Positions 1 through 64,000 of a DNA stretch of 64,000 nucleotides are shown piece after piece. The translations under genes and the position numbers were made by a program. This stretch comes from Candidatus Poribacteria bacterium (lineage in GTDB: Bacteria > Poribacteria > WGA-4E > PCPOR2b): positions 1-64,000 of the forward strand of contig JAJECO010000094.1 in the NCBI GenBank assembly GCA_022822005.1, given 5' to 3'. How positions within the stretch are numbered: the stretch's first letter is position 1; every line of letters begins with the position of its first letter. Under the pieces are notes generated by a model that had not been told where the DNA came from, ran no database searches, and was given only the letters and a program-made list of their open reading frames with translations.

Positions 1-66
1 CGCAATGAATTGCGCTACTACAAACTGAACGGCGTAACTCCTAAATACTCAGAAAAGGAAATAGAA

Positions 67-1080
67 ATGGCATACTACGTTTATATTCCGATTTCAGGTG
101 AGAACAAGATTTCGACCTTCACTTTGAATCCAGAAACAGGACAACTTACGTTTCAGCGTGATGTAGTGCTTGACGATGGTCCTGGTCCACTGGCTGTTGA
201 CCCTGAAAGCAAATTTCTTTACGCGGGTCTCCGCTCTATACAGGAAATCGCAAGTTTCAGCATCAACCCAAGCACAGGCGATTTGTCGCCTATAGGGTCG
301 GTGTCACTTGAATCGGATCCTTGCTATATCGCTGCAGATGGAAACGGCAACTTCTTACTCTCGGCTTATTACGGCGCAGGAGCGACGTCGGTGCATCCCA
401 TCAACGCGGATGGAGTGGTAGCGGGTCCCGCAATCGAATGGATCACAACAGCGAACAAAGCACATTGCATCATGACCGATGCGTCCAATAGGTTCGCCTT
501 TCTCCCTCACGTTGGCGAATCCAATGCTATTTTTCAATTCCAGTTTGACGAAAACACCGGTGCGCTGACCCCCAATACCTCTGTTCCTGTGCTTGATGCT
601 GGGGAAGGGGAAGGACCCCGCCATTTCGTTTTTCATCCGAACCAAGATGTACTCTATACTTCAAACGAGCAGGGGAGTAGCATAACCGCCTACAATTTTG
701 ACGCGTCAGCGGGCACGTTGTCTGCTTTCCAGACACTCTCGACGCTGCCCGACGGTTTTGATGAGGAGAATTCTTGTGCACAGATCCATATTACGCCGAA
801 TGGGAAGTTTGTATACGTTTCAAACCGGGGACACGATAGTATCGCTGGGTTCGCAACCGATGATGCGACAGGCGCACTGACCGCGATCGGACAGCAGCCA
901 ACAGAGCCAACGCCGAGAGCGTTCAACGTTGATTTGACAGGCAACTTTCTGTTTGCTGGTGGTCAAGGGTCGGGGAGACTTGCTACCTACCGGATTGATC
1001 AGCAGAGCGGTGAGCTCCAGCCTTTGGAAACGTATACGGTTGGGAATAGCCCGATGTGGGTACTTTTTGTGCAGCTATAA
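67..1080 (+). CDS. Lactonase family beta-propeller protein (Pgl/YkgB-like)
   Basis: 338 residues. The protein consists of repeating propeller blades, each with a Y-x-S/A-x-R/N-G-type strand and a following 'D..TG.L' turn (for example around residues 35, 75, 235 and 280), as in the 7-bladed 6-phosphogluconolactonase family. Members hydrolyse sugar lactones in the cytosol, but the substrate here cannot be read from sequence. The start chosen is the ATG at 67, preceded by AAGGAA with a 6-base gap. The open frame extends further upstream only through a TTG without a Shine-Dalgarno site, and the part before residue 1 does not look like propeller sequence. It stands alone, convergent with the antiporter gene. 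Confidence 0.85.
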   Translation: MAYYVYIPISGENKISTFTLNPETGQLTFQRDVVLDDGPGPLAVDPESKFLYAGLRSIQEIASFSINPSTGDLSPIGSVSLESDPCYIAADGNGNFLLSAYYGAGATSVHPINADGVVAGPAIEWITTANKAHCIMTDASNRFAFLPHVGESNAIFQFQFDENTGALTPNTSVPVLDAGEGEGPRHFVFHPNQDVLYTSNEQGSSITAYNFDASAGTLSAFQTLSTLPDGFDEENSCAQIHITPNGKFVYVSNRGHDSIAGFATDDATGALTAIGQQPTEPTPRAFNVDLTGNFLFAGGQGSGRLATYRIDQQSGELQPLETYTVGNSPMWVLFVQL

Positions 1081-1091
1081 GGCGGTCAACA

Positions 1092-1112
1092 AAGACTGAG
1101 ATTCTCGGTCTT
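1092..1112. terminator. Hairpin between convergent genes
   Basis: A 9-bp stem (AAGACTGAG / CTCGGTCTT, one G-T pair) with a 3-base loop lies 11 bases after the lactonase stop and 20 bases before the antiporter stop. The T-tract is weak, so it is only a possible terminator. Confidence 0.4.
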
Positions 1113-1132
1113 CAGTTTCATGAAGAACCCGT

Positions 1133-3142
1133 CTAACCTGTTTGTGTTGGGTTTTGGATTTCGGGGTTATCAAACAGATCAGCAACCTGAGCGATTTTCT
1201 CAGGGTTCCCGAGTAGATAAACTTCGTCATCGAACTCGATCCGCAGCTCACCGTGTGGATTTGCTGAAATCTGTTCGTTCCGTCGGACTGCCAAGACCGT
1301 CACCTCGTACCGCCCTCGTAGAGCAAGTTCCGCCAACGATTTTCCGACAAAAGGGGATTTCTGATCAACGTGTAGGACCGAAATCTCAAGGTCAGGGAAA
1401 TGTACCTTCAGATTGGGAACGGACGGGGTGTCCTTGGGCAGCGCACGGAACATTTTATAACCGTCGGCACGCACCTCAGCGATGAACCGTTCAATCTGAT
1501 CGTGTGGGATAAGGTATTCCATCAACACCCGCGTGAAAATTTCGACCGATGTCTCGAATTCTTCTGGAATCACTTCGTTTGCACCGACACGATACAGCGG
1601 TTCTACCTCAGCAAGATGGCGTGTTCTGGCAATAATATGCGCCGTTGGATTCAAGGCGTGGGCGGCTGCCACAATTCGACGCGAGGCAGCGTCGTCGGAA
1701 ATCACTACTACAACAACTCGCGCCGCTTTGATGTTCGCATGGTGAAGCACGGCATCGTAAACAGCATCACCATAGAAAATCGGTTCACCATTTGCTCGTT
1801 CCGTTCGGACGGTTTCAGGATTCATTTCGACAATGACATACGGGATGTCAGCCGCCCGCGCCGCTTTTGCGACGTTTCGACCGTTGATTCCGAAGCCAAT
1901 AACGATCACATGGTTCGTCTGCTCGACATCTTGCGTGGAAGCGATGGGTCTCAATCCCGATACGAGGCGTCTTGGCAGCGGCAATCGTAATAGCCCATTA
2001 GCGGCCTGAGGTGCTGCCGAGATGATAAACGGCGTTGCTGCCATCGTTACAACCGAAACAGCAAGGAATAGTTTGTAATTTGCATCACTGAGCAAGCCGT
2101 GCTCAACACCCGCTTTCGCCAGAATAAATGCAAATTCTCCTACCTGACTGAGTGTGAGTCCCGTCAGAATCGCCGTGCGTAGTGGATATCCGAGCATTGA
2201 GGTTACTCCACCTGCAATGACGCTCTTTGCAATGAGCACACCGATTGTCAGCCCCGCAATCAACAACGGCTTTTGAAATAGCACGTGAAAGTCGAGTAGC
2301 ATACCAACGGACACAAAGAAGAAACTGGTGAACACATCCCGAAATGGTGAGATGTGGCCGAGTGCATCGTGGCTCGACTCCGATTCGGAGACGATTAGCC
2401 CCGCAAGGAAGGCCCCAAGCGCCAAGGACACGCCGAAACGCGACGTCAACCAGACGACAGCAAGGCAGATAGCGAGAACGCTCAACAGGAAAACCTCTCG
2501 ACTGCGGGTTTGAAGTGCTTGTGATAGCACCAGCGGGACGATGTATTTTGCACCAACAAACACTACAGCAATCATCACTGCACCCTTTGCCAACAGTAAA
2601 ATGAGTGCGCTGCTCATATCACTTGCCTCTCCAGCAAGGATTGGCGTAATAAGCATCATCGGGACAATGGCAATATCCTGAAAAATCAGGATCGCCAATG
2701 CTGTGCCTCCATGTGGCGTTCGTGTTTCGTCGCGCTCTTGTAGCGATTTCATCACAATCGCCGTGCTGCTGACGGCGGCGAGGCAACCGATAAAAAGCGA
2801 TTCGTTGGTCGCCTGACCAAAGTACCGCGCCAATGCAAACGCCGCTAGAAGTGTCAATCCGACTTGTAACGACCCACCTATCAATACCGATTGCTTAATC
2901 CGAAGTAGATTCTTTAGTGAAAACTCGATGCCGATGGCAAACAGCAGCAAGATAACACCGATTTCCGCTAGAATTTCGACTTCACGGTCCACCTGAATCA
3001 GACCCAATCCGTGGGGACCTGCAATCAGTCCTGTCAAGAGAAAGCCAACAATCGACGGCACACTCAGCTTATGACAGATTAGTAGAACGGCAATCGATAA
3101 GCCGAATATGATGCAGATGTCATAAAGCAAAGGAATTTCCAT
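1133..3142 (-). CDS. CPA2-family monovalent cation:proton antiporter with TrkA domains
   Basis: 669 residues in the inner membrane. Residues 5-380 form about 12 hydrophobic helices of the Na+/H+ exchanger fold, including the family's Q-D pair near residue 156 (I-F-Q-D-I-A-I-V-P). A TrkA-N/RCK nucleotide-binding domain follows (GFGING at about 416-421), then a TrkA-C domain near 575-655. This is the KefB/RosB architecture, which exchanges K+ or Na+ for protons under control of a cytosolic nucleotide sensor. The start is the ATG at 3142, because the first helix begins almost at once; no clear Shine-Dalgarno site precedes it. It lies 161 bases downstream of the disulfide reductase gene on the same strand and could be co-transcribed. 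The transported ion is not known. Confidence 0.9.
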   Translation of the reverse strand: MEIPLLYDICIIFGLSIAVLLICHKLSVPSIVGFLLTGLIAGPHGLGLIQVDREVEILAEIGVILLLFAIGIEFSLKNLLRIKQSVLIGGSLQVGLTLLAAFALARYFGQATNESLFIGCLAAVSSTAIVMKSLQERDETRTPHGGTALAILIFQDIAIVPMMLITPILAGEASDMSSALILLLAKGAVMIAVVFVGAKYIVPLVLSQALQTRSREVFLLSVLAICLAVVWLTSRFGVSLALGAFLAGLIVSESESSHDALGHISPFRDVFTSFFFVSVGMLLDFHVLFQKPLLIAGLTIGVLIAKSVIAGGVTSMLGYPLRTAILTGLTLSQVGEFAFILAKAGVEHGLLSDANYKLFLAVSVVTMAATPFIISAAPQAANGLLRLPLPRRLVSGLRPIASTQDVEQTNHVIVIGFGINGRNVAKAARAADIPYVIVEMNPETVRTERANGEPIFYGDAVYDAVLHHANIKAARVVVVVISDDAASRRIVAAAHALNPTAHIIARTRHLAEVEPLYRVGANEVIPEEFETSVEIFTRVLMEYLIPHDQIERFIAEVRADGYKMFRALPKDTPSVPNLKVHFPDLEISVLHVDQKSPFVGKSLAELALRGRYEVTVLAVRRNEQISANPHGELRIEFDDEVYLLGNPEKIAQVADLFDNPEIQNPTQTG

Positions 3143-3303
3143 AATTCAGCCAAACAGCGATGTCCAGAGTAAACCTGTTCACCAAGCCCATCTCCGTGAG
3201 CGGTGATTGATTGGATTTCGTGCCCACCTTCCCAATCAACAATACCTGTTACAAGCGCACTTTAAGTAGGATGCCTAGCGGTGTGAGGTTCAAACTCGCC
3301 AAT

Positions 3304-4707
3304 TTAGGCGGCGGTCAGTTCATCCGCTATATCCTCAGCCGGGTAACTGAGTGCCTCTCCAAGGGTTGGATGCGGATACGGGATATTTAACACATCGAAA
3401 ACTGTGTCGTTATGATAGAGGTGTGGGAGCGCAATCTGCATAATATCGGTCGCATGGGGTCCGAGAATATGCAGACCGACGATACGCCCTGAAGGTCGCT
3501 CGGCAATCATCTTTACAAAGCCATCTATTTCGCCGATTGCTACGGCTTTTCCGATATCCTCCATCGGCGTTTTGACGGTTATCACGTCTAACCCTTGCGC
3601 GTTTGCTTCTTCTTCGGTAAGCCCCACTGTGCCAATCTCCGGGTGAGAGAAAATGATGTTGGAAACCAAGTCGTAATTCATTTTGGTTTCCCGTTTCCCT
3701 ATCGCATGTAAGCCGGCAACCTTTCCTTCCATCGTAGCGGCATAGACCAAGCCTGCTTTGCCGGTGACATCCCCAACTGCATAGATGTGTGGAACATTGG
3801 TCTGCATGTAATCATTGACCTCAATCTCACCCTTCTCACCGAGAAGCAAGCCAGTTTTTTCTAAACCTAAACCGTCTATGGCGGGGCGGCGTCCTGTATT
3901 TACCATAATCTCCTCCGCCCTGATTACCTTCTCCTCATCCTCGTGCACAAAGCGTACTTCTTTGCCTTTCTCTGTGCGCGTGAACGATTTCAACTGGGTT
4001 TCGGTCAGGATATTCATCCCATCATGCCGAAGCAGGTCCTGTAATTCAAAGCCGATATCCGGGTCAAGCCGTCTTAGAACCCGCGGGCTGCGGACTAACA
4101 TGGTCACGGCAACACCTACCTTGTGGAAAAGATAGCCTAACTCCAAAGCGATATACCCACTTCCAATAACAATTAGAGAACTGGGGAGATTTTCCAGATA
4201 GAGCGCTTCATCACTGGTGATGTGTCCCGTCTCTTTTAATCCAGGCAGGGGTGGTACATCCACTACAGATCCGGTCGCGATAACGATTTTTTCACCGGTA
4301 TAGCGGTTATCTCCAACCTGAATGGTATGCGGATCGGTGAAACTTGCGGTGCCTTCTACGATATCAACAGATGCGTTGAGGATTGCGTCTCTGCGCGCAG
4401 CAAAGAAATCATCCTCCACTAAGGTTCGCACGCGTTTCTGAACGGTTGACCAGTTGACCTGTAGCTCGCTGGCTGTGATACCGAAATTGGGGCTCTCTTC
4501 AAAGATACGTTTCACACTCGCGGAGGCGAGCAGCGTTTTCGAGGGCATGCAGCCCTCGTTCGTGCACAAACTGTATCCGACGCGACGTTTTTCTACCAAG
4601 AGAATCTTCTTCATCCCCTCCGCTTTGGCGGCCATCGCTGCTGAAAACCCGCCGCTGCCGCTGCCAATACAGATGAGTTCGTAATTATGTATGTTGGTAT
4701 CGCTCAT
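3304..4707 (-). CDS. FAD-dependent pyridine nucleotide-disulfide oxidoreductase (dihydrolipoamide dehydrogenase-like)
   Basis: 467 residues. The N-terminal FAD-binding GSGSGG lies at 15-20 and the redox-active disulfide at C48-TNEG-C53 followed by PSK. A second NAD(P)-binding fold contains GSGYIALELG, and the C-terminal dimer domain ends with the catalytic His-Glu pair in HPTLGEAL. These are the marks of the Lpd/mercuric reductase family, which passes electrons between NAD(P)H, FAD and a disulfide. No E1/E2 genes are nearby, so the lipoamide-complex role is unproven. The start chosen is the ATG at 4707, with GGGAG 9-10 bases upstream. The longer frame to 4965 crosses a terminator and the rqcP-like gene and is not translated as part of this protein. 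Confidence 0.88.
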   Translation of the reverse strand: MSDTNIHNYELICIGSGSGGFSAAMAAKAEGMKKILLVEKRRVGYSLCTNEGCMPSKTLLASASVKRIFEESPNFGITASELQVNWSTVQKRVRTLVEDDFFAARRDAILNASVDIVEGTASFTDPHTIQVGDNRYTGEKIVIATGSVVDVPPLPGLKETGHITSDEALYLENLPSSLIVIGSGYIALELGYLFHKVGVAVTMLVRSPRVLRRLDPDIGFELQDLLRHDGMNILTETQLKSFTRTEKGKEVRFVHEDEEKVIRAEEIMVNTGRRPAIDGLGLEKTGLLLGEKGEIEVNDYMQTNVPHIYAVGDVTGKAGLVYAATMEGKVAGLHAIGKRETKMNYDLVSNIIFSHPEIGTVGLTEEEANAQGLDVITVKTPMEDIGKAVAIGEIDGFVKMIAERPSGRIVGLHILGPHATDIMQIALPHLYHNDTVFDVLNIPYPHPTLGEALSYPAEDIADELTAA

Positions 4708-4750
4708 ATCAATATTCTCTCCCATAGCGCTGGTGTATTCGTATTCACGC

Positions 4751-4783
4751 AAAAAAATAGACCCCGATCTACGACCGAGGTCT
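4751..4783 (-). terminator. Rho-independent terminator after the tig-clp-lon-rqcP operon
   Basis: On the minus strand an 11-bp stem (AGACCTCGGTC with GATCGGGGTCT, two G-U pairs, loop GTA) is followed by A and seven T. It begins 7 bases after the rqcP-like stop codon. Confidence 0.85.
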
Positions 4784-4789
4784 AAGAGT

Positions 4790-5056
4790 CTACTCACTAT
4801 CTTCTGATGTATTAATTCGCCGGTAGAGGGTTGAGGCTTTGCCCCTTGGAACGTTGCCCGGAGGGACTTCCAACACCTCATACAGGATGGGTTCTTCCTC
4901 ACCAAAGTCAATCGATAATATATCGCCCGCAGATAGTTCTTTGCCAGCCTTCGCGGGGTGTCCATTGATCAGCACCCGTCCACGGCTACAAATCGAGTTG
5001 GCAACGGTGCGGCGTTTAATGAGGCGGCTCACCTGTAGGAATTTGTCGAGGCGCAT
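4790..5056 (-). CDS. S4-domain RNA-binding protein (RqcP/Hsp15-like)
   Basis: 88 residues. The S4 fold starts at MRLDKFLQVSRLIKRRT and continues through the A-N-x-x-C-x-x-G-x-V-x-I-N-G core and 'G-D-x-L-x-I-x-F'. Proteins of this kind (RqcP in Bacillus, Hsp15 in E. coli) bind stalled 50S-peptidyl-tRNA complexes in ribosome quality control. The start is the ATG at 5056, where the family begins. It overlaps the 3' end of lon by 41 bases, so translational coupling is likely. Its place at the end of a chaperone-protease operon fits a role in handling failed translation products. Many firmicute copies sit elsewhere, so the linkage to lon is notable. Confidence 0.8.
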   Translation of the reverse strand: MRLDKFLQVSRLIKRRTVANSICSRGRVLINGHPAKAGKELSAGDILSIDFGEEEPILYEVLEVPPGNVPRGKASTLYRRINTSEDSE

Positions 5057-7496
5057 CGGGGGTCCCCAGAGGTAGATCCAATACTTCAGCCATATCATCA
5101 CCCTCTTGAGTGGTATCATCAGACGAATCAGATTTCTTCAGAGCGAGCGTTAGCACTTCACTCATATCAGAAACTTTGTGAAATTGCAGCGCGTCTCGAA
5201 TCTCTTCAGGAATATCGGGGATATCCTTATCGTTCTCTTCGGGGATAATAACGTTCTTGATGCTATTGCGGTGTGCGGCAAGCACTTTCTCCTTCAATCC
5301 GCCGATCGGAAGGACATGCCCACGTAGGGTGATCTCACCGGTCATTGCGATATCCTTACGGACACGCTGCCCCGTCATAGCAGAAATCATTGCGGTAGCA
5401 AGTGTAATGCCCGCCGAGGGACCTTCAACCGGGATGGCGCCTTCAGGCACATGGATGTGGATGTCCTGCTTATTAAACTCAAAACCGGACGGCACCTCAA
5501 GAGATTCCGCTTGAGAGCGGATGTAGCCGAGTGCTGTTTGGACAGATTCACGCATAATCTCTTGCAGTCTGCCTGTCATGCTTAACTTGCCCTCGCCAAT
5601 CATTGTGGCAACTTCAATTGGCACAACATCTCCACCAGCCTGTGACACAACCAAGCCTGTTGCAACACCGACCTCATCCTCTTTTTCTGCTTTTCCCTGT
5701 GCAAATTTCGGAGGACCGAGGTACTCTGTCAAATCGTCGACACTGACATCAATTTTGACATTCGTTTTTCCACTCTTCACGACCTCTCTGGCAACTTTAC
5801 GACAGATACTCGTAATTTCGCGCTCGAGGTTTCGGACGCCTGCTTCGCGGGTGTACCTGTGAATGATGTCAAAAACTGTATCGTCCGAGAATTTGAGGTT
5901 ATCTTCCTTGAGTCCGTGAGCCTCAATTTGTTTGGGTATCAAGAATAGATTAGCAATTTTGTGCTTTTCGTATTCTGTATAGCCGGGGAGTTCGATAATC
6001 TCCATGCGATCTTCGAGAGCAGGCGGGATTGGTTCCCGTGTATTTGCAGTAGTTATGAACATAATATCCGAGAGATCAAACGCTACATCCAAGTAGTGGT
6101 CGCGAAAAGTCCCATTCTGCTCAGGGTCAAGTACTTCAAGCAGTGCCGACGCCGGATCGCCCCGGAAGTCCATACTCATCTTATCGATTTCGTCGAGGAG
6201 GAAAAGCGGATTCTTCGATTTTGCGTCCCGAAGCCCTTGAACAATGCGCCCCGGCAAAGATCCGATGTAAGTCCGGCGATGCCCACGAATTTCGGCTTCG
6301 TCTCGAACACCACCCAAGGACATACGGACGAAGTTTCGTCCCGTTGCTCTGGCAATCGACTGACCTAAAGAGGTCTTTCCGACGCCAGGTGGTCCAACGA
6401 AACAGAGAATGGGACCTTTGAGTTTTTTGACCAATTGGAGCACAGCCAGATATTCAAGGATTCGTTCTTTGGGTTTTTCGAGGCCGTAGTGGTCATCGTC
6501 CAATATCTTCTCCGCTCCCTCTAAGTCGATTTCGCTCTCCGTCTGTTGATTCCAAGGTAGCGCAAGGAGCCAGTCGATATAGGTGCGAATGACACCTGAT
6601 TCCGCGGACATCGGCGGCATCTGTTGCAGCCGGTCGAGTTCTTTTAAGGCTTTTTCTTCCGCTTCCTCGGTCATGCCAGCTGTTTCAATCTGTTCCCGCA
6701 GCTCGTCAATGTCGCCCTGCTCATCGCCTCGACCGAGTTCCTTCTGAATGGCTTTCATCTTTTCTTGAAGGTAGAACTCCCGATGTGTCCGCTCAACGGA
6801 CTTACGCACCTGTGTATTGATTTTATCGTCTAATTTGAAAAGTTCCAAATCTTCCTGAAGCAGTTCAACGACAATCTGAAGGCGCTTAATTGGGTTAATC
6901 TCGTCCAATACCCCTTGTAACCTCTCGGCTTCCATACTGGTGAAGCTGGCAATTGAATCCGCAAGATGCCCCGGTTCATCCTCTTTTTGGACAACCATCA
7001 TAGCTTCTTCAGGCGTCTGACGATTTCCTTTGACATACTCTTCAAAAGCTGAAATCGCTGTTTCCATCAAGGATTTTGCCTGTTTTGATTGACCCAGTTC
7101 CTCGTGCACAATCTTTACTTCTGCTTTCAGAAAACCGTCCGTTTCAAAGCAGCGCAGCACGATAGCGCGGCTATATCCTTCAATCGCGATCCGGATGCTT
7201 CCATCGCGTGGATCATAAGAATCTGCGATGCTTGTAGCTGTACCCACCCGATAAAAGCCATCGGGCCCCGGATTTTCTTCGTCTTTGTCCTTTTGATTGA
7301 GCAACAGTACATCCTGATCTGCTTGTACGGCGTATTTTGTTGCCCGGACTCCCATCTTGCGAATAACATTTAAAGGGGTGCTTATACGGGGAAAGAAAAC
7401 TTTTCCGGGGGTAGGAATAACAGGAAGTATAAGAACTTCATCAACTTGACCATCTTTTTCATCATCTTGATGGTCTTTGGTCGAATCTTGGTTCAT
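5016..7496 (-). CDS. lon: ATP-dependent protease Lon
   Basis: 826 residues, normal length for bacterial LonA. An N-terminal substrate-binding domain occupies about 20-210, followed by coiled coil. The AAA+ module has Walker A GPPGVGKTS (about 368-376) and Walker B FLLDE (about 432-436). The C-terminal protease domain has the catalytic Ser in EGPSAG (about S694) and Lys in GGLKEK (about K735). Lon degrades misfolded and regulatory proteins in the cytosol. The start is the ATG at 7496 with AAGGAG 6 bases upstream; the frame before it is non-conserved. It is 53 bases downstream of clpX and overlaps the next gene. The acidic tail after the protease domain is where the two frames overlap. Confidence 0.97.
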   Translation of the reverse strand: MNQDSTKDHQDDEKDGQVDEVLILPVIPTPGKVFFPRISTPLNVIRKMGVRATKYAVQADQDVLLLNQKDKDEENPGPDGFYRVGTATSIADSYDPRDGSIRIAIEGYSRAIVLRCFETDGFLKAEVKIVHEELGQSKQAKSLMETAISAFEEYVKGNRQTPEEAMMVVQKEDEPGHLADSIASFTSMEAERLQGVLDEINPIKRLQIVVELLQEDLELFKLDDKINTQVRKSVERTHREFYLQEKMKAIQKELGRGDEQGDIDELREQIETAGMTEEAEEKALKELDRLQQMPPMSAESGVIRTYIDWLLALPWNQQTESEIDLEGAEKILDDDHYGLEKPKERILEYLAVLQLVKKLKGPILCFVGPPGVGKTSLGQSIARATGRNFVRMSLGGVRDEAEIRGHRRTYIGSLPGRIVQGLRDAKSKNPLFLLDEIDKMSMDFRGDPASALLEVLDPEQNGTFRDHYLDVAFDLSDIMFITTANTREPIPPALEDRMEIIELPGYTEYEKHKIANLFLIPKQIEAHGLKEDNLKFSDDTVFDIIHRYTREAGVRNLEREITSICRKVAREVVKSGKTNVKIDVSVDDLTEYLGPPKFAQGKAEKEDEVGVATGLVVSQAGGDVVPIEVATMIGEGKLSMTGRLQEIMRESVQTALGYIRSQAESLEVPSGFEFNKQDIHIHVPEGAIPVEGPSAGITLATAMISAMTGQRVRKDIAMTGEITLRGHVLPIGGLKEKVLAAHRNSIKNVIIPEENDKDIPDIPEEIRDALQFHKVSDMSEVLTLALKKSDSSDDTTQEGDDMAEVLDLPLGTPDAPRQIPTGEPPH

Positions 7497-7549
7497 AATG
7501 AACTCCTTGAACGTATACGTGATACGTAATTCGCCCATTTATTAATTTG

Positions 7550-8818
7550 CTAGGCAGTTAAAGCTTCTTGTTCGTCCTCATAAACGAGTACCGGCGGTTT
7601 ATTTTCTAAAATAGATTCCGCCGTGATAACACATTCTTTGACCAGTTTAGGAGAAGATGGTATTTCATACATGATATCTAGCATCAAGTTTTCCAAGATT
7701 GCCCTTAACCCTCTCGCACCTGTTTCACGCCTTATAGCTTCTTGGGCGATAGCCCTGATTGCATCGTCCGCAACCTGCAGAGACACTTTATCATAATGAA
7801 GCAGTTGGGTATACTGTTTTATTAGGGCGTTTTGAGGCTCGGTCAAGATCTGGGTTAAAGCCGATTCGTCAAGATCGTGCAGCACCGCAGCGACAGGCAG
7901 GCGTCCGACAAACTCTGGGATGAAACCGTACTGAATCATATCTTTCGGGGCAACCTGTGAAAGGATTTCGTGAATCTTCCTTTCGCTCTTCGCTTGAACC
8001 GAGGATCCAAATCCTAATCCTTGGTGTCCAGTACGCTGTTCGATAATTTTGTCAAGCCCCACAAAGGTCCCACCGCATATAAACAGAACTTTAGAAGTAT
8101 CTACTTCAATCAATTCTTGATGCGGGTGTTTGCGCCCTCCCTGCGGGGGAACATTCGCTGTTTTTCCTTCAAGGATTTTTAATAGGGCTTGCTGAACACC
8201 TTCTCCCGAAACATCTCTCGTAATCGAGGGGTTTTCGGATTTGCGGCTAATCTTGTCGATCTCGTCAATATAAATAATTCCTTGCTCTGCACGTGTGATA
8301 TCACCTTCTGCGGCTTGGACCAGCTTCAGGATAATATTTTCAACATCTTCGCCCACATATCCAGCTTCCGTCAGGGTCGTTGCGTCGGTGATAGCAAAAG
8401 GCACGTTTAGAATGCGTGCTAAAGTTTGTGCCAGAAGGGTTTTACCTGTGCCTGTGGGACCGATCAATAGGATATTACTTTTTTCTAATTCGACATCTGA
8501 ATCCGTATGAAATTGTAATTTCTTGTAGTGATTGTAGACGGCGACGGACAGAATTTTCTTTGCTTCATCCTGACCAATCACATATTTATCAAGCTGCGCT
8601 TTAATTTCAGAAGGATGGGGAAGAGATAAGGAATCTGAAGTTTCAATGTATTCTTCTTCCTCCACTTCATACAGATCAGCTAAAATATCGTTGCATAATT
8701 CAACACACTCATCACAAACATACACACCGGCCCCGATAGGGCTTGCAATAAGCTTGCGTACCTCCTCCTGGTTCTTATCGCAAAAGGAGCATCGCTGTTG
8801 ATCAATAATATCCTGCAT
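7550..8818 (-). CDS. clpX: ATP-dependent Clp protease ATP-binding subunit ClpX
   Basis: 422 residues. An N-terminal four-cysteine zinc finger (CSFC at 10-13 and CDEC..C) binds adaptors. The AAA+ domain has Walker A GPTGTGKT, Walker [10 protein letters not shown], the RGL-type pore loop region and a C-terminal small domain with ARGLRAILE. ClpX unfolds tagged proteins and feeds them to ClpP. The start is the ATG at 8818, with GGAG 6 bases upstream; an in-frame TTG at 8830 is part of that ribosome binding site. It lies between clpP (74-base gap) and lon (53-base gap) in the same operon. Confidence 0.97.
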
Positions 8819-8892
8819 GAAAATCTCCAAAGTTGTCCAATGATGACTACAATATCAATTTATGTATTTATGACCCGTTTGAGGAATGCACA

Positions 8893-9504
8893 CTACGTGT
8901 CATCCTCAACTTCCTCGGCGGATCGGCGGGAAGCGATTGAATCAATAAGACCGTATTCGACCGCCTCTTGGGCTGTCATATAAAAATCGCGGTCTGCATC
9001 CGTCTGAATTTTATCCGGCGATTGTCCCGTGTGCTCTGCCAAGATCGCGTATAATTCTTCGCGGGTCCGAAGGATCTCTTTCGCATGAATATCAATATCA
9101 GATGCCTGACCGCTGATACCCGTAGTCATAGGTTGATGAATCAGGGTAGTCGCGTGTGGCAGGGCATACCGTTTTCCACTTGTGCCACCGGCAAGCAGGA
9201 CCGCCCCCATGCTGTAGGCTTGCCCAACACACCACGTTTGCACATCGGGTCTAATATACTGCATCGTGTCATAGATTGCTAAACCAGCCGGCACAGATCC
9301 GCCTAACGTATTTAGGTAAAGTATAATATCCGTATCGGGATTATCGCTCTCTAAAAAGAGCATCTGAGCCATGACACTATTCGCAACACTATCATCAATT
9401 ACCGAACCAACCATAATGATTCGATCTCGAAGCAGTCGCGAGTAAATATCGTAAGAGCGCTCGCCGCGACTTGTTTGTTCCACAACAATCGGAACAAGAT
9501 TCAT
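8893..9504 (-). CDS. clpP: ATP-dependent Clp protease proteolytic subunit ClpP
   Basis: 203 residues. The Ser-His-Asp triad is visible: Ser in [11 protein letters not shown], His in LIHQP and Asp in the D-R-D-F-Y-M stretch. The oxyanion segment GGSVPAG is present. GQAYS replaces the more usual GQAAS. The start is the ATG at 9504 with GAGGAG 10 bases upstream; the frame extends to 9552 but the extra residues are not conserved and overlap the tig stop. It forms the chamber of ClpXP together with the next gene. Confidence 0.96.
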
Positions 9505-9548
9505 GCTAATAGTTCTCCTCAAACCCTGACGGGATTCCTTTTTTACCA

Positions 9549-10850
9549 TCAAACAATCAGAGACTGCTTGGCGGAAGCACGCTGAATCAGAAGGCGGTAG
9601 ACCTTGTCATTCCGTAGTGTGTCGCGAAACTCCTCCAAACGATTGCTCTCGCGCAACAAACTCGTATATTTTTGAGGATCTCGATTTTGCTGTTCAGCCA
9701 TGCGTCGAATCTCTATATCCAACTCATCGTCTGTGACCCTAATATTCTCGCGTTCAGCAATGACATCAAACATCCACGCTTGCTTTGTTTGCTTGATTGC
9801 ATCTTCGCGCAACTCCGTGGGCAGTTTTTCCATATCTATTCCCGCTTGTTCAGGAGTTTGACCTTCTTGCCTGAGTCGTTGGAGAATGTTTTGAACCGTC
9901 TGCTGCACATGTTGGTCAACAATAGATTCAGGAATGTCAATTGCTGTTTTTTCAATTAGCTGTTCAAGGATATCTTCCCGCTGACGATGATTGTGGATTG
10001 CCTTCTGCTCTTCAACAAGATTATTCCAGATAGCGCCCCTGAGTTGTTCATAGTTTTCGTATTCCAAATCTTTTGCAAATTCGTCATCAAGGGACGGGAG
10101 CTGTTTCTCTGTAATTGCGCGGAGTGCGACATTAAAAACGGCATGTTTGCCAGCAAGTTCGGGATTTTCATGATCAGCATCGAAATCCATTTCAATTTGC
10201 CGGCTCTCATCCACAGACATACCGATTACCTCAGCCTCAACCGCTGGTAGCAGCATTCCCTTGCCAATGTCGATATCCGCATCCTGTTTGCTTCCATCGG
10301 TGATCGGCGTACCATCGACAAGGCATTCCCAGTCAATCCGCACGGAGTCGCTCTCCTCGACCGAACGGTCCACTTCAAGCGGAACGTAGGTTGCGAACTG
10401 TTCCTGCAACCGCTCAATATACTCATCCACTTCTTCACGCGGAACATTGGGAGGCGATTTATCAATGGTTAAATCTTCATATTCAGGGAGGACAAAATCA
10501 GGCTTGACATCCAGGGTTGCTTCAAAGACAAGTGGCTGACCTTCCTTCAGTTCCATCTGATGCATGGGCGGCGAGAGTTCAAGGTTGCCCAGGGGAATCA
10601 GCCGTTCAGAGATCAGAGCCTGTTCATAGGCGGGTGGGACGAGATTTTGGATGGCTTCGGCTTTGAGGTGCTCTGCAAATCGTGATTTAAGAATACTAAG
10701 GGGAACTTTTCCTTTGCGAAAGCCGGGAACTGAAACTTTGCTTCGCAAAGCGTGGCAGTTACGCTCCAGTTCTTGGGTGACTTCTTCAGCGGCAATTTCA
10801 ACGCGCATATGTACCTGACTGTTTCCCAGCTTTTCAACTTCGACCTTCAA
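9549..10850 (-). CDS. tig: Trigger factor, ribosome-associated chaperone
   Basis: 433 residues. The N-terminal ribosome-binding domain carries the GFRKGKVP signature (about 45-52), the middle part is the FKBP-type peptidyl-prolyl isomerase domain (about 155-245), and the C-terminal part is the helical chaperone domain. It binds nascent chains at the ribosome exit. The start is the TTG at 10850: GGAGG lies 5 bases upstream, whereas the TTG at 10862 is part of that site. First gene of the protease operon, directly downstream of a tRNA-Leu gene with only 35 bases between them, so it may be read from the tRNA transcription unit. Confidence 0.95.
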
Positions 10851-10885
10851 GTAGACCTCCAAATTATATCAGAAAAGGCGTTTGA

Positions 10886-10969
10886 TGGGCGAGGAGGGAC
10901 TTGAACCCTCACGGGGAAAACCCCAATAGATCCTAAATCTATCTTGTCTACCGATTCCAACACCCGCCC
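10886..10969 (-). tRNA. tRNA-Leu (anticodon UAG)
   Basis: Cloverleaf of 84 bases without encoded CCA. The acceptor GGGCGGG pairs with CTCGCCC, the anticodon stem ATAGA/TCTAT encloses TTTAGGA, and there is a long variable arm with GGGG/CCCC, as expected for a type II leucine tRNA. Confidence 0.93.
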
Positions 10970-10981
10970 ACGTCAAAATGG

Positions 10982-11055
10982 TGCGCCGTGAAGGAATCGA
11001 ACCTTCAACCGCCTGATTAAGAGTCAGATGCTCTGCCTGGTTGAGCTAACGGCGC
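10982..11055 (-). tRNA. tRNA-Lys (anticodon CUU)
   Basis: 74 bases, acceptor GCGCCGT/ACGGCGC, anticodon loop CTCTTAA, T arm GAAGGTTCGATTCCTTC. CCA is not encoded. Twelve bases separate it from the tRNA-Leu gene. Confidence 0.93.
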
Positions 11056-11065
11056 AGAAGAAAAG

Positions 11066-11139
11066 CGCGCCCGGAGGGACTCGAACCCCCAACTTATAGA
11101 TCCGAAGTCTATTGCTCTATCCAATTGAACTACGGACGC
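11066..11139 (-). tRNA. tRNA-Arg (anticodon UCG)
   Basis: 74 bases, acceptor GCGTCCG/CGGGCGC with one G-U pair, anticodon stem ATAGA/TCTAT around CTTCGGA, discriminator G. CCA is not encoded. Confidence 0.92.
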
Positions 11140-11174
11140 ATTTTGCCAACTTGACTGCAGCAAGATTAAAATGT

Positions 11175-11208
11175 CAAAAAAACTGTAACCCTTATCTAGT
11201 AGGGTTAC
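11175..11208 (-). terminator. Terminator inside the tRNA cluster
   Basis: On the minus strand a perfect 8-bp stem GTAACCCT/AGGGTTAC with an 8-base loop is followed by AG and seven T. It separates the upstream trio (Arg-UCU, His, Pro) from the downstream trio (Arg-UCG, Lys, Leu) and tig. The T-tract runs into TTGACA, a perfect -35 sequence, so a new promoter could begin here, but I see no convincing -10. Confidence 0.7.
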
Positions 11209-11323
11209 CGAGCTACGAGTTGAATCAAGAGGGTTTGAATCTTTGGTCTCCCCGATTTCCTCGTCAAAGTGTTATACGGGGTACACCCTCTATATCACAG
11301 AAGCTGCTCTGTTTTTGCAGCGA

Positions 11324-11399
<76 letters not shown>

Positions 11400-11407
11400 A
11401 CAAAAGG

Positions 11408-11481
11408 GGTGGATGATGGGATTTGAACCCACGACCACTTGATCCACAGTCAAGCGCTCTACCGACTGAGCTACATCCACC
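11408..11481 (-). tRNA. tRNA-His (anticodon GUG)
   Basis: 74 bases including the histidine-specific extra G at -1, which pairs with discriminator C73. Acceptor GTGGATG/CATCCAC, anticodon loop CTGTGGA. Eight bases separate it from tRNA-Pro. Confidence 0.93.
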
Positions 11482-11494
11482 ATAAAGGGTTTGG

Positions 11495-11568
11495 CACGCC
11501 CGGCAGGGTTCGAACCTGCGACCACCTGATTAGAAGTCAGGTGCTCTATCCAGCTGAGCTACGGGCGC
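11495..11568 (-). tRNA. tRNA-Arg (anticodon UCU)
   Basis: 74 bases, acceptor GCGCCCG/CGGGCGT with a terminal G-U pair, anticodon loop CTTCTAA, discriminator G. First intact gene of the leftward tRNA array. Confidence 0.92.
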
Positions 11569-11589
11569 ATACAGAAGGCGAAAAAATAA

Positions 11590-11667
11590 GGTGGAAACGA
11601 TTTAACCTCCCACCTTTCCGGATATTTTGATCGGAATACATTAACCGGGCCATGCTACGCCCGTCTT
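11590..11667 (-). pseudogene. Decayed tRNA, tRNA-Pro-like 5' half
   Basis: On the minus strand the first part reads GGGCGTAGCATGGCCCGGTTA, matching the 5' half of the tRNA-Pro gene at 11325-11399 except for a few bases. The rest can form arm-like hairpins (GGTGGGA/TTCCACC near the T-arm position, TTCCG/CGGAA near the anticodon position), but the 3' acceptor strand does not pair with the 5' one and the loop is wrong. It sits between the array promoter and the first intact tRNA, so it is probably still transcribed. Confidence 0.55.
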
Positions 11668-11697
11668 TTTTCGGACTTGCTGCAAAAAGGTTCGGAA

Positions 11698-11726
11698 AAT
11701 ATACCACATTTTATGGGCAGTTGCAA
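11698..11726 (-). promoter_or_regulatory. Promoter of the tRNA array
   Basis: Sigma70-type: -35 TTGCAA at 11721-11726, 17-base spacer, -10 TATATT at 11698-11703, facing the tRNA relic and tRNA genes. Predicted transcription start near 11691. Together with 11569-11935 this gap holds only the relic, this promoter and a possible rightward promoter. Confidence 0.6.
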
Positions 11727-11863
11727 GTCAAAATTAAGGTTGATAGAGAGCGAAAATCTATTATCGGAGCACCCCTCAGGTGACTTTGTTGTGAGAGAAA
11801 GTATGATAGCATAAGGGAAATCTTTTCTGCTCGGACATTTGTCTGGCAGTTTAAGTAAGCGTC

Positions 11864-11872
11864 TGGTAAAAT
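11864..11872 (+). promoter_or_regulatory. Possible extended -10 promoter for the DUF58-der-SDR operon
   Basis: TGGTAAAAT fits an extended -10 element (TGnTATAAT type) 64 bases before the DUF58 start codon. No good -35 is seen. Confidence 0.3.
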
Positions 11873-11935
11873 AGTATGTTGTTGCCTTTAGTGGCAATCT
11901 CAGTTGTTCTTAATCTGTTCATATAGGGAAAACCA

Positions 11936-12811
11936 ATGCCCCTCTTAGACACCAATTTTCTCAAACAGATTAGCCGCTTCCAAATTCGTTCCGAAAATGT
12001 ATTTCGCGGGAAGTTCAAAGGCGAACGACGCAGCCTCAACCGGGGCGCGAGTGTTGAATTTGCGGATTACCGCACCTATGAGCTTGGTGATGACCTACGC
12101 CATATCGACTGGAACGTCTATGCCCGATTGGACCGCCTCTTTCTTAAATTGTTCAATGCGGAAGAGGACCTTCCAATCTTTATCCTGATCGATAATAGCA
12201 CCTCAATGGATTTCGGGCAGCCCACGAAATTAGAGTGTGCCAAGCGGGTTGCAGCGGCACTGAGCTATATCGGTTTAATCAGCTTTGATCGCGTCTCTGT
12301 TTATGCGTTCTCAGATCAATTGACCCCGATCATTCCCGCTATGTACGGAAAGGCGCAGTTTCCAAAGGTGTCACAAGCGATAGAGGGGATTGCGGTGGGC
12401 GCAGAAACGCATCTGACGGCGTGTCTACAGCGCTTTCTCACCGAAACAAAGGGACATGGTGTTGCCATTATCATCTCCGATTTTTGGGACATAGATGGTT
12501 ATGAAACAAGCATTAAGCGGCTTCTCTCGCGAAGTTTCGACTTAACGCTCTTCCATCTCCTCAGCGATGAAGAGATGCACCCACGACTTTCGGGTGAGTT
12601 AGAGTTAAGGGATGCGGAAACAGGACAGTCTAAAGAAATCACCGTTAATGAACAGGCACTCACGGGTTACACCAAGCGGTTGAACAGGTTTTGTGAAAAC
12701 TTGAGACGTTATTGCCTGAATCGTGGCGTGACTTATATCCGTATGAATCAGCAGACACCCATTGGGCAGTTAATTCTGCGAGATCTGCGACGGAGTGGCT
12801 TTATTCACTAA
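11936..12811 (+). CDS. DUF58 domain-containing protein, VWA-like
   Basis: 291 residues. The family core R-x-x-D-x-x-x-Y-x-x-G-D-x-x-R-x-I-D-W is at about 45-62 (FADYRTYELGDDLRHIDWN), and a von Willebrand A-like fold follows with a MIDAS-type D-N-S-T-S at about 88-92. DUF58 proteins usually accompany MoxR ATPases and BatA-like membrane proteins in envelope or metal-related chaperone systems. Here no MoxR gene is adjacent; a BatA-like gene lies 35 kb away (46586). The ATG at 11936 has only a weak AGGGA site. It is followed 18 bases later by der, so the three genes to 15075 form an operon. Confidence 0.88.
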   Translation: MPLLDTNFLKQISRFQIRSENVFRGKFKGERRSLNRGASVEFADYRTYELGDDLRHIDWNVYARLDRLFLKLFNAEEDLPIFILIDNSTSMDFGQPTKLECAKRVAAALSYIGLISFDRVSVYAFSDQLTPIIPAMYGKAQFPKVSQAIEGIAVGAETHLTACLQRFLTETKGHGVAIIISDFWDIDGYETSIKRLLSRSFDLTLFHLLSDEEMHPRLSGELELRDAETGQSKEITVNEQALTGYTKRLNRFCENLRRYCLNRGVTYIRMNQQTPIGQLILRDLRRSGFIH

Positions 12812-12829
12812 GGAAAGGGGGAATAACTC

Positions 12830-14227
12830 ATGGCACAACCAGTTGTAGCAATCGTTGGAAGACCCAACGTCGGAAAATCTTCCCTCTTCAATCTGATTGC
12901 GAAAGAACGGATTGCTGTCGTCCACGATCAGCCGGGTGTGACACGGGACCGGATTTACGCCGATGTCGAGTGGGATGATGGTCACTTTACTATCGTGGAT
13001 ACCGGCGGATTAGACCTCGATCCGGAAGATCACCTTATCGACAATGTGCAGTGGCAGGTCGAAGTCGCCTTGAACGAGGCAACGGTTATCCTGTTTGTCG
13101 TTGACGCACAAACGGGAATCATGCCGCATGATTTGCTTATCGCAGACATGTTGCGAAAAACAGACAAAGAGATTTTTGTTGTTGTCAATAAAGCGGATAA
13201 CGCCCGGTTGGAAACCGAAGGGACGGAGTTCTACCAACTTGCGCTTGGCGAACCTTTTTTCACCTCATGTGCACAGAACATGGGGATTAATGTCCTCCTT
13301 GACGAGGTTGTGTTTGCCATGCCGGAGGCAGAGACTGAAAATCCCGACGCTGTTACTGAACCGATCAAAATCGCTATTGTGGGTCGCCCAAATGCAGGCA
13401 AATCATCTCTGATCAACGCAATTCTCGGCGAGGATCGGATGATTGTTGATGATCGTCCCGGCACAACGCGTGATGCTGTAAATATCGGCTTTACCCATGA
13501 CACCGTGCCGTTTGAGTTAATTGACACGGCCGGGATGCGTAGGCGAACCGCCATTAATAGCGAACTTGAACAATCGACCGTACAACGCGCCATCCGTAGT
13601 ATTCGCAAGAGCGATATCTCATGGCTCGTTGTCGACGCCACCCGTGAGATTGCGCATCAAGATAAAACTATCGGCAGCTACATTGCCAGACAGGGTAAGC
13701 CATGCATTTTAGCGGTCAACAAATGGGATCTGATTGCAAAAGATAATTCTACCTTCAATCAGTTTGTCGAATCAATTCGCCGTCAGATGCCGCAGTTATT
13801 CTATGTTCCGATGCTATTTGTTTCAGCGCTCACGGATCTGCGTGTGATGAAGCTGCTCGACCTGACACTTACCATCCATCGCGAATATTCAACCAGTGTG
13901 TCCACACACGAGTTAAACAACCTGCTTGCACACCTTAAAAACGCTCACCCACCGCCACGTTCCGGAGGTGTGCGCCCGTCCCTGAAATATATGACACAGA
14001 TTAAGACCCAACCGCCGACGTTTTTACTTTTTGCGCGTCATGCAGATAAGATTCAGCCTCACTATGAAGCCTATTTGATGAACGGTATCCGTGAGGCATT
14101 CGGATTTAGTGGAACACCATTACGGATTTACTATCGGTCTGCTAATGCCAAGTTAGCGGCAAATTCCCACAACAAACGGAAAGAAGGAGACCGAAGATCT
14201 GCCGCTGCGAGAAAACGTAGGACGTAA
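12830..14227 (+). CDS. der: GTPase Der (EngA), ribosome assembly
   Basis: 465 residues with two tandem GTPase domains: GRPNVGKSS plus DTGG in the first (about 10-60), and GRPNAGKSS, DTAGM and NKWD in the second (about 182-310), then the C-terminal KH-like domain and a basic tail (RRSAAARKRR). Der is essential for 50S subunit maturation. The ATG at 12830 follows AAAGGGGG. It is flanked by DUF58 (18 bases) and an SDR gene (14 bases). Confidence 0.97.
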   Translation: MAQPVVAIVGRPNVGKSSLFNLIAKERIAVVHDQPGVTRDRIYADVEWDDGHFTIVDTGGLDLDPEDHLIDNVQWQVEVALNEATVILFVVDAQTGIMPHDLLIADMLRKTDKEIFVVVNKADNARLETEGTEFYQLALGEPFFTSCAQNMGINVLLDEVVFAMPEAETENPDAVTEPIKIAIVGRPNAGKSSLINAILGEDRMIVDDRPGTTRDAVNIGFTHDTVPFELIDTAGMRRRTAINSELEQSTVQRAIRSIRKSDISWLVVDATREIAHQDKTIGSYIARQGKPCILAVNKWDLIAKDNSTFNQFVESIRRQMPQLFYVPMLFVSALTDLRVMKLLDLTLTIHREYSTSVSTHELNNLLAHLKNAHPPPRSGGVRPSLKYMTQIKTQPPTFLLFARHADKIQPHYEAYLMNGIREAFGFSGTPLRIYYRSANAKLAANSHNKRKEGDRRSAAARKRRT

Positions 14228-14241
14228 CACAGGAGGATAGT

Positions 14242-15075
14242 ATGTCATCAGAGCAAGATCTTGGATTTTTCGCAACAGACGTTTCGCTGGAGGACAAAAG
14301 CGCAATTGTTACCGGGTCAAGCCGAGGGATTGGGAGGGCGATTGCCATTGAACTCGCACGGCAGGGAACGGACGTCCTTGTTAATTATAACCGTAACCGC
14401 GAAGCGGCGGAGGAAGTGAAAGCTGAAATTGAAAAACTTGGTCGAAAGGCGGTTATCCTGCAAGCGGATGTCAGCGATCTTGCACAGCATCAGAAATTGG
14501 TTGATACGGCGGTGGACGCCTTCGGCGGGGTCGATATTCTGGTCAACAATGCGGGCATTACGCGTATCGCCGATATCCTCGAAGAATCCGAAGAAGATTT
14601 CGATATCCTCATTCAGACCAATCTCAAGGCACCGCACTTTTTGACGCAACGGGTTGCAAACTATATGATCGCTGAGGGAATCCGTGGATGTATTGTTTAT
14701 ACCCTATCCATTTCAGACTCGCTTGCGTCCGACAACCGCGCCGCCTACTGTATCTCCAAAGCGGGCTTGGAGATGGGTATGAAGGTTTATGCGGGCCGGT
14801 TGGCAGAGGAAGGGATCAAAGTCAACGGCATTGAGGCGGGGGTTATCGACACAGATTTATCGCGGATCCGCATCCCAGATTATGAGGAGGCATCGAGAAA
14901 GGGATATGTCTTTATGGTTAGACCGGGCAAGCCGGAAGACATCGCGTATGCCGCCATCGCCGCAATGAAGATATACGACACGGGAAGATTGATTCCAGCC
15001 GCAGGAGGAACTATGACCCATCTGTTGAATCTGCGGATGATGACAGAGTTAGAGACCAACCGATCGCAAGGATAA
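14242..15075 (+). CDS. Short-chain dehydrogenase/reductase (FabG-like)
   Basis: 277 residues. The nucleotide-binding TGSSRGIG is at about 26-33, NNAG at about 105-108, and catalytic Tyr-Lys in YCISK at about 169-173, preceded by Ser in TLSISDS. Residues 1-18 are an extra leader before the Rossmann fold. The family oxidises or reduces hydroxyl/keto groups with NAD(P)(H); FabG-like sequence alone does not fix the substrate. GGAGG 6 bases before the ATG. Last gene of the DUF58-der operon. Confidence 0.9.
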   Translation: MSSEQDLGFFATDVSLEDKSAIVTGSSRGIGRAIAIELARQGTDVLVNYNRNREAAEEVKAEIEKLGRKAVILQADVSDLAQHQKLVDTAVDAFGGVDILVNNAGITRIADILEESEEDFDILIQTNLKAPHFLTQRVANYMIAEGIRGCIVYTLSISDSLASDNRAAYCISKAGLEMGMKVYAGRLAEEGIKVNGIEAGVIDTDLSRIRIPDYEEASRKGYVFMVRPGKPEDIAYAAIAAMKIYDTGRLIPAAGGTMTHLLNLRMMTELETNRSQG

Positions 15076-15120
15076 CGCACCTTCTTCGGCGGAAAAATCA
15101 AAATTAGGTTGAGTAGTAGA

Positions 15121-15170
15121 GGTTGGGGTCCCCAACCCCATTGGGCGAGGTGACCTCGCCCCTACGATTA
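15121..15170. repeat. REP-like double hairpin
   Basis: Two perfect hairpins, GGTTGGGG/CCCCAACC and GGGCGAGG/CCTCGCCC, followed by CTACGATTA. It lies between convergent genes and may stop transcription. Similar hairpins followed by CCCCTACGAT occur at 19817, 20827, 22854 and 39459. Confidence 0.6.
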
Positions 15171-15209
15171 CGAACACTTTCACATAAATGCCAACAGAAC
15201 CCAGTTATT

Positions 15210-16349
15210 TTACGGATTAACATAGGTTTCATTCAGATATCGGGCGATGATCTTGATATCTTCTTCTTCGAGGAAAAGTCCGTTATCGATCATCCGGACG
15301 ATAAGCTCTGTGGTCTCCTCTTCCGATGTTGGTGGGACATTATCAACATCTGATAGGTCGTGGCAGAGGGAACAGGTAATTTCAAACAACTCCCTCGCGG
15401 CTTCTGGGTCATAAGCCTCTTCAACCGGTGTTTCACCCGCCTCTTCAACCTCGTCCGGATTCACAATCACTTCATCTGGATTTACAATGACTTCATCCGG
15501 ATTTACAATCGCCTCATCTGCCACTTCATCCGGATTTGTCAAAACGGCTAAAGCGTTTTGTGCTTGGCTGACCTGCATTCGCTGTCTCCGCTGCTCTTTC
15601 GCTGATACTTGCAGTTCGGGCGTGATGGCGATGAGATATGCGGATACCGTCCACTGATCTTCTTGGGTAATTGGTTCCCCTATTATCGGTTTGATTGCCA
15701 TCCGATCCACCGTGCGCACCCAATCCGGCGGCGTGCGTGGACGTATTAGGATGGTTCGCAAATCGTGGCACTGAACGCATTTCTTCAGTAGAACGTCCTG
15801 TCCTTCACGCAGTTTCCGCCTTGTAGCCAATCTATCGAGCGGTGCATCGGGCGGTAATCCCGCCATTTGCAGTCGGGTATGCGTTCGTTCGATGCTGGCA
15901 TCACTGAAGACATTGCTGCTGACCTGCCGGACACTTTCTCGCAATGTGAAGGGTACGGAGAGACCAATTAGCAGATAGGTGCATATCAAGAGGACTGTCC
16001 CGATATATGGCATTGCCTCCTCAAAATGTCGGAAGAAGCGAAGGATCGAAATTTTGACCAACAGTAAAACGCCGATTGTGATACCGAGCATGAGGTGGGC
16101 AACGGTACGGGGTGGGAGTTCAACCTGATAGTTCCACAACCGGGGCACCATGTGCCACATCATGAAGACGTAGAGGATTAGATATGCATATCCGATAGCG
16201 CGATGGACGAACATCAGCGACTTCGGTGCCTCACTGGTCCGGGTTTCATGGTCGAAGGGATAGCCCCACAGTTTATACATCAAAAATACGGATGCATTGC
16301 CCAAACCAAGAAAGACAAGACCGAGTATTGTACTGGTTGCAATAGACAT
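15210..16349 (-). CDS. Membrane protein with four helices and two c-type heme sites
   Basis: 379 residues. Four transmembrane helices (about 5-27, 45-70, 82-106 and 114-137) carry histidines H49, H66 and H85 that could hold b heme. A periplasmic part follows with two c-heme motifs, CVQCH at 191-195 and CSLCH at 316-320, with possible Met ligands near 217 and 343. Between the hemes is a tandem NPDEV-I-V repeat. The best reading is an inner-membrane electron-transfer protein linking the quinone pool to periplasmic or outer-membrane partners; this is inference. The start ATG has AGGAGG 12 bases upstream. Last gene of a three-gene leftward cytochrome cluster. I do not recognise the full-length family. 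Confidence 0.8.
   Translation of the reverse strand: MSIATSTILGLVFLGLGNASVFLMYKLWGYPFDHETRTSEAPKSLMFVHRAIGYAYLILYVFMMWHMVPRLWNYQVELPPRTVAHLMLGITIGVLLLVKISILRFFRHFEEAMPYIGTVLLICTYLLIGLSVPFTLRESVRQVSSNVFSDASIERTHTRLQMAGLPPDAPLDRLATRRKLREGQDVLLKKCVQCHDLRTILIRPRTPPDWVRTVDRMAIKPIIGEPITQEDQWTVSAYLIAITPELQVSAKEQRRQRMQVSQAQNALAVLTNPDEVADEAIVNPDEVIVNPDEVIVNPDEVEEAGETPVEEAYDPEAARELFEITCSLCHDLSDVDNVPPTSEEETTELIVRMIDNGLFLEEEDIKIIARYLNETYVNP
15447..15538 (-). repeat. In-frame 21-bp tandem repeat encoding NPDEV-I-V units
   Basis: Four degenerate copies of a 21-base unit coding for N-P-D-E-V-I-V lie in the linker between the two c-heme domains; the first-translated copy carries a short insertion (ADEA). 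The unit is acidic and probably a flexible or metal-binding spacer. Confidence 0.8.
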
Positions 16350-16403
16350 CGTATCTTTTCCTCCTACAGATCAGATCCCTGAAAGTTTCAACCAAAAATT
16401 AGA

Positions 16404-17585
16404 TTAGAACCAGAAATGCGACATCAAGATGAGTTGATCTATCCCTTCAAGCTGGCGGTTGGACTGTGTTGCGTCCCGGTCATCGTTTGCAATGTTCAGC
16501 CAGTAGAATAGCTCAAGGGAACCGTTTTGCATAAAGATATATTGTGCAGCGAGCGTCACACGCTGGCTTCCATCCCCTTTGATCGTACGATCCGGATCAA
16601 ACAGCCCGTAGCGTCCGGAGAGCATCAGTTCCGGCATCACACGATACTTCGCACCAAGATAGTAACCTTTGGAGGTAATGTCATCATCGCTAGCTCCGAC
16701 GCTCTCATCATCGCCGAAACTGCTTCCGAAATTGAACTCGCCTTCGAGCGTGAGATTCTTGAGGGCAGCAGTCAAAAACGCGCCGGCCGTCATTTCACGA
16801 TCTGACTGCCTCCCGCTATCAAGAAGAAATGATACACCGCCCCGCACGGGTCCAAGCGTACTGCCAGCGGTTGCGGCCCACCCTTTATCCTGATTCGGAT
16901 CTACAGTCTGTCCTGCATTCCGTCCCCCGTTAAACACGGCGGCATTGTAGAATAATTTGCCGTAAGCACCTCCAACCCCCACACCGACATCCCGTTTATG
17001 CGATCCGAGGTTATACCCTTGTCGCACAAGGATGTTGTGGTCTCTCTGTTTAAGGCCAAACGGGATTTGGAATTGTCCCACCTTGACGTAGAGATGTTTA
17101 GGTATGGCGTCAACCGTTGCAAACATGTTGAGGGGTGTGCCCATGTTGTTGGATAGAGTCAAACTGAGCTTGTCCGAAGCCTGTGCGTTGAGGGTCAATT
17201 CACCCTGCATTAAAAGGAAGCTGTCAACGGAAGAATGGCAGGAGTTACAGGAGGCTATTGCACGTTCTTCGACATCGACATGGACAGTCTTGATATAAGC
17301 CGTACGAATGTTGACCGCTGTTGTGAGTCTCTGGCGGACCTCTTCTGCCTCCTTCATAATTGCTTCAGGATCGAAATCTTCGGGAAACTCAAAGTAGTTG
17401 TCCTCATAGACCTGTCCGACTGCGTTGCGCGGTCCTCCGCCCTCTGGATCGAGATGGCAGAAGATACATTCTTTGTCCTCCATCGCTGCAAATTCGGGGC
17501 GTGCCACGCTATTAGACACGAAAGAAACAGCTAAAAATCCGCTGAGTAGAAAGACCAAAAATCGAAACCGAAACCTGTACACCAA
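16404..17585 (-). CDS. Diheme cytochrome c fused to outer-membrane porin-like barrel
   Basis: 393 residues. A signal peptide (basic start, hydrophobic 8-22, likely cut after SVA at about 29) precedes two c-heme motifs, CIFCH at 40-44 and CNSCH at 113-117. From about 125 to the end alternating strands form a phosphate-porin/OprO-type barrel, finishing with the C-terminal aromatic residue (S-H-F-W-F) expected of an outer-membrane protein. A cytochrome joined to a barrel recalls Cyc2 iron oxidases, which have one heme and a smaller head, so this is not a standard Cyc2. Starts with TTG at 17585 (GGAGG 7 bases upstream) or the next codon, GTG. It is 54 bases upstream of the membrane cytochrome gene. 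Confidence 0.8.
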   Translation of the reverse strand: MVYRFRFRFLVFLLSGFLAVSFVSNSVARPEFAAMEDKECIFCHLDPEGGGPRNAVGQVYEDNYFEFPEDFDPEAIMKEAEEVRQRLTTAVNIRTAYIKTVHVDVEERAIASCNSCHSSVDSFLLMQGELTLNAQASDKLSLTLSNNMGTPLNMFATVDAIPKHLYVKVGQFQIPFGLKQRDHNILVRQGYNLGSHKRDVGVGVGGAYGKLFYNAAVFNGGRNAGQTVDPNQDKGWAATAGSTLGPVRGGVSFLLDSGRQSDREMTAGAFLTAALKNLTLEGEFNFGSSFGDDESVGASDDDITSKGYYLGAKYRVMPELMLSGRYGLFDPDRTIKGDGSQRVTLAAQYIFMQNGSLELFYWLNIANDDRDATQSNRQLEGIDQLILMSHFWF

Positions 17586-17647
17586 TTGAGAACCTCCTTA
17601 ACATGACAAAAGTGCAAAAATAGAGATGCCGGCTTGCCCGCCGCTCC

Positions 17648-18256
17648 TTATTCGAGCGGTACGAACACAAAGTCTGTGGCAGCAACTCTTGAATGACAGC
17701 CCGTGCAGACTCCTCCTTCAAAAGCCAAGCGGAAGTCTGCGTCCGGAGCGCTTCGTAGAAATTCCTCAAATCTCCAATCGCCGGCGTCGGGATTGCTTCC
17801 TGCCTCCTTCCACATCACTGCGATTAGTCCAATAAAGTCTTTACCCGGACGGGTTGCTTCCTTCACCACAATCGTGCCATCCGGATAAGGGAACTGCTGC
17901 TCACCGTTCGGGGCAATCGCCTCACGTGTTTGGTTGACATAGACATTTTTCGTTCCCCGATGTGGGTCACCGCCCGCCACTGGAGGAATTGGCTCAGCGT
18001 TCAGCTTAAGCCACCCCTCATATCCCGCAATATCGGCAGGGAGACCCGGGAGGGCGGCTGGTGGTTCTGGTTGTGGCATCTGTTCTGCTGGAGGTGGCTC
18101 AGGTATTTGTTCCTCCGGCTGCGGCTGCTGTGGGGCAGGTGGTTCAACTGTTACGATTTCCCCCTCATCCCCACAAGAAACGAAAATCGCACAGACGATA
18201 GTAACAAGACTCAAAATCAAGGGGCTTAGATATCTTTGGATTATTTTCTTTTTCAT
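17648..18256 (-). CDS. Cytochrome P460-like c-heme lipoprotein
   Basis: 202 residues. A lipobox (F-V-S-C28) follows the signal helix, then a Pro/Gln/Glu-rich linker (about 38-72) and a C-terminal domain with Y-P-D-G-T-I-V-V-K-E, D-W-R-F and heme motif CTGCH at 184-188. This pattern fits the cytochrome P460 superfamily, whose best-known members oxidise hydroxylamine, but many paralogues have unknown roles. It should be anchored in a membrane facing the periplasm or surface. First gene of the cytochrome cluster: 62 bases to the cytochrome-porin gene. The ATG at 18256 has no strong Shine-Dalgarno site. Confidence 0.78.
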   Translation of the reverse strand: MKKKIIQRYLSPLILSLVTIVCAIFVSCGDEGEIVTVEPPAPQQPQPEEQIPEPPPAEQMPQPEPPAALPGLPADIAGYEGWLKLNAEPIPPVAGGDPHRGTKNVYVNQTREAIAPNGEQQFPYPDGTIVVKEATRPGKDFIGLIAVMWKEAGSNPDAGDWRFEEFLRSAPDADFRLAFEGGVCTGCHSRVAATDFVFVPLE

Positions 18257-18316
18257 TGTTCGTATCCAGTCAGTCGTTAAACGGAATTACCTGTAAATTT
18301 AGTCACCGGGGGAACC

Positions 18317-19498
18317 TCAGAATTCGACCGGTTCAAAAATAACTTGGTCGCCAAGCTGAATCCGTACAGGAACTAAATATTCACTCATCGCTCCGGTATC
18401 AACGTGCACACCCAGTCCCGGTTTACCTGTTAACGCCACTTTCCCATCAGATCCAACTTTCAGTCGTTCAACTGTCAGTCGCAGAGAGAGGTCCGAGCCC
18501 TCAGCAGGATATTCTAACAGGTTGAACGATTCGTTGCTTGCAAACACGTGCAGCGAGGCAGCAAGACTCAGATGGCTTTTGAAGGTATGATTTACATACT
18601 GAACCCCATGCCCCTCGGCAAGCTGTCGGACACGGAACGCTTCCGTAATTCCGCCGATCCGTCCGACATCAATTTGCACGAACTGAATTCCGCCGTGTAG
18701 GATAAGGTCCTCCGCCATGCGATACGTCCCAGATCCTTCGCCGGCGGCAATTGGCACCGGCGGATTTCGCTTCGATAGTCCCATGTATGCCTCAATCGCG
18801 TCGGGAGCGAGCGGCTCTTCCAACCATGTGGGTGAAAATTGAGCGAACTGTTTCGCACGGGCATAAGCTGTTCCGTAGTCGTCGCCCCAGACGACGCCGG
18901 CGTCAATCATGATCTGGGCATCTTCCCCCATCCCTTCGCGTGCTGCACGCACAAGTGCGACGTCGTTCTCTTCACCGAATTTTCCCATCGGTCCCCAGCC
19001 GAACTTTGCAGCACGATAGCCCTGCGCACACAACCGCGTTGCGATCTGATAGGTTTCTTCGGGGGTGTCGCCAAATAGGACGGAGGCATACGGTAACTTA
19101 GAATGACTTTCGCTCTGAGGCTCAAGCAGACGGTAGATCGGTTCTCCTAACTTCTGCCCGACGATGTCCCATAGGGCGATATCTGCGCCGCTATAGGCGT
19201 GGTGGATCTGCTGAATATCAAGTCCGTTACGCAATACTTTTTGATGCAGCCGGACCACATCGTTGGGGCTGTCCAGCGTTTCTCCAACTAAAGATTCGCG
19301 GATGTTGATAATGTTCCCGTGCGACATTGGGCAGCAATACGCGGAAAGCGATACAAGCGGCGAGGCATCGCACTCGCCCCACCCGGTTATCCCTTCGTCC
19401 GTCTGGACACGCACAAGAAGTGTGTCCTGTGTGCCGTCTGCTGCGTCGGTAATCTGAGGCATTTTGAGGTAGAAGGGATCGACAGCGATAATTGTCAT
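18317..19498 (-). CDS. Mandelate racemase/muconate lactonizing enzyme (enolase superfamily)
   Basis: 393 residues. N-terminal capping domain, then a TIM barrel with metal ligands Asp (IDAGVVW), Glu (EEPL) and Glu (AGEGS) and a His at NHTFKSH. The first catalytic Lys lies in AAKFGWGP, giving K-F-G rather than the usual K-x-K. Such enzymes abstract an alpha proton from a carboxylate, typically in sugar-acid dehydration; the substrate cannot be named. The ATG at 19498 has AAAGG 9-10 bases upstream. It is 60 bases upstream of the P460 gene, so read-through is possible, but the functions appear unrelated. Confidence 0.87.
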   Translation of the reverse strand: MTIIAVDPFYLKMPQITDAADGTQDTLLVRVQTDEGITGWGECDASPLVSLSAYCCPMSHGNIINIRESLVGETLDSPNDVVRLHQKVLRNGLDIQQIHHAYSGADIALWDIVGQKLGEPIYRLLEPQSESHSKLPYASVLFGDTPEETYQIATRLCAQGYRAAKFGWGPMGKFGEENDVALVRAAREGMGEDAQIMIDAGVVWGDDYGTAYARAKQFAQFSPTWLEEPLAPDAIEAYMGLSKRNPPVPIAAGEGSGTYRMAEDLILHGGIQFVQIDVGRIGGITEAFRVRQLAEGHGVQYVNHTFKSHLSLAASLHVFASNESFNLLEYPAEGSDLSLRLTVERLKVGSDGKVALTGKPGLGVHVDTGAMSEYLVPVRIQLGDQVIFEPVEF

Positions 19499-19923
19499 AA
19501 CTCAAAACCTTTGCACGTCACATGAGATTTGGTCATGATACATGAGCGGCGGGTTAAAGTCAAGGGATTTCCACCACTGCGAGCAAGGACAATAATGGGT
19601 GGGACTTCGCTATTTATAGATACTATTCGTAATTCGATTTGAATTCCTTTTGTCAGGTGTGATAACATAATTCGTTGGTTACAATTTTACTGACAACATG
19701 TGTATCTAACCTTATCAACCGATGCACATGATACGGAAATTCAGACTGGAAACATTATCAGTTTCCGAGAACATTCACAATTTGAAAGGCGATGATTAAT
19801 GACAGACCACCTGCCCCGATAAATCGGGATGCAAACCCCTACGATTTCGCTTCATATTTTGCACTTTCTTTTTACATGAGCCTTCTAATTTTTAAGTTAT
19901 CACAGAAAAGGAAAAATATCTAA
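19499..19923. other. 425-base gap between divergent genes
   Basis: No gene. It holds a small hairpin (GGAAAC/GTTTCC, near 19756-19775), a hairpin CCCGAT/ATCGGG at 19817-19831 and a 47-base dispersed repeat at 19836-19882. Promoters for the enolase-family gene and the binding-protein gene must lie here, but no convincing -35/-10 pair was picked out. Confidence 0.6.
19836..19882 (+). repeat. 47-bp dispersed repeat, copy 1
   Basis: Starts CCCCTACGATTTC and ends TTTACATGAGCC. It matches 39492-39538 at 46 of 47 bases. Both copies end 41-46 bases before a start codon in the same orientation. Confidence 0.85.
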
Positions 19924-20790
19924 ATGAAATCTGTTTTGATGGTTACATTATTGTTAGTTGCTACTGTCTTAACCATATCGGCATGGGGTGCCGATTTCAC
20001 GTTTACCGCTATTCCGGATCAGGATACAACTCGACTGGAAGAACGTTTCGGTAAGATAGCTGATTATCTTTCGGAGGAATTGGGCATCACGGTGAAGTAC
20101 ATCCCTGTGAAGTCCTACAGTGCATCAGTTCAGGCGTTTAAGAATAACGAAGTTCAGTTGGCTTGGTTTGGTGGGTTGTCGGGCGTACAAGCTCGAATCG
20201 CAGTTCCAAACTCAGTTGCTATTGCGCAGGGCGTAGAGGATCCGGACTTCATCAGCTATTTTATCGCCAATACGAGTACCGGACTGGCGTTCTCTGAAAA
20301 ATTTCCCAAGGATATTGCTGACAAGACATTCACTTTCGGTTCTAAGGGATCAACTTCAGGACGCCTTATGCCGGAATTTTTCATCCGAGAGGCATTTGAG
20401 GGGAAGGCACCCCGTGAGGTCTTCAAGCGTGTGGGCTTCAGCGGCGATCACTCCAAAACCCTCGCGCTGGTTCAAGCGGGCAGCTATGAGGTGGGGGCAA
20501 TGAACTTTAAGGTTTGGCTAAAAGAGGTCGAGGCTGGCAAGGTCGATCCAACAAAGGTGCAGGTCATCTGGCGCACTCCCGGCTACCCAGACTACAACTG
20601 GACAATCCGCGGCAGTGTGGAAGAAACCTATGGCGAAGGATTCATCAAGAAGGTTCAGGGTGCCCTTCTCAACATCACGGATCCGGCGATACTTAACGCT
20701 TTTCCGAGGGCGAAGTTCATCGCTGCGGATAACTCTATGTACCAATCTATCCTTGACACGGCTATTGAGGTTGGGATTATAAGGAATTGA
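19924..20790 (+). CDS. PhnD-like ABC transporter substrate-binding protein (oxyanion, possibly selenate/phosphonate)
   Basis: 288 residues. A signal peptide (hydrophobic 5-20, cut near A-W-G-A) is followed by the PhnD/SsuA type II binding fold: F-T-A-I-P-D-Q-D near the start, K-Y-I-P-V-K, W-F-G-G-L-S-G and the F-G-S-K-G-S-T-S-G-R loop that usually binds the oxyanion. The sequence is close to what is annotated as putative selenate or phosphate/phosphonate binding proteins; the ligand is inference. Its likely partners, a PhnC-like ATPase and a fused PhnE-like permease, are 6 kb downstream on the same strand, separated by a nuclease/toxin island. AAAGGA 12 bases before the ATG. Confidence 0.87.
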   Translation: MKSVLMVTLLLVATVLTISAWGADFTFTAIPDQDTTRLEERFGKIADYLSEELGITVKYIPVKSYSASVQAFKNNEVQLAWFGGLSGVQARIAVPNSVAIAQGVEDPDFISYFIANTSTGLAFSEKFPKDIADKTFTFGSKGSTSGRLMPEFFIREAFEGKAPREVFKRVGFSGDHSKTLALVQAGSYEVGAMNFKVWLKEVEAGKVDPTKVQVIWRTPGYPDYNWTIRGSVEETYGEGFIKKVQGALLNITDPAILNAFPRAKFIAADNSMYQSILDTAIEVGIIRN

Positions 20791-20826
20791 CGGATTTTCC
20801 AAGTGTAAGATAAACACTGAAAACTC

Positions 20827-20939
20827 TCTGGTGGGAGGCACTCGTTGCCTCCCCTGCGAGTAAACCGCCCCGCGATGTCAGTGTCAATTTTGATCGGCGC
20901 GTCATCCAAGTTTGTTTTTGTGAGACAGAACTCCGTATA
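20827..20939 (+). repeat. ~110-bp repeat upstream of the PD-(D/E)xK gene
   Basis: Begins with a perfect hairpin (GGGAGGCA/TGCCTCCC) and ends in TCCGTATAA. It aligns along its length with 22854-22961, which stands in front of the T5orf172 gene. It may also end the transcript of the binding-protein gene. Confidence 0.7.
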
Positions 20940-20976
20940 ATTAAGAGTTACGTAGAAAGGATTGGCACCCTGAACC

Positions 20977-22212
20977 ATGGCTAGGGATGATTATCTGTTT
21001 TCCAAATATGATTGGTTTTCTTTCCAAGATTCTCAGCTTAAAAAGTTAGAGGATGAGATCGCCGGTTGGGATGGAAATCGGTTACTTAACACATCAGTGG
21101 AGGACCTTTGCAAGTATTTTGTCGAAAAACACCGAATTAATATTCCGGTTCTCAATATGGATGAAATTACCGTAGACTACCATGAAGCACAAGTCGATGT
21201 TAGCAGAGACCCATATCGCATCATTATCGATCGAAGCCAACCGGTTTATGTCTCCGGCACCGAAATCGAAATCACTGTGCCATTCACAGGTGATTTCGAC
21301 GGATTCATGTTTCGACTACCAGCTTATGAGCTCAATCCGCTTCCACCACGCGGCACTGTCAGAGATGGTATTCTTACTTTCTCAGTTAAAGGCACGAATC
21401 TCAAAGATGATGAGGTGCGCAAGGAAATTAATTCGACATTAGAACGTATCAATAATTACTTAACCACCCTTCGTGGGAAGGTAAACATGCTGCACAACGA
21501 ACTTGACTCAACCGCACGCCAATGTATTAAGCGGTGTCGGGAGAAACTCCTAGCGGATCAGAATCTCGTTGCTTCTCTTGGTTTCAAACTCAAACAGCGC
21601 ACCGATTCACCAAAGACATATACGGCACCTGAAGTGCGTAGGAAAATTATACTGACACCACCACAGGCAAGTTCAATGCCGTACAAACCGGAACCAGCTC
21701 TTGATGAAGCGGAGTACGAACACATACTTGAGGTTATTGAAAACATGGCTCAAGTAATGGAGCGCAGTCCTTCGGCTTTCTCAGAAATGGCTGAAGAATC
21801 TTTGCGATCACATTTTCTAGTCCAACTAAATGGCCATTACGAAGGCCAGGCCACGGGCGAAACATTCAATTACGAGGGAAAAACAGACATTCTGATTCGG
21901 TCTGAAGGAAAAAATATCTTCATTGCTGAATGTAAGTATTGGGCTGGCCCCCAAAAATTGACCGATGCGATCGATCAGCTTTTGGGTTATAGTTCTTAGC
22001 GCGATACCAAAGTAGCCATGATTGTTTTTAATCGAAATAAGGGATTTACTAGGGTCTTGGAAGCTATCAAATCAACAACAAAAGCCCATCCGAACTTCAA
22101 ACGTGAGTTGGGCGATCGATCGGAGACATCTTTCGGTTTTATCTTTTCGCACCGTGACGATACGAACCGGGAGCTGACGCTTACTATAATCGCATTTGAC
22201 ATCCCGCAATAA
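20977..22212 (+). pseudogene. PD-(D/E)xK nuclease-like gene interrupted by in-frame amber codon
   Basis: The first open part encodes 340 residues and stops at TAG (21997-21999). The same frame continues without gap for 70 more codons to 22212. The break reads L-L-G-Y-S-S-stop-R-D-T-K, where related restriction-like proteins have L-G-Y-x-x-W-R-D-x-K, so TGG probably mutated to TAG. The catalytic core G-K-T-D-I-L-I..I-A-E-C-K-Y-W (Asp, Glu, Lys) at about 301-321 is intact and lies before the stop. The N-terminal 290 residues are mixed helix and not recognised. The ATG at 20977 has a distant AAAGG. It may be a pseudogene, a truncated active protein, or a read-through product. Confidence 0.7.
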
Positions 22213-22306
22213 ACCACTAAGATAAAAATAACTTTGGCAAATTCAAGAAAATCGCCTGTGTAAAATGGGGAACACTCATAGCAAATTCAAGGAGGTTGCC
22301 AAAACC

Positions 22307-22783
22307 ATGATTGATTTTTCCCTTAGTTCGATACCGAGGACCGCTGGTATATATGCAATGTATGATCGAAGCGGAGGTGTAGCATACGTAGGTCTTAGTG
22401 CGAATCTACGAGGTCGAATCGAACAACACATAATGCGCCGTGATAGCAGCGTTGCTACGGGAGTTTCCGCTACCGTGCTAAACCCTGATAAGGTCAAGCG
22501 CATATGTTGGTGGCTTAACTCAAGATTCTCGGATAAAGCTTATTTAGAGGCTGCGGAAGTTGTAGCTTTCAAGGTACTGGATCCATCACTTCGTAGCCGT
22601 GGAAAGGTTACCAATCGTACTCAACCTTTCCTTGAAGATCAAGCCTTCTGCGACGAGATGGAGTGTTTGTTTCGTGATGAACCGTCGGGGGTTTTCCACC
22701 CCAAGACACTTGATAACTTGGTAGATTTGGTGTTGGAACTTTATGATCGTGTGTCTGAACTGGAGAAACAACGAAAAACTTAA
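22307..22783 (+). CDS. GIY-YIG nuclease domain protein
   Basis: 158 residues. G-I-Y at about 14-16 and A-Y-V-G (the YIG strand) at about 27-30 are followed by R-G-R-I-E-Q-H and a Glu in Y-L-E-A-A-E, the residues of the GIY-YIG catalytic core. A short helical C-terminus follows. Such small proteins are nucleases or nuclease relatives in mobile and defence loci. I chose the ATG at 22307 with GGAGG 11 bases upstream; an ATG at 22265 would add 14 residues without a site. The leader before it resembles the leader of the DUF433 gene at 24890. Confidence 0.75.
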   Translation: MIDFSLSSIPRTAGIYAMYDRSGGVAYVGLSANLRGRIEQHIMRRDSSVATGVSATVLNPDKVKRICWWLNSRFSDKAYLEAAEVVAFKVLDPSLRSRGKVTNRTQPFLEDQAFCDEMECLFRDEPSGVFHPKTLDNLVDLVLELYDRVSELEKQRKT

Positions 22784-22795
22784 CTTATCACTGCT

Positions 22796-22846
22796 ATGAA
22801 GAAAGAGCAGATTGTTTCGCGCAACCGAAAAGTGATGAGGTGTTAG
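22796..22846 (+). pseudogene. Truncated DUF433 antitoxin gene fragment
   Basis: Sixteen codons M-K-K-E-Q-I-V-S-R-N-R-K-V-M followed by R-C-stop. The first 14 match the intact DUF433 gene at 24890 at 13 positions, with nearly the same DNA. The similarity ends abruptly just before the ~110-bp repeat, which suggests the repeat or the event that brought it removed the rest. Confidence 0.8.
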
Positions 22847-22853
22847 AAAATTG

Positions 22854-22961
22854 CTGGCAGGAGACGCTTGCCGCCTCCCCTATGAATACTACCCTACGAT
22901 GTTGATGCCAATGTCGATTGGCACGTGATTTAACCATATCACTTTACAAAATTCCGTATAA
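22854..22961 (+). repeat. ~110-bp repeat upstream of the T5orf172-CSD gene
   Basis: Second copy of the element at 20827-20939: G/C hairpin start (GGCAGGAG...GCCTCC), shared CGATGT, CAAT and GGC-CGT blocks and a TTCCGTATAA end. It joins directly to the DUF433 fragment. Confidence 0.7.
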
Positions 22962-23032
22962 AACCTCTAATAGTGTGATGCGGAAAAATTCCTTATGATC
23001 AAGAGCTCGTCACTCACATCAGGAGGTATAAA

Positions 23033-23932
23033 ATGAGCACTATACATAAGTACGAATTTGGAATGGCTGATCTGTCTGCAACTATGAGCAGACGTTTTAA
23101 TACTGCGGTGGATATCACCTCCCTTTTCCTTAATAATAAAATCTCTCCACATGAAGTAGAGCTAGAGGCAATCTCCGAACTAAAGGGCATGTTTAACCGA
23201 TCTCTACGGAAAGATCAATGGAACTGGTTTACCGTATATGATAGACTCGGATACCCGCCCAAAAATGAGATCAAGTACATTGTTTCTCAGTTAGATCGAC
23301 TCCGAAAGAGTCTAAAGGAATGTGATTTTGAACGGGCACTTTCAATACGCAGCAATCTAGCTGACAGTACTTTTCCTAATTACCTAAGCCAATGGAAGAA
23401 TTATACGCAAGCATCAGATACGCGGGACAAAGGTGGGTGGTTGTACATTCTATCAAGAAAAGATGAACCTGGTATTCTAAAAATAGGGATGACTACCCGC
23501 TCCGTGCCGGAAAGGGTCAAAGAGATAAACTCGGCAACGGGTGTATTGAGACCATATTCTGCAAGACAAGTTTACAAGGTAGAGAACGCTAAAGAAGTTG
23601 AACAACTTGTTTTCAAGCTACTCGCTAGTTACCGAATACGAGAGGATCGAGAGTTTTTCCAAATTCCATTTGGGCAAGCCGTCAAAATGATTGAAGAAGA
23701 AATTTTTGCTCTTCTCACTCGAAAACAAGGTGAAGTGAAGTGGTTTAACGAAAGCAAGGGTTACGGCTTCATAACATGCAAAGAACACGAACATCAAAAT
23801 ATCTTTGTGCATAAATCTCAAATTCTGGATGGAGAAATTAGTTCGCTACAACGAGGTCAAAAAGTAAAATTTGACATTGCCCATACAAAGAAAGGCGTAT
23901 CTGCCATTAAGGTTGTTCTTGCCAAAGAGTGA
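23033..23932 (+). CDS. T5orf172 (GIY-YIG superfamily) domain fused to cold-shock domain
   Basis: 299 residues. Residues 1-130 are helical and not recognised. At about 134-220 a T5orf172/MUG113 domain shows G-W-L-Y-I-L, L-K-I-G-M-T, E-R-V-K-E-I-N, an E-x-x-V-F Glu and the closing R-E-F-F. Residues about 231-297 are a cold-shock domain: G-E-V-K-W-F-N, K-G-Y-G-F-I and I-F-V-H, the two RNP-type nucleic-acid-binding strands. A nuclease fold tied to a single-strand binding fold suggests action on RNA or unwound DNA; this is inference. AGGAGG 6 bases before the ATG. It lies in an A+T-richer island and has no operon partner closer than 160 bases. Confidence 0.82.
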   Translation: MSTIHKYEFGMADLSATMSRRFNTAVDITSLFLNNKISPHEVELEAISELKGMFNRSLRKDQWNWFTVYDRLGYPPKNEIKYIVSQLDRLRKSLKECDFERALSIRSNLADSTFPNYLSQWKNYTQASDTRDKGGWLYILSRKDEPGILKIGMTTRSVPERVKEINSATGVLRPYSARQVYKVENAKEVEQLVFKLLASYRIREDREFFQIPFGQAVKMIEEEIFALLTRKQGEVKWFNESKGYGFITCKEHEHQNIFVHKSQILDGEISSLQRGQKVKFDIAHTKKGVSAIKVVLAKE

Positions 23933-24092
23933 ACAATAACTAACAGGCTATCTCAGTTAAAAACAAAGAACTGAAATTTTTGAAAATCTGTCGGTAAACA
24001 TCGAATTCGGATAGTTGTATGTTTTTCAACAAACTCCCCATCGCAACCGAAATGTAACGTTGGGTAGGATTTCAGAAAGAAACTTATGTGTT

Positions 24093-24821
24093 ATGAAATA
24101 TATGAAAGACAGCGATGTCATTGATGAGTTTGTAGCGCATCTAAGGAAGAATGGTCATCCAAATCTCAAAGTCGATCAACGTCTGGATAACAAGAATCGG
24201 ACTTCTACCGATATAGATGCAATTGCCGGTCCCTTTGCGATTGAGCACACAAGTATTGACACACTCCCAAATCAACGCTTCAATAATAATCGATTCATGC
24301 AAGTCATTGATGGTCTGGAGCAGGAACTTCCCAACCAGCTTTCGTTTAGCTTGCAAATCACGTTTGAGTATGACGCTGTTACCACACAACAAAACTGGAA
24401 GGCAATTCGTCAAGCACTCAAAAGTTGGATTATCAAAGATGCACCATGCTTAGCAGAAGGACAACATGTTATTGGCAGCATTCCCGGCATTCCCTTTGAA
24501 CTTCATGTGAACAAAGAAATCAGTTCTCCTCCAAGCGTTCGTTTCGGTCGTTTTGCACCCAGTGATAACACTCTTGCTGGCCGCATTAAGACGCAGTGCG
24601 ATAGAAAGGCGAAGAAACTAGCAAAATATCAGGGAACTGAAAAGACAACGATACTTCTCATTGAGAGCTATGATATTGCTCTTATGCACCCAAGTATAAT
24701 GCTGAAGGGGATACATGGGGCCTATCCGAATGGACTTCCTCCCGGAGTTGATAAGATCTGGTACGCTGATACCTCCATTCCGGATTATATTAGATTCACG
24801 GATTTCACCTCTGATCTGTAG
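24093..24821 (+). CDS. Uncharacterised protein, possibly nuclease-like
   Basis: 242 residues, not recognised. An acidic cluster T-D-I-D-A-I near residue 30 is followed by A-I-E-H, which could be a D...E nuclease core, and a basic helix R-K-A-K-K-L-A-K lies near 175. No signal peptide or membrane helix is seen. I took the first in-frame ATG (24093); a TTG at 24015 opens a longer frame without support. It is between the T5orf172-CSD gene and the DUF433/DUF5615 pair, 68 bases before the latter, in the same A+T-richer stretch. Confidence 0.6.
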   Translation: MKYMKDSDVIDEFVAHLRKNGHPNLKVDQRLDNKNRTSTDIDAIAGPFAIEHTSIDTLPNQRFNNNRFMQVIDGLEQELPNQLSFSLQITFEYDAVTTQQNWKAIRQALKSWIIKDAPCLAEGQHVIGSIPGIPFELHVNKEISSPPSVRFGRFAPSDNTLAGRIKTQCDRKAKKLAKYQGTEKTTILLIESYDIALMHPSIMLKGIHGAYPNGLPPGVDKIWYADTSIPDYIRFTDFTSDL

Positions 24822-24889
24822 ACATCTTCCAGCATCTAATGATGATAGAAATTAAGGAACACCTATATCAAATTCAAGGAGATTTCACA

Positions 24890-25105
24890 ATGAAGAAAGA
24901 ACAGATTGTTTCGCGCAACCCAAAGGTAATGAATGGTGCCTTAGTTTTCGCCGGCACCCGTGTTCCGGTTGAGATTCTGATTCAACATCTAACGGCAGGC
25001 GATTCGCTCAATGAGTTCCTTGATGATTTTCCAACAGTATCTCGTGAGCAAGCAGTCGCGTACCTGAAGATGGCACTGGAGGCAGTTGATGCGCGTGCTG
25101 CTTGA
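24890..25105 (+). CDS. DUF433 domain antitoxin (VapB45-like)
   Basis: 71 residues. The whole protein is the DUF433 fold: I-V-S-R-N-P-K-V-M-N-G, the A-G-T-R-V-P-V turn and L-x-x-F-P-x-V/T-x-x-x-Q-x-x-A-Y-L. DUF433 proteins are small DNA-binding winged-helix-like antitoxins that neutralise PIN-like DUF5615 toxins. AGGAG 8 bases before the ATG at 24890. Its end overlaps the next gene by 17 bases. A broken copy lies at 22796. Confidence 0.85.
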   Translation: MKKEQIVSRNPKVMNGALVFAGTRVPVEILIQHLTAGDSLNEFLDDFPTVSREQAVAYLKMALEAVDARAA

Positions 25106-25412
25106 TGAGAATCTGCCCCACAAACTGAGGCAACTCTTTGGGGACAACATTGAAGTCGTCACAGTTGGCTATCGGGGCTGGAGGGGTAAGGAGAATGGGG
25201 AACTGTTGAGAATTGCAGCGACTGAATTTGATGCGCTCATTACAATGGATAGCGGCATTCCTAATCAGCAAAATTTAGACGAAATTAATATGGGGATTAT
25301 ATTGCTGGAAGCTGAGAGTAACCGTTTTGAAGAACTTGCACCGCTGGTTGCTCAAGTTAATGTGGTGTTGAAAACGCTCAAGAATGGGCAAGTGGTGCGT
25401 GTAAAGTCCTAA
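25089..25412 (+). CDS. DUF5615 PIN-like toxin (VapC45-like)
   Basis: 107 residues. It begins with the family's M-R-x-L-L-D-E-N-L-P, whose acidic D-E pair belongs to the PIN-like metal site, and includes A-L-I-T-M-D-S-G-I-P-N-Q-Q-N, where related toxins read T-x-D-x-x-F. Likely an RNase toxin held by the DUF433 partner. The start is the ATG at 25089; the preceding TTG is within the overlap and less likely. Confidence 0.83.
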   Translation: MRVLLDENLPHKLRQLFGDNIEVVTVGYRGWRGKENGELLRIAATEFDALITMDSGIPNQQNLDEINMGIILLEAESNRFEELAPLVAQVNVVLKTLKNGQVVRVKS

Positions 25413-25551
25413 TTCTTCACATCACATAATCAAGGGTTATATAAATGAAAGTTGACGAGCAGATGGCGCTCATTGCAAACCTTGCGATAATCTGGCACTT
25501 ATGCTAACATTTCAAGGAACCGAGCATTCATTTAACCACAAAGGAGTAAAG

Positions 25552-26592
25552 ATGGAAAACTTTAGTATCTTGAAAAGATACCCTTTCTGGCTGTTAGGAC
25601 TACTCTTACTCTGTAGTTGCGACGTCGTTCAGGAACTCCTCCAACCACCGAGCGAAATGGAGACTGCGCCGATCCGTGTAACCATGATATATCCCGACGA
25701 TTGCATTGGGGATTCGGGGTATTGCGACACACTCCACTTTGGTGTCAAACGCGCTGAAGCAGAACTGGCGATCCACCTCAACGAGGTTATCGGACAGCGG
25801 AGCGACCCGATATTGATAGAAATGGTGTTCAGAGAGGCAGCTCAAAACTCCGATCTGATTATAACCGCAGGTGTCCAAATGGGAGTGCCACTGTCGCGCG
25901 TAGCCCCTGACTTCCCCGATGTCAAATTTGCAATTGTTGATGTCGCGCTTGACCTTCCCAATGTCGCGAGTCTTAACTATAAGGCAAACGAAGGCTCATT
26001 TCTGGTCGGGGCGATTGCTGGGTTAAAATCGGAGAGCGGTAAGGTTGGCTATATCGCCGGGGTGGACCTGCCCTTATTACGAGAATTTGAAGCCGGTTAC
26101 GTCGCTGGGGTTCACGCTGTCAATCCCGATGCGGTTGTCTCCATAGAACATATCAGCTTGGATACAAGCGGTTTCAACCAGCCGGACAAGGCGAAAGAGA
26201 TCGCGTTAGCCCAATATGGGAGCGGCGTTGATGTCATTTATACCGCTGCGGGTGGATCCGGTATTGGTGTACTCCAAGCGGCACAAGAGCAGGATAAATA
26301 TGTCATTTGGGTTGATTCTAACGGCAATCACCTCGCACCGGGGACAGTCCTGACAAGCATGGTCAAACAGATTGAGAGCTCTGTCTATGGAATCATCAGC
26401 GAAACCATCAACGGCACTTTTATGGGCGGTATCCGATACCAAGGACTCACAGATGGCGGCGTCGATTACGCGCTTGATGAACACAACCGATCTGAGCTTT
26501 CGGACGAAATTATAGCAACCGTTGAATCATTAAAAGCGAAAATCATAGCTGGCGAAATTATTGTTCCAAATGAGGTCTCGCTTCCTCGCTAA
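25552..26592 (+). CDS. BMP-family lipoprotein (Med/PnrA-like ABC substrate-binding protein)
   Basis: 346 residues. A signal helix (about 10-20) ends in a lipobox L-C-S-C. The mature part is a type I periplasmic-binding fold of the BMP family: G-S-F-L-V-G-A-I-A-G, K-V-G-Y-I-A-G, F-E-A-G-Y-V-A-G and V-D-V-I-Y-T-A-A-G-G-S-G. Many members bind purine nucleosides; the ligand here is not known. AAGGAG 5 bases before the ATG at 25552. Its neighbours downstream are a PhnC-like ATPase and a PhnE-like permease that match a different binding-protein class, so it may be a second, unrelated receptor. Confidence 0.85.
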   Translation: MENFSILKRYPFWLLGLLLLCSCDVVQELLQPPSEMETAPIRVTMIYPDDCIGDSGYCDTLHFGVKRAEAELAIHLNEVIGQRSDPILIEMVFREAAQNSDLIITAGVQMGVPLSRVAPDFPDVKFAIVDVALDLPNVASLNYKANEGSFLVGAIAGLKSESGKVGYIAGVDLPLLREFEAGYVAGVHAVNPDAVVSIEHISLDTSGFNQPDKAKEIALAQYGSGVDVIYTAAGGSGIGVLQAAQEQDKYVIWVDSNGNHLAPGTVLTSMVKQIESSVYGIISETINGTFMGGIRYQGLTDGGVDYALDEHNRSELSDEIIATVESLKAKIIAGEIIVPNEVSLPR

Positions 26593-26735
26593 CATTACAT
26601 TTTAGGACTTAGGTATCGGGGCAGGGATGCCCCTCTCACAGTCAACTGCGCAAGTCCCACATTTATCAACAGGGGGCGGAAGTCCTCGTATTTGATGAGG
26701 ATTAGTTCTTCAACTTTCATTTTAATTCATAGAAT

Positions 26736-27422
26736 ATGAAGTCATCTCCTAACACCGAGCTGTTTAATTTGGCTGCAGAGAATGTAGCCTACGAAAACAA
26801 CGTTGTTCTAAAGAATATCACCCTCCAAATTAACAGAGGCGAAAAGGTCGCACTGGTCGGTCCGAGTGGAGCCGGCAAAACGACCTTGCTGCGTAGACTC
26901 TACAACAGTGTTGCGGACCAGTCCGCATACGTGGATCAACACTACGCGCTAGTACATCAGCTCTCTGCATTCCATAATATCTATACTGGACGGCTCGATC
27001 AGTATTCCACGTTTCACAACCTCTTGAACCTACTTAAGCCGCAGAAGAAGGAGCTGCAGGAAATCACCCCCATCCTGGGTGAACTGGGAATGGAAGAGAA
27101 GATTTTTGAAAAGGTTGGGGCGATGTCTGGTGGGCAGCAGCAGCGGGTCGCTGTTGCGCGCGCGATTTACCGTGGAGAGGATATCCTATTGGCGGACGAA
27201 CCGATATCCTCAGTGGATCCCCTTCAAGCGGATACGGTGATGGATATCATAATTCAGAATACGGAAACCGTTGTGGTATCACTACACGCGGTGGAATTTG
27301 CGCTAAAGTTCGCGCAGCGGATCGTGGGATTGAGTGATGGAGAGATTGAATTTGATTTGCCAACCAAGAAAGTGACGCAAACGATGCTTACGGAACTGTA
27401 TCGGAACGGGAAACCGGCTTGA
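26736..27422 (+). CDS. ABC transporter ATP-binding protein (PhnC-like)
   Basis: 228 residues. Walker A GPSGAGKTT at about 43-51, the signature MSGGQQQRVAVARA, Walker B D-I-L-L-A-D-E-P and an H-switch His in V-V-S-L-H-A-V-E. It should power the permease encoded 32 bases downstream. No strong ribosome binding site precedes the ATG at 26736. The likely substrate-binding partner is the PhnD-like protein at 19924. Confidence 0.9.
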   Translation: MKSSPNTELFNLAAENVAYENNVVLKNITLQINRGEKVALVGPSGAGKTTLLRRLYNSVADQSAYVDQHYALVHQLSAFHNIYTGRLDQYSTFHNLLNLLKPQKKELQEITPILGELGMEEKIFEKVGAMSGGQQQRVAVARAIYRGEDILLADEPISSVDPLQADTVMDIIIQNTETVVVSLHAVEFALKFAQRIVGLSDGEIEFDLPTKKVTQTMLTELYRNGKPA

Positions 27423-27454
27423 ATGCGGCATCTGTCAAGGGTTAGACGATCACT

Positions 27455-28945
27455 ATGTTAAAAACCAGTCTGTTCTTCGTTGCGATTGCCCTGACAGCCC
27501 TCCTGTTAGCCGACCTCGAAATCTCCACACTACACCCTTGGACAGAACTGAGCCGAATGGCTTGGGGAGCAATTACCCCGGATGTCCCCTCGCTTTGGAA
27601 TTTGAAACTTGCGCTGCTTAACACGGTAGTCTTTGCCTTTTGCGGCATCTTTCTCGGTGTCGTGCTCGGTATTGGGTTGGCGTTCGTTTTCCGTTTCACC
27701 CCCGTCAGGCTGTTTTGTGCTTTTATCCGCGCCATTCATGAGATTTTTTGGGCTTTCATCTTCCTCCCCATTGTTGGACTCAACCCGACCTGTGGCGTAC
27801 TCGCGATTGCAATCCCCTACGCCGGCATCTTTGCGAAGGTGTACGCAGAGATTATCCAAGAATCGGATCGGCGTCCACTGGAGGGCGTCCCCAAAGGGGC
27901 TGGGGGATTGAGTCGCTTTGTCTACGGTATTCTTCCCGTCATCTATGCCGACACCAAGCACTATACCAGTTACCGTTTCGAGTGCGCCCTACGTTCCAGT
28001 GCTATTCTCGGATTTATTGGATTGCCGACGCTCGGATTCCACCTTGAGACCGCATTTCGTGAAGGCATATACTCGGAGGCGTGGGCACTGCTTTATGCCT
28101 TCTATATCCTGATTGCCTCGCTCAAGTACTGGCTCAAGCCACGCCTTGTTTCACTCTATGTTGTGGCATCGTTTGTATTGCTGTCGAGGACGATCACAGT
28201 GTCTTGGGAAAATATTGTCCGCTTTTTCACCTACGATCTTCTCCCTTGGCCCATGCGCCGGGAAGGCGTTCTTGATGGCACACATGAGATCTCGTTTGCA
28301 TGGGAACCGATTGCGCGTTGGGCAAGCGAGATTTTTGCTCAAGAAGGATGGGAGGGAATATGGAACACAGTGGTGTTGACACAGATTGTGTTGGTGGGGA
28401 CAGGTATATTTGCGCTGCTAAGTTTCCCATTCGCGTGCCGACATTTCTCAGGCAAGATCGCCAATCGGGTTTCGCACTATGTCCTGATTGTTGTCCGCAC
28501 CACGCCGGAGTATATCCTCGCATATATCCTTGTGCAGCTCTGGGGACCATCTATGCTCCCGGCGGTTTGGGCGATTCTCCTGCATAACGGAGCGATCCTT
28601 GGCTTTCTGATCAGCAACAACGCTGATTTGGTGCAACTGCGGACAGACGCGCCTCGTAGACGGATAGATCGGTACTTGTTTGAGATCTTGCCCCGCGTAT
28701 ACGGACAGTTTCTCGCGTTCCTGTTTTATCGCTGGGAGGTGATGATGCGAGAGTCGGCAATCCTCGGCCTCCTCGGTATCTACACGCTGGGGTTCTACAT
28801 CGACAGCGCAATTTCCGATGACCAGATCGATAAGGCGATCTTGCTGATTCTTATCACAGTGCTGCTTAATATGGGCATTGATACCGTATCACAGTTTGTA
28901 CGACGTCGCCTCAAGATCTCTACAAAATTAGTGACCTCTTTATGA
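27455..28945 (+). CDS. ABC transporter permease, two fused PhnE-like modules
   Basis: 496 residues in the inner membrane. Two binding-protein-dependent transport modules are joined head to tail. The first has an EAA-like loop with V-P-K-G-A-G-G-L-S-R-F-V-Y-G-I-L-P (about 145-165); the second ends Y-R-W-E-V-M-M-R-E-S-A-I-L-G-L-L-G (about 423-440), the PhnE hallmark. A single chain can thus make the whole channel. Paired with the ATPase gene upstream. Confidence 0.9.
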   Translation: MLKTSLFFVAIALTALLLADLEISTLHPWTELSRMAWGAITPDVPSLWNLKLALLNTVVFAFCGIFLGVVLGIGLAFVFRFTPVRLFCAFIRAIHEIFWAFIFLPIVGLNPTCGVLAIAIPYAGIFAKVYAEIIQESDRRPLEGVPKGAGGLSRFVYGILPVIYADTKHYTSYRFECALRSSAILGFIGLPTLGFHLETAFREGIYSEAWALLYAFYILIASLKYWLKPRLVSLYVVASFVLLSRTITVSWENIVRFFTYDLLPWPMRREGVLDGTHEISFAWEPIARWASEIFAQEGWEGIWNTVVLTQIVLVGTGIFALLSFPFACRHFSGKIANRVSHYVLIVVRTTPEYILAYILVQLWGPSMLPAVWAILLHNGAILGFLISNNADLVQLRTDAPRRRIDRYLFEILPRVYGQFLAFLFYRWEVMMRESAILGLLGIYTLGFYIDSAISDDQIDKAILLILITVLLNMGIDTVSQFVRRRLKISTKLVTSL

Positions 28946-28949
28946 CCAG

Positions 28950-29006
28950 ATAGTGTTCGTTTGCAACCGTTGATATCCTCTCTGGTCAAAGAACGAGAGT
29001 GAAACG
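28950..29006 (+). repeat. 57-bp dispersed repeat, copy 1
   Basis: Begins ATAGTG, contains TTGCAAC, GTTGATA and AAAGA blocks and ends GAGAGTGAAACGTGA. It aligns with 33697-33753. Both copies begin 3-4 bases after a stop codon. The rest of the gap to 29189 is AAACGT-type and TTCATTGGTCCATTAG-type low-complexity sequence. Confidence 0.75.
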
Positions 29007-29189
29007 TGAAGCGTGAAACGTAATTAGTTCATTGGTCCATTAGTTCATTGATACAGTCAGGCTAGAACAACCGCTACGAAAAGTAAAGTGCAAAACGCAG
29101 GTTTCTGTTGTACAATTTCTTAACATAAGCCATGACGATGGGTATTTTCAGAGAACCGAGTCCCTCACGACGAGACGAAAGGAGAACGG

Positions 29190-30602
29190 ATGGACAATCA
29201 AAAAAATCTGCTCAATGACGAAGAGATGCGTCGTTTCATCATTGATGGCTATATCAAGATACAGACCGACTTCTCCCACGATTTCCACCAAACGATTTTC
29301 CAGCAGGTTGAAGATATGTTCGGGAATCAGGGGAATCTGGGGAACAATCTGTTGCCCCTTATCCCTGAGATTCAGCAGATCTTTTCGCACCCGGCGGTTC
29401 ACGGTGCTTTGATCAGCACGCTTGGCGAGAATTATGTCATGCACTCACACCGTTATTGCCACTTCAATTCGCCGGGGAGTGCCGGACAGAATTTTCACAA
29501 AGACTCCTACGAAGGAGATGAGCAGATACGGCGTCACCGGTGTCGCTGGATGATGGGGTTTTATTATCCCCAAGATACCACCGAAGATATGGGACCGACA
29601 GCGGTGCTTCCCGGAACACAATATTACGAGACACACGAAAGCGCACATTCCCAGCCGGAATTGGCTCTCTGTGGGGAAGCCGGCACGGTGACACTGGTGC
29701 ACTACGACCTCTGGCACAGGGCAATGCCGAACCAAAGCAACAGAAAGCGGCACATGCTGAAGTTCCTTTTCACACGGGTTGATGAGCCGAAGGCACCCTC
29801 TTGGGACAGTCTAGACTCGACGTGGCAACCGCCCAATGGCGGAGCATCTTTGGAAGGACATGATGTTATGTGGCAAAGCCTTTGGAATTGGTTTTATGGG
29901 AAACAGAACGGCATCACAGAGAATACAGAAACGGCAGAAAATGAGCTTCCCACGCTGATTAAGGCTTTAGGGGACAAGGATGAGGCAGTTCGTCTTAATG
30001 CAGCGTATGAACTGGGAACCGTGGGGGAGGCGGCGGTGCCGGCGTTGATTGAGATATGGCGGGAGGCATCGCGTTCTGGGGTAGAGACGGAGAGTTTTCA
30101 ACACGCGACCTATGCGTTAAGCGCAATTGGGGCACCGGCAGTACCGGCGTTGATAGATGCGCTACAGGCTGGAAATGAATCAATTCGTGCAAGTGCGGCT
30201 TATGCCCTCGGCGATATTGGTCCTTCCGCCCAAAAAGCAGTCCCTTTGCTTACTCAGGCAGTGGAAGATGCATCGGCGTGGGTTCGTCGTCACGCGACCG
30301 AGGCATTGGGGATCATCGGTCAACCCGCTCAGAGCACGGTCCCTGCGTTAATTGGGATGCTACACGATGAGCATTATTGGATCCGTGATAACGCGGCGCG
30401 GGCGTTGGCTCGGCTCGGTTGCGCTGCGGAAGATGCGATACCTACGTTGACGGATACACTAAACGATGAGAACCGGTATGTGCGTTTCCATGCGATGGTT
30501 GCATTGAAACAGATTGGCACACCTGAAGCGACAGATGTCTTGTTTGACCATCTATTGACCTCTCGGTGGTGTCCGCTGACAACGTCACATAGCGCGTTTT
30601 AG
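29190..30602 (+). CDS. Phytanoyl-CoA dioxygenase-like domain fused to HEAT repeats
   Basis: 470 residues. Residues 1-215 are a PhyH fold with the iron ligands H103-x-D105 (F-H-K-D) and distal H176 (W-H-R-A-M-P-N), and an Arg-rich segment after it for 2-oxoglutarate. From about 250 to 455 come five or six HEAT/PBS-lyase repeats with repeated A-V-P-A-L-I and A-A-Y-A-L-G-x-I-G units. The enzyme part would hydroxylate a substrate with Fe(II) and 2-oxoglutarate; the repeats probably bind a protein partner or substrate. GGAG 6 bases before the ATG. A methyltransferase gene follows after 24 bases. Confidence 0.88.
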   Translation: MDNQKNLLNDEEMRRFIIDGYIKIQTDFSHDFHQTIFQQVEDMFGNQGNLGNNLLPLIPEIQQIFSHPAVHGALISTLGENYVMHSHRYCHFNSPGSAGQNFHKDSYEGDEQIRRHRCRWMMGFYYPQDTTEDMGPTAVLPGTQYYETHESAHSQPELALCGEAGTVTLVHYDLWHRAMPNQSNRKRHMLKFLFTRVDEPKAPSWDSLDSTWQPPNGGASLEGHDVMWQSLWNWFYGKQNGITENTETAENELPTLIKALGDKDEAVRLNAAYELGTVGEAAVPALIEIWREASRSGVETESFQHATYALSAIGAPAVPALIDALQAGNESIRASAAYALGDIGPSAQKAVPLLTQAVEDASAWVRRHATEALGIIGQPAQSTVPALIGMLHDEHYWIRDNAARALARLGCAAEDAIPTLTDTLNDENRYVRFHAMVALKQIGTPEATDVLFDHLLTSRWCPLTTSHSAF

Positions 30603-30626
30603 TTTGATCTGTATCAACACCCAACC

Positions 30627-31463
30627 ATGAGAAACAATCCGCACGCTGACCCCGATCCTTTTTGGGTATTTGAACACACGGCATGGGAGCGGAGTGCGCG
30701 ACCATATCACAATTTTTGGACGCGCCTCACCAGTCAGGCGATTGATCCCCTTTTATCCGGTGTTCTGGGAAGCAATACAACGCGCATTCTTGATATCGCG
30801 ACCGGCGCGGGCAACGTAGCACAGACGGCAGTACGGAAAGGTATGCGGGTTGTTGGTGTTGATTTCTCAACGGCGATGCTCGCTCAAGGTCGGAAACGGT
30901 ATCGAGATGTTGACTTCTGTGAAGGGGATGCAGAGGCGTTGCCCTTCGCCGATAACAGCTTTGATGCGGTTGTCATCAACTTCGGATTACTGCACTTCGG
31001 CCGTCCCGAGCAAGCTTTGGGAGAAGCGTATCGTGTCCTCCACCCGGGTGGACGGATTGGCTTTACCGTCTGGGCAACCCCCGAAACTGCTATCGGGTTT
31101 CAAATCATGCTTCAGGCGATTGAGGCTCACGGTGATCCCAACGTTCCACTGCCTGAAGGTCCGCCCTTCTTTCGTTTTAGTAATCCCGCCGAAAGCAAAC
31201 GAACTCTACGGGAGATCGGCTTTACTAACCCCGTGATTACGAAGGTTCAGCAGACATGGCGACTGTCTTCGGCTGACGACCTCTTTGTCGCGTTCTACGA
31301 GGGGACAGCACGTACCGGCGGGCTGCTCCGCGCTCAATCTAGGGAGGCATTGGATAGCATTCGTGCATCGGTTATAGAGGCAGCATCCGCGTATGAAAAG
31401 GATGGAGTTGTGGAGATCCCGATGCCCGCTATACTTACTTCAGCGCAAAAGCCGTGGTGCTGA
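30627..31463 (+). CDS. SAM-dependent methyltransferase (UbiE/MenG-like class I)
   Basis: 278 residues. Motif I I-L-D-I-A-T-G-A-G at about 52-60, acidic motif II V-V-G-V-D-F-S at about 75, and F-D-A-V-V-I-N-F-G-L-L-H-F with R-V-L-H-P-G-G at about 112-143. The fold resembles ubiquinone/menaquinone methyltransferases, but no quinone genes are near, so the acceptor is not known. No clear Shine-Dalgarno site. It converges with the alcohol dehydrogenase gene, 5 bases apart. Confidence 0.87.
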   Translation: MRNNPHADPDPFWVFEHTAWERSARPYHNFWTRLTSQAIDPLLSGVLGSNTTRILDIATGAGNVAQTAVRKGMRVVGVDFSTAMLAQGRKRYRDVDFCEGDAEALPFADNSFDAVVINFGLLHFGRPEQALGEAYRVLHPGGRIGFTVWATPETAIGFQIMLQAIEAHGDPNVPLPEGPPFFRFSNPAESKRTLREIGFTNPVITKVQQTWRLSSADDLFVAFYEGTARTGGLLRAQSREALDSIRASVIEAASAYEKDGVVEIPMPAILTSAQKPWC

Positions 31464-31468
31464 AGACG

Positions 31469-32551
31469 TCAATCGAGCATTAACACACTACGCGCCACTT
31501 CTCCTCTCGCTAACGCCTCAAACGCCTCGTTGACTCCTTCCAGCGGATACGTTCGTGTCACCAACTCATCCAGATTTAACTTCCCCGCTTTGCACAAGCG
31601 GATCAGGCGTGGAAAGTCCACATGGGGACGCGCGGAACCGTAGTAGGAACCGATAACGGTTTTCTCGTGCATCAACATCCGGGCGTCCAACGCCACAGGT
31701 GTGCCTTCGGGCGCATGACCGACGAAAACGGTAATGCCGCGCCTGCGGGTGCATTGGATAGCTTGGAGGAATGGCTCGCCTGTGACACCGATCGCTTCAA
31801 AGGCATAGTGGACACCGGGACCACCGCTGAGTTCCTGAATGCGAGCGACGGCATCCTCCTTAGAGGCGTTGACCGTATCGGTCGCACCGAACCGCTTTGC
31901 CATCTCCAGCTTGTTGTCTCGGACATCTACGGCGATGATCGGCTCGGCGCCTGCCATCGCTGCACCCTGAATACAATTGAGACCCACGCCACCACAGCCG
32001 AAGACTGCCACTGAACTTCCCTGCTGCACTTGAGCGGTATTGATGGCTGCACCTACCCCCGTCATGACGCCACATCCAATCAGTGCTGCCTGCGCGAAAG
32101 GCATATCTTTGTCTATCGAGACAACTGCATCTTGGGGCACCAGCGCGTGCGTACCAAATGTACCCAGACCCGCCATTTTCTCCATTGTTTTCTGTTCGCC
32201 GGGGAATCGAGGGAGTGTGGAAGTATCTGGCGGGAGTTCACACAGCGTGGGAAACCCTTTCTGACACATTTCGCAATAGCCACAACTCCGTTTCCACGAG
32301 AGGATAACGTGGTCGCCTTCGCGAACTCCACTGACCTGACTTCCTACCTCTTCGACAATACCCGCTCCTTCGTGCCCGAGAATGCTCGGTATCGGGATGT
32401 GGGGCCAATCGCCCTTGACGACGTGCCAATCGGAATGACACACGCCGCTGGCTACGATTCGCACCCGCACCTGATTGGGTCCTGTATCCGGCAGATCAAA
32501 TTCTTCGATTTTCAGTGGTGTATTGATTTCATATAGCACGGCAGCTTTCAT
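31469..32551 (-). CDS. Zinc-dependent alcohol dehydrogenase (MDR family)
   Basis: 360 residues. Catalytic zinc ligands Cys in GVCHSD (about 37), the GHE motif (about 59-61) and a later Cys; structural zinc cysteines C-G-Y-C-E-M-C...C at about 90-104; Rossmann GCGGVGLNCIQG at about 180-191. It oxidises an alcohol with NAD+; length and the C-x-x-C-x-x-C lobe resemble class III enzymes. AAGGAGGG 8-9 bases before the ATG at 32551. It is divergent from the PhyH gene at 32857. Confidence 0.92.
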   Translation of the reverse strand: MKAAVLYEINTPLKIEEFDLPDTGPNQVRVRIVASGVCHSDWHVVKGDWPHIPIPSILGHEGAGIVEEVGSQVSGVREGDHVILSWKRSCGYCEMCQKGFPTLCELPPDTSTLPRFPGEQKTMEKMAGLGTFGTHALVPQDAVVSIDKDMPFAQAALIGCGVMTGVGAAINTAQVQQGSSVAVFGCGGVGLNCIQGAAMAGAEPIIAVDVRDNKLEMAKRFGATDTVNASKEDAVARIQELSGGPGVHYAFEAIGVTGEPFLQAIQCTRRRGITVFVGHAPEGTPVALDARMLMHEKTVIGSYYGSARPHVDFPRLIRLCKAGKLNLDELVTRTYPLEGVNEAFEALARGEVARSVLMLD

Positions 32552-32856
32552 GAAATTTACCCTCCTTCGGGTTGCGTCCGGGACAGAGCATTATCATTAA
32601 AGTCTTGAAGTTTGAATTTAATATTATGACGAAACCGAAATAGGGTCAAGAGTTTTCGTCTGAGCGATGTATTGGGATTCGGAGATCCCTCCTACAGAAG
32701 AACTAACCCCCCTATGAAGGCACCTTTTTTCGTTGCGGAATTGGCAGAACTTTGCTATGATACGGGGCGGTGTAGAAACCCAGCCTTGCGGCGACCTGAA
32801 ACCTGCGCAAGTACGTCCCATATCCTTTGATTCCTTCCGCAAAGGAGGGTACTCAC
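32552..32856. other. 305-base gap between divergent genes, with a 24-base repeat
   Basis: No gene. At 32674-32697 lies a hairpin-forming 24-mer (GGGAT..ATCCC then TCCTACAG) that is identical to 41967-41990. Promoters for the alcohol dehydrogenase and the PhyH gene must be here; I cannot place them. Confidence 0.6.
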
Positions 32857-33693
32857 TTGAATCAAACACCGATTCAAAACGGAACGCCGTTCAGCGAAGA
32901 ACGAACTGCCGAAATCATCCACGAGTTTAAGCGAGATGGGTTTGTGTTGATCTCGGACGTATTCGAAAAGGATGAAACGGAAGTGCTTCGTGAGAAGACC
33001 AACGCACTTTTCGACGACCCTAAAACTGTTGAGAACGGTTATCTTCGCGAGAATCATTTCATTGTCTGGCAGCCCAATGAATTGGAACGGACCTTTTGTG
33101 ACCTGCTGGTGCGTGAGCCAATTTTCAGTCTAATGGAGGCAATTTTTGGCAAGGGTTTTCAGCACTGCGGCAACCAAGTGCTGCGCAATGACCATGCCCA
33201 CGCTATCGACCACTGGCACGTAGATGATTCTCTATTCTACCCGCTGCCTGATGACGTTCCGCGTCATGACCCGCGTATCAATATGCCGATTATGTGGTTG
33301 ACGGTACAGATTGCGTTGAGCGATATCGACTCGATTGAATGCGGTCCCTCGCAATACGTTCCCGGCAGTCACTATTCCGGCAGAAATCCACCCAAAACAG
33401 ACACGCCAACATTTGAAGGGCATGGACCCGTTTCGGTGCTGTGCAAAGCGGGTGATATCTATCTGCACAATCCTCAATGTTGGCATCGCGGGACACCCAA
33501 CCGGTCGGGACGTTATCGCTATCTACTCCAACAGCAGTACGGTCCAACATGGGCATTTCTGCGTTATAACGCCTATATCCAGCACAGAATACCTGACCAT
33601 CTCTTTGAAGGTGCAGATCGACGCCTGCTTGAATTGCACGATGATCTACACTCCCGTTCCGAGGCACGATATACAGGGACTGTACGGAAATAA
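32857..33693 (+). CDS. Phytanoyl-CoA dioxygenase family protein (PhyH), copy A of tandem pair
   Basis: 278 residues. Fe(II) ligands H121-V-D123 (W-H-V-D-D) and distal H210 (C-W-H-R-G-T-P-N-R) with the 2-oxoglutarate Arg just after. Start is TTG at 32857 behind GGAGG with a 7-base gap; an upstream TTG at 32827 lies before that site. The protein aligns along its length with the next PhyH, sharing long identical stretches around the active site, so the pair arose by tandem duplication. The substrate is not known. Confidence 0.88.
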   Translation: MNQTPIQNGTPFSEERTAEIIHEFKRDGFVLISDVFEKDETEVLREKTNALFDDPKTVENGYLRENHFIVWQPNELERTFCDLLVREPIFSLMEAIFGKGFQHCGNQVLRNDHAHAIDHWHVDDSLFYPLPDDVPRHDPRINMPIMWLTVQIALSDIDSIECGPSQYVPGSHYSGRNPPKTDTPTFEGHGPVSVLCKAGDIYLHNPQCWHRGTPNRSGRYRYLLQQQYGPTWAFLRYNAYIQHRIPDHLFEGADRRLLELHDDLHSRSEARYTGTVRK

Positions 33694-33696
33694 TCA

Positions 33697-33753
33697 ATAG
33701 TGCTGGATTGCAACTGTTGATACGCTCTTCAATTAAAGACTGAGAGTGAAACG
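33697..33753 (+). repeat. 57-bp dispersed repeat, copy 2
   Basis: Copy of 28950-29006, here 3 bases after the stop of PhyH copy A. Confidence 0.75.
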
Positions 33754-33876
33754 TAAGAACTATACGAACGTCCGTGCATTGTATTACAGACCGCCCAGAA
33801 AGATGCCCCTCGGTCACCACTATAGGGAAAGCACACTTTGGATATAGGATTAGAGGAAGGGTAGGAGGACAATCCC

Positions 33877-34695
33877 TTGAATTCGACACCGATCAACGAA
33901 GGAGAGCCTTTCAGCGAAGAACAGACCACTGAAATCATCCGTGACTTCAGGCAGAACGGATTTACATTGATTCCGGGGGTACTTGAACCCCACGAAGTAA
34001 AGGCACTGCGTGAGAAGACGGACGCGCTGTTTGTCAATCCGGAGGTCATAAGCGGTCGCTACGTTCAGAGGAATTTTATCCTCAGACACACCAACGAACT
34101 GGATCGCATCTTCTGCGATCTGCTGATACGCGAACCGATTTACAGTTTGATGGAGGCGATTTTTGGCAAAGGCTTTCAGCAGTGTGGCATGAATGTTGTG
34201 CGAACTGACAATACCAATGCGATAGACCAATGGCACGTAGATGATGCCCTATTCTTCCCGCTGCCTGACGACGTTCCCCGTCACGACCCGCGCATCGAGC
34301 TACCGGTGCAGTGGCTCACTGTGCAGGTGCCGCTGACGGATATCGATTCGATTGAACATGGTCCGACACAATACGTTCCGGTCAGTCACTATTCGGGTAG
34401 AAACCCACCGAAAACAGAGAGGCCGACATTTGAAGGTCGAGGTCCCGTTTCCATCCTTTGTAAGGCGGGTGACATCTATCTGCACGATCCACAATGTTGG
34501 CACCGAGGGACACCCAACCGGTCGGATCAAGTGCGCTATCTACTCCAACAGCAATACGCTCGGAGATGGCCCTTTCCGCGTTACAACGCCTACGTCAACT
34601 ACAAGATGCCAGAACACATCATTGAAGGTGCGAGTGACCGTCTGCTTCAGGTGCTCGGCGACTACCGATTCCATCCCGAAGAACGTTATCAGTAA
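33877..34695 (+). CDS. Phytanoyl-CoA dioxygenase family protein (PhyH), copy B of tandem pair
   Basis: 272 residues. H120-V-D122 iron ligands and distal His in C-W-H-R-G-T-P-N-R-S. Start is TTG at 33877, 8 bases after AGGAGG, the same arrangement as copy A. Differences from copy A cluster in the residues just before the HxD motif (M-N-V-V-R-T-D-N-T instead of N-Q-V-L-R-N-D-H-A) and in V-S-H for G-S-H, so the substrates may differ. The next PhyH starts 40 bases later. Confidence 0.88.
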   Translation: MNSTPINEGEPFSEEQTTEIIRDFRQNGFTLIPGVLEPHEVKALREKTDALFVNPEVISGRYVQRNFILRHTNELDRIFCDLLIREPIYSLMEAIFGKGFQQCGMNVVRTDNTNAIDQWHVDDALFFPLPDDVPRHDPRIELPVQWLTVQVPLTDIDSIEHGPTQYVPVSHYSGRNPPKTERPTFEGRGPVSILCKAGDIYLHDPQCWHRGTPNRSDQVRYLLQQQYARRWPFPRYNAYVNYKMPEHIIEGASDRLLQVLGDYRFHPEERYQ

Positions 34696-34735
34696 CAATG
34701 GGCAGATAGACATTTAGATTTGAAAGGAGATCGAT

Positions 34736-35563
34736 ATGCAAAAAGCGTCCACCGTCTCCCCACGGAGTCGATTTGAACAGGTTGAAACACCACCACTGAA
34801 CAGTAAAAAACCGAGCGCAGATCAACTTGCCCAATGGGAAGCACAGTTGATTGACATCGGATATATCATTATCCCCGACGCTTTACCAGTAGCAGCGGTT
34901 GAGCATTTCCGTGAACGGATCGCAGGATTTGAACCGTCCGTCGGCTATGGGTCAAACTCGCTGGTACGTCTGTTTGAGAAGGGGATGGATTTTGTCGATC
35001 TGCTGCTGAATGAACCTATCTACACCCTGATGGAACGCATCTTTGGTGAGCGGATGCACATCATTGGGTTACAGGGACATCGGATGTTCACAGGGAATGA
35101 GGTATCGCGATTCCACTCTGACGAAATTTACTTGCAGCGCCCAGAAGATGTCAGTGACGATGTGGAATATCCCCCTATAATCAATACAATCAACTGCCAC
35201 TATTATGTTGTGGATGTCCCGATGGAATTGGGACCCACAGAGGTAGTCCCCGGCAGCCACCGCGCTTGTCGGCAGCCGACACCCGACGACGGCGATCCGC
35301 CGCGCTGGCGTGGTCAAGGACCGGTATCGCTTACCTGCAACGCCGGGGATTGTATCATGTATAGCAACCAGATGTGGCATCGAGGCGCACCGAACCAGAC
35401 AGACCGAACACGGCTGTCGATTGTTCCGAGTTATGCCCGGCGATTTGTCGCGCAGCGGTTTTGGCCCTTCCTCAATTATAGCCTATCCCGCGATATTCTT
35501 GACCAATGCAACCCTCGCCAGCGGGAATTACTCGGCGAACACCCGCGTGGGGCGTATGGATAG
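34736..35563 (+). CDS. Phytanoyl-CoA dioxygenase family protein (PhyH), divergent third copy
   Basis: 275 residues. Iron ligands H127-S-D129 (R-F-H-S-D-E) and distal H215 (M-W-H-R-G-A-P-N). Less similar to the tandem pair outside the active site. Starts with ATG behind AAAGGAG. It lies 35 bases before the GH32 gene, so the two are probably co-transcribed; oxidation and glycoside cleavage may act on one substrate class (inference). Confidence 0.88.
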   Translation: MQKASTVSPRSRFEQVETPPLNSKKPSADQLAQWEAQLIDIGYIIIPDALPVAAVEHFRERIAGFEPSVGYGSNSLVRLFEKGMDFVDLLLNEPIYTLMERIFGERMHIIGLQGHRMFTGNEVSRFHSDEIYLQRPEDVSDDVEYPPIINTINCHYYVVDVPMELGPTEVVPGSHRACRQPTPDDGDPPRWRGQGPVSLTCNAGDCIMYSNQMWHRGAPNQTDRTRLSIVPSYARRFVAQRFWPFLNYSLSRDILDQCNPRQRELLGEHPRGAYG

Positions 35564-35598
35564 TAGAAGTTACAATCGTTTGAAGGAGTGAACACACA

Positions 35599-37119
35599 GT
35601 GACCAACGAAATTGAAAAGACCGAACAACTCATCGAAGGCGCACAGAAACTGAGAGAGAAGTTTCAGAGAGATCCCCACCGACCGGCGTATCATTTCACG
35701 CCCCCGTGGGCTTGGATGAACGACATCAATGGTCCTCTATTCTGGAACGGTAGATACCACATCTTCTACCAGCACAACCCTGACGGCGCATATTGGAAAT
35801 GGATTCAGTGGGGGCACGCATCGAGTCCAGACCTTGTGCATTGGACACACCATCCGATCGCATTGACACCGACGTTGGGCGGTCCTGACCGGGACGGCTG
35901 CTTCAGCGGCGGCGCGGTGATCAACAATGGTGTACCCACGCTAATTTATCACGGTGTCCCTGAAGGGACATGTATCGCTACGAGCGAAGATCCGGACTTA
36001 ATCCAATGGACCAAGCACCCTGCGAATCCCGTTATACCGGTTCCGAAACCGGAGGATCCAGATTATGGAAAATACCGGGTCTATGATCCGTGCGCTTGGA
36101 AGCATGGGGATTTTTGGTATGCGCTATGCGGCAGTCGTGATCCAGCGGGAGGCGACACCGCCTATCTATTCAGGTCGCCCGATATGGTTCAGTGGGAGTA
36201 TTTGCACCCATTCTACAAATCGAATCGGCGTTGGACGGAGGCGGATGAGGATTGTGCTGTCCCGAACTTCTTCCCGATCGGGGATAAGCACATGTTGCTG
36301 TTTTGCAGTCACCTACAAGGAACCCAATACTATATCGGACGATATGAGGATGACCGGCTTTACCCAGAACAGTACGCTCGCATGAGTTGGCCCGGCGGGC
36401 ATCTCGGAGGCGGGATTACTGTGTCGGATGGGAATGGGCGTCGTATTTTCTTTGACTGGATTCGCGAGGCAAGAACACAAGAAGCCGAGCGTGCCTCCGG
36501 TTGGTCAGGCGTGATGACCGTGCCACGGATCTTGTCGTTAGGTGAAGATAACAATTTGACCATTGAGCCTGCCCCCGAATTAGAGGTGCTGCGGCAGAAT
36601 CATCGTCATCATGATAACATCCATCTGACCGCCGATTCAGAAATGGTACTTGACGATGTACAAGGGGACTGTCTGGAATTGGCCGTGGAGTTTGGTGCAG
36701 CGGTTGAAGGTGAGTTTGGCGTGAAGGTGCGTTGTTCGCCGGACGGGGAAGAGCAGACTGGCATTGTGTACAATCCGAGCGCAAAAACATTGAGCGTAGC
36801 TATTAGCAAATCCAGCCTTGACGAAAGCATAAGATATATCTTCTATCGCAATGAAAGCGCGACGAAGCGGGTGCCTGAAGACAAGCGAGTGGTGGCCGCC
36901 CAAGAAGCGCCGTTTGAACTGCTCCCCGGAGAATCACTCAAGTTGCGTATATTTATAGACCGTTCAGTCTTAGAAGTTTTCGCCAATGGACGTCAGTGCG
37001 TGACACAGCGGATCTATCCGACCCGAAGCGACAGTCTCGGTGTGACGCTATTCAGCCGCGGTACGAGTGTAGATATGAAGTCTCTTGATGCTTGGGATAT
37101 GGCACCGGCAGCTGAATAA
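35599..37119 (+). CDS. Glycoside hydrolase family 32 protein (beta-fructosidase-like)
   Basis: 506 residues. Five-bladed propeller with the W-M-N-D-x-N-G nucleophile motif (D42), F-S-G-G (about 102) and a Y-D-P motif (D163) in place of R-D-P. The general acid is normally Glu in E-C; here the segment reads D-E-D-C-A-V-P-N (216-223), so Asp stands before the Cys. A C-terminal beta-sandwich includes D-R-S-V-L-E-V-F-A-N-G. The family cleaves fructosyl bonds in sucrose, inulin or levan. No signal peptide, so cytosolic. Start GTG at 35599, 10 bases after AAGGAG. Confidence 0.85.
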   Translation: MTNEIEKTEQLIEGAQKLREKFQRDPHRPAYHFTPPWAWMNDINGPLFWNGRYHIFYQHNPDGAYWKWIQWGHASSPDLVHWTHHPIALTPTLGGPDRDGCFSGGAVINNGVPTLIYHGVPEGTCIATSEDPDLIQWTKHPANPVIPVPKPEDPDYGKYRVYDPCAWKHGDFWYALCGSRDPAGGDTAYLFRSPDMVQWEYLHPFYKSNRRWTEADEDCAVPNFFPIGDKHMLLFCSHLQGTQYYIGRYEDDRLYPEQYARMSWPGGHLGGGITVSDGNGRRIFFDWIREARTQEAERASGWSGVMTVPRILSLGEDNNLTIEPAPELEVLRQNHRHHDNIHLTADSEMVLDDVQGDCLELAVEFGAAVEGEFGVKVRCSPDGEEQTGIVYNPSAKTLSVAISKSSLDESIRYIFYRNESATKRVPEDKRVVAAQEAPFELLPGESLKLRIFIDRSVLEVFANGRQCVTQRIYPTRSDSLGVTLFSRGTSVDMKSLDAWDMAPAAE

Positions 37120-37276
37120 CATAACAATCAGGCTCATACAAAGAGAGCGTGCAAAATACTAAGCGCGTGAAATGTGATGCGTGAAACGTGAAAACCATTT
37201 GTTTATTGGTGCACGATTCCTTAACATAAGCGAACAATCCCACCTCCGTGAGGTGGGATGAGGAGAAGAAAGAAAT

Positions 37277-38266
37277 ATGGAAAAACGAACGCTTGGGCGC
37301 ACAGGACTTGAGGTCAGCGTGCTGGGGATGGGAGGGCTATATGTTTCCAGAGCAGGTGACCTTGGACGTGATGAGGGGTGCCGTGCTGCCCGTCGCGCGC
37401 TCGAACTTGGCGTAAATTATGTGGATACAGCGCCCAGCTACCGTGATAGCGAAGAGGTTTTGGGCATCGCGCTCGAAGGTGTAAAGCAGCCGTACTTTCT
37501 CGCCACGAAAATCGGTGGGCGGCCACAACCGTTTAACCCACAAGATAAAGATCTCTTGCGGCGGTCGGTCGATGAGAGTCTTCGGTTGCTCAAACGGGAT
37601 TATATCGACGTCCTGTTGGTGCATGAGCCTGACCGCCCCGGTCAGTACGATTGGTGGACAGACTACGACAATTTCCACGGGCCTGTCTGTGATCTGTTGG
37701 AGGAACTAAAAGCGGAGAAAATAATTAAATTTACCGGACTCGGCGGCACCACCGCTTATCAGCTTCCGCCTATTATGGCAACGGGCAGCTACGATGTCGT
37801 TTTGACAGCGTTTAACTACAGCCTACTTTGGCGAGAAGCGGCCATCGCTATCTTCCCTGAAGCCAAACGACAGAATATGGGGGTTGTTATCGGTTCACCG
37901 CTTCAACAGGGTGCCCTATCACAGCGTTATCCCGAAATAGAAACGGGGGCAAGGTGGTTGAGCCCGCCACGACAGAAACAGTATCAGCGACTTTACGGGT
38001 TTCTGGATGAAATTGAGATGTCGCTGCCGGCGGCTGCGCTCCGCATGATGGTAGCGACCCCTGAAATCTCCACAGTCTTGATGGGGGCGCGGTCGGTGGA
38101 GGAGGTTGAACAGAACGTGCGGTCAGTGGAGGCGGGACCGCTGCCGTCGGATATCCTTGCCGAACTTCAAGATATTGCGGACATGGTGCCATTCAGACCC
38201 AATGAAGAACCCTTTGGTCTACCATTTGGACGGCCATACAAGGGGCCGGGTCCCGGTAATAGGTAG
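37277..38266 (+). CDS. Aldo/keto reductase (L-fucose/galactose dehydrogenase-like)
   Basis: 329 residues, TIM-barrel AKR. The catalytic tetrad is visible: Asp in V-D-T-A and Tyr in P-S-Y (about 50-56), Lys in L-A-T-K (about 77) and His in L-V-H-E (about 117). NADP+ site near V-I-G-S-P. The subtype resembles sugar dehydrogenases. GAGGAG about 14 bases and AAAGAAA nearer the ATG. Followed 20 bases later by an enolase-superfamily gene: a sugar dehydrogenase and sugar-acid dehydratase pair (inference). Confidence 0.87.
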   Translation: MEKRTLGRTGLEVSVLGMGGLYVSRAGDLGRDEGCRAARRALELGVNYVDTAPSYRDSEEVLGIALEGVKQPYFLATKIGGRPQPFNPQDKDLLRRSVDESLRLLKRDYIDVLLVHEPDRPGQYDWWTDYDNFHGPVCDLLEELKAEKIIKFTGLGGTTAYQLPPIMATGSYDVVLTAFNYSLLWREAAIAIFPEAKRQNMGVVIGSPLQQGALSQRYPEIETGARWLSPPRQKQYQRLYGFLDEIEMSLPAAALRMMVATPEISTVLMGARSVEEVEQNVRSVEAGPLPSDILAELQDIADMVPFRPNEEPFGLPFGRPYKGPGPGNR

Positions 38267-38286
38267 AATAGAGAGAGGGGAAATCG

Positions 38287-39405
38287 ATGAAAGTGACTGA
38301 CATCAAGGTGCACCTCGTGCGCTCAAACCGCAACACTGTGATCCCCTCACCGTGGATCTTTGTGCAGGTATTCACCGATGAGGGGGTGGTAGGGTTAGGG
38401 GACGCAACGAATTGGCCTGGTGGAACGATCATAAAGCACTCAATTGAGGAGTTGAGCCGGTTCGTTATTGGAGAGAATCCGTTTAACATCGAATATATAT
38501 ATCATCAACTATATCAAGCCTTGCAACAGATTGGGCAAACAGGCGCGGTGATCGCGGCAATTAGCGGCATTGAGATTGCGCTATGGGACATCGTGGGGCA
38601 GGCAGTGGATCAGCCAATCTACAACCTACTGGGCGGATCGTGTCGGGATACGGTGCGTTTTTATAGCCACGCGGGTGAGCCGGAGGAGTGTGCTCGTTTG
38701 GCAGAGAAAGGGTGCACCGCAATCAAGGCATACTTCCCCGGTGGCACACCTCGACCGGGTGAACGGATCAACATCCCTTGCTCCATCACTCTGAACGAGG
38801 AACGGATCGCGTTAGCACACATGCAGCGGTGTCGGGAGGCTGTGGGAGACGAGGTAGATATTGCGACTGATGTGGGGGCGCGATATACCACGAGTGCAGC
38901 GATTCGGTTGGGAAACAGGTTGGAGGAGATTGGTCTGTTATTCTACGAGGAGCCGGTGGGACCAGAGAACATTGATGCGCTCGCAAAGGTGACCGCAGCC
39001 GTAAACACACCTGTCTGCGTGGGAGAGCGACGTTACACACGCTTTGGGTTTCGTGACCTAATTGCTGCGCAGGCGGTGGACATGATTATGCCCGATGTGG
39101 TGCGGGCGGGAGGCATCGCAGAAACGAAAAAGATTGCTGCCATGGCGGAGAGTTACTATATGCAGGTTTCGCCGCACAATCCTAACAGCGCTATCTCGAC
39201 GCTTGCCAGTGTTCACCTGATGGCGAATATCCCCAATGCGCTCGTCTTGGAATATGTCGATGATGAGCAGGATGCGGAGTGGCGCAATGATCTGTTGACG
39301 GATCCGCCAGAGGTGGAAGATGGTTATCTACGGCTTCCAACGAAACCGGGGCTGGGATCCCAGCTTGTGATGAAGGAGGTAGAAAAATACCGGTTCGAGG
39401 GGTAG
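38287..39405 (+). CDS. Mandelate racemase/galactonate dehydratase-like enzyme (enolase superfamily)
   Basis: 372 residues. Metal ligands Asp in A-T-D-V-G-A (about 196-201), Glu in E-E-P-V-G (about 222) and Glu in V-G-E-R-R-Y (about 247), with His in S-P-H-N-P (about 297) as acid/base, and Lys in A-I-K-A-Y-F. This is the galactonate dehydratase-type arrangement: loss of water from a sugar acid. The exact sugar is not known. GAGGGG 8 bases before the ATG. Pairs with the aldo/keto reductase just upstream. Confidence 0.88.
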   Translation: MKVTDIKVHLVRSNRNTVIPSPWIFVQVFTDEGVVGLGDATNWPGGTIIKHSIEELSRFVIGENPFNIEYIYHQLYQALQQIGQTGAVIAAISGIEIALWDIVGQAVDQPIYNLLGGSCRDTVRFYSHAGEPEECARLAEKGCTAIKAYFPGGTPRPGERINIPCSITLNEERIALAHMQRCREAVGDEVDIATDVGARYTTSAAIRLGNRLEEIGLLFYEEPVGPENIDALAKVTAAVNTPVCVGERRYTRFGFRDLIAAQAVDMIMPDVVRAGGIAETKKIAAMAESYYMQVSPHNPNSAISTLASVHLMANIPNALVLEYVDDEQDAEWRNDLLTDPPEVEDGYLRLPTKPGLGSQLVMKEVEKYRFEG

Positions 39406-39458
39406 TTGCATATAACCGACGCTCATGTTAAGAATTAGTGCAACAACAACCGAGTTTT

Positions 39459-39501
39459 CGTAGGGGTTTTACTGCGGGCGGGGCAACCCCGCCCCTACGA
39501 T
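39459..39501. repeat. REP-like nested hairpin
   Basis: Arms CGTAGGGG and CCCCTACG enclose a second hairpin GGGCGGGG/CCCCGCCC. Joined at its right end to the 47-bp repeat. Confidence 0.7.
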
Positions 39502-39538
39502 TTCACTTCATATTTTGCACTTTCTTTTTACATGAGCC
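39492..39538 (+). repeat. 47-bp dispersed repeat, copy 2
   Basis: 46 of 47 bases identical to 19836-19882, ending 46 bases before the DUF1801 start codon. Confidence 0.85.
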
Positions 39539-39584
39539 ATAACCGATTTTTGAGAGTTTATGTTATAGATAGGAAAAAGATAAG

Positions 39585-40016
39585 ATGAAACGAGTGGAAT
39601 CCTCGCCTGATGATTACATTGCGAGCCAACCACCAGATATTCGTGCGGTTTTAGAGGAACTTCACGCGCTGATTAGTGCAGCGTTACCGGATCGGGACTG
39701 CTGTATGTGGGAAGGCGTTTTTTGGGGTGGTAGCGAACAGCAGATTATCGGCTACGGCAACTATTCTTACCAGCGTTCCGATAAAACGCAGGTCGAATGG
39801 TTCATCGTTGGGCTGACCCGCCAGAAAAATTACTTCAGCGTGTATGTCAATGCGGTCGAAGATAGACAATATTTGGCTGAACTCTACGGACCTCGACTCG
39901 GCAAAGTCAAGACTGGAAAGAGTAGTATTAGCTTTCGCAACCGGGCGGATGTTGATCTGGAGGTGTTACGCGAGATGATCGAACACGCAGACAGAATAGC
40001 AACAACTGAAACCTGA
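39585..40016 (+). CDS. DUF1801 domain-containing protein
   Basis: 143 residues. Typical DUF1801 layout: V-x-x-Y-I-A-S-Q-P near the start, M-W-E-G-V-F-W-G near 48 and C-terminal K-S-S-I-S-F-R. These small proteins share a YdhG/YjhX-like alpha-beta fold; no biochemical role is established. AGGAAAAAG before the ATG. Ends at a hairpin. Confidence 0.82.
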   Translation: MKRVESSPDDYIASQPPDIRAVLEELHALISAALPDRDCCMWEGVFWGGSEQQIIGYGNYSYQRSDKTQVEWFIVGLTRQKNYFSVYVNAVEDRQYLAELYGPRLGKVKTGKSSISFRNRADVDLEVLREMIEHADRIATTET

Positions 40017-40020
40017 ACAA

Positions 40021-40054
40021 AAAAATGCCAGACCGTGAGGGAGGCGGTCTGGCA
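40021..40054 (-). terminator. Hairpin terminator between convergent genes
   Basis: A perfect 10-bp stem TGCCAGACCG/CGGTCTGGCA. On the minus strand it is followed directly by a T tract, so it mainly ends the Gfo/Idh/MocA transcript; it may also act for DUF1801. Confidence 0.75.
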
Positions 40055-40241
40055 CTATTGACGTTCAGGAAGAAAACGTCAGTTGTCGTCTACTTCAAAG
40101 ATATTGAGAGCAAGACGAAGAAAACGTGAGCAATTACTAAATTGCTCATCAACAGGTTATAGTATACCCTATTCAGTAACGAAAGTCAATTATATCTTTA
40201 ACAAGTGTGAAACAAATATGGGACGATGGAGATTTGCGTTT

Positions 40242-41453
40242 CTATGCGCCATCCGTAATCCTCTCCGTGATAGCACCGCTCTCCTTATCTCTGATGATCT
40301 GTTTCAGGCGACCGTCGGGCATCCGTTCTTCCTTAACCAGCGTATACCCCCCGTCAACTTCAACCGCCGAGACACCAATCTTCTCCACCTCAGTTGCGCC
40401 ACGCCAATCTTCCAACTCCACCGGTTCCCACTGTTTCGATCTGGCTGACTTATAACAGGCATCAATGATGGCGTTGACGACGTACCCATCATAAAAGGTT
40501 TCCATCGGTTCCGTGCCGTTATCCAAAGCGTCGAGTATTTCAACGAACATATCACGGTATCCGAGCTCCCCGACCTCATCACCCACAGGGAAAAGCCAGC
40601 CTGTATCGGTTTCGGCTTTTTCAGCGACGTAGCCACCCTGTCCGCCCGATGTGAACATCTCCATACCTGTCCGCAACCAATGATTGAGCCAGATGGTGCC
40701 TTCTGTGCCGGAGACCTCATCGCGTATGTCCATGCCGCCACGAAATGCCCAGCCCACCTCAAACTGCCCCATCGCGCCGTTTTCAAATTTGATCAGGGCG
40801 ATCCCGTGATCTTCCGCTTCAACGGGATGGACGAGGGTATCCGCCCAACACATGACCTCAACGGGTCTAATATCTTTGCCGATAAAGTTACGGATAATTT
40901 CGATACAGTGGCAACCCATGTCAACGATAGCGCCGCCGCCTGCCTGTTCAATATCCCAGAACCAGTCGCTGTGAGGTCCGGGATGCGTTTCACGGGACCG
41001 AACCCACAACACTTGGCCAATCGCGCCGTTTTTGACAGATTCAAGCGATTTGAGCGTTTTCGGTGGGTAGACCAGATCCTCAAGATAGCCGTGAAAGACA
41101 CCCGCCTTTTCAACTGTATCAAGCATCCTTTTGGCTTCGGCTGCGTTACGTCCCAACGGTTTCGTGCACAGGATCGCTTTGCCTGCTTCGGCAGCCATCG
41201 CGACGGCTTCTTCATGCAGGTCGTTAGGCAGACCGATAACAACCACGTCGGTTTCCGGATCGTTAATCGCCTCAGCGAGGTTGGTTGTAGATTTAGGGAT
41301 ATTCCACTCGGCTGCAAAATCTTTCGCCCGCTCTTCGGTGCGTGAGTACACCACCTGAACGCGGTCCCGGCTCCGTTGCCCGTGGAGCGTCATTGTATAG
41401 AACATGCCGATGAGTCCTGTCCCTAACATTGTAATCTTATGTGTTTTGTCCAT
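40242..41453 (-). CDS. Gfo/Idh/MocA family oxidoreductase
   Basis: 403 residues. N-terminal Rossmann fold (M-L-G-T-G-L-I-G, about 8-15), [10 protein letters not shown] (about 72-81) and the K-P of the E-K-P motif in C-T-K-P-L-G, then the alpha/beta C-terminal domain with G-A-I-V-D-M-G-C-H. These enzymes oxidise sugars or cyclitols with NAD(P)+. Start is ATG at 41453, 5 bases after GAGGAG; the frame to 41588 has no support. It stands alone. Confidence 0.9.
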
Positions 41454-42281
41454 TGTTCTCCTCTTTTCTGTGCGTTGGGTGTTATCGTGTGGGTTTGACA
41501 TTTCAGCAGAACTTGTGAAGGAAATCTTATCAGATTTTTCGTCTTGGGTCAATAGGAGTGTTCCAAGCGAGCGGGAGTATACCAACAAGTCATAGGATCA
41601 TTTAGTTTTTCCTTGTCTGAGTAGGAAGTCGGGATAATGAATAGTACAAGCCTTGATATAGGGGCATCTATGGTGGATTTTAGCGCACCTAGACACCCCA
41701 AATACACAGACAACCCCCTAAATCCCGCCCCCGATAAATCCCCGATGAATCGGGACAGGCGGGATGTACCACTTGTCAGGGGAACTTGATACATAACCCG
41801 GTTATCAGTATTCTCCCCGCCTACGATGTAAACGGCGATCTGCTGACTAAGTACCAAAATCGGTCAAAAAGCGGAGAACTAAACATAGGGCTATTCAGTT
41901 TTCGGCTTTTTTTACCATTTTGTTTGAAAAGGTGCGACCGGGAGAGCACGCCTACAGTGAGATGTCGGGATTCGGAGATCCCTCCTACAGTAAAACTAAA
42001 TGACCCTAACTATGGTGGACCTTAGAATTAATGAGACACTCTAAACCGAACCGCATTGCTCCCAGACCCGGTAGGTGCGGTTTCTAACCGCACCGGATAG
42101 GCGCAGTTGGAAACAGAGCCTACCATACACGAGGGGCGAAAGTGTCTACTTATTTATCTAATTCACCATAAATAGCCCTCGTCTTGATAGAAATCAGGTG
42201 ATATGTTAGACTAAATTAAAGGTACGATTGACAAGCAAAACCACGCTGTTTTAGGCGATATGTAGGGTATGTAGACTGACA
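41454..42281. other. 828-base repeat-rich gap
   Basis: No gene. From left to right: a partial TATGGTGGATTTTAG end at 41669, a CCGATAAATC/GATGAATCGG-type hairpin near 41735, the 24-mer hairpin repeat at 41967-41990 (identical to 32674-32697) and a MITE-like element at 42011-42170. A TTGACA at 42227 could be the -35 of the RidA gene, but no good -10 is at the right distance. Confidence 0.6.
42011..42170. mobile_element. MITE-like element with TATGGTG terminal inverted repeats
   Basis: 160 bases without coding capacity. The left end TATGGTGGACCTTAGA...GACACT and the right end, read in reverse, TATGGTGAATTAGA...GACACT align over about 30 bases. The centre holds a GGTGCGG/CCGCACC hairpin. A related element lies at 52654-52790 and a single left end at 41669. 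Confidence 0.6.
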
Positions 42282-42671
42282 ATGAAAAGACAAAACATTT
42301 CAACGGGAACAAAATGGGAATCTATTGTAGGCTATTCGCGGGCTGTCCGGATTGGGCAATACATCCACGTTTCGGGGACGACAGCAACGGATAAAAACGG
42401 CGAAATCGTCGGTGCGGGAGATGCCTATAGACAGACAGTGCAAACTCTAACCAACATAGAGACTGCGCTCAGATCGGCGGGCGCTGGTCTGAAGGATGTG
42501 GTGCGCACACGCATTTACGTGACGGATATCAACGATTGGGAGAAGGTTGGAGTGGCACACGGTGAGTTCTTTGGTGAAATTCGTCCCGCTACCAGTTTGG
42601 TCGAAGTCAGTCGCTTGGTTGAACCGGAGATGTTGGTCGAAATCGAAGCGGATGCGATCGTTGCGGAATAG
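42282..42671 (+). CDS. RidA family protein (YjgF/YER057c/UK114)
   Basis: 129 residues. The active-site Arg in [10 protein letters not shown] (about 70-79) and the Glu in V-E-I-E-A-D-A-I near the C-terminus match imine/enamine deaminases of the Rid family. They remove reactive enamines made by PLP enzymes. No obvious partner gene; 31 bases before the SUMF-fold gene. Confidence 0.88.
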
Positions 42672-42702
42672 GTATCACAGGAATTGTAGGAGATAGCAAG
42701 TT

Positions 42703-43521
42703 ATGCGTATCCATTTATGTCCCTGGGTGCCTTGCGTTTTACGTGCTACGCTCCAAGTCCTGCTATCCTTTGGCGCAATCGGATACATTCCAGCATCTGC
42801 ATCGTCGGAGATGGCCCTGATACCTGCGGGATCGTTTCAGATGGGAAGCGATAAGGGCAGACCCAATGAAACACCCGTGCATCAGGTCTCATTGGACGCT
42901 TTCTACATCGACAAGTATGAAATAACCAACGCTGACTATCGAGAATTCGTCTTGGCAAATCCCAGATGGCGCAAGCCCGCCGTCAAGGTAAGGGACTATC
43001 TCAGTCATTGGACTGGAAATGAATTTCCCGTTGGCATGGATCGGTATCCCGTGACGTATGTTACCCATGAAGCAGCGCAAGCGTATTGCGAATGGCGCGG
43101 GAAACGTCTGCCGACGGAAGCGGAATGGGAGAAAGCGGCGCGGGGCGGACAGTTGGGGCAGCTTTATCCGTGGGGAAATCAGGTTGATCCAGACGCAGCG
43201 AACTACGATTCGAGGGATGTGCGTAGGGGTGGGCTGAAAAATATGCAACGGTACTTGAAGCCTGTCGATCATTTTCCCCCGAATGACTACACCCTCTACA
43301 ACATGGGCGGCAACGTAGCGGAATGGTGTGCAGATAACTATCTGCCGCGTTATCGCAGAAATGACGTGAATCAACGAACACTTCCCCCAAAGGGACCGTT
43401 TGTTGTTCGTGGCGGAAGCTGGTTTGATTCAGTATTCGATCTGCGCTGCGCTGCGCGCGTTCACGCCCTATCAGGCGCATATTACCATATTGGGTTTCGA
43501 TGCGCCAAATCCAAGAATTAA
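42703..43521 (+). CDS. SUMF1/FGE-fold secreted protein, active-site cysteines absent
   Basis: 272 residues. A signal peptide (hydrophobic 14-28, cut near A-S-A) leads to an FGE-sulfatase fold: P-A-G-S-F-Q-M-G-S, E-V/I-T-N-A-D-Y, G-K-R-L-P-T-E-A-E-W-E-K-A-A-R-G, N-V-A-E-W and V-R-G-G-S-W. Where genuine formylglycine-generating enzymes have the copper-binding Cys pair after R-G-G-S, this protein has W-F-D-S-V-F-D-L-R-C, so it probably does not activate sulfatases. It may bind substrate or act in another way. AGGAG 11 bases before the ATG. Confidence 0.85.
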   Translation: MRIHLCPWVPCVLRATLQVLLSFGAIGYIPASASSEMALIPAGSFQMGSDKGRPNETPVHQVSLDAFYIDKYEITNADYREFVLANPRWRKPAVKVRDYLSHWTGNEFPVGMDRYPVTYVTHEAAQAYCEWRGKRLPTEAEWEKAARGGQLGQLYPWGNQVDPDAANYDSRDVRRGGLKNMQRYLKPVDHFPPNDYTLYNMGGNVAEWCADNYLPRYRRNDVNQRTLPPKGPFVVRGGSWFDSVFDLRCAARVHALSGAYYHIGFRCAKSKN

Positions 43522-43678
43522 CGGGGATTGTCGTTGCACCGTGATTACGGCATACGGCGTATGCCTACTACTCTCCCTTTTCGTTTGCGCTCAACCGCCC
43601 TATGTGCTAAAATGCACAAAGCATCAATTCCCAGTCTCCTAACCTGTACTTATAATTTATAGAGAGGAGTATCAGTTA

Positions 43679-44683
43679 ATGGAATACAGTGTTCTGGGTA
43701 ATTCTGGCGTCGAGGTTTCACGACTTTGTCTTGGCGCAATGATGTTTGGCAGCCCAACGGATGAGAGTGACTCAATCAAGATTATCGAACGTGCATTTGA
43801 GGCTGGCATCAATTTTATCGATACAGCGAATGTCTACAATGCAGGCGAATCGGAGCGAATTGTTGGAAAAGCGGTGAAAGCCTTTCGCGATGATGTGCTT
43901 ATCGCAACGAAGGTGAGCGGAGCGATGGGGGAAGGGCTTAATCGATCCGGCACGAGTCGTCACCATATCATGATGGCGGTGGAGGACAGCCTCAGACGGC
44001 TTGATACAGATCGCATTGATCTATATTATCTTCATCGCTGGAACGCGCTCACACCCATTGAAGAGTCGCTTCGTGCATTGGATGATTGCGTCAGGCAGGG
44101 TAAAGTTCGTTATATCGCTGGCTCTAATTTCGATGCTTGGCGTCTCTGTGAAGCGTGGTGGAAGAGTGATCGGATGAATTTGGAAAAATTTGTCTGTCTG
44201 CAACCGCTTTACAACATCGTCAATCGGGACGTTGAGGTTGAATTGTTGCCGTTTTGCAAAGCTTATAACGTGGGTGTTGTGTCCTACAGTCCGCTGGCAC
44301 GCGGCGTGTTAACGGGAAAATATCTTCCGGGCCAACCGCCTCCGCCCGACTCGCGAGCGGCGCGTAAAGACCGTCGGATTCTACAGACCGAATTACGCGA
44401 AGAAAGCTACGAAGTCGCACAAAAGCTTCAGCCGCTGGCCGAGGCACACGGTAAAACGCTGGCACAATTCGCTCTGGCTTGGACGCTCGCCAATCCGACC
44501 ATCACTTCCGTAATTATCGGTCCTAAAAGCATAGAGCAACTCGAAGATAACCTCGGCTGTCTGAACTGCGCCATCAGCCCGGAGGATGAAGCGGCAGTAG
44601 ATCAGCTCGTACCACCCGGCGAACATACCGGGAAAGGTTATAACGATCCGATGTATCCTGTATTAGGACGCTTTAACCAGTAG
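43679..44683 (+). CDS. Aldo/keto reductase
   Basis: 334 residues, TIM-barrel AKR of the YajO/Tas-like type. Asp and Tyr in F-I-D-T-A-N-V-Y (about 46-53), Lys in I-A-T-K (about 79), His in Y-L-H-R-W (about 119) and an NADP+ segment V-I-I-G-P-K-S. It differs clearly from the AKR at 37277. GAGGAG 9 bases before the ATG. It stands alone, convergent with the BamA-like gene. Confidence 0.9.
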   Translation: MEYSVLGNSGVEVSRLCLGAMMFGSPTDESDSIKIIERAFEAGINFIDTANVYNAGESERIVGKAVKAFRDDVLIATKVSGAMGEGLNRSGTSRHHIMMAVEDSLRRLDTDRIDLYYLHRWNALTPIEESLRALDDCVRQGKVRYIAGSNFDAWRLCEAWWKSDRMNLEKFVCLQPLYNIVNRDVEVELLPFCKAYNVGVVSYSPLARGVLTGKYLPGQPPPPDSRAARKDRRILQTELREESYEVAQKLQPLAEAHGKTLAQFALAWTLANPTITSVIIGPKSIEQLEDNLGCLNCAISPEDEAAVDQLVPPGEHTGKGYNDPMYPVLGRFNQ

Positions 44684-44719
44684 CACACTTGTCCCAGGCG
44701 TAAGATATTTGTGGACTAC

Positions 44720-46486
44720 TTAAAAGGCGTGCCCGATTGCATAGGTGAAAACCGGTATGAGTGATGGTTTTTCGGGTCCATCCAACGGGTACGCCAAATC
44801 GGCACGGTAGACTCGAGATCCGCTCAGTTTGGGGAGCCCCAATCGCAATCCGAATCCTACACTCCGCCTTGGGATTCCTATATCGGAGGTATCCCCCGTC
44901 CAGATGTAGCCGACATCAGCAAAAATTGCTGACCCAACCACAACCAGCGGGTGTTCCCAGAAAATTGATCGGCTCTCGACGCTGAGGCGAATCCTTTTGG
45001 TGCCACTGAATTGTCGGGGGTCATATCCGCGCAGCCCACTGTTTCCACCGAGCAGCACCTGTTGTTCTCCCTCAAGACCAAACTGCATCTCCGCAGAAAT
45101 GCGTGCGGCAAGGGTTTGACGCAGAAAGAGATTCTTGCGTATTGCTCTGATGCTCGCCTGAAACACCGAATCCTCCTCTTCATGCGCGATAAAACGGGTT
45201 GTAACCCCGGCGCGACCGTTGAGAAATAGTAGATCTTGATGTGCTTGGGAAGCGTTGAGAAACAGACTCAGCCTTGTTTCATTGCGATCTGCGCCGTAAA
45301 ATGGGGAAGCGCGACCGATTGACGCGCCGTACCCATATCCAACGCCGATATCTTCAACACGACCCATTTTATCGAGAAAGCGTGTGCGGATAAAGTTGAC
45401 TTTTCTGTGACCGAGTGACACCCCGATCATCTTTGTGTCTCTGTCCTGAAAGTTAACGACGGCAGATGGCAACCTCTCAATCTCATCGAAATGAGCGCGC
45501 TCAGAAACCATCCAGAACGCAAGCTGTGTTTGTCGACGACGGTCACCAAAGGAACGGATGATTTGCCCGGACTCCGCTTGTTTGCTTCGGGTGAAGACGG
45601 CTGTTTTCACGCCCTGCTCGTACCAGCGAACCTCATCCACAGATTCAGAGGCTGTGAATTCCGCGCTCCATCGGGTCTGAAGTGAATATAAGGGGCGTTT
45701 TAGGCTTGCGTCCCATGAGACGCCCTCCCGCTTTTGGGTATACACACCATCGAATTCCCAATGTGAATCAAATAGGCGAAACACTCTGTAAATACCACTG
45801 ATAAGGTGTCGCGGATCTTCTCCCTCTTCACGGATCTGTTGGTAACGGAGGCGGCCGCTGTCCCCCGACCCAAACACATTCGAATCGGACAGCGCAACTA
45901 AAAAACCGGTTTTATCTTTACTGAAGGCAGGAACATCTAAGGCAGGGAAAAAAGTCCATAGGTCTGTGACTTCGACCTCTATTAAGATAAGATTGGTCTC
46001 TGGGTCCCGTGTTGCGAGAATTTCCGCACTTCCCAAATACGGCTTTCGGCGTAGGATACGTTCACTTTCCAACTCATCATCCTGCACGTAAACATCGCCA
46101 CGTTTGAAAAGCAGCTCTTTCCTGATTACGTCAGTCTTGGTGCGACCGTTTCCCTTTATGATAATTCGCCCAATCCTTCCCTCGTCAATATAGATTCTGA
46201 GATACACGCCATCAGAAAATTTTAGGACTACGAGCTGCTCTGGATCAACGCGAGCGAATTGATATCCGTGTTCTTGGTAGTGTTCAGCAATTCGCTCGAA
46301 GTCCTGTTGAAGAAGCTCTGGATCATAATCACCACCGGTTTGCGACTGCATCAAGCCGAGGATTTCCTCACTGGAGAACGCTTCATTTTCGGTCACAATA
46401 ATATTGCGAATTTGAACCGAATTGGCGGGTAGCGTCTGAGGGAGAAAAATTAAAAGGATAAGGATGAAAGGGCAAAGACATTTCAT
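44720..46486 (-). CDS. BamA/TamA-like outer-membrane protein with POTRA domains
   Basis: 588 residues, shorter than BamA (about 800) because only two POTRA-like domains are present. Signal peptide 1-21, POTRA domains at about 23-175 (I-R-N-I-I-V-T-E-N and I-G-R-I-I-I-K-G-N), then a 16-strand-type barrel with the loop-6 motif L-R-G-Y-D-P (about 480) and a C-terminal Phe. Proteins of this shape insert or move other proteins or lipids at the outer membrane; the client is not known. The ATG at 46486 lacks a clear Shine-Dalgarno site. A BatA-like gene lies 99 bases upstream on the same strand. Confidence 0.85.
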   Translation of the reverse strand: MKCLCPFILILLIFLPQTLPANSVQIRNIIVTENEAFSSEEILGLMQSQTGGDYDPELLQQDFERIAEHYQEHGYQFARVDPEQLVVLKFSDGVYLRIYIDEGRIGRIIIKGNGRTKTDVIRKELLFKRGDVYVQDDELESERILRRKPYLGSAEILATRDPETNLILIEVEVTDLWTFFPALDVPAFSKDKTGFLVALSDSNVFGSGDSGRLRYQQIREEGEDPRHLISGIYRVFRLFDSHWEFDGVYTQKREGVSWDASLKRPLYSLQTRWSAEFTASESVDEVRWYEQGVKTAVFTRSKQAESGQIIRSFGDRRRQTQLAFWMVSERAHFDEIERLPSAVVNFQDRDTKMIGVSLGHRKVNFIRTRFLDKMGRVEDIGVGYGYGASIGRASPFYGADRNETRLSLFLNASQAHQDLLFLNGRAGVTTRFIAHEEEDSVFQASIRAIRKNLFLRQTLAARISAEMQFGLEGEQQVLLGGNSGLRGYDPRQFSGTKRIRLSVESRSIFWEHPLVVVGSAIFADVGYIWTGDTSDIGIPRRSVGFGLRLGLPKLSGSRVYRADLAYPLDGPEKPSLIPVFTYAIGHAF

Positions 46487-46585
46487 TGGTAGATTGGGAG
46501 AGATTATTCATATCCGATTCCGTTTCGCCCCAGATAGACCGGGACTGAGAAGCGTTCCAATGCCTACGGAATCGAGAATTCTCAA

Positions 46586-48682
46586 TTAGTTGGGACTTGG
46601 AACAGAATCATCAGCAATTGCACTTTCTCGATTGGATAGAATCCCTTCAACTAACATTAAGATAAGGGCAATGAGCAATAACTCACTCCAGATTTCCACT
46701 CCAACCCGATAGGTGTTGAGGGTTTGCTCTAAAGCCTCTGACTCTGAAATAACCTCTGTCTGCGCCCCAATTCGCTCCGCAGCCTCCTGAATGGGGATAG
46801 GTTGTAGTTTCGATTCCGTTGCATCAACATTCACTGCGAAAAAGTCTTTCAAGAGTGTATCTCTACCCTGTCCCTCAACTTGATAGATGCCGGGAGCATC
46901 TGTCCCATTAAACGTGAGCGAACCCTCCTCGATAAGTGAACGCGTCTCTGACGACTGGGTTGTATCCCCCAAGCGTGTTATCTGCGTAGTTGTTGCTCCG
47001 CTCCAACGGTAGTTTGCCGTGTAAGGCTCACCCACAATCAGATTTCTGCGATGTGAAGATTGAACCGCTTTTGTGTAGAGCACAACTTGCTGCAACAAAG
47101 GGAGGAAGTTCTGATTGACCAACAGGCTCGATGCATCCAACTGAGCGGCAGACACATTAAAGAGCACCGCTAGCCCTCGGTTAATAGGGCGTTTGATAAG
47201 AAATGGTGTGCCATCGCTCAATTGTGCAACAACCTCCGCATCTCCAGCGGGCTTCAACTCCAAACCACGATAAAATTGTGGAGCATATTGTCCCCCAAAA
47301 TCTTCTCCTTTAAAAACTTCAAAAATCGGAGAATCTGCCTTATAATTTGATAGGGTTGCTGGCGGCTTCCATATTATCGGTTGCTCTACACCTGCGGGCA
47401 ACCAATCGGCAAACGCGTTATAATTAGCAGTATCAACGCCATCCCCGACAAAGTAGATGACGCTTTTGCCTGCCCGCATGAACGCTTGTAGTTGCTGTTG
47501 AGCACGGGCAGAGAATGCTGGCACATCCGCTAAAATCAGGATGTCATATTCTGTTAGCGTTAGGTCTTCAAGTGCCTCAAGGGAAGCGGTTGCAGGTAGA
47601 AAAGAAGAACCGGTGTTCGGTTGCCCTTGCGCTGTTGGATTTAATGCGAGCGCCAAGTACATCGTTTGATCACCGACACAAAGCACACGAATTTGGCCAT
47701 AAGCATCAAGGACGAAGTAACGACGATCGTCGATGGGCAGCCGATCCGCAGTCAATTCCAGATAGCCGGTGTGTGTGCCAGGCGATTCAAACTGGTGGGT
47801 AAAAGTCAATGCCACCGACTCACCCGCTCCCGCTTGAGGGTTGATAGACCGCCGTTTCTGCTCGTCAATAAACAGCGTCAGTATCGTATCAGCCATGGCC
47901 GCGTCGGAATGATTTCCGATTGTTATCCCCAATTCAATGGGCAACCCCAACCCAATTAGTTGGTTAGAGGCTCGAACTTCTTCAATGCTTATATTATCGG
48001 TGACTTCATCATCAAGAGGGAGCAGAAAAATCCTGGCACCCGATCGGTTAGGCGCACGATTCCAGCGGGCCCAACCGTTACGATTAAAATCAGAGATCAG
48101 GTAAATCTCCTTGTTTGGATCATTGGACGCTTCAAGGATGTCGTGCGCCATTTCGAGGCTTGGTGGGACCAGCGTTGCGCGGTAGGAGATTTGGGAACGA
48201 CGAATCGCCTCCCTCACTTGATTTAGATCCTTCGTCAATTTGAGGAAGAGCGGGTCGGGGATATCAGACATTAAAATCACGGAGGCACTGTCGCCGCGTT
48301 GAAGGGATTGCGCAATCTCAAGTGCCATCCCTTTTGCGATTTCAAATCTATCTCCTCGAATTCCCTGATACCCCATACTGTAGGAATTATCAAGAATAAT
48401 GACAACGCTGGTTTTTGTTCTTCCCCCAGCGAAGGCGAACCGGTTTTTAAGCAACGGGCGTGCAAGTGCGAGGGCGATGAGTACAATGATTAGCACCCGC
48501 AAAAGTAAGATTAGCAGATGTTTCAGTTGGATGCGTCGAACATTTTGTCGATGGGCGGCCAAAAGAAACATCAGGCTGCTAAAATCCACCGTCTTCGCCT
48601 GATGCCGTCTCCAGAGGTGGATGATTAGCGGCACAGCGGCCGCAAGTATACCCAACAGAAAAATCGGATTAAGAAATCCCAA
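46586..48682 (-). CDS. BatA-domain VWA membrane protein
   Basis: 698 residues. The N-terminal BatA motif F-L-N-P-x-x-L-L-G with helix 1 (about 5-22), a second helix at about 55-75, a von Willebrand A domain with MIDAS D98-N-S-Y-S102, a long periplasmic part with a GATase-like segment at about 390-480, and a C-terminal helix (about 665-682). Such proteins often work with MoxR ATPases and DUF58 proteins (here at 11936). The start is the TTG at 48682, supported by the conserved N-terminus; its ribosome site is weak. Confidence 0.87.
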   Translation of the reverse strand: MGFLNPIFLLGILAAAVPLIIHLWRRHQAKTVDFSSLMFLLAAHRQNVRRIQLKHLLILLLRVLIIVLIALALARPLLKNRFAFAGGRTKTSVVIILDNSYSMGYQGIRGDRFEIAKGMALEIAQSLQRGDSASVILMSDIPDPLFLKLTKDLNQVREAIRRSQISYRATLVPPSLEMAHDILEASNDPNKEIYLISDFNRNGWARWNRAPNRSGARIFLLPLDDEVTDNISIEEVRASNQLIGLGLPIELGITIGNHSDAAMADTILTLFIDEQKRRSINPQAGAGESVALTFTHQFESPGTHTGYLELTADRLPIDDRRYFVLDAYGQIRVLCVGDQTMYLALALNPTAQGQPNTGSSFLPATASLEALEDLTLTEYDILILADVPAFSARAQQQLQAFMRAGKSVIYFVGDGVDTANYNAFADWLPAGVEQPIIWKPPATLSNYKADSPIFEVFKGEDFGGQYAPQFYRGLELKPAGDAEVVAQLSDGTPFLIKRPINRGLAVLFNVSAAQLDASSLLVNQNFLPLLQQVVLYTKAVQSSHRRNLIVGEPYTANYRWSGATTTQITRLGDTTQSSETRSLIEEGSLTFNGTDAPGIYQVEGQGRDTLLKDFFAVNVDATESKLQPIPIQEAAERIGAQTEVISESEALEQTLNTYRVGVEIWSELLLIALILMLVEGILSNRESAIADDSVPSPN

Positions 48683-48753
48683 TAGCTTTCACGCCTTATT
48701 TGATTAAAAAGATTCGGCGGGCATTAGTCGCGAATGTAACGGATCGCAACGAT

Positions 48754-49698
48754 TTAATACCCTTTCCGCTTATCTATGACGCTCAACAGGGGTTTGTCCG
48801 CTAAAAGCCTTTCGAGATTGTCACAGAACAGTCCAACCGTCCGGTCAAGCCGAATCGGGGAGCCACCTGCTGCGTGCGGTGTAATGATAACCCGAGGCAT
48901 ATCCCAAAGTGGGCTATCGAGCGGTAGAGGTTCCTCTGGTGTCACATCGAGTCCTGCTCCGCCTATCTGTCCTTCATTCAAGGCGCGGAGGAGACTTGGG
49001 CCATCAACGATCTTACCACGTGTCACATTAATGAGTAGCGCGTGCGGTTTCATCCGCTGAAATGCTTCATCGTTAAACATCCCGTGTGTTTCTGGCGTCA
49101 AAGGGGCGCAGATGGACACAACATCCGATTCCTCAAGGAGGTCATAGAACCGGTCCATTTTCCAAACTTCGTGAACATACGGCGGTGGATCTACGTCTTC
49201 TGGATCGACCGCAATGACGCGCATCTCAAAACCTTGTGCACGTTTGGCGACATCAATCCCTGTGCCGCCGAGTCCGATGATGCCGAGCGTACATCCTTCA
49301 AGTTCCCACGTTTCTCCACGAATGGACATCCGATTCTCCCAAGTCCGTTCGCGGACAGCACGACCGATGCCTCTGAGCAATCCGAGGATTAACGCCCATG
49401 TCTGATCCGCGAGATGCGGACCTACAAATCCTTTTGCACTTGTCAGGATAACGTCGCTTTCAACAAACTCAGGAAAAAGCACACCGTCAACGCCTGCACC
49501 GAGTACTTGTACCCATTTGAGTTGTTGAGCGTTTTCAAAGAGAGCGCGATTAACACCCCCAAGGATTACATCAGTGTCTACAATCTCTTCAAGCTGCGAC
49601 TCATTATTCTGGGGTTGAACAATCTGAATATCGTCGGACACCAGTTGAATGCGTTGCACATGTTCCGGCGTAACTTCTGTATTAACCATGACTTTCAT
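48754..49698 (-). CDS. D-2-hydroxyacid dehydrogenase
   Basis: 314 residues. Rossmann G-L-G-G-T-G at about 142-147, catalytic Arg in N-V-T-R-G (about 228), Glu in P-E-E-P (about 256) and His in T-P-H-A-A-G (about 276). It interconverts 2-oxo and D-2-hydroxy acids with NAD(P)H, in the ghrA/phosphoglycerate dehydrogenase family. GAGGAG 8 bases before the ATG. It stands 71 bases upstream of the BatA-like gene on the same strand, without functional link. Confidence 0.9.
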   Translation of the reverse strand: MKVMVNTEVTPEHVQRIQLVSDDIQIVQPQNNESQLEEIVDTDVILGGVNRALFENAQQLKWVQVLGAGVDGVLFPEFVESDVILTSAKGFVGPHLADQTWALILGLLRGIGRAVRERTWENRMSIRGETWELEGCTLGIIGLGGTGIDVAKRAQGFEMRVIAVDPEDVDPPPYVHEVWKMDRFYDLLEESDVVSICAPLTPETHGMFNDEAFQRMKPHALLINVTRGKIVDGPSLLRALNEGQIGGAGLDVTPEEPLPLDSPLWDMPRVIITPHAAGGSPIRLDRTVGLFCDNLERLLADKPLLSVIDKRKGY

Positions 49699-49795
49699 CT
49701 GCCAATCTCCTCGTGGTTTTGGAATCGGTCTTACAGATCCCGGGCGGTTTGCAGTCTAAAATTTCACATTAGCAATATCGAAAGGAGAAACAATC

Positions 49796-50410
49796 GTGGA
49801 GTGTTCCCGGTTGAATCTATTAGTTACTGTAATCAGTTGTCTAGCCGTGTTAGTATTTCCTATCTTCGTCACAGGGTGTGGTGAGGGCGATGGAGACGAT
49901 AGCGCCGGGGGCGATATTGTCGCACCCGATCCGGAGCCTGCCTCAGAGCCGACATCGCAACTGGAGCCACAGCCTGAACCTGAGCAACCACCTCCGGCAG
50001 AACAAGAACAGCCAGCACAACAGCAGCCAGAGCGGCCTCAACCTGAACCACCGGTTCAACCTCAACCTGAGCCTGAGGTACAACCACAGCCACAACCAGA
50101 GCCGCCACCTCTACCAGATCCGGAACCAGCAGTCACATTTCAGGAAGATATTTCACCTATCCTTCAGGCGAGATGCGCTTTCGCAGGATGCCATGCTGAC
50201 CCCAATCCAGCACGAGGGCTCAATTTGGGGACATACGCAGGCTTTGAGAAAGGTAGTGCCGGTGGTCCTGTGTTTAACCCTGGGGATAGTAAAGGGAGCA
50301 AGGTTATCCAACGGATTGATGGCGGTGGTATGCCGCCGGGTGCCCCGTTGGCTGACGACCAAATTCAACTCTTCAAAGATTGGATTGATGCGGGCGCGAA
50401 AGATAACTAA
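49796..50410 (+). CDS. Cytochrome c-like lipoprotein with Pro/Gln-rich linker
   Basis: 204 residues. Signal helix ending in a lipobox V-T-G-C28, then a long Pro/Glu/Gln linker (about 41-112) and a single domain with F-Q-E-D-I-S-P-I-L-Q-x-x-C and a C127-x4-C132-H133 heme-type motif, axial Met near 179 (G-G-M-P-P-G). This is the Planctomycetes-type cytochrome domain, in which C-x4-C-H is known. The design (lipobox, proline linker, small heme domain) is the same as in the P460-like lipoprotein at 17648. Start GTG at 49796, 9 bases after AAAGGAG. Ends at a terminator. Confidence 0.82.
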   Translation: MECSRLNLLVTVISCLAVLVFPIFVTGCGEGDGDDSAGGDIVAPDPEPASEPTSQLEPQPEPEQPPPAEQEQPAQQQPERPQPEPPVQPQPEPEVQPQPQPEPPPLPDPEPAVTFQEDISPILQARCAFAGCHADPNPARGLNLGTYAGFEKGSAGGPVFNPGDSKGSKVIQRIDGGGMPPGAPLADDQIQLFKDWIDAGAKDN

Positions 50411-50434
50411 AAGAGGTCAACACGCATCCACTTT

Positions 50435-50465
50435 AGGTCGGGGGATCAATCTCCCGACCTTTTTC
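50435..50465 (+). terminator. Rho-independent terminator after the cytochrome lipoprotein
   Basis: Stem AGGTCGGG/CCCGACCT with a 10-base loop, followed by TTTTTC. Confidence 0.85.
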
Positions 50466-50522
50466 ATATCGTAGCCGATTTTCCGCTTTGAGTCAACGGG
50501 ATAATCACGCCCATCCTCTCTC

Positions 50523-51392
50523 TTAAAGCCGCCTCACCAGCGTCTCCCCAATTGTCGCGGGGCTTTCAGCGACAGCAATACCGGCTGCTTCTAACGCTTC
50601 AATCTTTTCCGCCGCAGTTCCGTGTCCACCGGAGATGATCGCTCCGGCATGTCCCATCCGCTTGCCCGGCGGCGCTGTTTGTCCAGCGATAAAGCTGACA
50701 ACAGGTTTGGTCATGTTTTCCTTTACAAATTGGGCGGCTGTTTCCTCCGCAGTCCCACCGATTTCACCGATCATGAGCACCGCCTCTGTATCCGCATCCG
50801 CTTCGAACAGCGCTAACACATCAACGAAATTTGTACCGATGACCGGATCACCGCCGATGCCGACGCAAGTGGATTGTCCCATCCCAAGCTTGGTCACCTG
50901 GTCCACGGCTTCATAGGTTAGCGTCCCGCTGCGGGAAACAATGCCGATTTTGCCGGGTCGATGAATGTAACCGGGCATAATCCCTATCTTACACTCGCCC
51001 GGCGTGATGACACCGGGACAATTCGGACCAACCAGCCGTGTGGGTTTGTCCTCCAAATATCGTTTGGCTTTTACCATGTCAAGGGCGGGGATGCCCTCCG
51101 TAATACAGATAACCAGTCGAATGCCTGCATCGGCGGCTTCCATAATGGAATCTGCGGCATTAAACCGCGCAGGCACAAAAATGACGGACACATCCGCCCC
51201 CGTCTGCGTAACGGCTTGCGAAACGGTGTCGTAGACGGGGATACCATCAACATCGGAACCGCCCCTGCCGGGGGTAACACCTGCTACAATTTTTGTACCG
51301 TACTCCACACACTGCTGGGTATGGAATCGTCCCGATCGACCGGTAATTCCTTGAACAACAACCCTTGTATCTTGATTTACGAGAATACTCAT
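50523..51392 (-). CDS. sucD: Succinate--CoA ligase, alpha subunit
   Basis: 289 residues. CoA-binding G-I-T-G-R-S-G near 15-21 and the phosphohistidine in G-H-A-G-A-I near 246-251, with the standard G-P-N-C-P-G-V-I. The alpha subunit carries the phosphohistidine step of the TCA cycle. The beta subunit gene sucC, which usually precedes it, is not in the window: endonuclease V is immediately upstream (11 bases). AAAGGAAT before the ATG. Confidence 0.95.
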
Positions 51393-51403
51393 TCTGATTC
51401 CTT

Positions 51404-52111
51404 TTAAAATAGTGTAAGCTGCTTCTTCGTTTCAATCTGCTTTTTGGGGAGGGAAATTTGTCCTGCTGCTGCTTGATGTGCGTATCTCGTGGTTTCGGGC
51501 AGCCTGTACCGTTGACAACAGGTGAGCGTCAACCGAATTGCTGAATCCAGAGAAATCCGATGCCCGATCGAGATATAAACGACACTGACATTAGACCGTG
51601 TACGAACCGCCGCGCCGATAATTTCGTCCTTGTCGTACAAATATTCAACCGAGCCTGCTTCGTCTTTGGGTTGTTTGTGTTTGCCCCATAGACGCGACTT
51701 CGCACAACCAACTGTCGGTTTGTCCAGGATTAATCCCAGATGCGATGCGATTCCAAAGCGCCGTGGATGCGCGATTCCTTGTCCATCAGCAATGATGAGA
51801 TCCGGTTCGGTATTAAGTTGAGTAAAAGCTTTAAGCAGGGGAGGTGTTTCGCGGAAAGACAGTAGACCGGGTATATAAGGAAAGGAGACAGGACTTTCAA
51901 CGAGGACCCCGTCGATTGGTTGTAGGTCTGGAAAACTCAGTACAGCAACTGACGCACGAGCGATATCTTGTTTAAACCCAAGATCGACTCCGGCGACTGT
52001 TTTGATGTCGTCAAATCGATCTTGGGATATCACCTGATTACGTAGTTCATTTTGGATCTGGCGTGCTTCGGCGGGAGTTATATCCCACGGATGGAGGTGC
52101 TGATAATTCAT
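51404..52111 (-). CDS. nfi: Endonuclease V (deoxyinosine 3'-endonuclease)
   Basis: 235 residues. Hallmarks of Nfi: V-A-G-V-D (catalytic Asp near 45), [10 protein letters not shown] (about 80-89) and [18 protein letters not shown] (about 109-126), then G-C-A-K-S-R-L. It cuts DNA or RNA one nucleotide 3' of inosine. The usual first motif R-x-x-D-x-x-x-V is represented by F-D-D-I-K-T-V. Start ATG at 52111. It is 11 bases upstream of sucD on the same strand and probably co-transcribed. Confidence 0.93.
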
Positions 52112-52317
52112 GGCTGAACCACCGGCTTATGGATAGCTTTTCTTATGCGTATCAACGAGGCTGGGGCAACTCTGCAAAGGTTGGAGCCACCAACTCAGCG
52201 CTGGCAAAAGAGTAAAAACAGATAGCAAATTCCGACTCGTCGAGGCCCCTCGTCGTTGCGAGAATTGAAGCGCTCCCGCAACGTGGGGAACTGCGTAATA
52301 TGCTACCCAAAGGGGGT

Positions 52318-52473
52318 TCAGGTGTCAAGTTTTTTCTCAAATCCATCGCTTAACATGCGCCGCTTAGAGATTAACTGAATACCAGCAAAAACTGTCGAAA
52401 GAAGTAGGTATCCACCCGCGATTCCCATGAGGGCGCAACCTGCTCCTAAAATGATTCCAATACCATCAAACAT
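52318..52473 (-). CDS. Small single-helix membrane protein
   Basis: 51 residues, not recognised. The protein begins M-F-D-G-I-G-I-I-L-G and has one membrane helix at about 5-30 (Gly/Ala/Leu-rich), then a basic segment S-K-R-R and a short acidic-basic tail. GGAG lies 10-11 bases before the ATG at 52473. The codons look ordinary and the frame is clean, which supports a real gene, but its size makes this uncertain. It lies between endonuclease V and the sulfatase. Confidence 0.5.
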   Translation of the reverse strand: MFDGIGIILGAGCALMGIAGGYLLLSTVFAGIQLISKRRMLSDGFEKKLDT

Positions 52474-52824
52474 GATTTATATCTCCAATATCGAATTGAG
52501 ATCGTAGTTATCAATTTATCATCTGGAAACAAAACCTTCATCGACATCATATTACGAAGAAATTCAATTTGAGTTTCGATCTTAATCGGTGATTGCTGCG
52601 TATACACCAATTTTACCGTTGCGGACGTACTGAGGATTCTGCTATGCTGTATTCATGGTAGATTTTAGAATTGCTTAGACACTCCCAATGCATGGCTACC
52701 CCCCTAAATCCCCCTTGTCAGGGGGACTTTGGACACTTCGCCAAGGTCCGAGTTATTAGTAAATGTCTCCGATTTCTCTGATTCACCATAGTTATGTATT
52801 AAGCCCCGCGGAAAGAGGACTTTT
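52474..52824. other. 351-base gap with a MITE-like element
   Basis: No gene. Left part A+T-rich; from 52654 to 52790 a MITE-like element. The sulfatase ribosome site GAAAGAGGA lies at its right edge. Confidence 0.6.
52654..52790. mobile_element. MITE-like element, second copy
   Basis: Ends CATGGTAGATTTTAGAA...AGACA and, read in reverse, TATGGTGAATCAGAGAAAT...AGACA, the same terminal pattern as 42011-42170. The interior contains a CCCCCTAAATCCCCCTTGTC stretch that is also found in part at 41700-41790. Confidence 0.55.
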
Positions 52825-54306
52825 ATGAACCAGAGACCCAACATTATCTTTATCATGCCTGACCAACTGCGCGCTGATTTCCTCAGTTGCTACGGTGCAG
52901 ATTTTATTGACACCCCTCACATTGATGCACTGGGAGCGCAAGGGATTCGGTACAGCCGAGCTTATTCGGAGCAGCCTGTCTGTGTACCGGCACGCGTCTC
53001 GCTCATGACGGGCATGAACGGTCTGAAGACCGGCGTGCTTGACAATGGTCAGTTCCTACGCCCTGATTATCGTGCATGTGGATTGGCGACGTGGCCCGAA
53101 TTGCTCAACGCACACGATTACTACACCACCGCCGTCGGCAAGATGCACTTTTATCCCTGGGAAAAGCGTCTGGGTTTCCAGCACCGAATCATTGCTGAAG
53201 ATAAACTTTGGGGCTATATCCAAGACGACTATGACCACTTTCTCAAAGCGCACGGTTATACTAAGACAGCTTTCTACGACGATCCTGACTACCATAAAAA
53301 CTTCGGTGCCCTAATCAGTCCCATTCCCTGGGAATACTCGGTTGACCACTTTGTTGGAGCGGAAGCGGCGGGGTGGATTGAGGCATATAACGGCGACCAA
53401 CCCTTCGTCATGATGGTCGGCTTCCCGGGACCGCATAACCCCTACGATCCTGCGCCAGAATACGCAACCTTTCGACCTGAAGATATGCCCGAACCGCTCC
53501 CCGCCGTTTCCGAAGATACAGCGGTTATGCGCCCAAGGCGACCTTCCCGTTCAGAATCATCTCGGAAATCATGGCACGCTATTCAGAACGAAAGCAGTCC
53601 AACGCATGAGCATTACATGCTGCAGCGCGCCTACTACGCAGGACTGGTTAAACAGATCGACCACGAAGTTGGCTGTATCGTCGAGACATTGAACCGGAAA
53701 GGTCTCCGCGACGACACCGTGATCATCTTCGGCTCCGACCATGGAGACTACTTAGGTGACCATGGACTTAGCGGCAAAGCCTCCTATTACGAAGCTGCCT
53801 GCCATGTCCCGCTGTTGGTCAGCCATCCGGACTTTCAAGAAGCTCACGTTTGTGAAGATCTTGTCACGCTCACCGATGTCACTGCCACCATGCTGAATAT
53901 AGCAGGGTGCAAGATTCCTGCCTATATGGACGCTGCCCCGCTGCCCGGACTAGGAATCGCGCACGAAGCCAGAAGGGACGCTATTATCGGGATGTTGCAC
54001 AACGGCTGGATGTGGTTCGATGGCACATGGAAACTGTGTAAATACGCTCAAGGGGTGCACCTGTTTAACCTCACAGACGATCCGCATGAGCAGCACAACC
54101 TTGCGTATGATCCTCAAGCCGCTGATGTGTTCCACCGCATGGACGCCGAACTGACAGCAGAAATAATGCGCTTGACAGATGAGGCATTCTTCCCACAACG
54201 TGCGTATACCTATAGTTATTCAAGTAGCCCAGAATTTGGTCGCGTCGGCTGGGAGAGAACATACCCCATGCCTTGGCAACAGATCTATCCTGAAACAGAT
54301 GGTTGA
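52825..54306 (+). CDS. Sulfatase (arylsulfatase family)
   Basis: 493 residues. Metal ligands D13-Q14 in M-P-D-Q-L-R, the formylglycine site C53-V-P-A-R with L-M-T-G (Cys-type sulfatase), and the later G-S-D-H-G-D-Y-L-G-D-H-G-L. No signal peptide, so probably cytosolic. Cys-type sulfatases need a formylglycine-generating enzyme or anSME; the only SUMF-fold protein here (42703) lacks the cysteines. AAAGAGGA 7 bases before the ATG. Followed after 34 bases by the hydantoinase gene. Confidence 0.93.
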   Translation: MNQRPNIIFIMPDQLRADFLSCYGADFIDTPHIDALGAQGIRYSRAYSEQPVCVPARVSLMTGMNGLKTGVLDNGQFLRPDYRACGLATWPELLNAHDYYTTAVGKMHFYPWEKRLGFQHRIIAEDKLWGYIQDDYDHFLKAHGYTKTAFYDDPDYHKNFGALISPIPWEYSVDHFVGAEAAGWIEAYNGDQPFVMMVGFPGPHNPYDPAPEYATFRPEDMPEPLPAVSEDTAVMRPRRPSRSESSRKSWHAIQNESSPTHEHYMLQRAYYAGLVKQIDHEVGCIVETLNRKGLRDDTVIIFGSDHGDYLGDHGLSGKASYYEAACHVPLLVSHPDFQEAHVCEDLVTLTDVTATMLNIAGCKIPAYMDAAPLPGLGIAHEARRDAIIGMLHNGWMWFDGTWKLCKYAQGVHLFNLTDDPHEQHNLAYDPQAADVFHRMDAELTAEIMRLTDEAFFPQRAYTYSYSSSPEFGRVGWERTYPMPWQQIYPETDG

Positions 54307-54340
54307 TTATTGGTCGAGGAAAGACGGGAGGAAACTGCGC

Positions 54341-56374
54341 GTGCCCAGTACAATCGGTATTGATACCGGCGGCACTTTTACGGATTTAGTTGGCATTTCG
54401 GCGGAGGGTGCTGTGCGAATTGCCAAGCATCCTTCCACACCTGAAGCACCTATGCGTGCGTTTCTTGGTGTGCTGGAGAAATCAGAAATACCGCTTGAAG
54501 CTATCGAACGCATTGTGCACGGCACGACAGTTGCCACCAATGCTATTCTTCAGCGGACTGGCGCAAATGTGGTGTTTGTTACCACCGCTGGATTCGAGGA
54601 TGTCCCGTTCATCCAACGCATCAACCGAAAGAAGGAATACGACCTGCATTGGCTCAAGCCGGAGCCGTTAGTGAAGCGACGCAACTGCCTCGGCGTGACA
54701 GAGCGAATAAACGCCCAAGGAGAGGTTGTCGTCCCTCTGACCGCCGATACTCTTGCAGCTCTGAAGATCGATATTGAGGCGCGGCTGCAGAATCAAGAGG
54801 TTGAGGCTATTGCTCTCTGTCTGCTCTTTTCGTATATCAATCCCGCCCACGAACTGGAGGTAGGCAGATTTCTGGAGGACGCTTTCCCGGATATCCCCGT
54901 CTCCCTATCACATCGGGTCGCCCCAATCTGGCGGGAGTATGAGCGGTCGAGCACTCTCTTGGCTGATGCCTTTGTCAAGCCACTGATCCAAAGTTACTGC
55001 GACAATATTGGGAGCGCTCTGGAAGCCAATGGGGTTAGGGGACCTTGTTCATTTCTCAAATCCGATGGCGGCACCACACTTCTGACCAATGCCCCTGAGC
55101 GCCCTGTCGATATCCTACTATCGGGCTTGGCTGGCGGCATTGTTGGGGGAAAATACTTCGCGGAAGCGGCGGGATTTCAAAACGCAATCACGCTCGATAT
55201 GGGTGGCACCAGCTGCGATGTCGGTTTGGTGCTCGATGGGGAACAACAGTTCACCACCACTTTCGAGATCGAGTGGGGACTTCCCGTTGCGATTCCTATC
55301 ATTGAGGTCCGCACATTAGGAGCGGGCGGTGGTTCTATCGCTTGGATTGATAAAGGGGGTATGCTGAACGTTGGACCGGAGAGTGCCGGGGCGGTGCCGG
55401 GACCGGCTTGCTATGGGACAGGTGGGACGCACGCCACAGTGACCGACGCAAACTTGGTTCTGGGACGCCTAAATCCCAATTTCTTCCTCGGTGGGGAGTT
55501 ACCGCTCTATCCCACGTTGGCTAAAGAAGCGGTTGAAAAACTGGCGCATCGTATGGGCGTCTCTATCGAGGAGGCAGCCACAGCTATCATTGAAATCGCG
55601 GATGAAAACATGACCAACGCCATCCGCCTACTGACCATCGAACGGGGGATTGATCCCCGCGACTTCGCGCTCGTAGCGTTTGGTGGTGCGGGTCCGCTTC
55701 ACGCCGTCGCGATCGCCAAAAAGTTAGGGATCCAAACCGTTGTCGTGCCGCCCCATCCGGGACTTTGTTCCGCCTTTGGCGCTTCCATCTCCGAACTTCG
55801 GGTCGAAAAAGTTCACACATTTGCTGCGCGAGATCCGGATGTCACTGATAGCGACATCCAAGCGCGATTTGCGCCGATGCGGCAAGAGGCGAGAGAAGAA
55901 CTTGAGCGGGAGGGAGTGCGAGGGGAACCGCGAGAAACACTGTTTATCAGCATGCGGTATTACCAGCAGAACTACGAACAGGATATCGAGTATCGTTCTG
56001 AGGAGGGGTTACGGGGTGCGATCGGTCGTTTTCACCAACGACATCACCAGTTTTACGGGTATCACTTCGAGGATGAGACAATCGAACTGGTGCACCTGAA
56101 GATCTCTATTTCTGAAGCCACACACCGTCCGAAGATTAACTTGGGCGCAGCCCCTGGGGGTATCCAGCAAAGCGCACCACGTCTTGTTTACGAATCCGCG
56201 ACCCACACTGTGCAGATGCCCGTTTATCGACGGGAAGGGCTGTCGGTAGGCTCACGGTTTTCGGGACCGGCGATTATCGAAGAAATTGATTCGACAACAT
56301 TCATACCGTCCGGCACAGAACTACATTTTGACGAAAGTTACAATCTTATCCTGACTTTGAGTGAGGAGAGGTAA
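54341..56374 (+). CDS. Hydantoinase/oxoprolinase family protein, HyuA-like subunit
   Basis: 677 residues. N-terminal phosphate-binding I-G-I-D-T-G-G-T-F-T-D (4-14), V-H-G-T-T-V-A-T-N-A (about 62-71), the central D-M-G-G-T-S-C-D-V (about 286-294) and G-G-A-G-P-L-H (about 448-454), all typical of HyuA/AcxA. It carries out ATP-dependent opening of 5-membered rings or carboxylation. The HyuB partner is not adjacent, since a terminator and aconitase follow. Start GTG at 54341, 9 bases after GGGAGG; an ATG at 54299 overlaps the sulfatase end. Confidence 0.9.
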   Translation: MPSTIGIDTGGTFTDLVGISAEGAVRIAKHPSTPEAPMRAFLGVLEKSEIPLEAIERIVHGTTVATNAILQRTGANVVFVTTAGFEDVPFIQRINRKKEYDLHWLKPEPLVKRRNCLGVTERINAQGEVVVPLTADTLAALKIDIEARLQNQEVEAIALCLLFSYINPAHELEVGRFLEDAFPDIPVSLSHRVAPIWREYERSSTLLADAFVKPLIQSYCDNIGSALEANGVRGPCSFLKSDGGTTLLTNAPERPVDILLSGLAGGIVGGKYFAEAAGFQNAITLDMGGTSCDVGLVLDGEQQFTTTFEIEWGLPVAIPIIEVRTLGAGGGSIAWIDKGGMLNVGPESAGAVPGPACYGTGGTHATVTDANLVLGRLNPNFFLGGELPLYPTLAKEAVEKLAHRMGVSIEEAATAIIEIADENMTNAIRLLTIERGIDPRDFALVAFGGAGPLHAVAIAKKLGIQTVVVPPHPGLCSAFGASISELRVEKVHTFAARDPDVTDSDIQARFAPMRQEAREELEREGVRGEPRETLFISMRYYQQNYEQDIEYRSEEGLRGAIGRFHQRHHQFYGYHFEDETIELVHLKISISEATHRPKINLGAAPGGIQQSAPRLVYESATHTVQMPVYRREGLSVGSRFSGPAIIEEIDSTTFIPSGTELHFDESYNLILTLSEER

Positions 56375-56395
56375 TCGACAGGTTTTTCGCTAAAA

Positions 56396-56434
56396 TAAAA
56401 AAAGCACCGGCAAAATTTCTGTCGGCGCTTTTTT
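56396..56434. terminator. Bidirectional terminator between hyuA-like and acnA
   Basis: Stem GCACCGGC/GTCGGCGC with a 9-base loop (one mismatch, one wobble), flanked by A-rich and T-rich runs on the two sides, between the two convergent stops. Confidence 0.85.
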
Positions 56435-56458
56435 CGATGCGTGGTTATTCAGTTGACT

Positions 56459-59155
56459 TCATTCCGCCATCAGATTTCTGATGACATAATCCAGAATCCC
56501 ACCGTGTTGGTAGTACTCCACCTCAATAGAGGCATCGATCCGGATTAGCAATTCGGTTGAACGCGTCGTACCCGATTCGTCAGTCCATTCCATCGTAGCG
56601 GTTTGTCCCGGTTGCAGATTGTCCGCAAAGCCGGTGATGCTGATGACCTCGCTCCCCGTCAAGCCGAGCGACGCTGCACTCTCGCCCTCCTTGAATTGCA
56701 AAGGCAAAATGCCCATACCGATCAGGTTGCTGCGATGGATGCGTTCGTAGCTTTCGGAGACAACGGCTTTGACCCCCAATAGCTTAGGTCCCTTCGCTGC
56801 CCAATCTCTCGAACTGCCGGAGCCGTATTCCTTGCCGGTGAAAACGATGAGCGGTGTGTTTTGCTGAACGTAGTGTTGACCTGCCTCATACATCGTTGTC
56901 TGCTCCCCGGAAGGATATGTGACGGTATAGCCACCTTCGACATCGGGCAGCATGGCGTTTTTGATCCGATTGTTAGCAAACGTTCCGCGACTCATTATCC
57001 GGTCGTTGCCGCGCCTTGCACCGTAGGTGTTGAAGTCTCTCCTCTCAACACCGTGTTCGATTAGGTACTTTCCGGCTGGGCTGTCCGCACCGATCGCGCC
57101 AGCGGGGGAGATGTGATCAGTTGTGACGGAATCTCCCAGAATAGCGAGAACCCTTGCGTCTCGAATATCCGTAATTGAATCAGGCTCTAACCTGAACTCT
57201 TCAAAGAAGGGTGGTTTCTGGATATAGGTACTTTCCTCGCTCCAGTGATAGAGTTCGCCTGTGGGGATATCCAGTTCATCCCACTCCGGGGCTTGATTGG
57301 CAATTTCAGCATACAGGCGTTTGAACGTGTTGGCGTCCAACGATTGAGCGATGAGATCGGTGATCTCGCTCCGTGTGGGCCACACATCTTTTAAGTAGAC
57401 AGGTTCATTCCCGTCGTTATAGCCTAACGGTTCACTTGTTAGATCAACATCGATCCGTCCAGCAAGCGCGTAGGCGACGACGAGCGGTGGGGACATCAGG
57501 AAACTGGCTTTGACATCGCGGTGCACGCGCGCCTCAAAATTTCGGTTACCGCTTAGGACGCTGACGGCGACGAGGTTTCCTTCCTCAATCGCACTTTGGA
57601 TATCTTCATCAAGGGGACCACTATTTCCGATGCAGGTCGTACAACCGTATCCAACCACGTTAAAGCCTAACTTTTCCAGATAGGGCAATAGCCCTGTTCC
57701 TTGCAAGTACTCCGTGACAACGCGGGATCCGGGGGCTAAACTGGTCTTGACGGAATCGGGTACGCGAATGCCGCCTTCGACCGCTTTCTTGGCAACCAAT
57801 CCGGCAGCGATCATCACCGACGGATTGCTGGTATTGGTGCAGCTGGTGATGGCAGCGATTGCGACATCGCCGTGTGTAATGGTGCCTGCGGCTTCTGCTT
57901 GCCCACGATGTCCTTCAAGTTCCGTCTGAGAAAGTCCATATCCACCCTCCGCAAGGGGTGTCGTCAACAGGCGTGGGAACGTCTCCTTGACTTTTGAAAG
58001 TTCAATCCGATCTTGCGGTCGTTTCGGACCCGCAATGCTCGGTTCAATCGCATCAAGGTCAATCATCAACACTTCAGAATATTCCACCTCACCCGCTTTT
58101 GGGATGCCGTACATATTCTGGTTCTTTAGGTACGTCGTAACCAGCTCCAGATCCGCTTCATCGCGACCCGTTGCCCGAAGATAGTTTACCGATTCTTCGT
58201 CTGAAGGGAAGAAACCGACCGTCGCACCGTATTCGGGACACATGTTGGAAATAGTCGCCCGATCTGGTGTTGAAAGTGCTTCGACCCCTTCGCCAAAGAA
58301 CTCCACAAATTTACCGACGACGTTTGTCTCCCGCAATCGCTGCACAACCGTTAGGACGAGATCGGTCGCTGTCACGCCCTCTTTGAGCGTCCCTTTCATG
58401 TGAACTCCCAACACCTCTGGTGTCAGGATATAAACCGGCTGACCGAGCATGGCAGCTTCCGCTTCGATACCGCCAACACCCCAGCCGACAATTCCGAGAC
58501 CGTTGATCATGGTGGTATGGGAATCGGTCCCGACCAATGTATCGGGATAAGCGATTGTCTCGCCGTTAGCAGCATCGGGAACAACCAATTTGGCAAGATA
58601 CTCCAGATTCACCTGATGGACAATACCGATGGAGGGCGGGATCACCCGAAACTTATCAAAAGCCTGCTGTCCCCATTTCAGGAATTCGTATCGCTCTTTA
58701 TTCCGTTCAAATTCCCTCTGGGTGTTAATCTGTAGCGCATTCGCTGTCCCGTAGGCATCCACCTGAACGGAGTGATCGATGACCAGATCGACCGGGACAA
58801 GCGGCTCAATAATCTGCGGATCTCCGCCGAGTTCCTCCACCGCTGAACGCATTGCTGCCAAGTCGACGAGGAGGGGAACACCTGTGAAATCTTGGGCGAG
58901 AACACGGGCAGGCTTAAACGGGATTTCAACGGATTTAGGCTGTTTCGGATCCCAGTTTGCAAGGTCTACGATATCCTGCTCTGTAATCTGTTGATTATCG
59001 TAGTTTCTCAGTAGCGATTCCAACAGAATGCGGATACTGACAGGTAAGTTGGAAACTTTTCCGATATCCTGTGCTTCCAGAGCGGGGAGTGAGTAGTAAT
59101 GGATACGCTGTCCATCAGATTCAAAGTTTTGTAATGTGTTAAAGAGATTATGCAT
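56459..59155 (-). CDS. acnA: Aconitate hydratase AcnA
   Basis: 898 residues, the length of the AcnA/IRP type. The 4Fe-4S ligands are Cys in I-T-S-C-T-N-T-S (about 438) and the pair in G-C-T-T-C-I-G (about 504-507); the C-terminal swivel domain ends with [12 protein letters not shown]. It interconverts citrate and isocitrate. The ATG at 59155 has no Shine-Dalgarno site and stands directly after a TTTACGTTTTACG tandem tract, which may have shaped the leader. Confidence 0.96.
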
Positions 59156-59156
59156 C

Positions 59157-59222
59157 GGTGCGTGAAACGTAAAACGTAAAACGTAAAAAAGTAAATTCTT
59201 AATTACGCATTACGCATTACGT
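59157..59222. repeat. AAACGT and GCATTAC short tandem tract
   Basis: Repeated GTGAAACGT/AAAACGT units followed by ACGCATTACGCATTACG, directly before aconitase. Related AAACGT tracts lie at about 28998, 33748 and 37170. Confidence 0.75.
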
Positions 59223-59237
59223 TTTATTTTTCCTTTC

Positions 59238-59882
59238 TTATCGGCTCCTCACCTGAACCCGAGCGACCTGACCTTCGGGGAGATACTTTTTCAAAGCGGC
59301 ATGTATCTCAACATCATGGAGCCTTCTTGGTGTGATCAGCACACATTTATTACCAGATCCGGTTACCCATTCCTTCTCAAACTCTGGATAAGTAAGGGTG
59401 CGCCCACGCCTAGATTCTGATCCTTTTCTCCGTGCGCCGAGTGGGTTTCCGATCTGAATTTTCTGGTCGGCATCATCATATTTCATAACCGCCAGTAGAT
59501 GTGCCTTACCAGTGCGCTTCGATAAGATAATAGGAGTCCAGCCTGTTGCCACAAACGCTTTCAACACTCCCAAATTACAGTTGGATACAACGCTGAGGTT
59601 TTGAACCTTCCCTCTTGTCGTCGCATAGAGATCTTCAAGCCGTCTGACATCATGATCCATTCTGAAGAATGTCGTCAGGATCGGTTTCTTAGTAACATCA
59701 ATCGCAGCAGAAGCAGGTAATGCCCCGGTTCGAATTCTCGCCGGCGTCGAAGTTGAGGCTGGTTGTGAACGGTTTGCACTTGGAATCGGCGGCAGTTTTC
59801 CGGTTTGAGGCGGTGGTCCGCAACTCACTAAGAGTATAGATAAAGCTAAGATAGACGCGGTGTGGAAGAGATGGGGGCGCAT
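59238..59882 (-). CDS. C39-like lipoprotein, catalytic Cys absent
   Basis: 214 residues. A signal helix ends at a lipobox L-V-S-C21; a Pro/Ser/Thr-rich linker follows to about 60. The C-terminal part resembles the Peptidase_C39_2 fold: T-G-W-T-P-I-I-L, K-A-H-L-L-A-V-M-K-Y-D-D (His), I-G-N-P and T-Y-P-E-F-E-K-E-W. The cysteine that starts the active site in peptidases is not present where expected, so it is probably a binding protein. AAGGAG 7 bases before the ATG. It is 82 bases upstream of aconitase, without functional link. Confidence 0.7.
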   Translation of the reverse strand: MRPHLFHTASILALSILLVSCGPPPQTGKLPPIPSANRSQPASTSTPARIRTGALPASAAIDVTKKPILTTFFRMDHDVRRLEDLYATTRGKVQNLSVVSNCNLGVLKAFVATGWTPIILSKRTGKAHLLAVMKYDDADQKIQIGNPLGARRKGSESRRGRTLTYPEFEKEWVTGSGNKCVLITPRRLHDVEIHAALKKYLPEGQVARVQVRSR

Positions 59883-60489
59883 GATTTTCTCCTTGATACC
59901 CTTTCGGGGATTAAAATCTGATACAGTTTGAACAGATGACTTTTCTCACACGATAGTCAGGTTATCTTGGTATCTCAAAGGGTTAGGCAAAGTTTGATGC
60001 CGATTATTGCCGTGTGAAATTCACTTGGCGCATTAGAAGTTATGCAATTTAGATACCACAGTTAGCTCGTACCCTGCGAACGCGTACTGTGCAAACAATC
60101 AGGTTTTATGGAATCCCCTTCCTCAAGCCAATTTTAGGGCTATTTTTGACATAAGCCGTAGTTTCAAAGAGACTATCAGTTCATAAAGCAACTGTCGAAG
60201 CTGTGTCACACCCTTGTAGCAAAACTGCTACATCCGTGAACGCCATGATACACCGCCTTATGATGGTGGAAACTCCTTGCGGGTTATGCCGGAACCGGGC
60301 GGTGGGTGAATTACTGCAAGATAGATACCGATCGCTCCTAGTGTAGCACAGCAGAGGGGTCCTGTCAAGGAAAGAAAGTGGTCTCCTATCGCCCTAAAAA
60401 TGCAATGAAATTAATATTGATCTCGGTCACCATTTCTGCTACACTTTCAAATCGGCAATTAGTTTTATCAGCTAATAGAAAGCGGATAT
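59883..60489. other. 607-base gap, possibly with structured RNA
   Basis: No protein gene found. A strong hairpin TGTAGCA/TGCTACA lies near 60216-60233, and CACCGCC near 60250 can pair with GGCGGTG near 60299 around a GCCGG..CCGG hairpin. I could not match it to tmRNA, SRP RNA, RNase P RNA or a riboswitch. The right end holds the promoter listed next. Confidence 0.4.
60417..60445 (+). promoter_or_regulatory. Possible sigma70-type promoter for the LarE-tail-like gene
   Basis: TTGATC, 17-base spacer, TACACT; predicted start of transcription near 60452, 38 bases before the ATG. Confidence 0.4.
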
Positions 60490-60729
60490 ATGGAATCAAA
60501 CAGAATGCAAAAAATCAACGAAGATGAAATGGTCGTGCTTGCCCAGCAATGTTTATCCGAGCTTGGTATTGGGGAAGCATCAATTTATCCTCATAGGAAG
60601 ATTGTGCGGATACAGCTGGCAGAAGCCGACTTCGATAGAGCTATTCAGATACGTGAAACAATTGTAGAGCGGATGAAAGCAATCGGGTACCGATTTGTCG
60701 CCTTAGATTTTGACGAAAAATCGGATTAG
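60490..60729 (+). CDS. Small protein resembling the C-terminal domain of LarE
   Basis: 79 residues. The sequence I-V-R-I-Q-L-A-E-A-D-F-D-R-A and M-K-A-I-G-Y-R-F-V-A-L-D-F resembles the last domain of LarE (R-I-E-V-x-x-x-x-F and G-F-x-Y-V-T-L-D-L), the sulfur transferase for the lactate racemase nickel cofactor. The N-terminal PP-loop ATPase half is missing, so it cannot do that reaction alone. It may be a relic of larE or a stand-alone domain. The ATG at 60490 has GAAAGCGG before it. Confidence 0.5.
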   Translation: MESNRMQKINEDEMVVLAQQCLSELGIGEASIYPHRKIVRIQLAEADFDRAIQIRETIVERMKAIGYRFVALDFDEKSD

Positions 60730-60823
60730 ATTTTCTATTGGGTAGCTGGTAAACGGCATAATCCTCTCAAAACCTGATACATACGAAAAAAACCTCATAC
60801 CCAACAATGAAGGAAAACAGAGC

Positions 60824-63800
60824 ATGAGCAATACACAATCGGATTCAAATTTGTTTCAGTCACTCAAGTGGCGCTGTATCGGTCCCCCAAGGGGAGGGCG
60901 TGTAGTTGCTGTGGCGGGACATCCGACAGAACTGGCGGTGTTCTACTTTGGCGCATGTGCCGGCGGTGTCTGGAAAACTGACGATGCCGGAACGTACTGG
61001 GAAAATGTTTCGGACGGATTTTTCAATAGCGCCGCTGTAGGAGCAATCGCAGTAGCAGATGCCGATCCAAACGTTATCTACGCCGGCACAGGTGAAACTA
61101 CTATCCGCCTCGATGTCTCCTACGGTGATGGGGTGTACAAGTCCACCGATGGCGGTAAAACTTGGGAAAATGTCGGGTTGAAGGAAACCCGTCATATCGG
61201 CAAGATTCGCATTCATCCGCAGAACCCCGATCTGGTCTATGTGGCAGCCCTCGGTCACGCCTTTGGACCGAACGAAGAACGTGGTGTCTTTCGCTCTAAA
61301 GATGGTGGAGCAACTTGGGAAAATATCCTGTTTCGGAGTGAAAAAGCGGGCGCAGTTGATCTGGCGATGGATCCGAATAATCCCCGTATTCTGTACGCGA
61401 CGATATGGGAGACCTATCGCAATTTCTGGGAATTGTCGAGCGGCGGACCCGACAGCAGCTTTTACAAATCAACCGACGGCGGCAATAGTTGGGAGGAGAT
61501 TACGAATAAACCGGGCCTCCCCAAGGGCCTCATCGGCAAAATCGGCGTCGCGGCTTCCCCCGCCCAATCTGATAGAGTCTGGGCAATAGTCGAGGCGGAA
61601 AAGGGGGGGGTATACCGTTCAGACGATGGCGGTGAAACGTGGGAACTTTTGACAGCCAACCGCGACCTGTGGCATCGCCCCTTTTATTACTGCCACATCT
61701 TCGCTGACCCGCAAGACCCCGACACCGTATATGTCTTGAACCTCAAGATGTGGAAATCAACCGATGGGGGACGTACCTTCACGGAGATTACAACGCCGCA
61801 CGGGGACAATCACGACCTGTGGATCGATCCGCGCAATCCTCAGCGTATGATCGAAGGCAATGATGGCGGTGCATGCGTCTCGTTCAACGGAGGCGAGAGC
61901 TGGACGACCATCTACAACCAACTCACTTCACAGTTCTATCGCATCGACACCGATAACCGATTCCCCTACCGCGTCTATGCCACACAACAGGATAATTCCA
62001 GTATCTGTGCACCAAGTGCGAGTGAATACGGCGGTATCCACTGGGTTGATTGTTATCCAGTTGGTACCGGCGAGAGCGGTGACATCGTGGTTCATCCCGA
62101 CAATCCCGACATCGCCTATATCGGTGCGGTAGGTAGTTCACCGGGTGGGAGTGGGGTCCTCCAGCGTTATGACCATAGCACCCGCCAAATCCGCTTGGTC
62201 AACGTTTGGCCCGAAGAGTATGTTGGCTTGGGACCGAAAGATCTGAAGTATCGTTTCTCTTGGACAGCTCCCATCGCGTTCTCGCCCCACAATCCGGATG
62301 TTCTTTATACAGCGGGCAATATAATCTTCCGCTCGACGGACGAAGGGAGCAGTTGGGAACCGATTAGTCCGGACCTGACCCGTAACGATGTAACTAAACT
62401 TGGACCGTCAGGGGGACCCATCACAAAAGATGCCAGCGGTGCGGAGCATTACGCAACAGTGTACGCCTTTGTTGAATCTCCGCACGAGTCCGGCGTTTTC
62501 TGGGCAGGCAGCGATGACGGCTTAATCCATATCTCCAAGGATGGTGGACAGCGTTGGGAGAATATCACTCCACCGGACTTGCTTGAATGGTCATTGATTA
62601 GCAACATCGAAGCCTCGCCACACGATCCGGCGACAGCGTATGTAGCCGTTACCCGATACAAGTTAGATGACTATCAACCCTATCTATACAAGACGGCTGA
62701 CTACGGAGAGACGTGGCACATAATTAGTGGGAGTTTTCCCGACGGTGAGATTACCCGTGTGATTCGAGAAGACCCGGTTCGGTCAGGTCTCCTTTATGTT
62801 GGCACGGAAACAGGAGTCTATGTCTCGTTGGACGATGGTAAGAATTGGCACCGCTTGCAGAACAATCTTCCGGTTGTCCCTGTCTACGACCTTAAGATCA
62901 AGGACGGGGATCTGGTTGCCGGCACACACGGCAGGTCTTTTTGGATTTTGGACGACGTGACACCGCTACGTCAACTGACAGCGGAAACGGCAGAAGCATC
63001 TTCTCACCTATTTGAGCCTCGCTCCACCTATCGTCGCTGGCTACAGTGGGGCGCGGGTATGTTCCGTAGCGAGACAGGGAAGAACTACCTGATGGGGTTG
63101 GGTGCCGCGGCAACCTTCTACGTGGAGAAGTCGCCTGAAGGGGAACGTACGCGCAGATTCCTTGATTCCGGAGAAGGACCGCCGCAGGGTGTGATTGTCT
63201 ACTACCTCTTGGGAGATACACCCACCGATCCCGTTGAGCTCACATTCCTCGATACTAATGGGGCAAAAATCAAAACCTTCACAACTAAACCCGAAGACAC
63301 CGATGATGCTGAAGAGGATGAAGCAAGTTCAGACGACGAGGCAGATCGTTACATTCCGGCAGAACCAGGGCTGAATCGTTTTGTGTGGGATATGTGCTAT
63401 CCGGACTCGGAAGCGGTGACGGAACCGCGGATCGACAAGCAGGATGAGTCACAGGACAAACCGAAGAATGGACCGCTCGCCTCACCGGGAACCTATCAGG
63501 TCCAACTCAAGGTCGGCGAACAGACGCAGATGCAGACCTTCGAGATCTGCAAAGATCCGCGGGTAACTGCCAGCCAAGCGGATTTCGACGCCCAGTTTGA
63601 GTTGTGGAGCCAAGTCCGTGATAAGCTTTCAGAAGCACATGACGCGATCAATCGCCTTCGCCGAATACAGCGACAGGCGAATGAGTGGAAAAAACGCGCA
63701 GATGCAAGGGAGAACGCTAACACCGGAGCGATCTGCGAAGCTGCTGAAGCGTTACAAGAAAAGTTGAAGGCTATCGAAGAGGCATTGATACAGACAGGAG

Positions 63801-64000
63801 CGGATACCATTGGCGATCGACTTCGTCTGCCCACCAAGTTAATTGGTAAACTCGCTGGGGTGATTAGTGTTGTGTCAGTAGCTGACTTCGCTCCGCCGAA
63901 ACAGGCGTATGAACTCTTTGAAGACCTGTCAAACCAGATTGATGTCCAACTGGATCAACTCAAGTCGGTGATTGAGGAAGATGTCGCTGCGTTTAACACC
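60824..64000 (+). CDS. BNR/VPS10-type repeat protein, 3' end outside the window
   Basis: At least 1059 residues, open to the last base. Repeats with the Asp-box pattern S-x-D-x-G-x-T-W recur (for example S-T-D-G-G-K-T-W, S-K-D-G-G-A-T-W and S-D-D-G-G-E-T-W), each preceded by a Y-A-G or V-Y strand, as in sortilin/VPS10 and sialidase-like propellers; two propellers probably occupy about 1-700. A C-terminal helical part begins about 890. No signal peptide is seen. Often annotated as glycosyl hydrolase, but no catalytic residues can be named. AAGGAAAA 9 bases before the ATG. Confidence 0.85.
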   Translation, partial: MSNTQSDSNLFQSLKWRCIGPPRGGRVVAVAGHPTELAVFYFGACAGGVWKTDDAGTYWENVSDGFFNSAAVGAIAVADADPNVIYAGTGETTIRLDVSYGDGVYKSTDGGKTWENVGLKETRHIGKIRIHPQNPDLVYVAALGHAFGPNEERGVFRSKDGGATWENILFRSEKAGAVDLAMDPNNPRILYATIWETYRNFWELSSGGPDSSFYKSTDGGNSWEEITNKPGLPKGLIGKIGVAASPAQSDRVWAIVEAEKGGVYRSDDGGETWELLTANRDLWHRPFYYCHIFADPQDPDTVYVLNLKMWKSTDGGRTFTEITTPHGDNHDLWIDPRNPQRMIEGNDGGACVSFNGGESWTTIYNQLTSQFYRIDTDNRFPYRVYATQQDNSSICAPSASEYGGIHWVDCYPVGTGESGDIVVHPDNPDIAYIGAVGSSPGGSGVLQRYDHSTRQIRLVNVWPEEYVGLGPKDLKYRFSWTAPIAFSPHNPDVLYTAGNIIFRSTDEGSSWEPISPDLTRNDVTKLGPSGGPITKDASGAEHYATVYAFVESPHESGVFWAGSDDGLIHISKDGGQRWENITPPDLLEWSLISNIEASPHDPATAYVAVTRYKLDDYQPYLYKTADYGETWHIISGSFPDGEITRVIREDPVRSGLLYVGTETGVYVSLDDGKNWHRLQNNLPVVPVYDLKIKDGDLVAGTHGRSFWILDDVTPLRQLTAETAEASSHLFEPRSTYRRWLQWGAGMFRSETGKNYLMGLGAAATFYVEKSPEGERTRRFLDSGEGPPQGVIVYYLLGDTPTDPVELTFLDTNGAKIKTFTTKPEDTDDAEEDEASSDDEADRYIPAEPGLNRFVWDMCYPDSEAVTEPRIDKQDESQDKPKNGPLASPGTYQVQLKVGEQTQMQTFEICKDPRVTASQADFDAQFELWSQVRDKLSEAHDAINRLRRIQRQANEWKKRADARENANTGAICEAAEALQEKLKAIEEALIQTGADTIGDRLRLPTKLIGKLAGVISVVSVADFAPPKQAYELFEDLSNQIDVQLDQLKSVIEEDVAAFNT

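Follow-up and report, generated by a model that had tools for sequence, protein, structure and literature searches.

Cyc2, a demonstrated iron oxidase, is a monoheme cytochrome fused to a 16-strand porin, in which the motif AXPXFAR[Q/K][T/Y], said to be unique to Cyc2, precedes the CxxCH and PXL sits 4 residues after it (PMC8406198). In the MtrCAB, PioAB and MtoAB systems, a decaheme cytochrome is inserted into a 26-strand barrel (PMC8406198). In the characterised members of the cytochrome P460 superfamily the cap residue of the heme pocket is Phe or Arg. One of them, NsP460, has Ala at the carboxylate position and shows no hydroxylamine oxidation, and the potentials reported for P460 proteins are very low (-300 to -424 mV, PMC11928373).

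The window, i.e. the whole stretch of 64,000 nt that was analysed, belongs to a genome of Candidatus Poribacteria. Reading its ORFs, we detected three consecutive ones on the minus strand, separated by gaps of 62 and 54 bases:

17648..18256, minus strand: gene of a P460-like heme lipoprotein of 202 aa (signal peptide with lipobox Cys28 and a Pro-rich linker; P460 domain at 77-198; CTGCH at the C-terminus)
16404..17585, minus strand: gene of the Cyc2-like cytochrome-porin fusion (393 aa, start codon TTG; AF2 model, Foldseek matches to porins, hhalign match to Cyc2)
15210..16349, minus strand: gene of a membrane protein with four helices and, on the periplasmic side, two class-I-like c domains (379 aa; domain matches and orthologues)

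An earlier note on this DNA had reported these ORFs with the same coordinates and gaps. They are real and, moreover, conserved across the phylum. The conservation of the heme sites in all three proteins is far beyond chance: site 1 of the barrel protein is present in 69/69 orthologues and site 2 in 65/69, both sites of the four-helix protein in 33/33 and the P460 site in 58/58.

For the barrel protein no Pfam family matched above cut-off. An AF2 model predicts 16 strands (strand pLDDT mostly 60-86), the model as a whole being of moderate quality with a mean pLDDT of 62. The N-terminal domain and loop L1 mostly stay below 50, so that the model fixes no heme positions or distances. The parts of the protein are as follows:

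17454..17468, minus strand: heme site 1, CIFCH, residues 40-44, in the N-terminal cytochrome domain (69/69; preceded by A-x-P-x-F-A)
16410..17327, minus strand: predicted 16-strand barrel, residues 87-392 (AF2 model; C-terminal aromatic residue)
17223..17282, minus strand: loop L1 (residues 102-121), which joins strands 1 and 2 and is predicted to lie on the extracellular side (AF2 strand boundaries; homologous strand 1 in relatives)
17235..17249, minus strand: heme site 2, CNSCH, residues 113-117, in L1 (65/69; position specific for Poribacteria)
17037..17039, minus strand: codon of His183 in the constriction loop L3, a candidate for the distal ligand of heme 1 (His in 69/69 Poribacteria proteins)

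The closest solved structures found by Foldseek were the general porins OmpU, Omp-Pst1 and DcaP (E~1e-11), in agreement with a 16-strand porin fold. VhChiP was also among the top fold matches; N-terminal plugs occur in porins such as VhChiP. As in canonical porins, the modelled turns alternate between very short ones on the periplasmic side and mostly longer ones on the outer side, and the C-terminal residue is aromatic. From canonical porin topology, L1 would face outward.

Given the low confidence of the model around L1, the position of heme site 2 was checked against relatives. The strand-1 segment (GxDxR or close), modelled as residues 87-101, lies at the same place in 16/16 compared proteins, with or without a second heme, and in this alignment the second CxxCH of the Poribacteria proteins falls after strand 1 and before strand 2. 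An N-terminal diheme domain was therefore rejected. Thus, of the diheme cytochrome fused to a barrel that the earlier note had described, the two CxxCH and the predicted barrel stand, while the second heme site belongs to L1. The position of His183 is occupied by His in Nitrospirota, too, and by Asp in Acidobacteriota (L184, L187) and in the Desulfobacterota loci L249 and L250, which means that the family as a whole does not require it as a ligand; for heme 1 of the Poribacteria porins it is a candidate distal ligand, no more. As distal ligand of heme 2, we found no universal candidate.

With Cyc2 this porin shares the signal peptide, the N-terminal c-type cytochrome domain fused to an outer-membrane porin (AF2, Foldseek and hhalign) and, according to the AF2 model of moderate confidence, the 16-strand barrel. 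A-x-P-x-F-A is kept before the CxxCH in 66-67 of the 69 porins, with a spacing identical to that in Cyc2. Profile homology points in the same direction: hhalign aligned the Poribacteria porin with genuine Cyc2 along the cytochrome domain and into the beginning of the barrel with a probability of 97.4% (P=1.5e-11), in a single pairwise comparison to whose score signal peptide and CxxCH contribute. Genuine Cyc2 proteins with the full motif were recovered from Nitrospirota genomes in a search with the small heme module. Instead of R[Q/K][T/Y], the next residues in the Poribacteria porins are T/A, E/M/Q and L/E, and PXL is replaced by PxGGG with P47, G49 and G51 in 69/69. Furthermore, the heme is not single, 65/69 porins carrying the second CxxCH in L1, the gene is paired with a P460 gene, and the host is no known iron oxidiser. 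Since A-x-P-x-F-A occurs without the rest of the motif and the hhalign result has the limits given above, we call the porin Cyc2-like, not Cyc2. The earlier statement that Cyc2 has different parts does not apply to this protein, which resembles Cyc2 (PMC8406198) in both architecture and cytochrome domain. With MtrCAB, PioAB and MtoAB it would share the presumed task of carrying electrons through a barrel across the outer membrane, but it has a 16-strand barrel with two heme sites in the same chain instead of a separate multiheme cytochrome in a 26-strand barrel.

Monoheme fused porins, so far unnamed, have a scattered distribution in Acidobacteriota, Nitrospirota and Desulfobacterota (L184-L187, L192, L193, L249-L251, L253). 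They share the heme domain CHxNx[T/S]GGGxR, strand 1, L3 and the barrel with the Poribacteria porin, and c-type cytochrome genes often adjoin them. Such genes were located near the porin gene in 4/4 Acidobacteriota loci read (L184, L185, L186, L187), an independent hint of an electron-transfer role of fused porins, and a nearby diheme protein is encoded at two Desulfobacterota loci (L249 and L253), too. They differ by the lack of a CxxCH in L1, which was not seen at that site in any of the compared relatives from these three phyla, and in Acidobacteriota by Asp in place of His183. A second heme site was gained by L248, which came from the Desulfobacterota search, but it lies in the N-terminal domain. 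In L252, two CxxCH are encoded in an N-terminal ORF that precedes the frame of the barrel. In several phyla, this small heme module is moreover fused to membrane proteins of the CopD/cytochrome-b5 type. The system is a variant of the fused cytochrome-porins and not categorically new.

Among 85 genomes of the phylum, matches to the barrel protein were found in 75, to the P460 protein in 72 and to the four-helix protein in 70. In the 70 genomes of families f1, f2 and f4, strong orthologues, unlinked cases included, numbered 66, 66 and 68, respectively. Barrel and P460 genes are both absent from G026, G032, G051 and G060, whose genomes are 73-86% complete. The barrel occurs alone in family f3 as well as in G005 and G012 (G005 having a weak, partial four-helix match), and the f7 genomes G009 and G010 encode P460 without the barrel. 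The second heme does not track the other two genes, as the f3 and f6 genomes G024, G025 and G005 have two heme sites without strong matches to either of them.

Gene linkage was analysed in those independent public loci that extend at least 1.6 kb beyond the barrel gene on its upstream side, 52 in number (53 for the downstream count). The P460 gene lies upstream of the barrel gene on the same strand in 44/52 loci, mostly within 50-250 bases, whereas the four-helix gene lies downstream in only 4/53, all from the genus of the window; barrel and four-helix genes are adjacent in a sister genus (G015), too. The conserved unit is therefore P460 plus barrel, and a conserved three-gene operon was rejected. 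The four-helix gene, a partner retained along with them, either became a neighbour late or was separated elsewhere: in G013, G014 and G016 all three genes are kept, each on a different contig. A large gene downstream in family f4 encodes a bacterial alpha-2-macroglobulin and is no part of the system. The earlier note had made its proposal depend on homologous genes being found together and on contact between barrel and hemes. The homologues are indeed found together, and contact is given by the heme sites belonging to the same chain as the barrel.

The P460 protein was correctly recognised as a P460-like heme lipoprotein: Pfam Cytochrome_P460 (PF16694) matched with E=3.1e-13, the lipobox Cys28 is present in 58/58 orthologues and there is one CxxCH. 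PDB matches were 7ead and 6hih. The pocket positions were read from an HMMER alignment to solved structures and from Table 2 of PMC11928373:

17693..17707, minus strand: CxxCH, residues 184-188 (58/58 orthologues)
17960..17962, minus strand: codon of His99, aligned by HMMER with the distal capping residue (Phe29 in TtCP-beta, Phe32 in McCP-beta; His in 58/58)
17861..17863, minus strand: codon of Lys132, aligned with the position of the heme-crosslinking lysine (Lys in 58/58)
17819..17821, minus strand: codon of Ala146, aligned with the carboxylate that accepts the proton in active P460s (Ala in 58/58)

The protein thus shares fold, CxxCH and the position of the crosslinking lysine with the superfamily of NsP460, TtCP-beta and McCP-beta, the lysine being assigned by its place in the alignment. 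With Lys132 in 58/58 orthologues, it lacks the hydrophobic residue which cytochromes c'-beta have at this position, and with Ala146 in 58/58 it lacks the distal carboxylate for hydroxylamine oxidation, as does NsP460. A hydroxylamine-oxidising P460 is accordingly disfavoured. It differs from the superfamily by the invariant His cap, by being a lipoprotein with a Pro-rich linker and by its linkage to the heme-porin. His99 might ligate the heme iron. Rather than oxidising hydroxylamine, the protein probably acts as a heme enzyme that binds gases or small substrates, or as a redox relay.

The third protein has four predicted transmembrane helices and CxxCH at residues 191-195 and 326-330, confirming the four-helix protein with two c-heme sites of the earlier note:

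15960..16343, minus strand: four-helix domain, residues 3-130 (weak DUF6529 match; histidines as possible b-heme ligands)
15765..15779, minus strand: c-heme site CVQCH, 191-195, in a SorB-like domain (invariant Met217 as candidate ligand; NCBIfam SorB E=2.5e-10 at domain level, below the family cut-off)
15360..15374, minus strand: c-heme site CSLCH, 326-330 (invariant Met353 as candidate ligand; Pfam CBB3 E=3.6e-6)

His49, His85 and His108 are conserved in 33/33 orthologues and His66 in 30/33, with Tyr in the other 3/33. These membrane histidines are compatible with one or two b hemes, and the Met downstream in each c domain would fit high-potential His/Met hemes. At domain level the c domains match SorB-type class I cytochrome c (E=2.5e-10); the protein differs from SorB in the fusion of two c domains to a four-helix membrane domain and stays far below the SorB family cut-off. 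Its AF2 model is poor (pTM 0.35) and gave no informative match with Foldseek, and a PDB profile search returned weak matches only, mostly to c-type cytochromes.

The best explanation, to which we give about an even chance, is that the core of the system is a two-heme electron-transfer porin spanning the outer membrane, with the tethered P460 protein as usual partner and the four-helix protein as partner in the inner membrane. The N-terminal cytochrome domain would plug the periplasmic mouth of the 16-strand barrel and carry heme 1, with His183 of L3 as possible distal ligand, and the second c-heme would be mounted on L1 at the outer mouth. Via these two hemes, electrons could be exchanged between the periplasm and a partner, small or soluble, that is located outside or within the pore. 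There, the tethered P460 lipoprotein would be the usual dedicated partner of the porin, and the four-helix diheme protein in the inner membrane would make the connection to the respiratory chain. Porin and P460 may be connected to an aerobic chain by carriers in the periplasm, of which the four-helix protein may be one; the genome encodes one heme-copper oxidase as well as cytochrome c maturation genes. An inward flow to this chain is favoured over an outward flow. Genes, heme motifs, conservation, linkage and homology are observed and the barrel fold is a model prediction, whereas heme attachment, the ligands, the outward side of L1, the partnership and the electron flow with its direction are inferred. 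Against an electron-transfer reading stand the barrel without the other two genes in f3, the unlinked genes in G013, G014 and G016 and the very low known P460 potentials. To our knowledge, Poribacteria are not known as iron oxidisers or electroactive.

Alternatively, but improbably, it might be that the pair serves reactive nitrogen or gas metabolism: P460 would bind or transform NO, hydroxylamine or CO in the periplasm, while the heme-porin would supply or remove electrons or admit substrate from nitrifying sponge neighbours. The P460 fold with its conserved crosslinking-lysine position and the P460-barrel pair as the most conserved linkage fit this idea, and according to PMC11812461 nitrifying symbionts are common in sponges. 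However, the carboxylate for hydroxylamine oxidation is replaced by Ala in 58/58, as in the inactive NsP460 (PMC11928373), and the f3 barrel without P460 as well as P460 without the barrel in G009 and G010 speak against it.

The three-protein conduit of the earlier note is, in its outward form, still less probable. In such a unit putative b hemes of the four-helix protein would oxidise quinol and pass the electrons over its c hemes, P460 and the barrel hemes to the cell surface. This would agree with the gene order in the genus of the window, the candidate b-heme histidines and invariant Met ligands of the four-helix protein and the co-retention of all three genes in f1, f2 and f4. But the four-helix gene adjoins in so few of the 53 loci, His66 is replaced by Tyr in three orthologues, and the genome encodes an aerobic oxidase. 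Furthermore, electrons would have to go uphill from high-potential His/Met c hemes to P460 at -300 to -424 mV (PMC11928373), which makes a simple quinol-to-surface wire through P460 unlikely. What remains of the proposal is the core pair of P460 and heme-porin with transfer across the outer membrane as best explanation; the cluster as a conserved unit does not.

Least probable of all is a modified porin whose heme domain acts as a redox- or gas-responsive plug (gate) or as an element of heme or iron uptake, as would suit the general-porin type of the barrel, the fold match to the plugged VhChiP and the fusions of the same heme module to CopD/cytochrome-b5 membrane proteins elsewhere, but not the homology to the demonstrated iron oxidase Cyc2 (PMC8406198) and the recurrent c-cytochrome neighbours in two other phyla.

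A literature search found no description of this heme-porin/P460 system in Poribacteria. We consider it possible, though rather doubtful, that the 393-residue porin, with a c-heme in the N-terminal plug and another in L1 and thus one on either side of the outer membrane, is the smallest known self-contained conduit across this membrane and the first with a c-heme on a porin loop, phylum-wide and partnered by a P460 lipoprotein with an unprecedented His-capped pocket. Cyc2 has shown that a one-heme porin can support iron respiration, and the puzzle is how its lone heme on the periplasmic side meets external electrons. For this puzzle, a relative that carries a second heme in an outer loop offers a natural experiment, and it can be expressed and tested. 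With the His cap, the P460 superfamily gains a pocket type not seen before. Poribacteria are abundant and sponge-associated, and we know of no cultured member. Judged from their genes, they may use a near-universal heme-porin to move electrons through the outer membrane, which would add a near-universal, previously undescribed redox trait to this phylum.

The small c-heme module forming the N-terminal one-heme domain of the heme-porin also occurs in a widespread family of proteins of about 305 amino acids, where its fusion partners are a CopD-like membrane domain and a cytochrome-b5-like domain:

L173-L177 and L198-L222, loci of CopD-like/cytochrome-b5-like fusions in Nitrospirae, Desulfobacterales, Desulfuromonas and Aminicenantes

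The module exhibits the motif E[FY]A..G..C.FCHxDPxGGG.

In the Poribacteria family f4, a protein of about 1700-1900 amino acids is encoded downstream of the heme-porin (loci L036-L040, L045 and L050); in L040 it proved to be a bacterial alpha-2-macroglobulin. The gene just before the Acidobacteriota heme-porin L184 encodes a PSCyt1-type protein resembling a lipoprotein from the window, encoded elsewhere than the heme-porin cluster:

49796-50410, plus strand, proline-rich lipoprotein that carries a PSCyt1 (Planctomycete cytochrome C) domain

The heme motif of this lipoprotein is atypical (CAFAGCH, i.e. CX4CH).

Further P460 and P460-like matches were detected, too. In the window genome an open frame of 340 amino acids (G000:C93:128057-129001) gives a tandem pair of P460-like matches that share 29-36% identity with the P460 of the window, and similar tandem matches are present in other Poribacteria. 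Genome G009, belonging to the same class as the window genome, carries P460 in two copies adjoining a ten-TM protein (L104); a heme-porin search of G009 gave no match.

L248 (G510), from the Desulfobacterota search, is a fused cytochrome-porin with both of its two CxxCH within the N-terminal domain. L252 has a comparable CxxCH pair, but there the pair lies in an ORF that precedes the barrel frame. L248 is a second, different route by which a two-heme fused cytochrome-porin arose.
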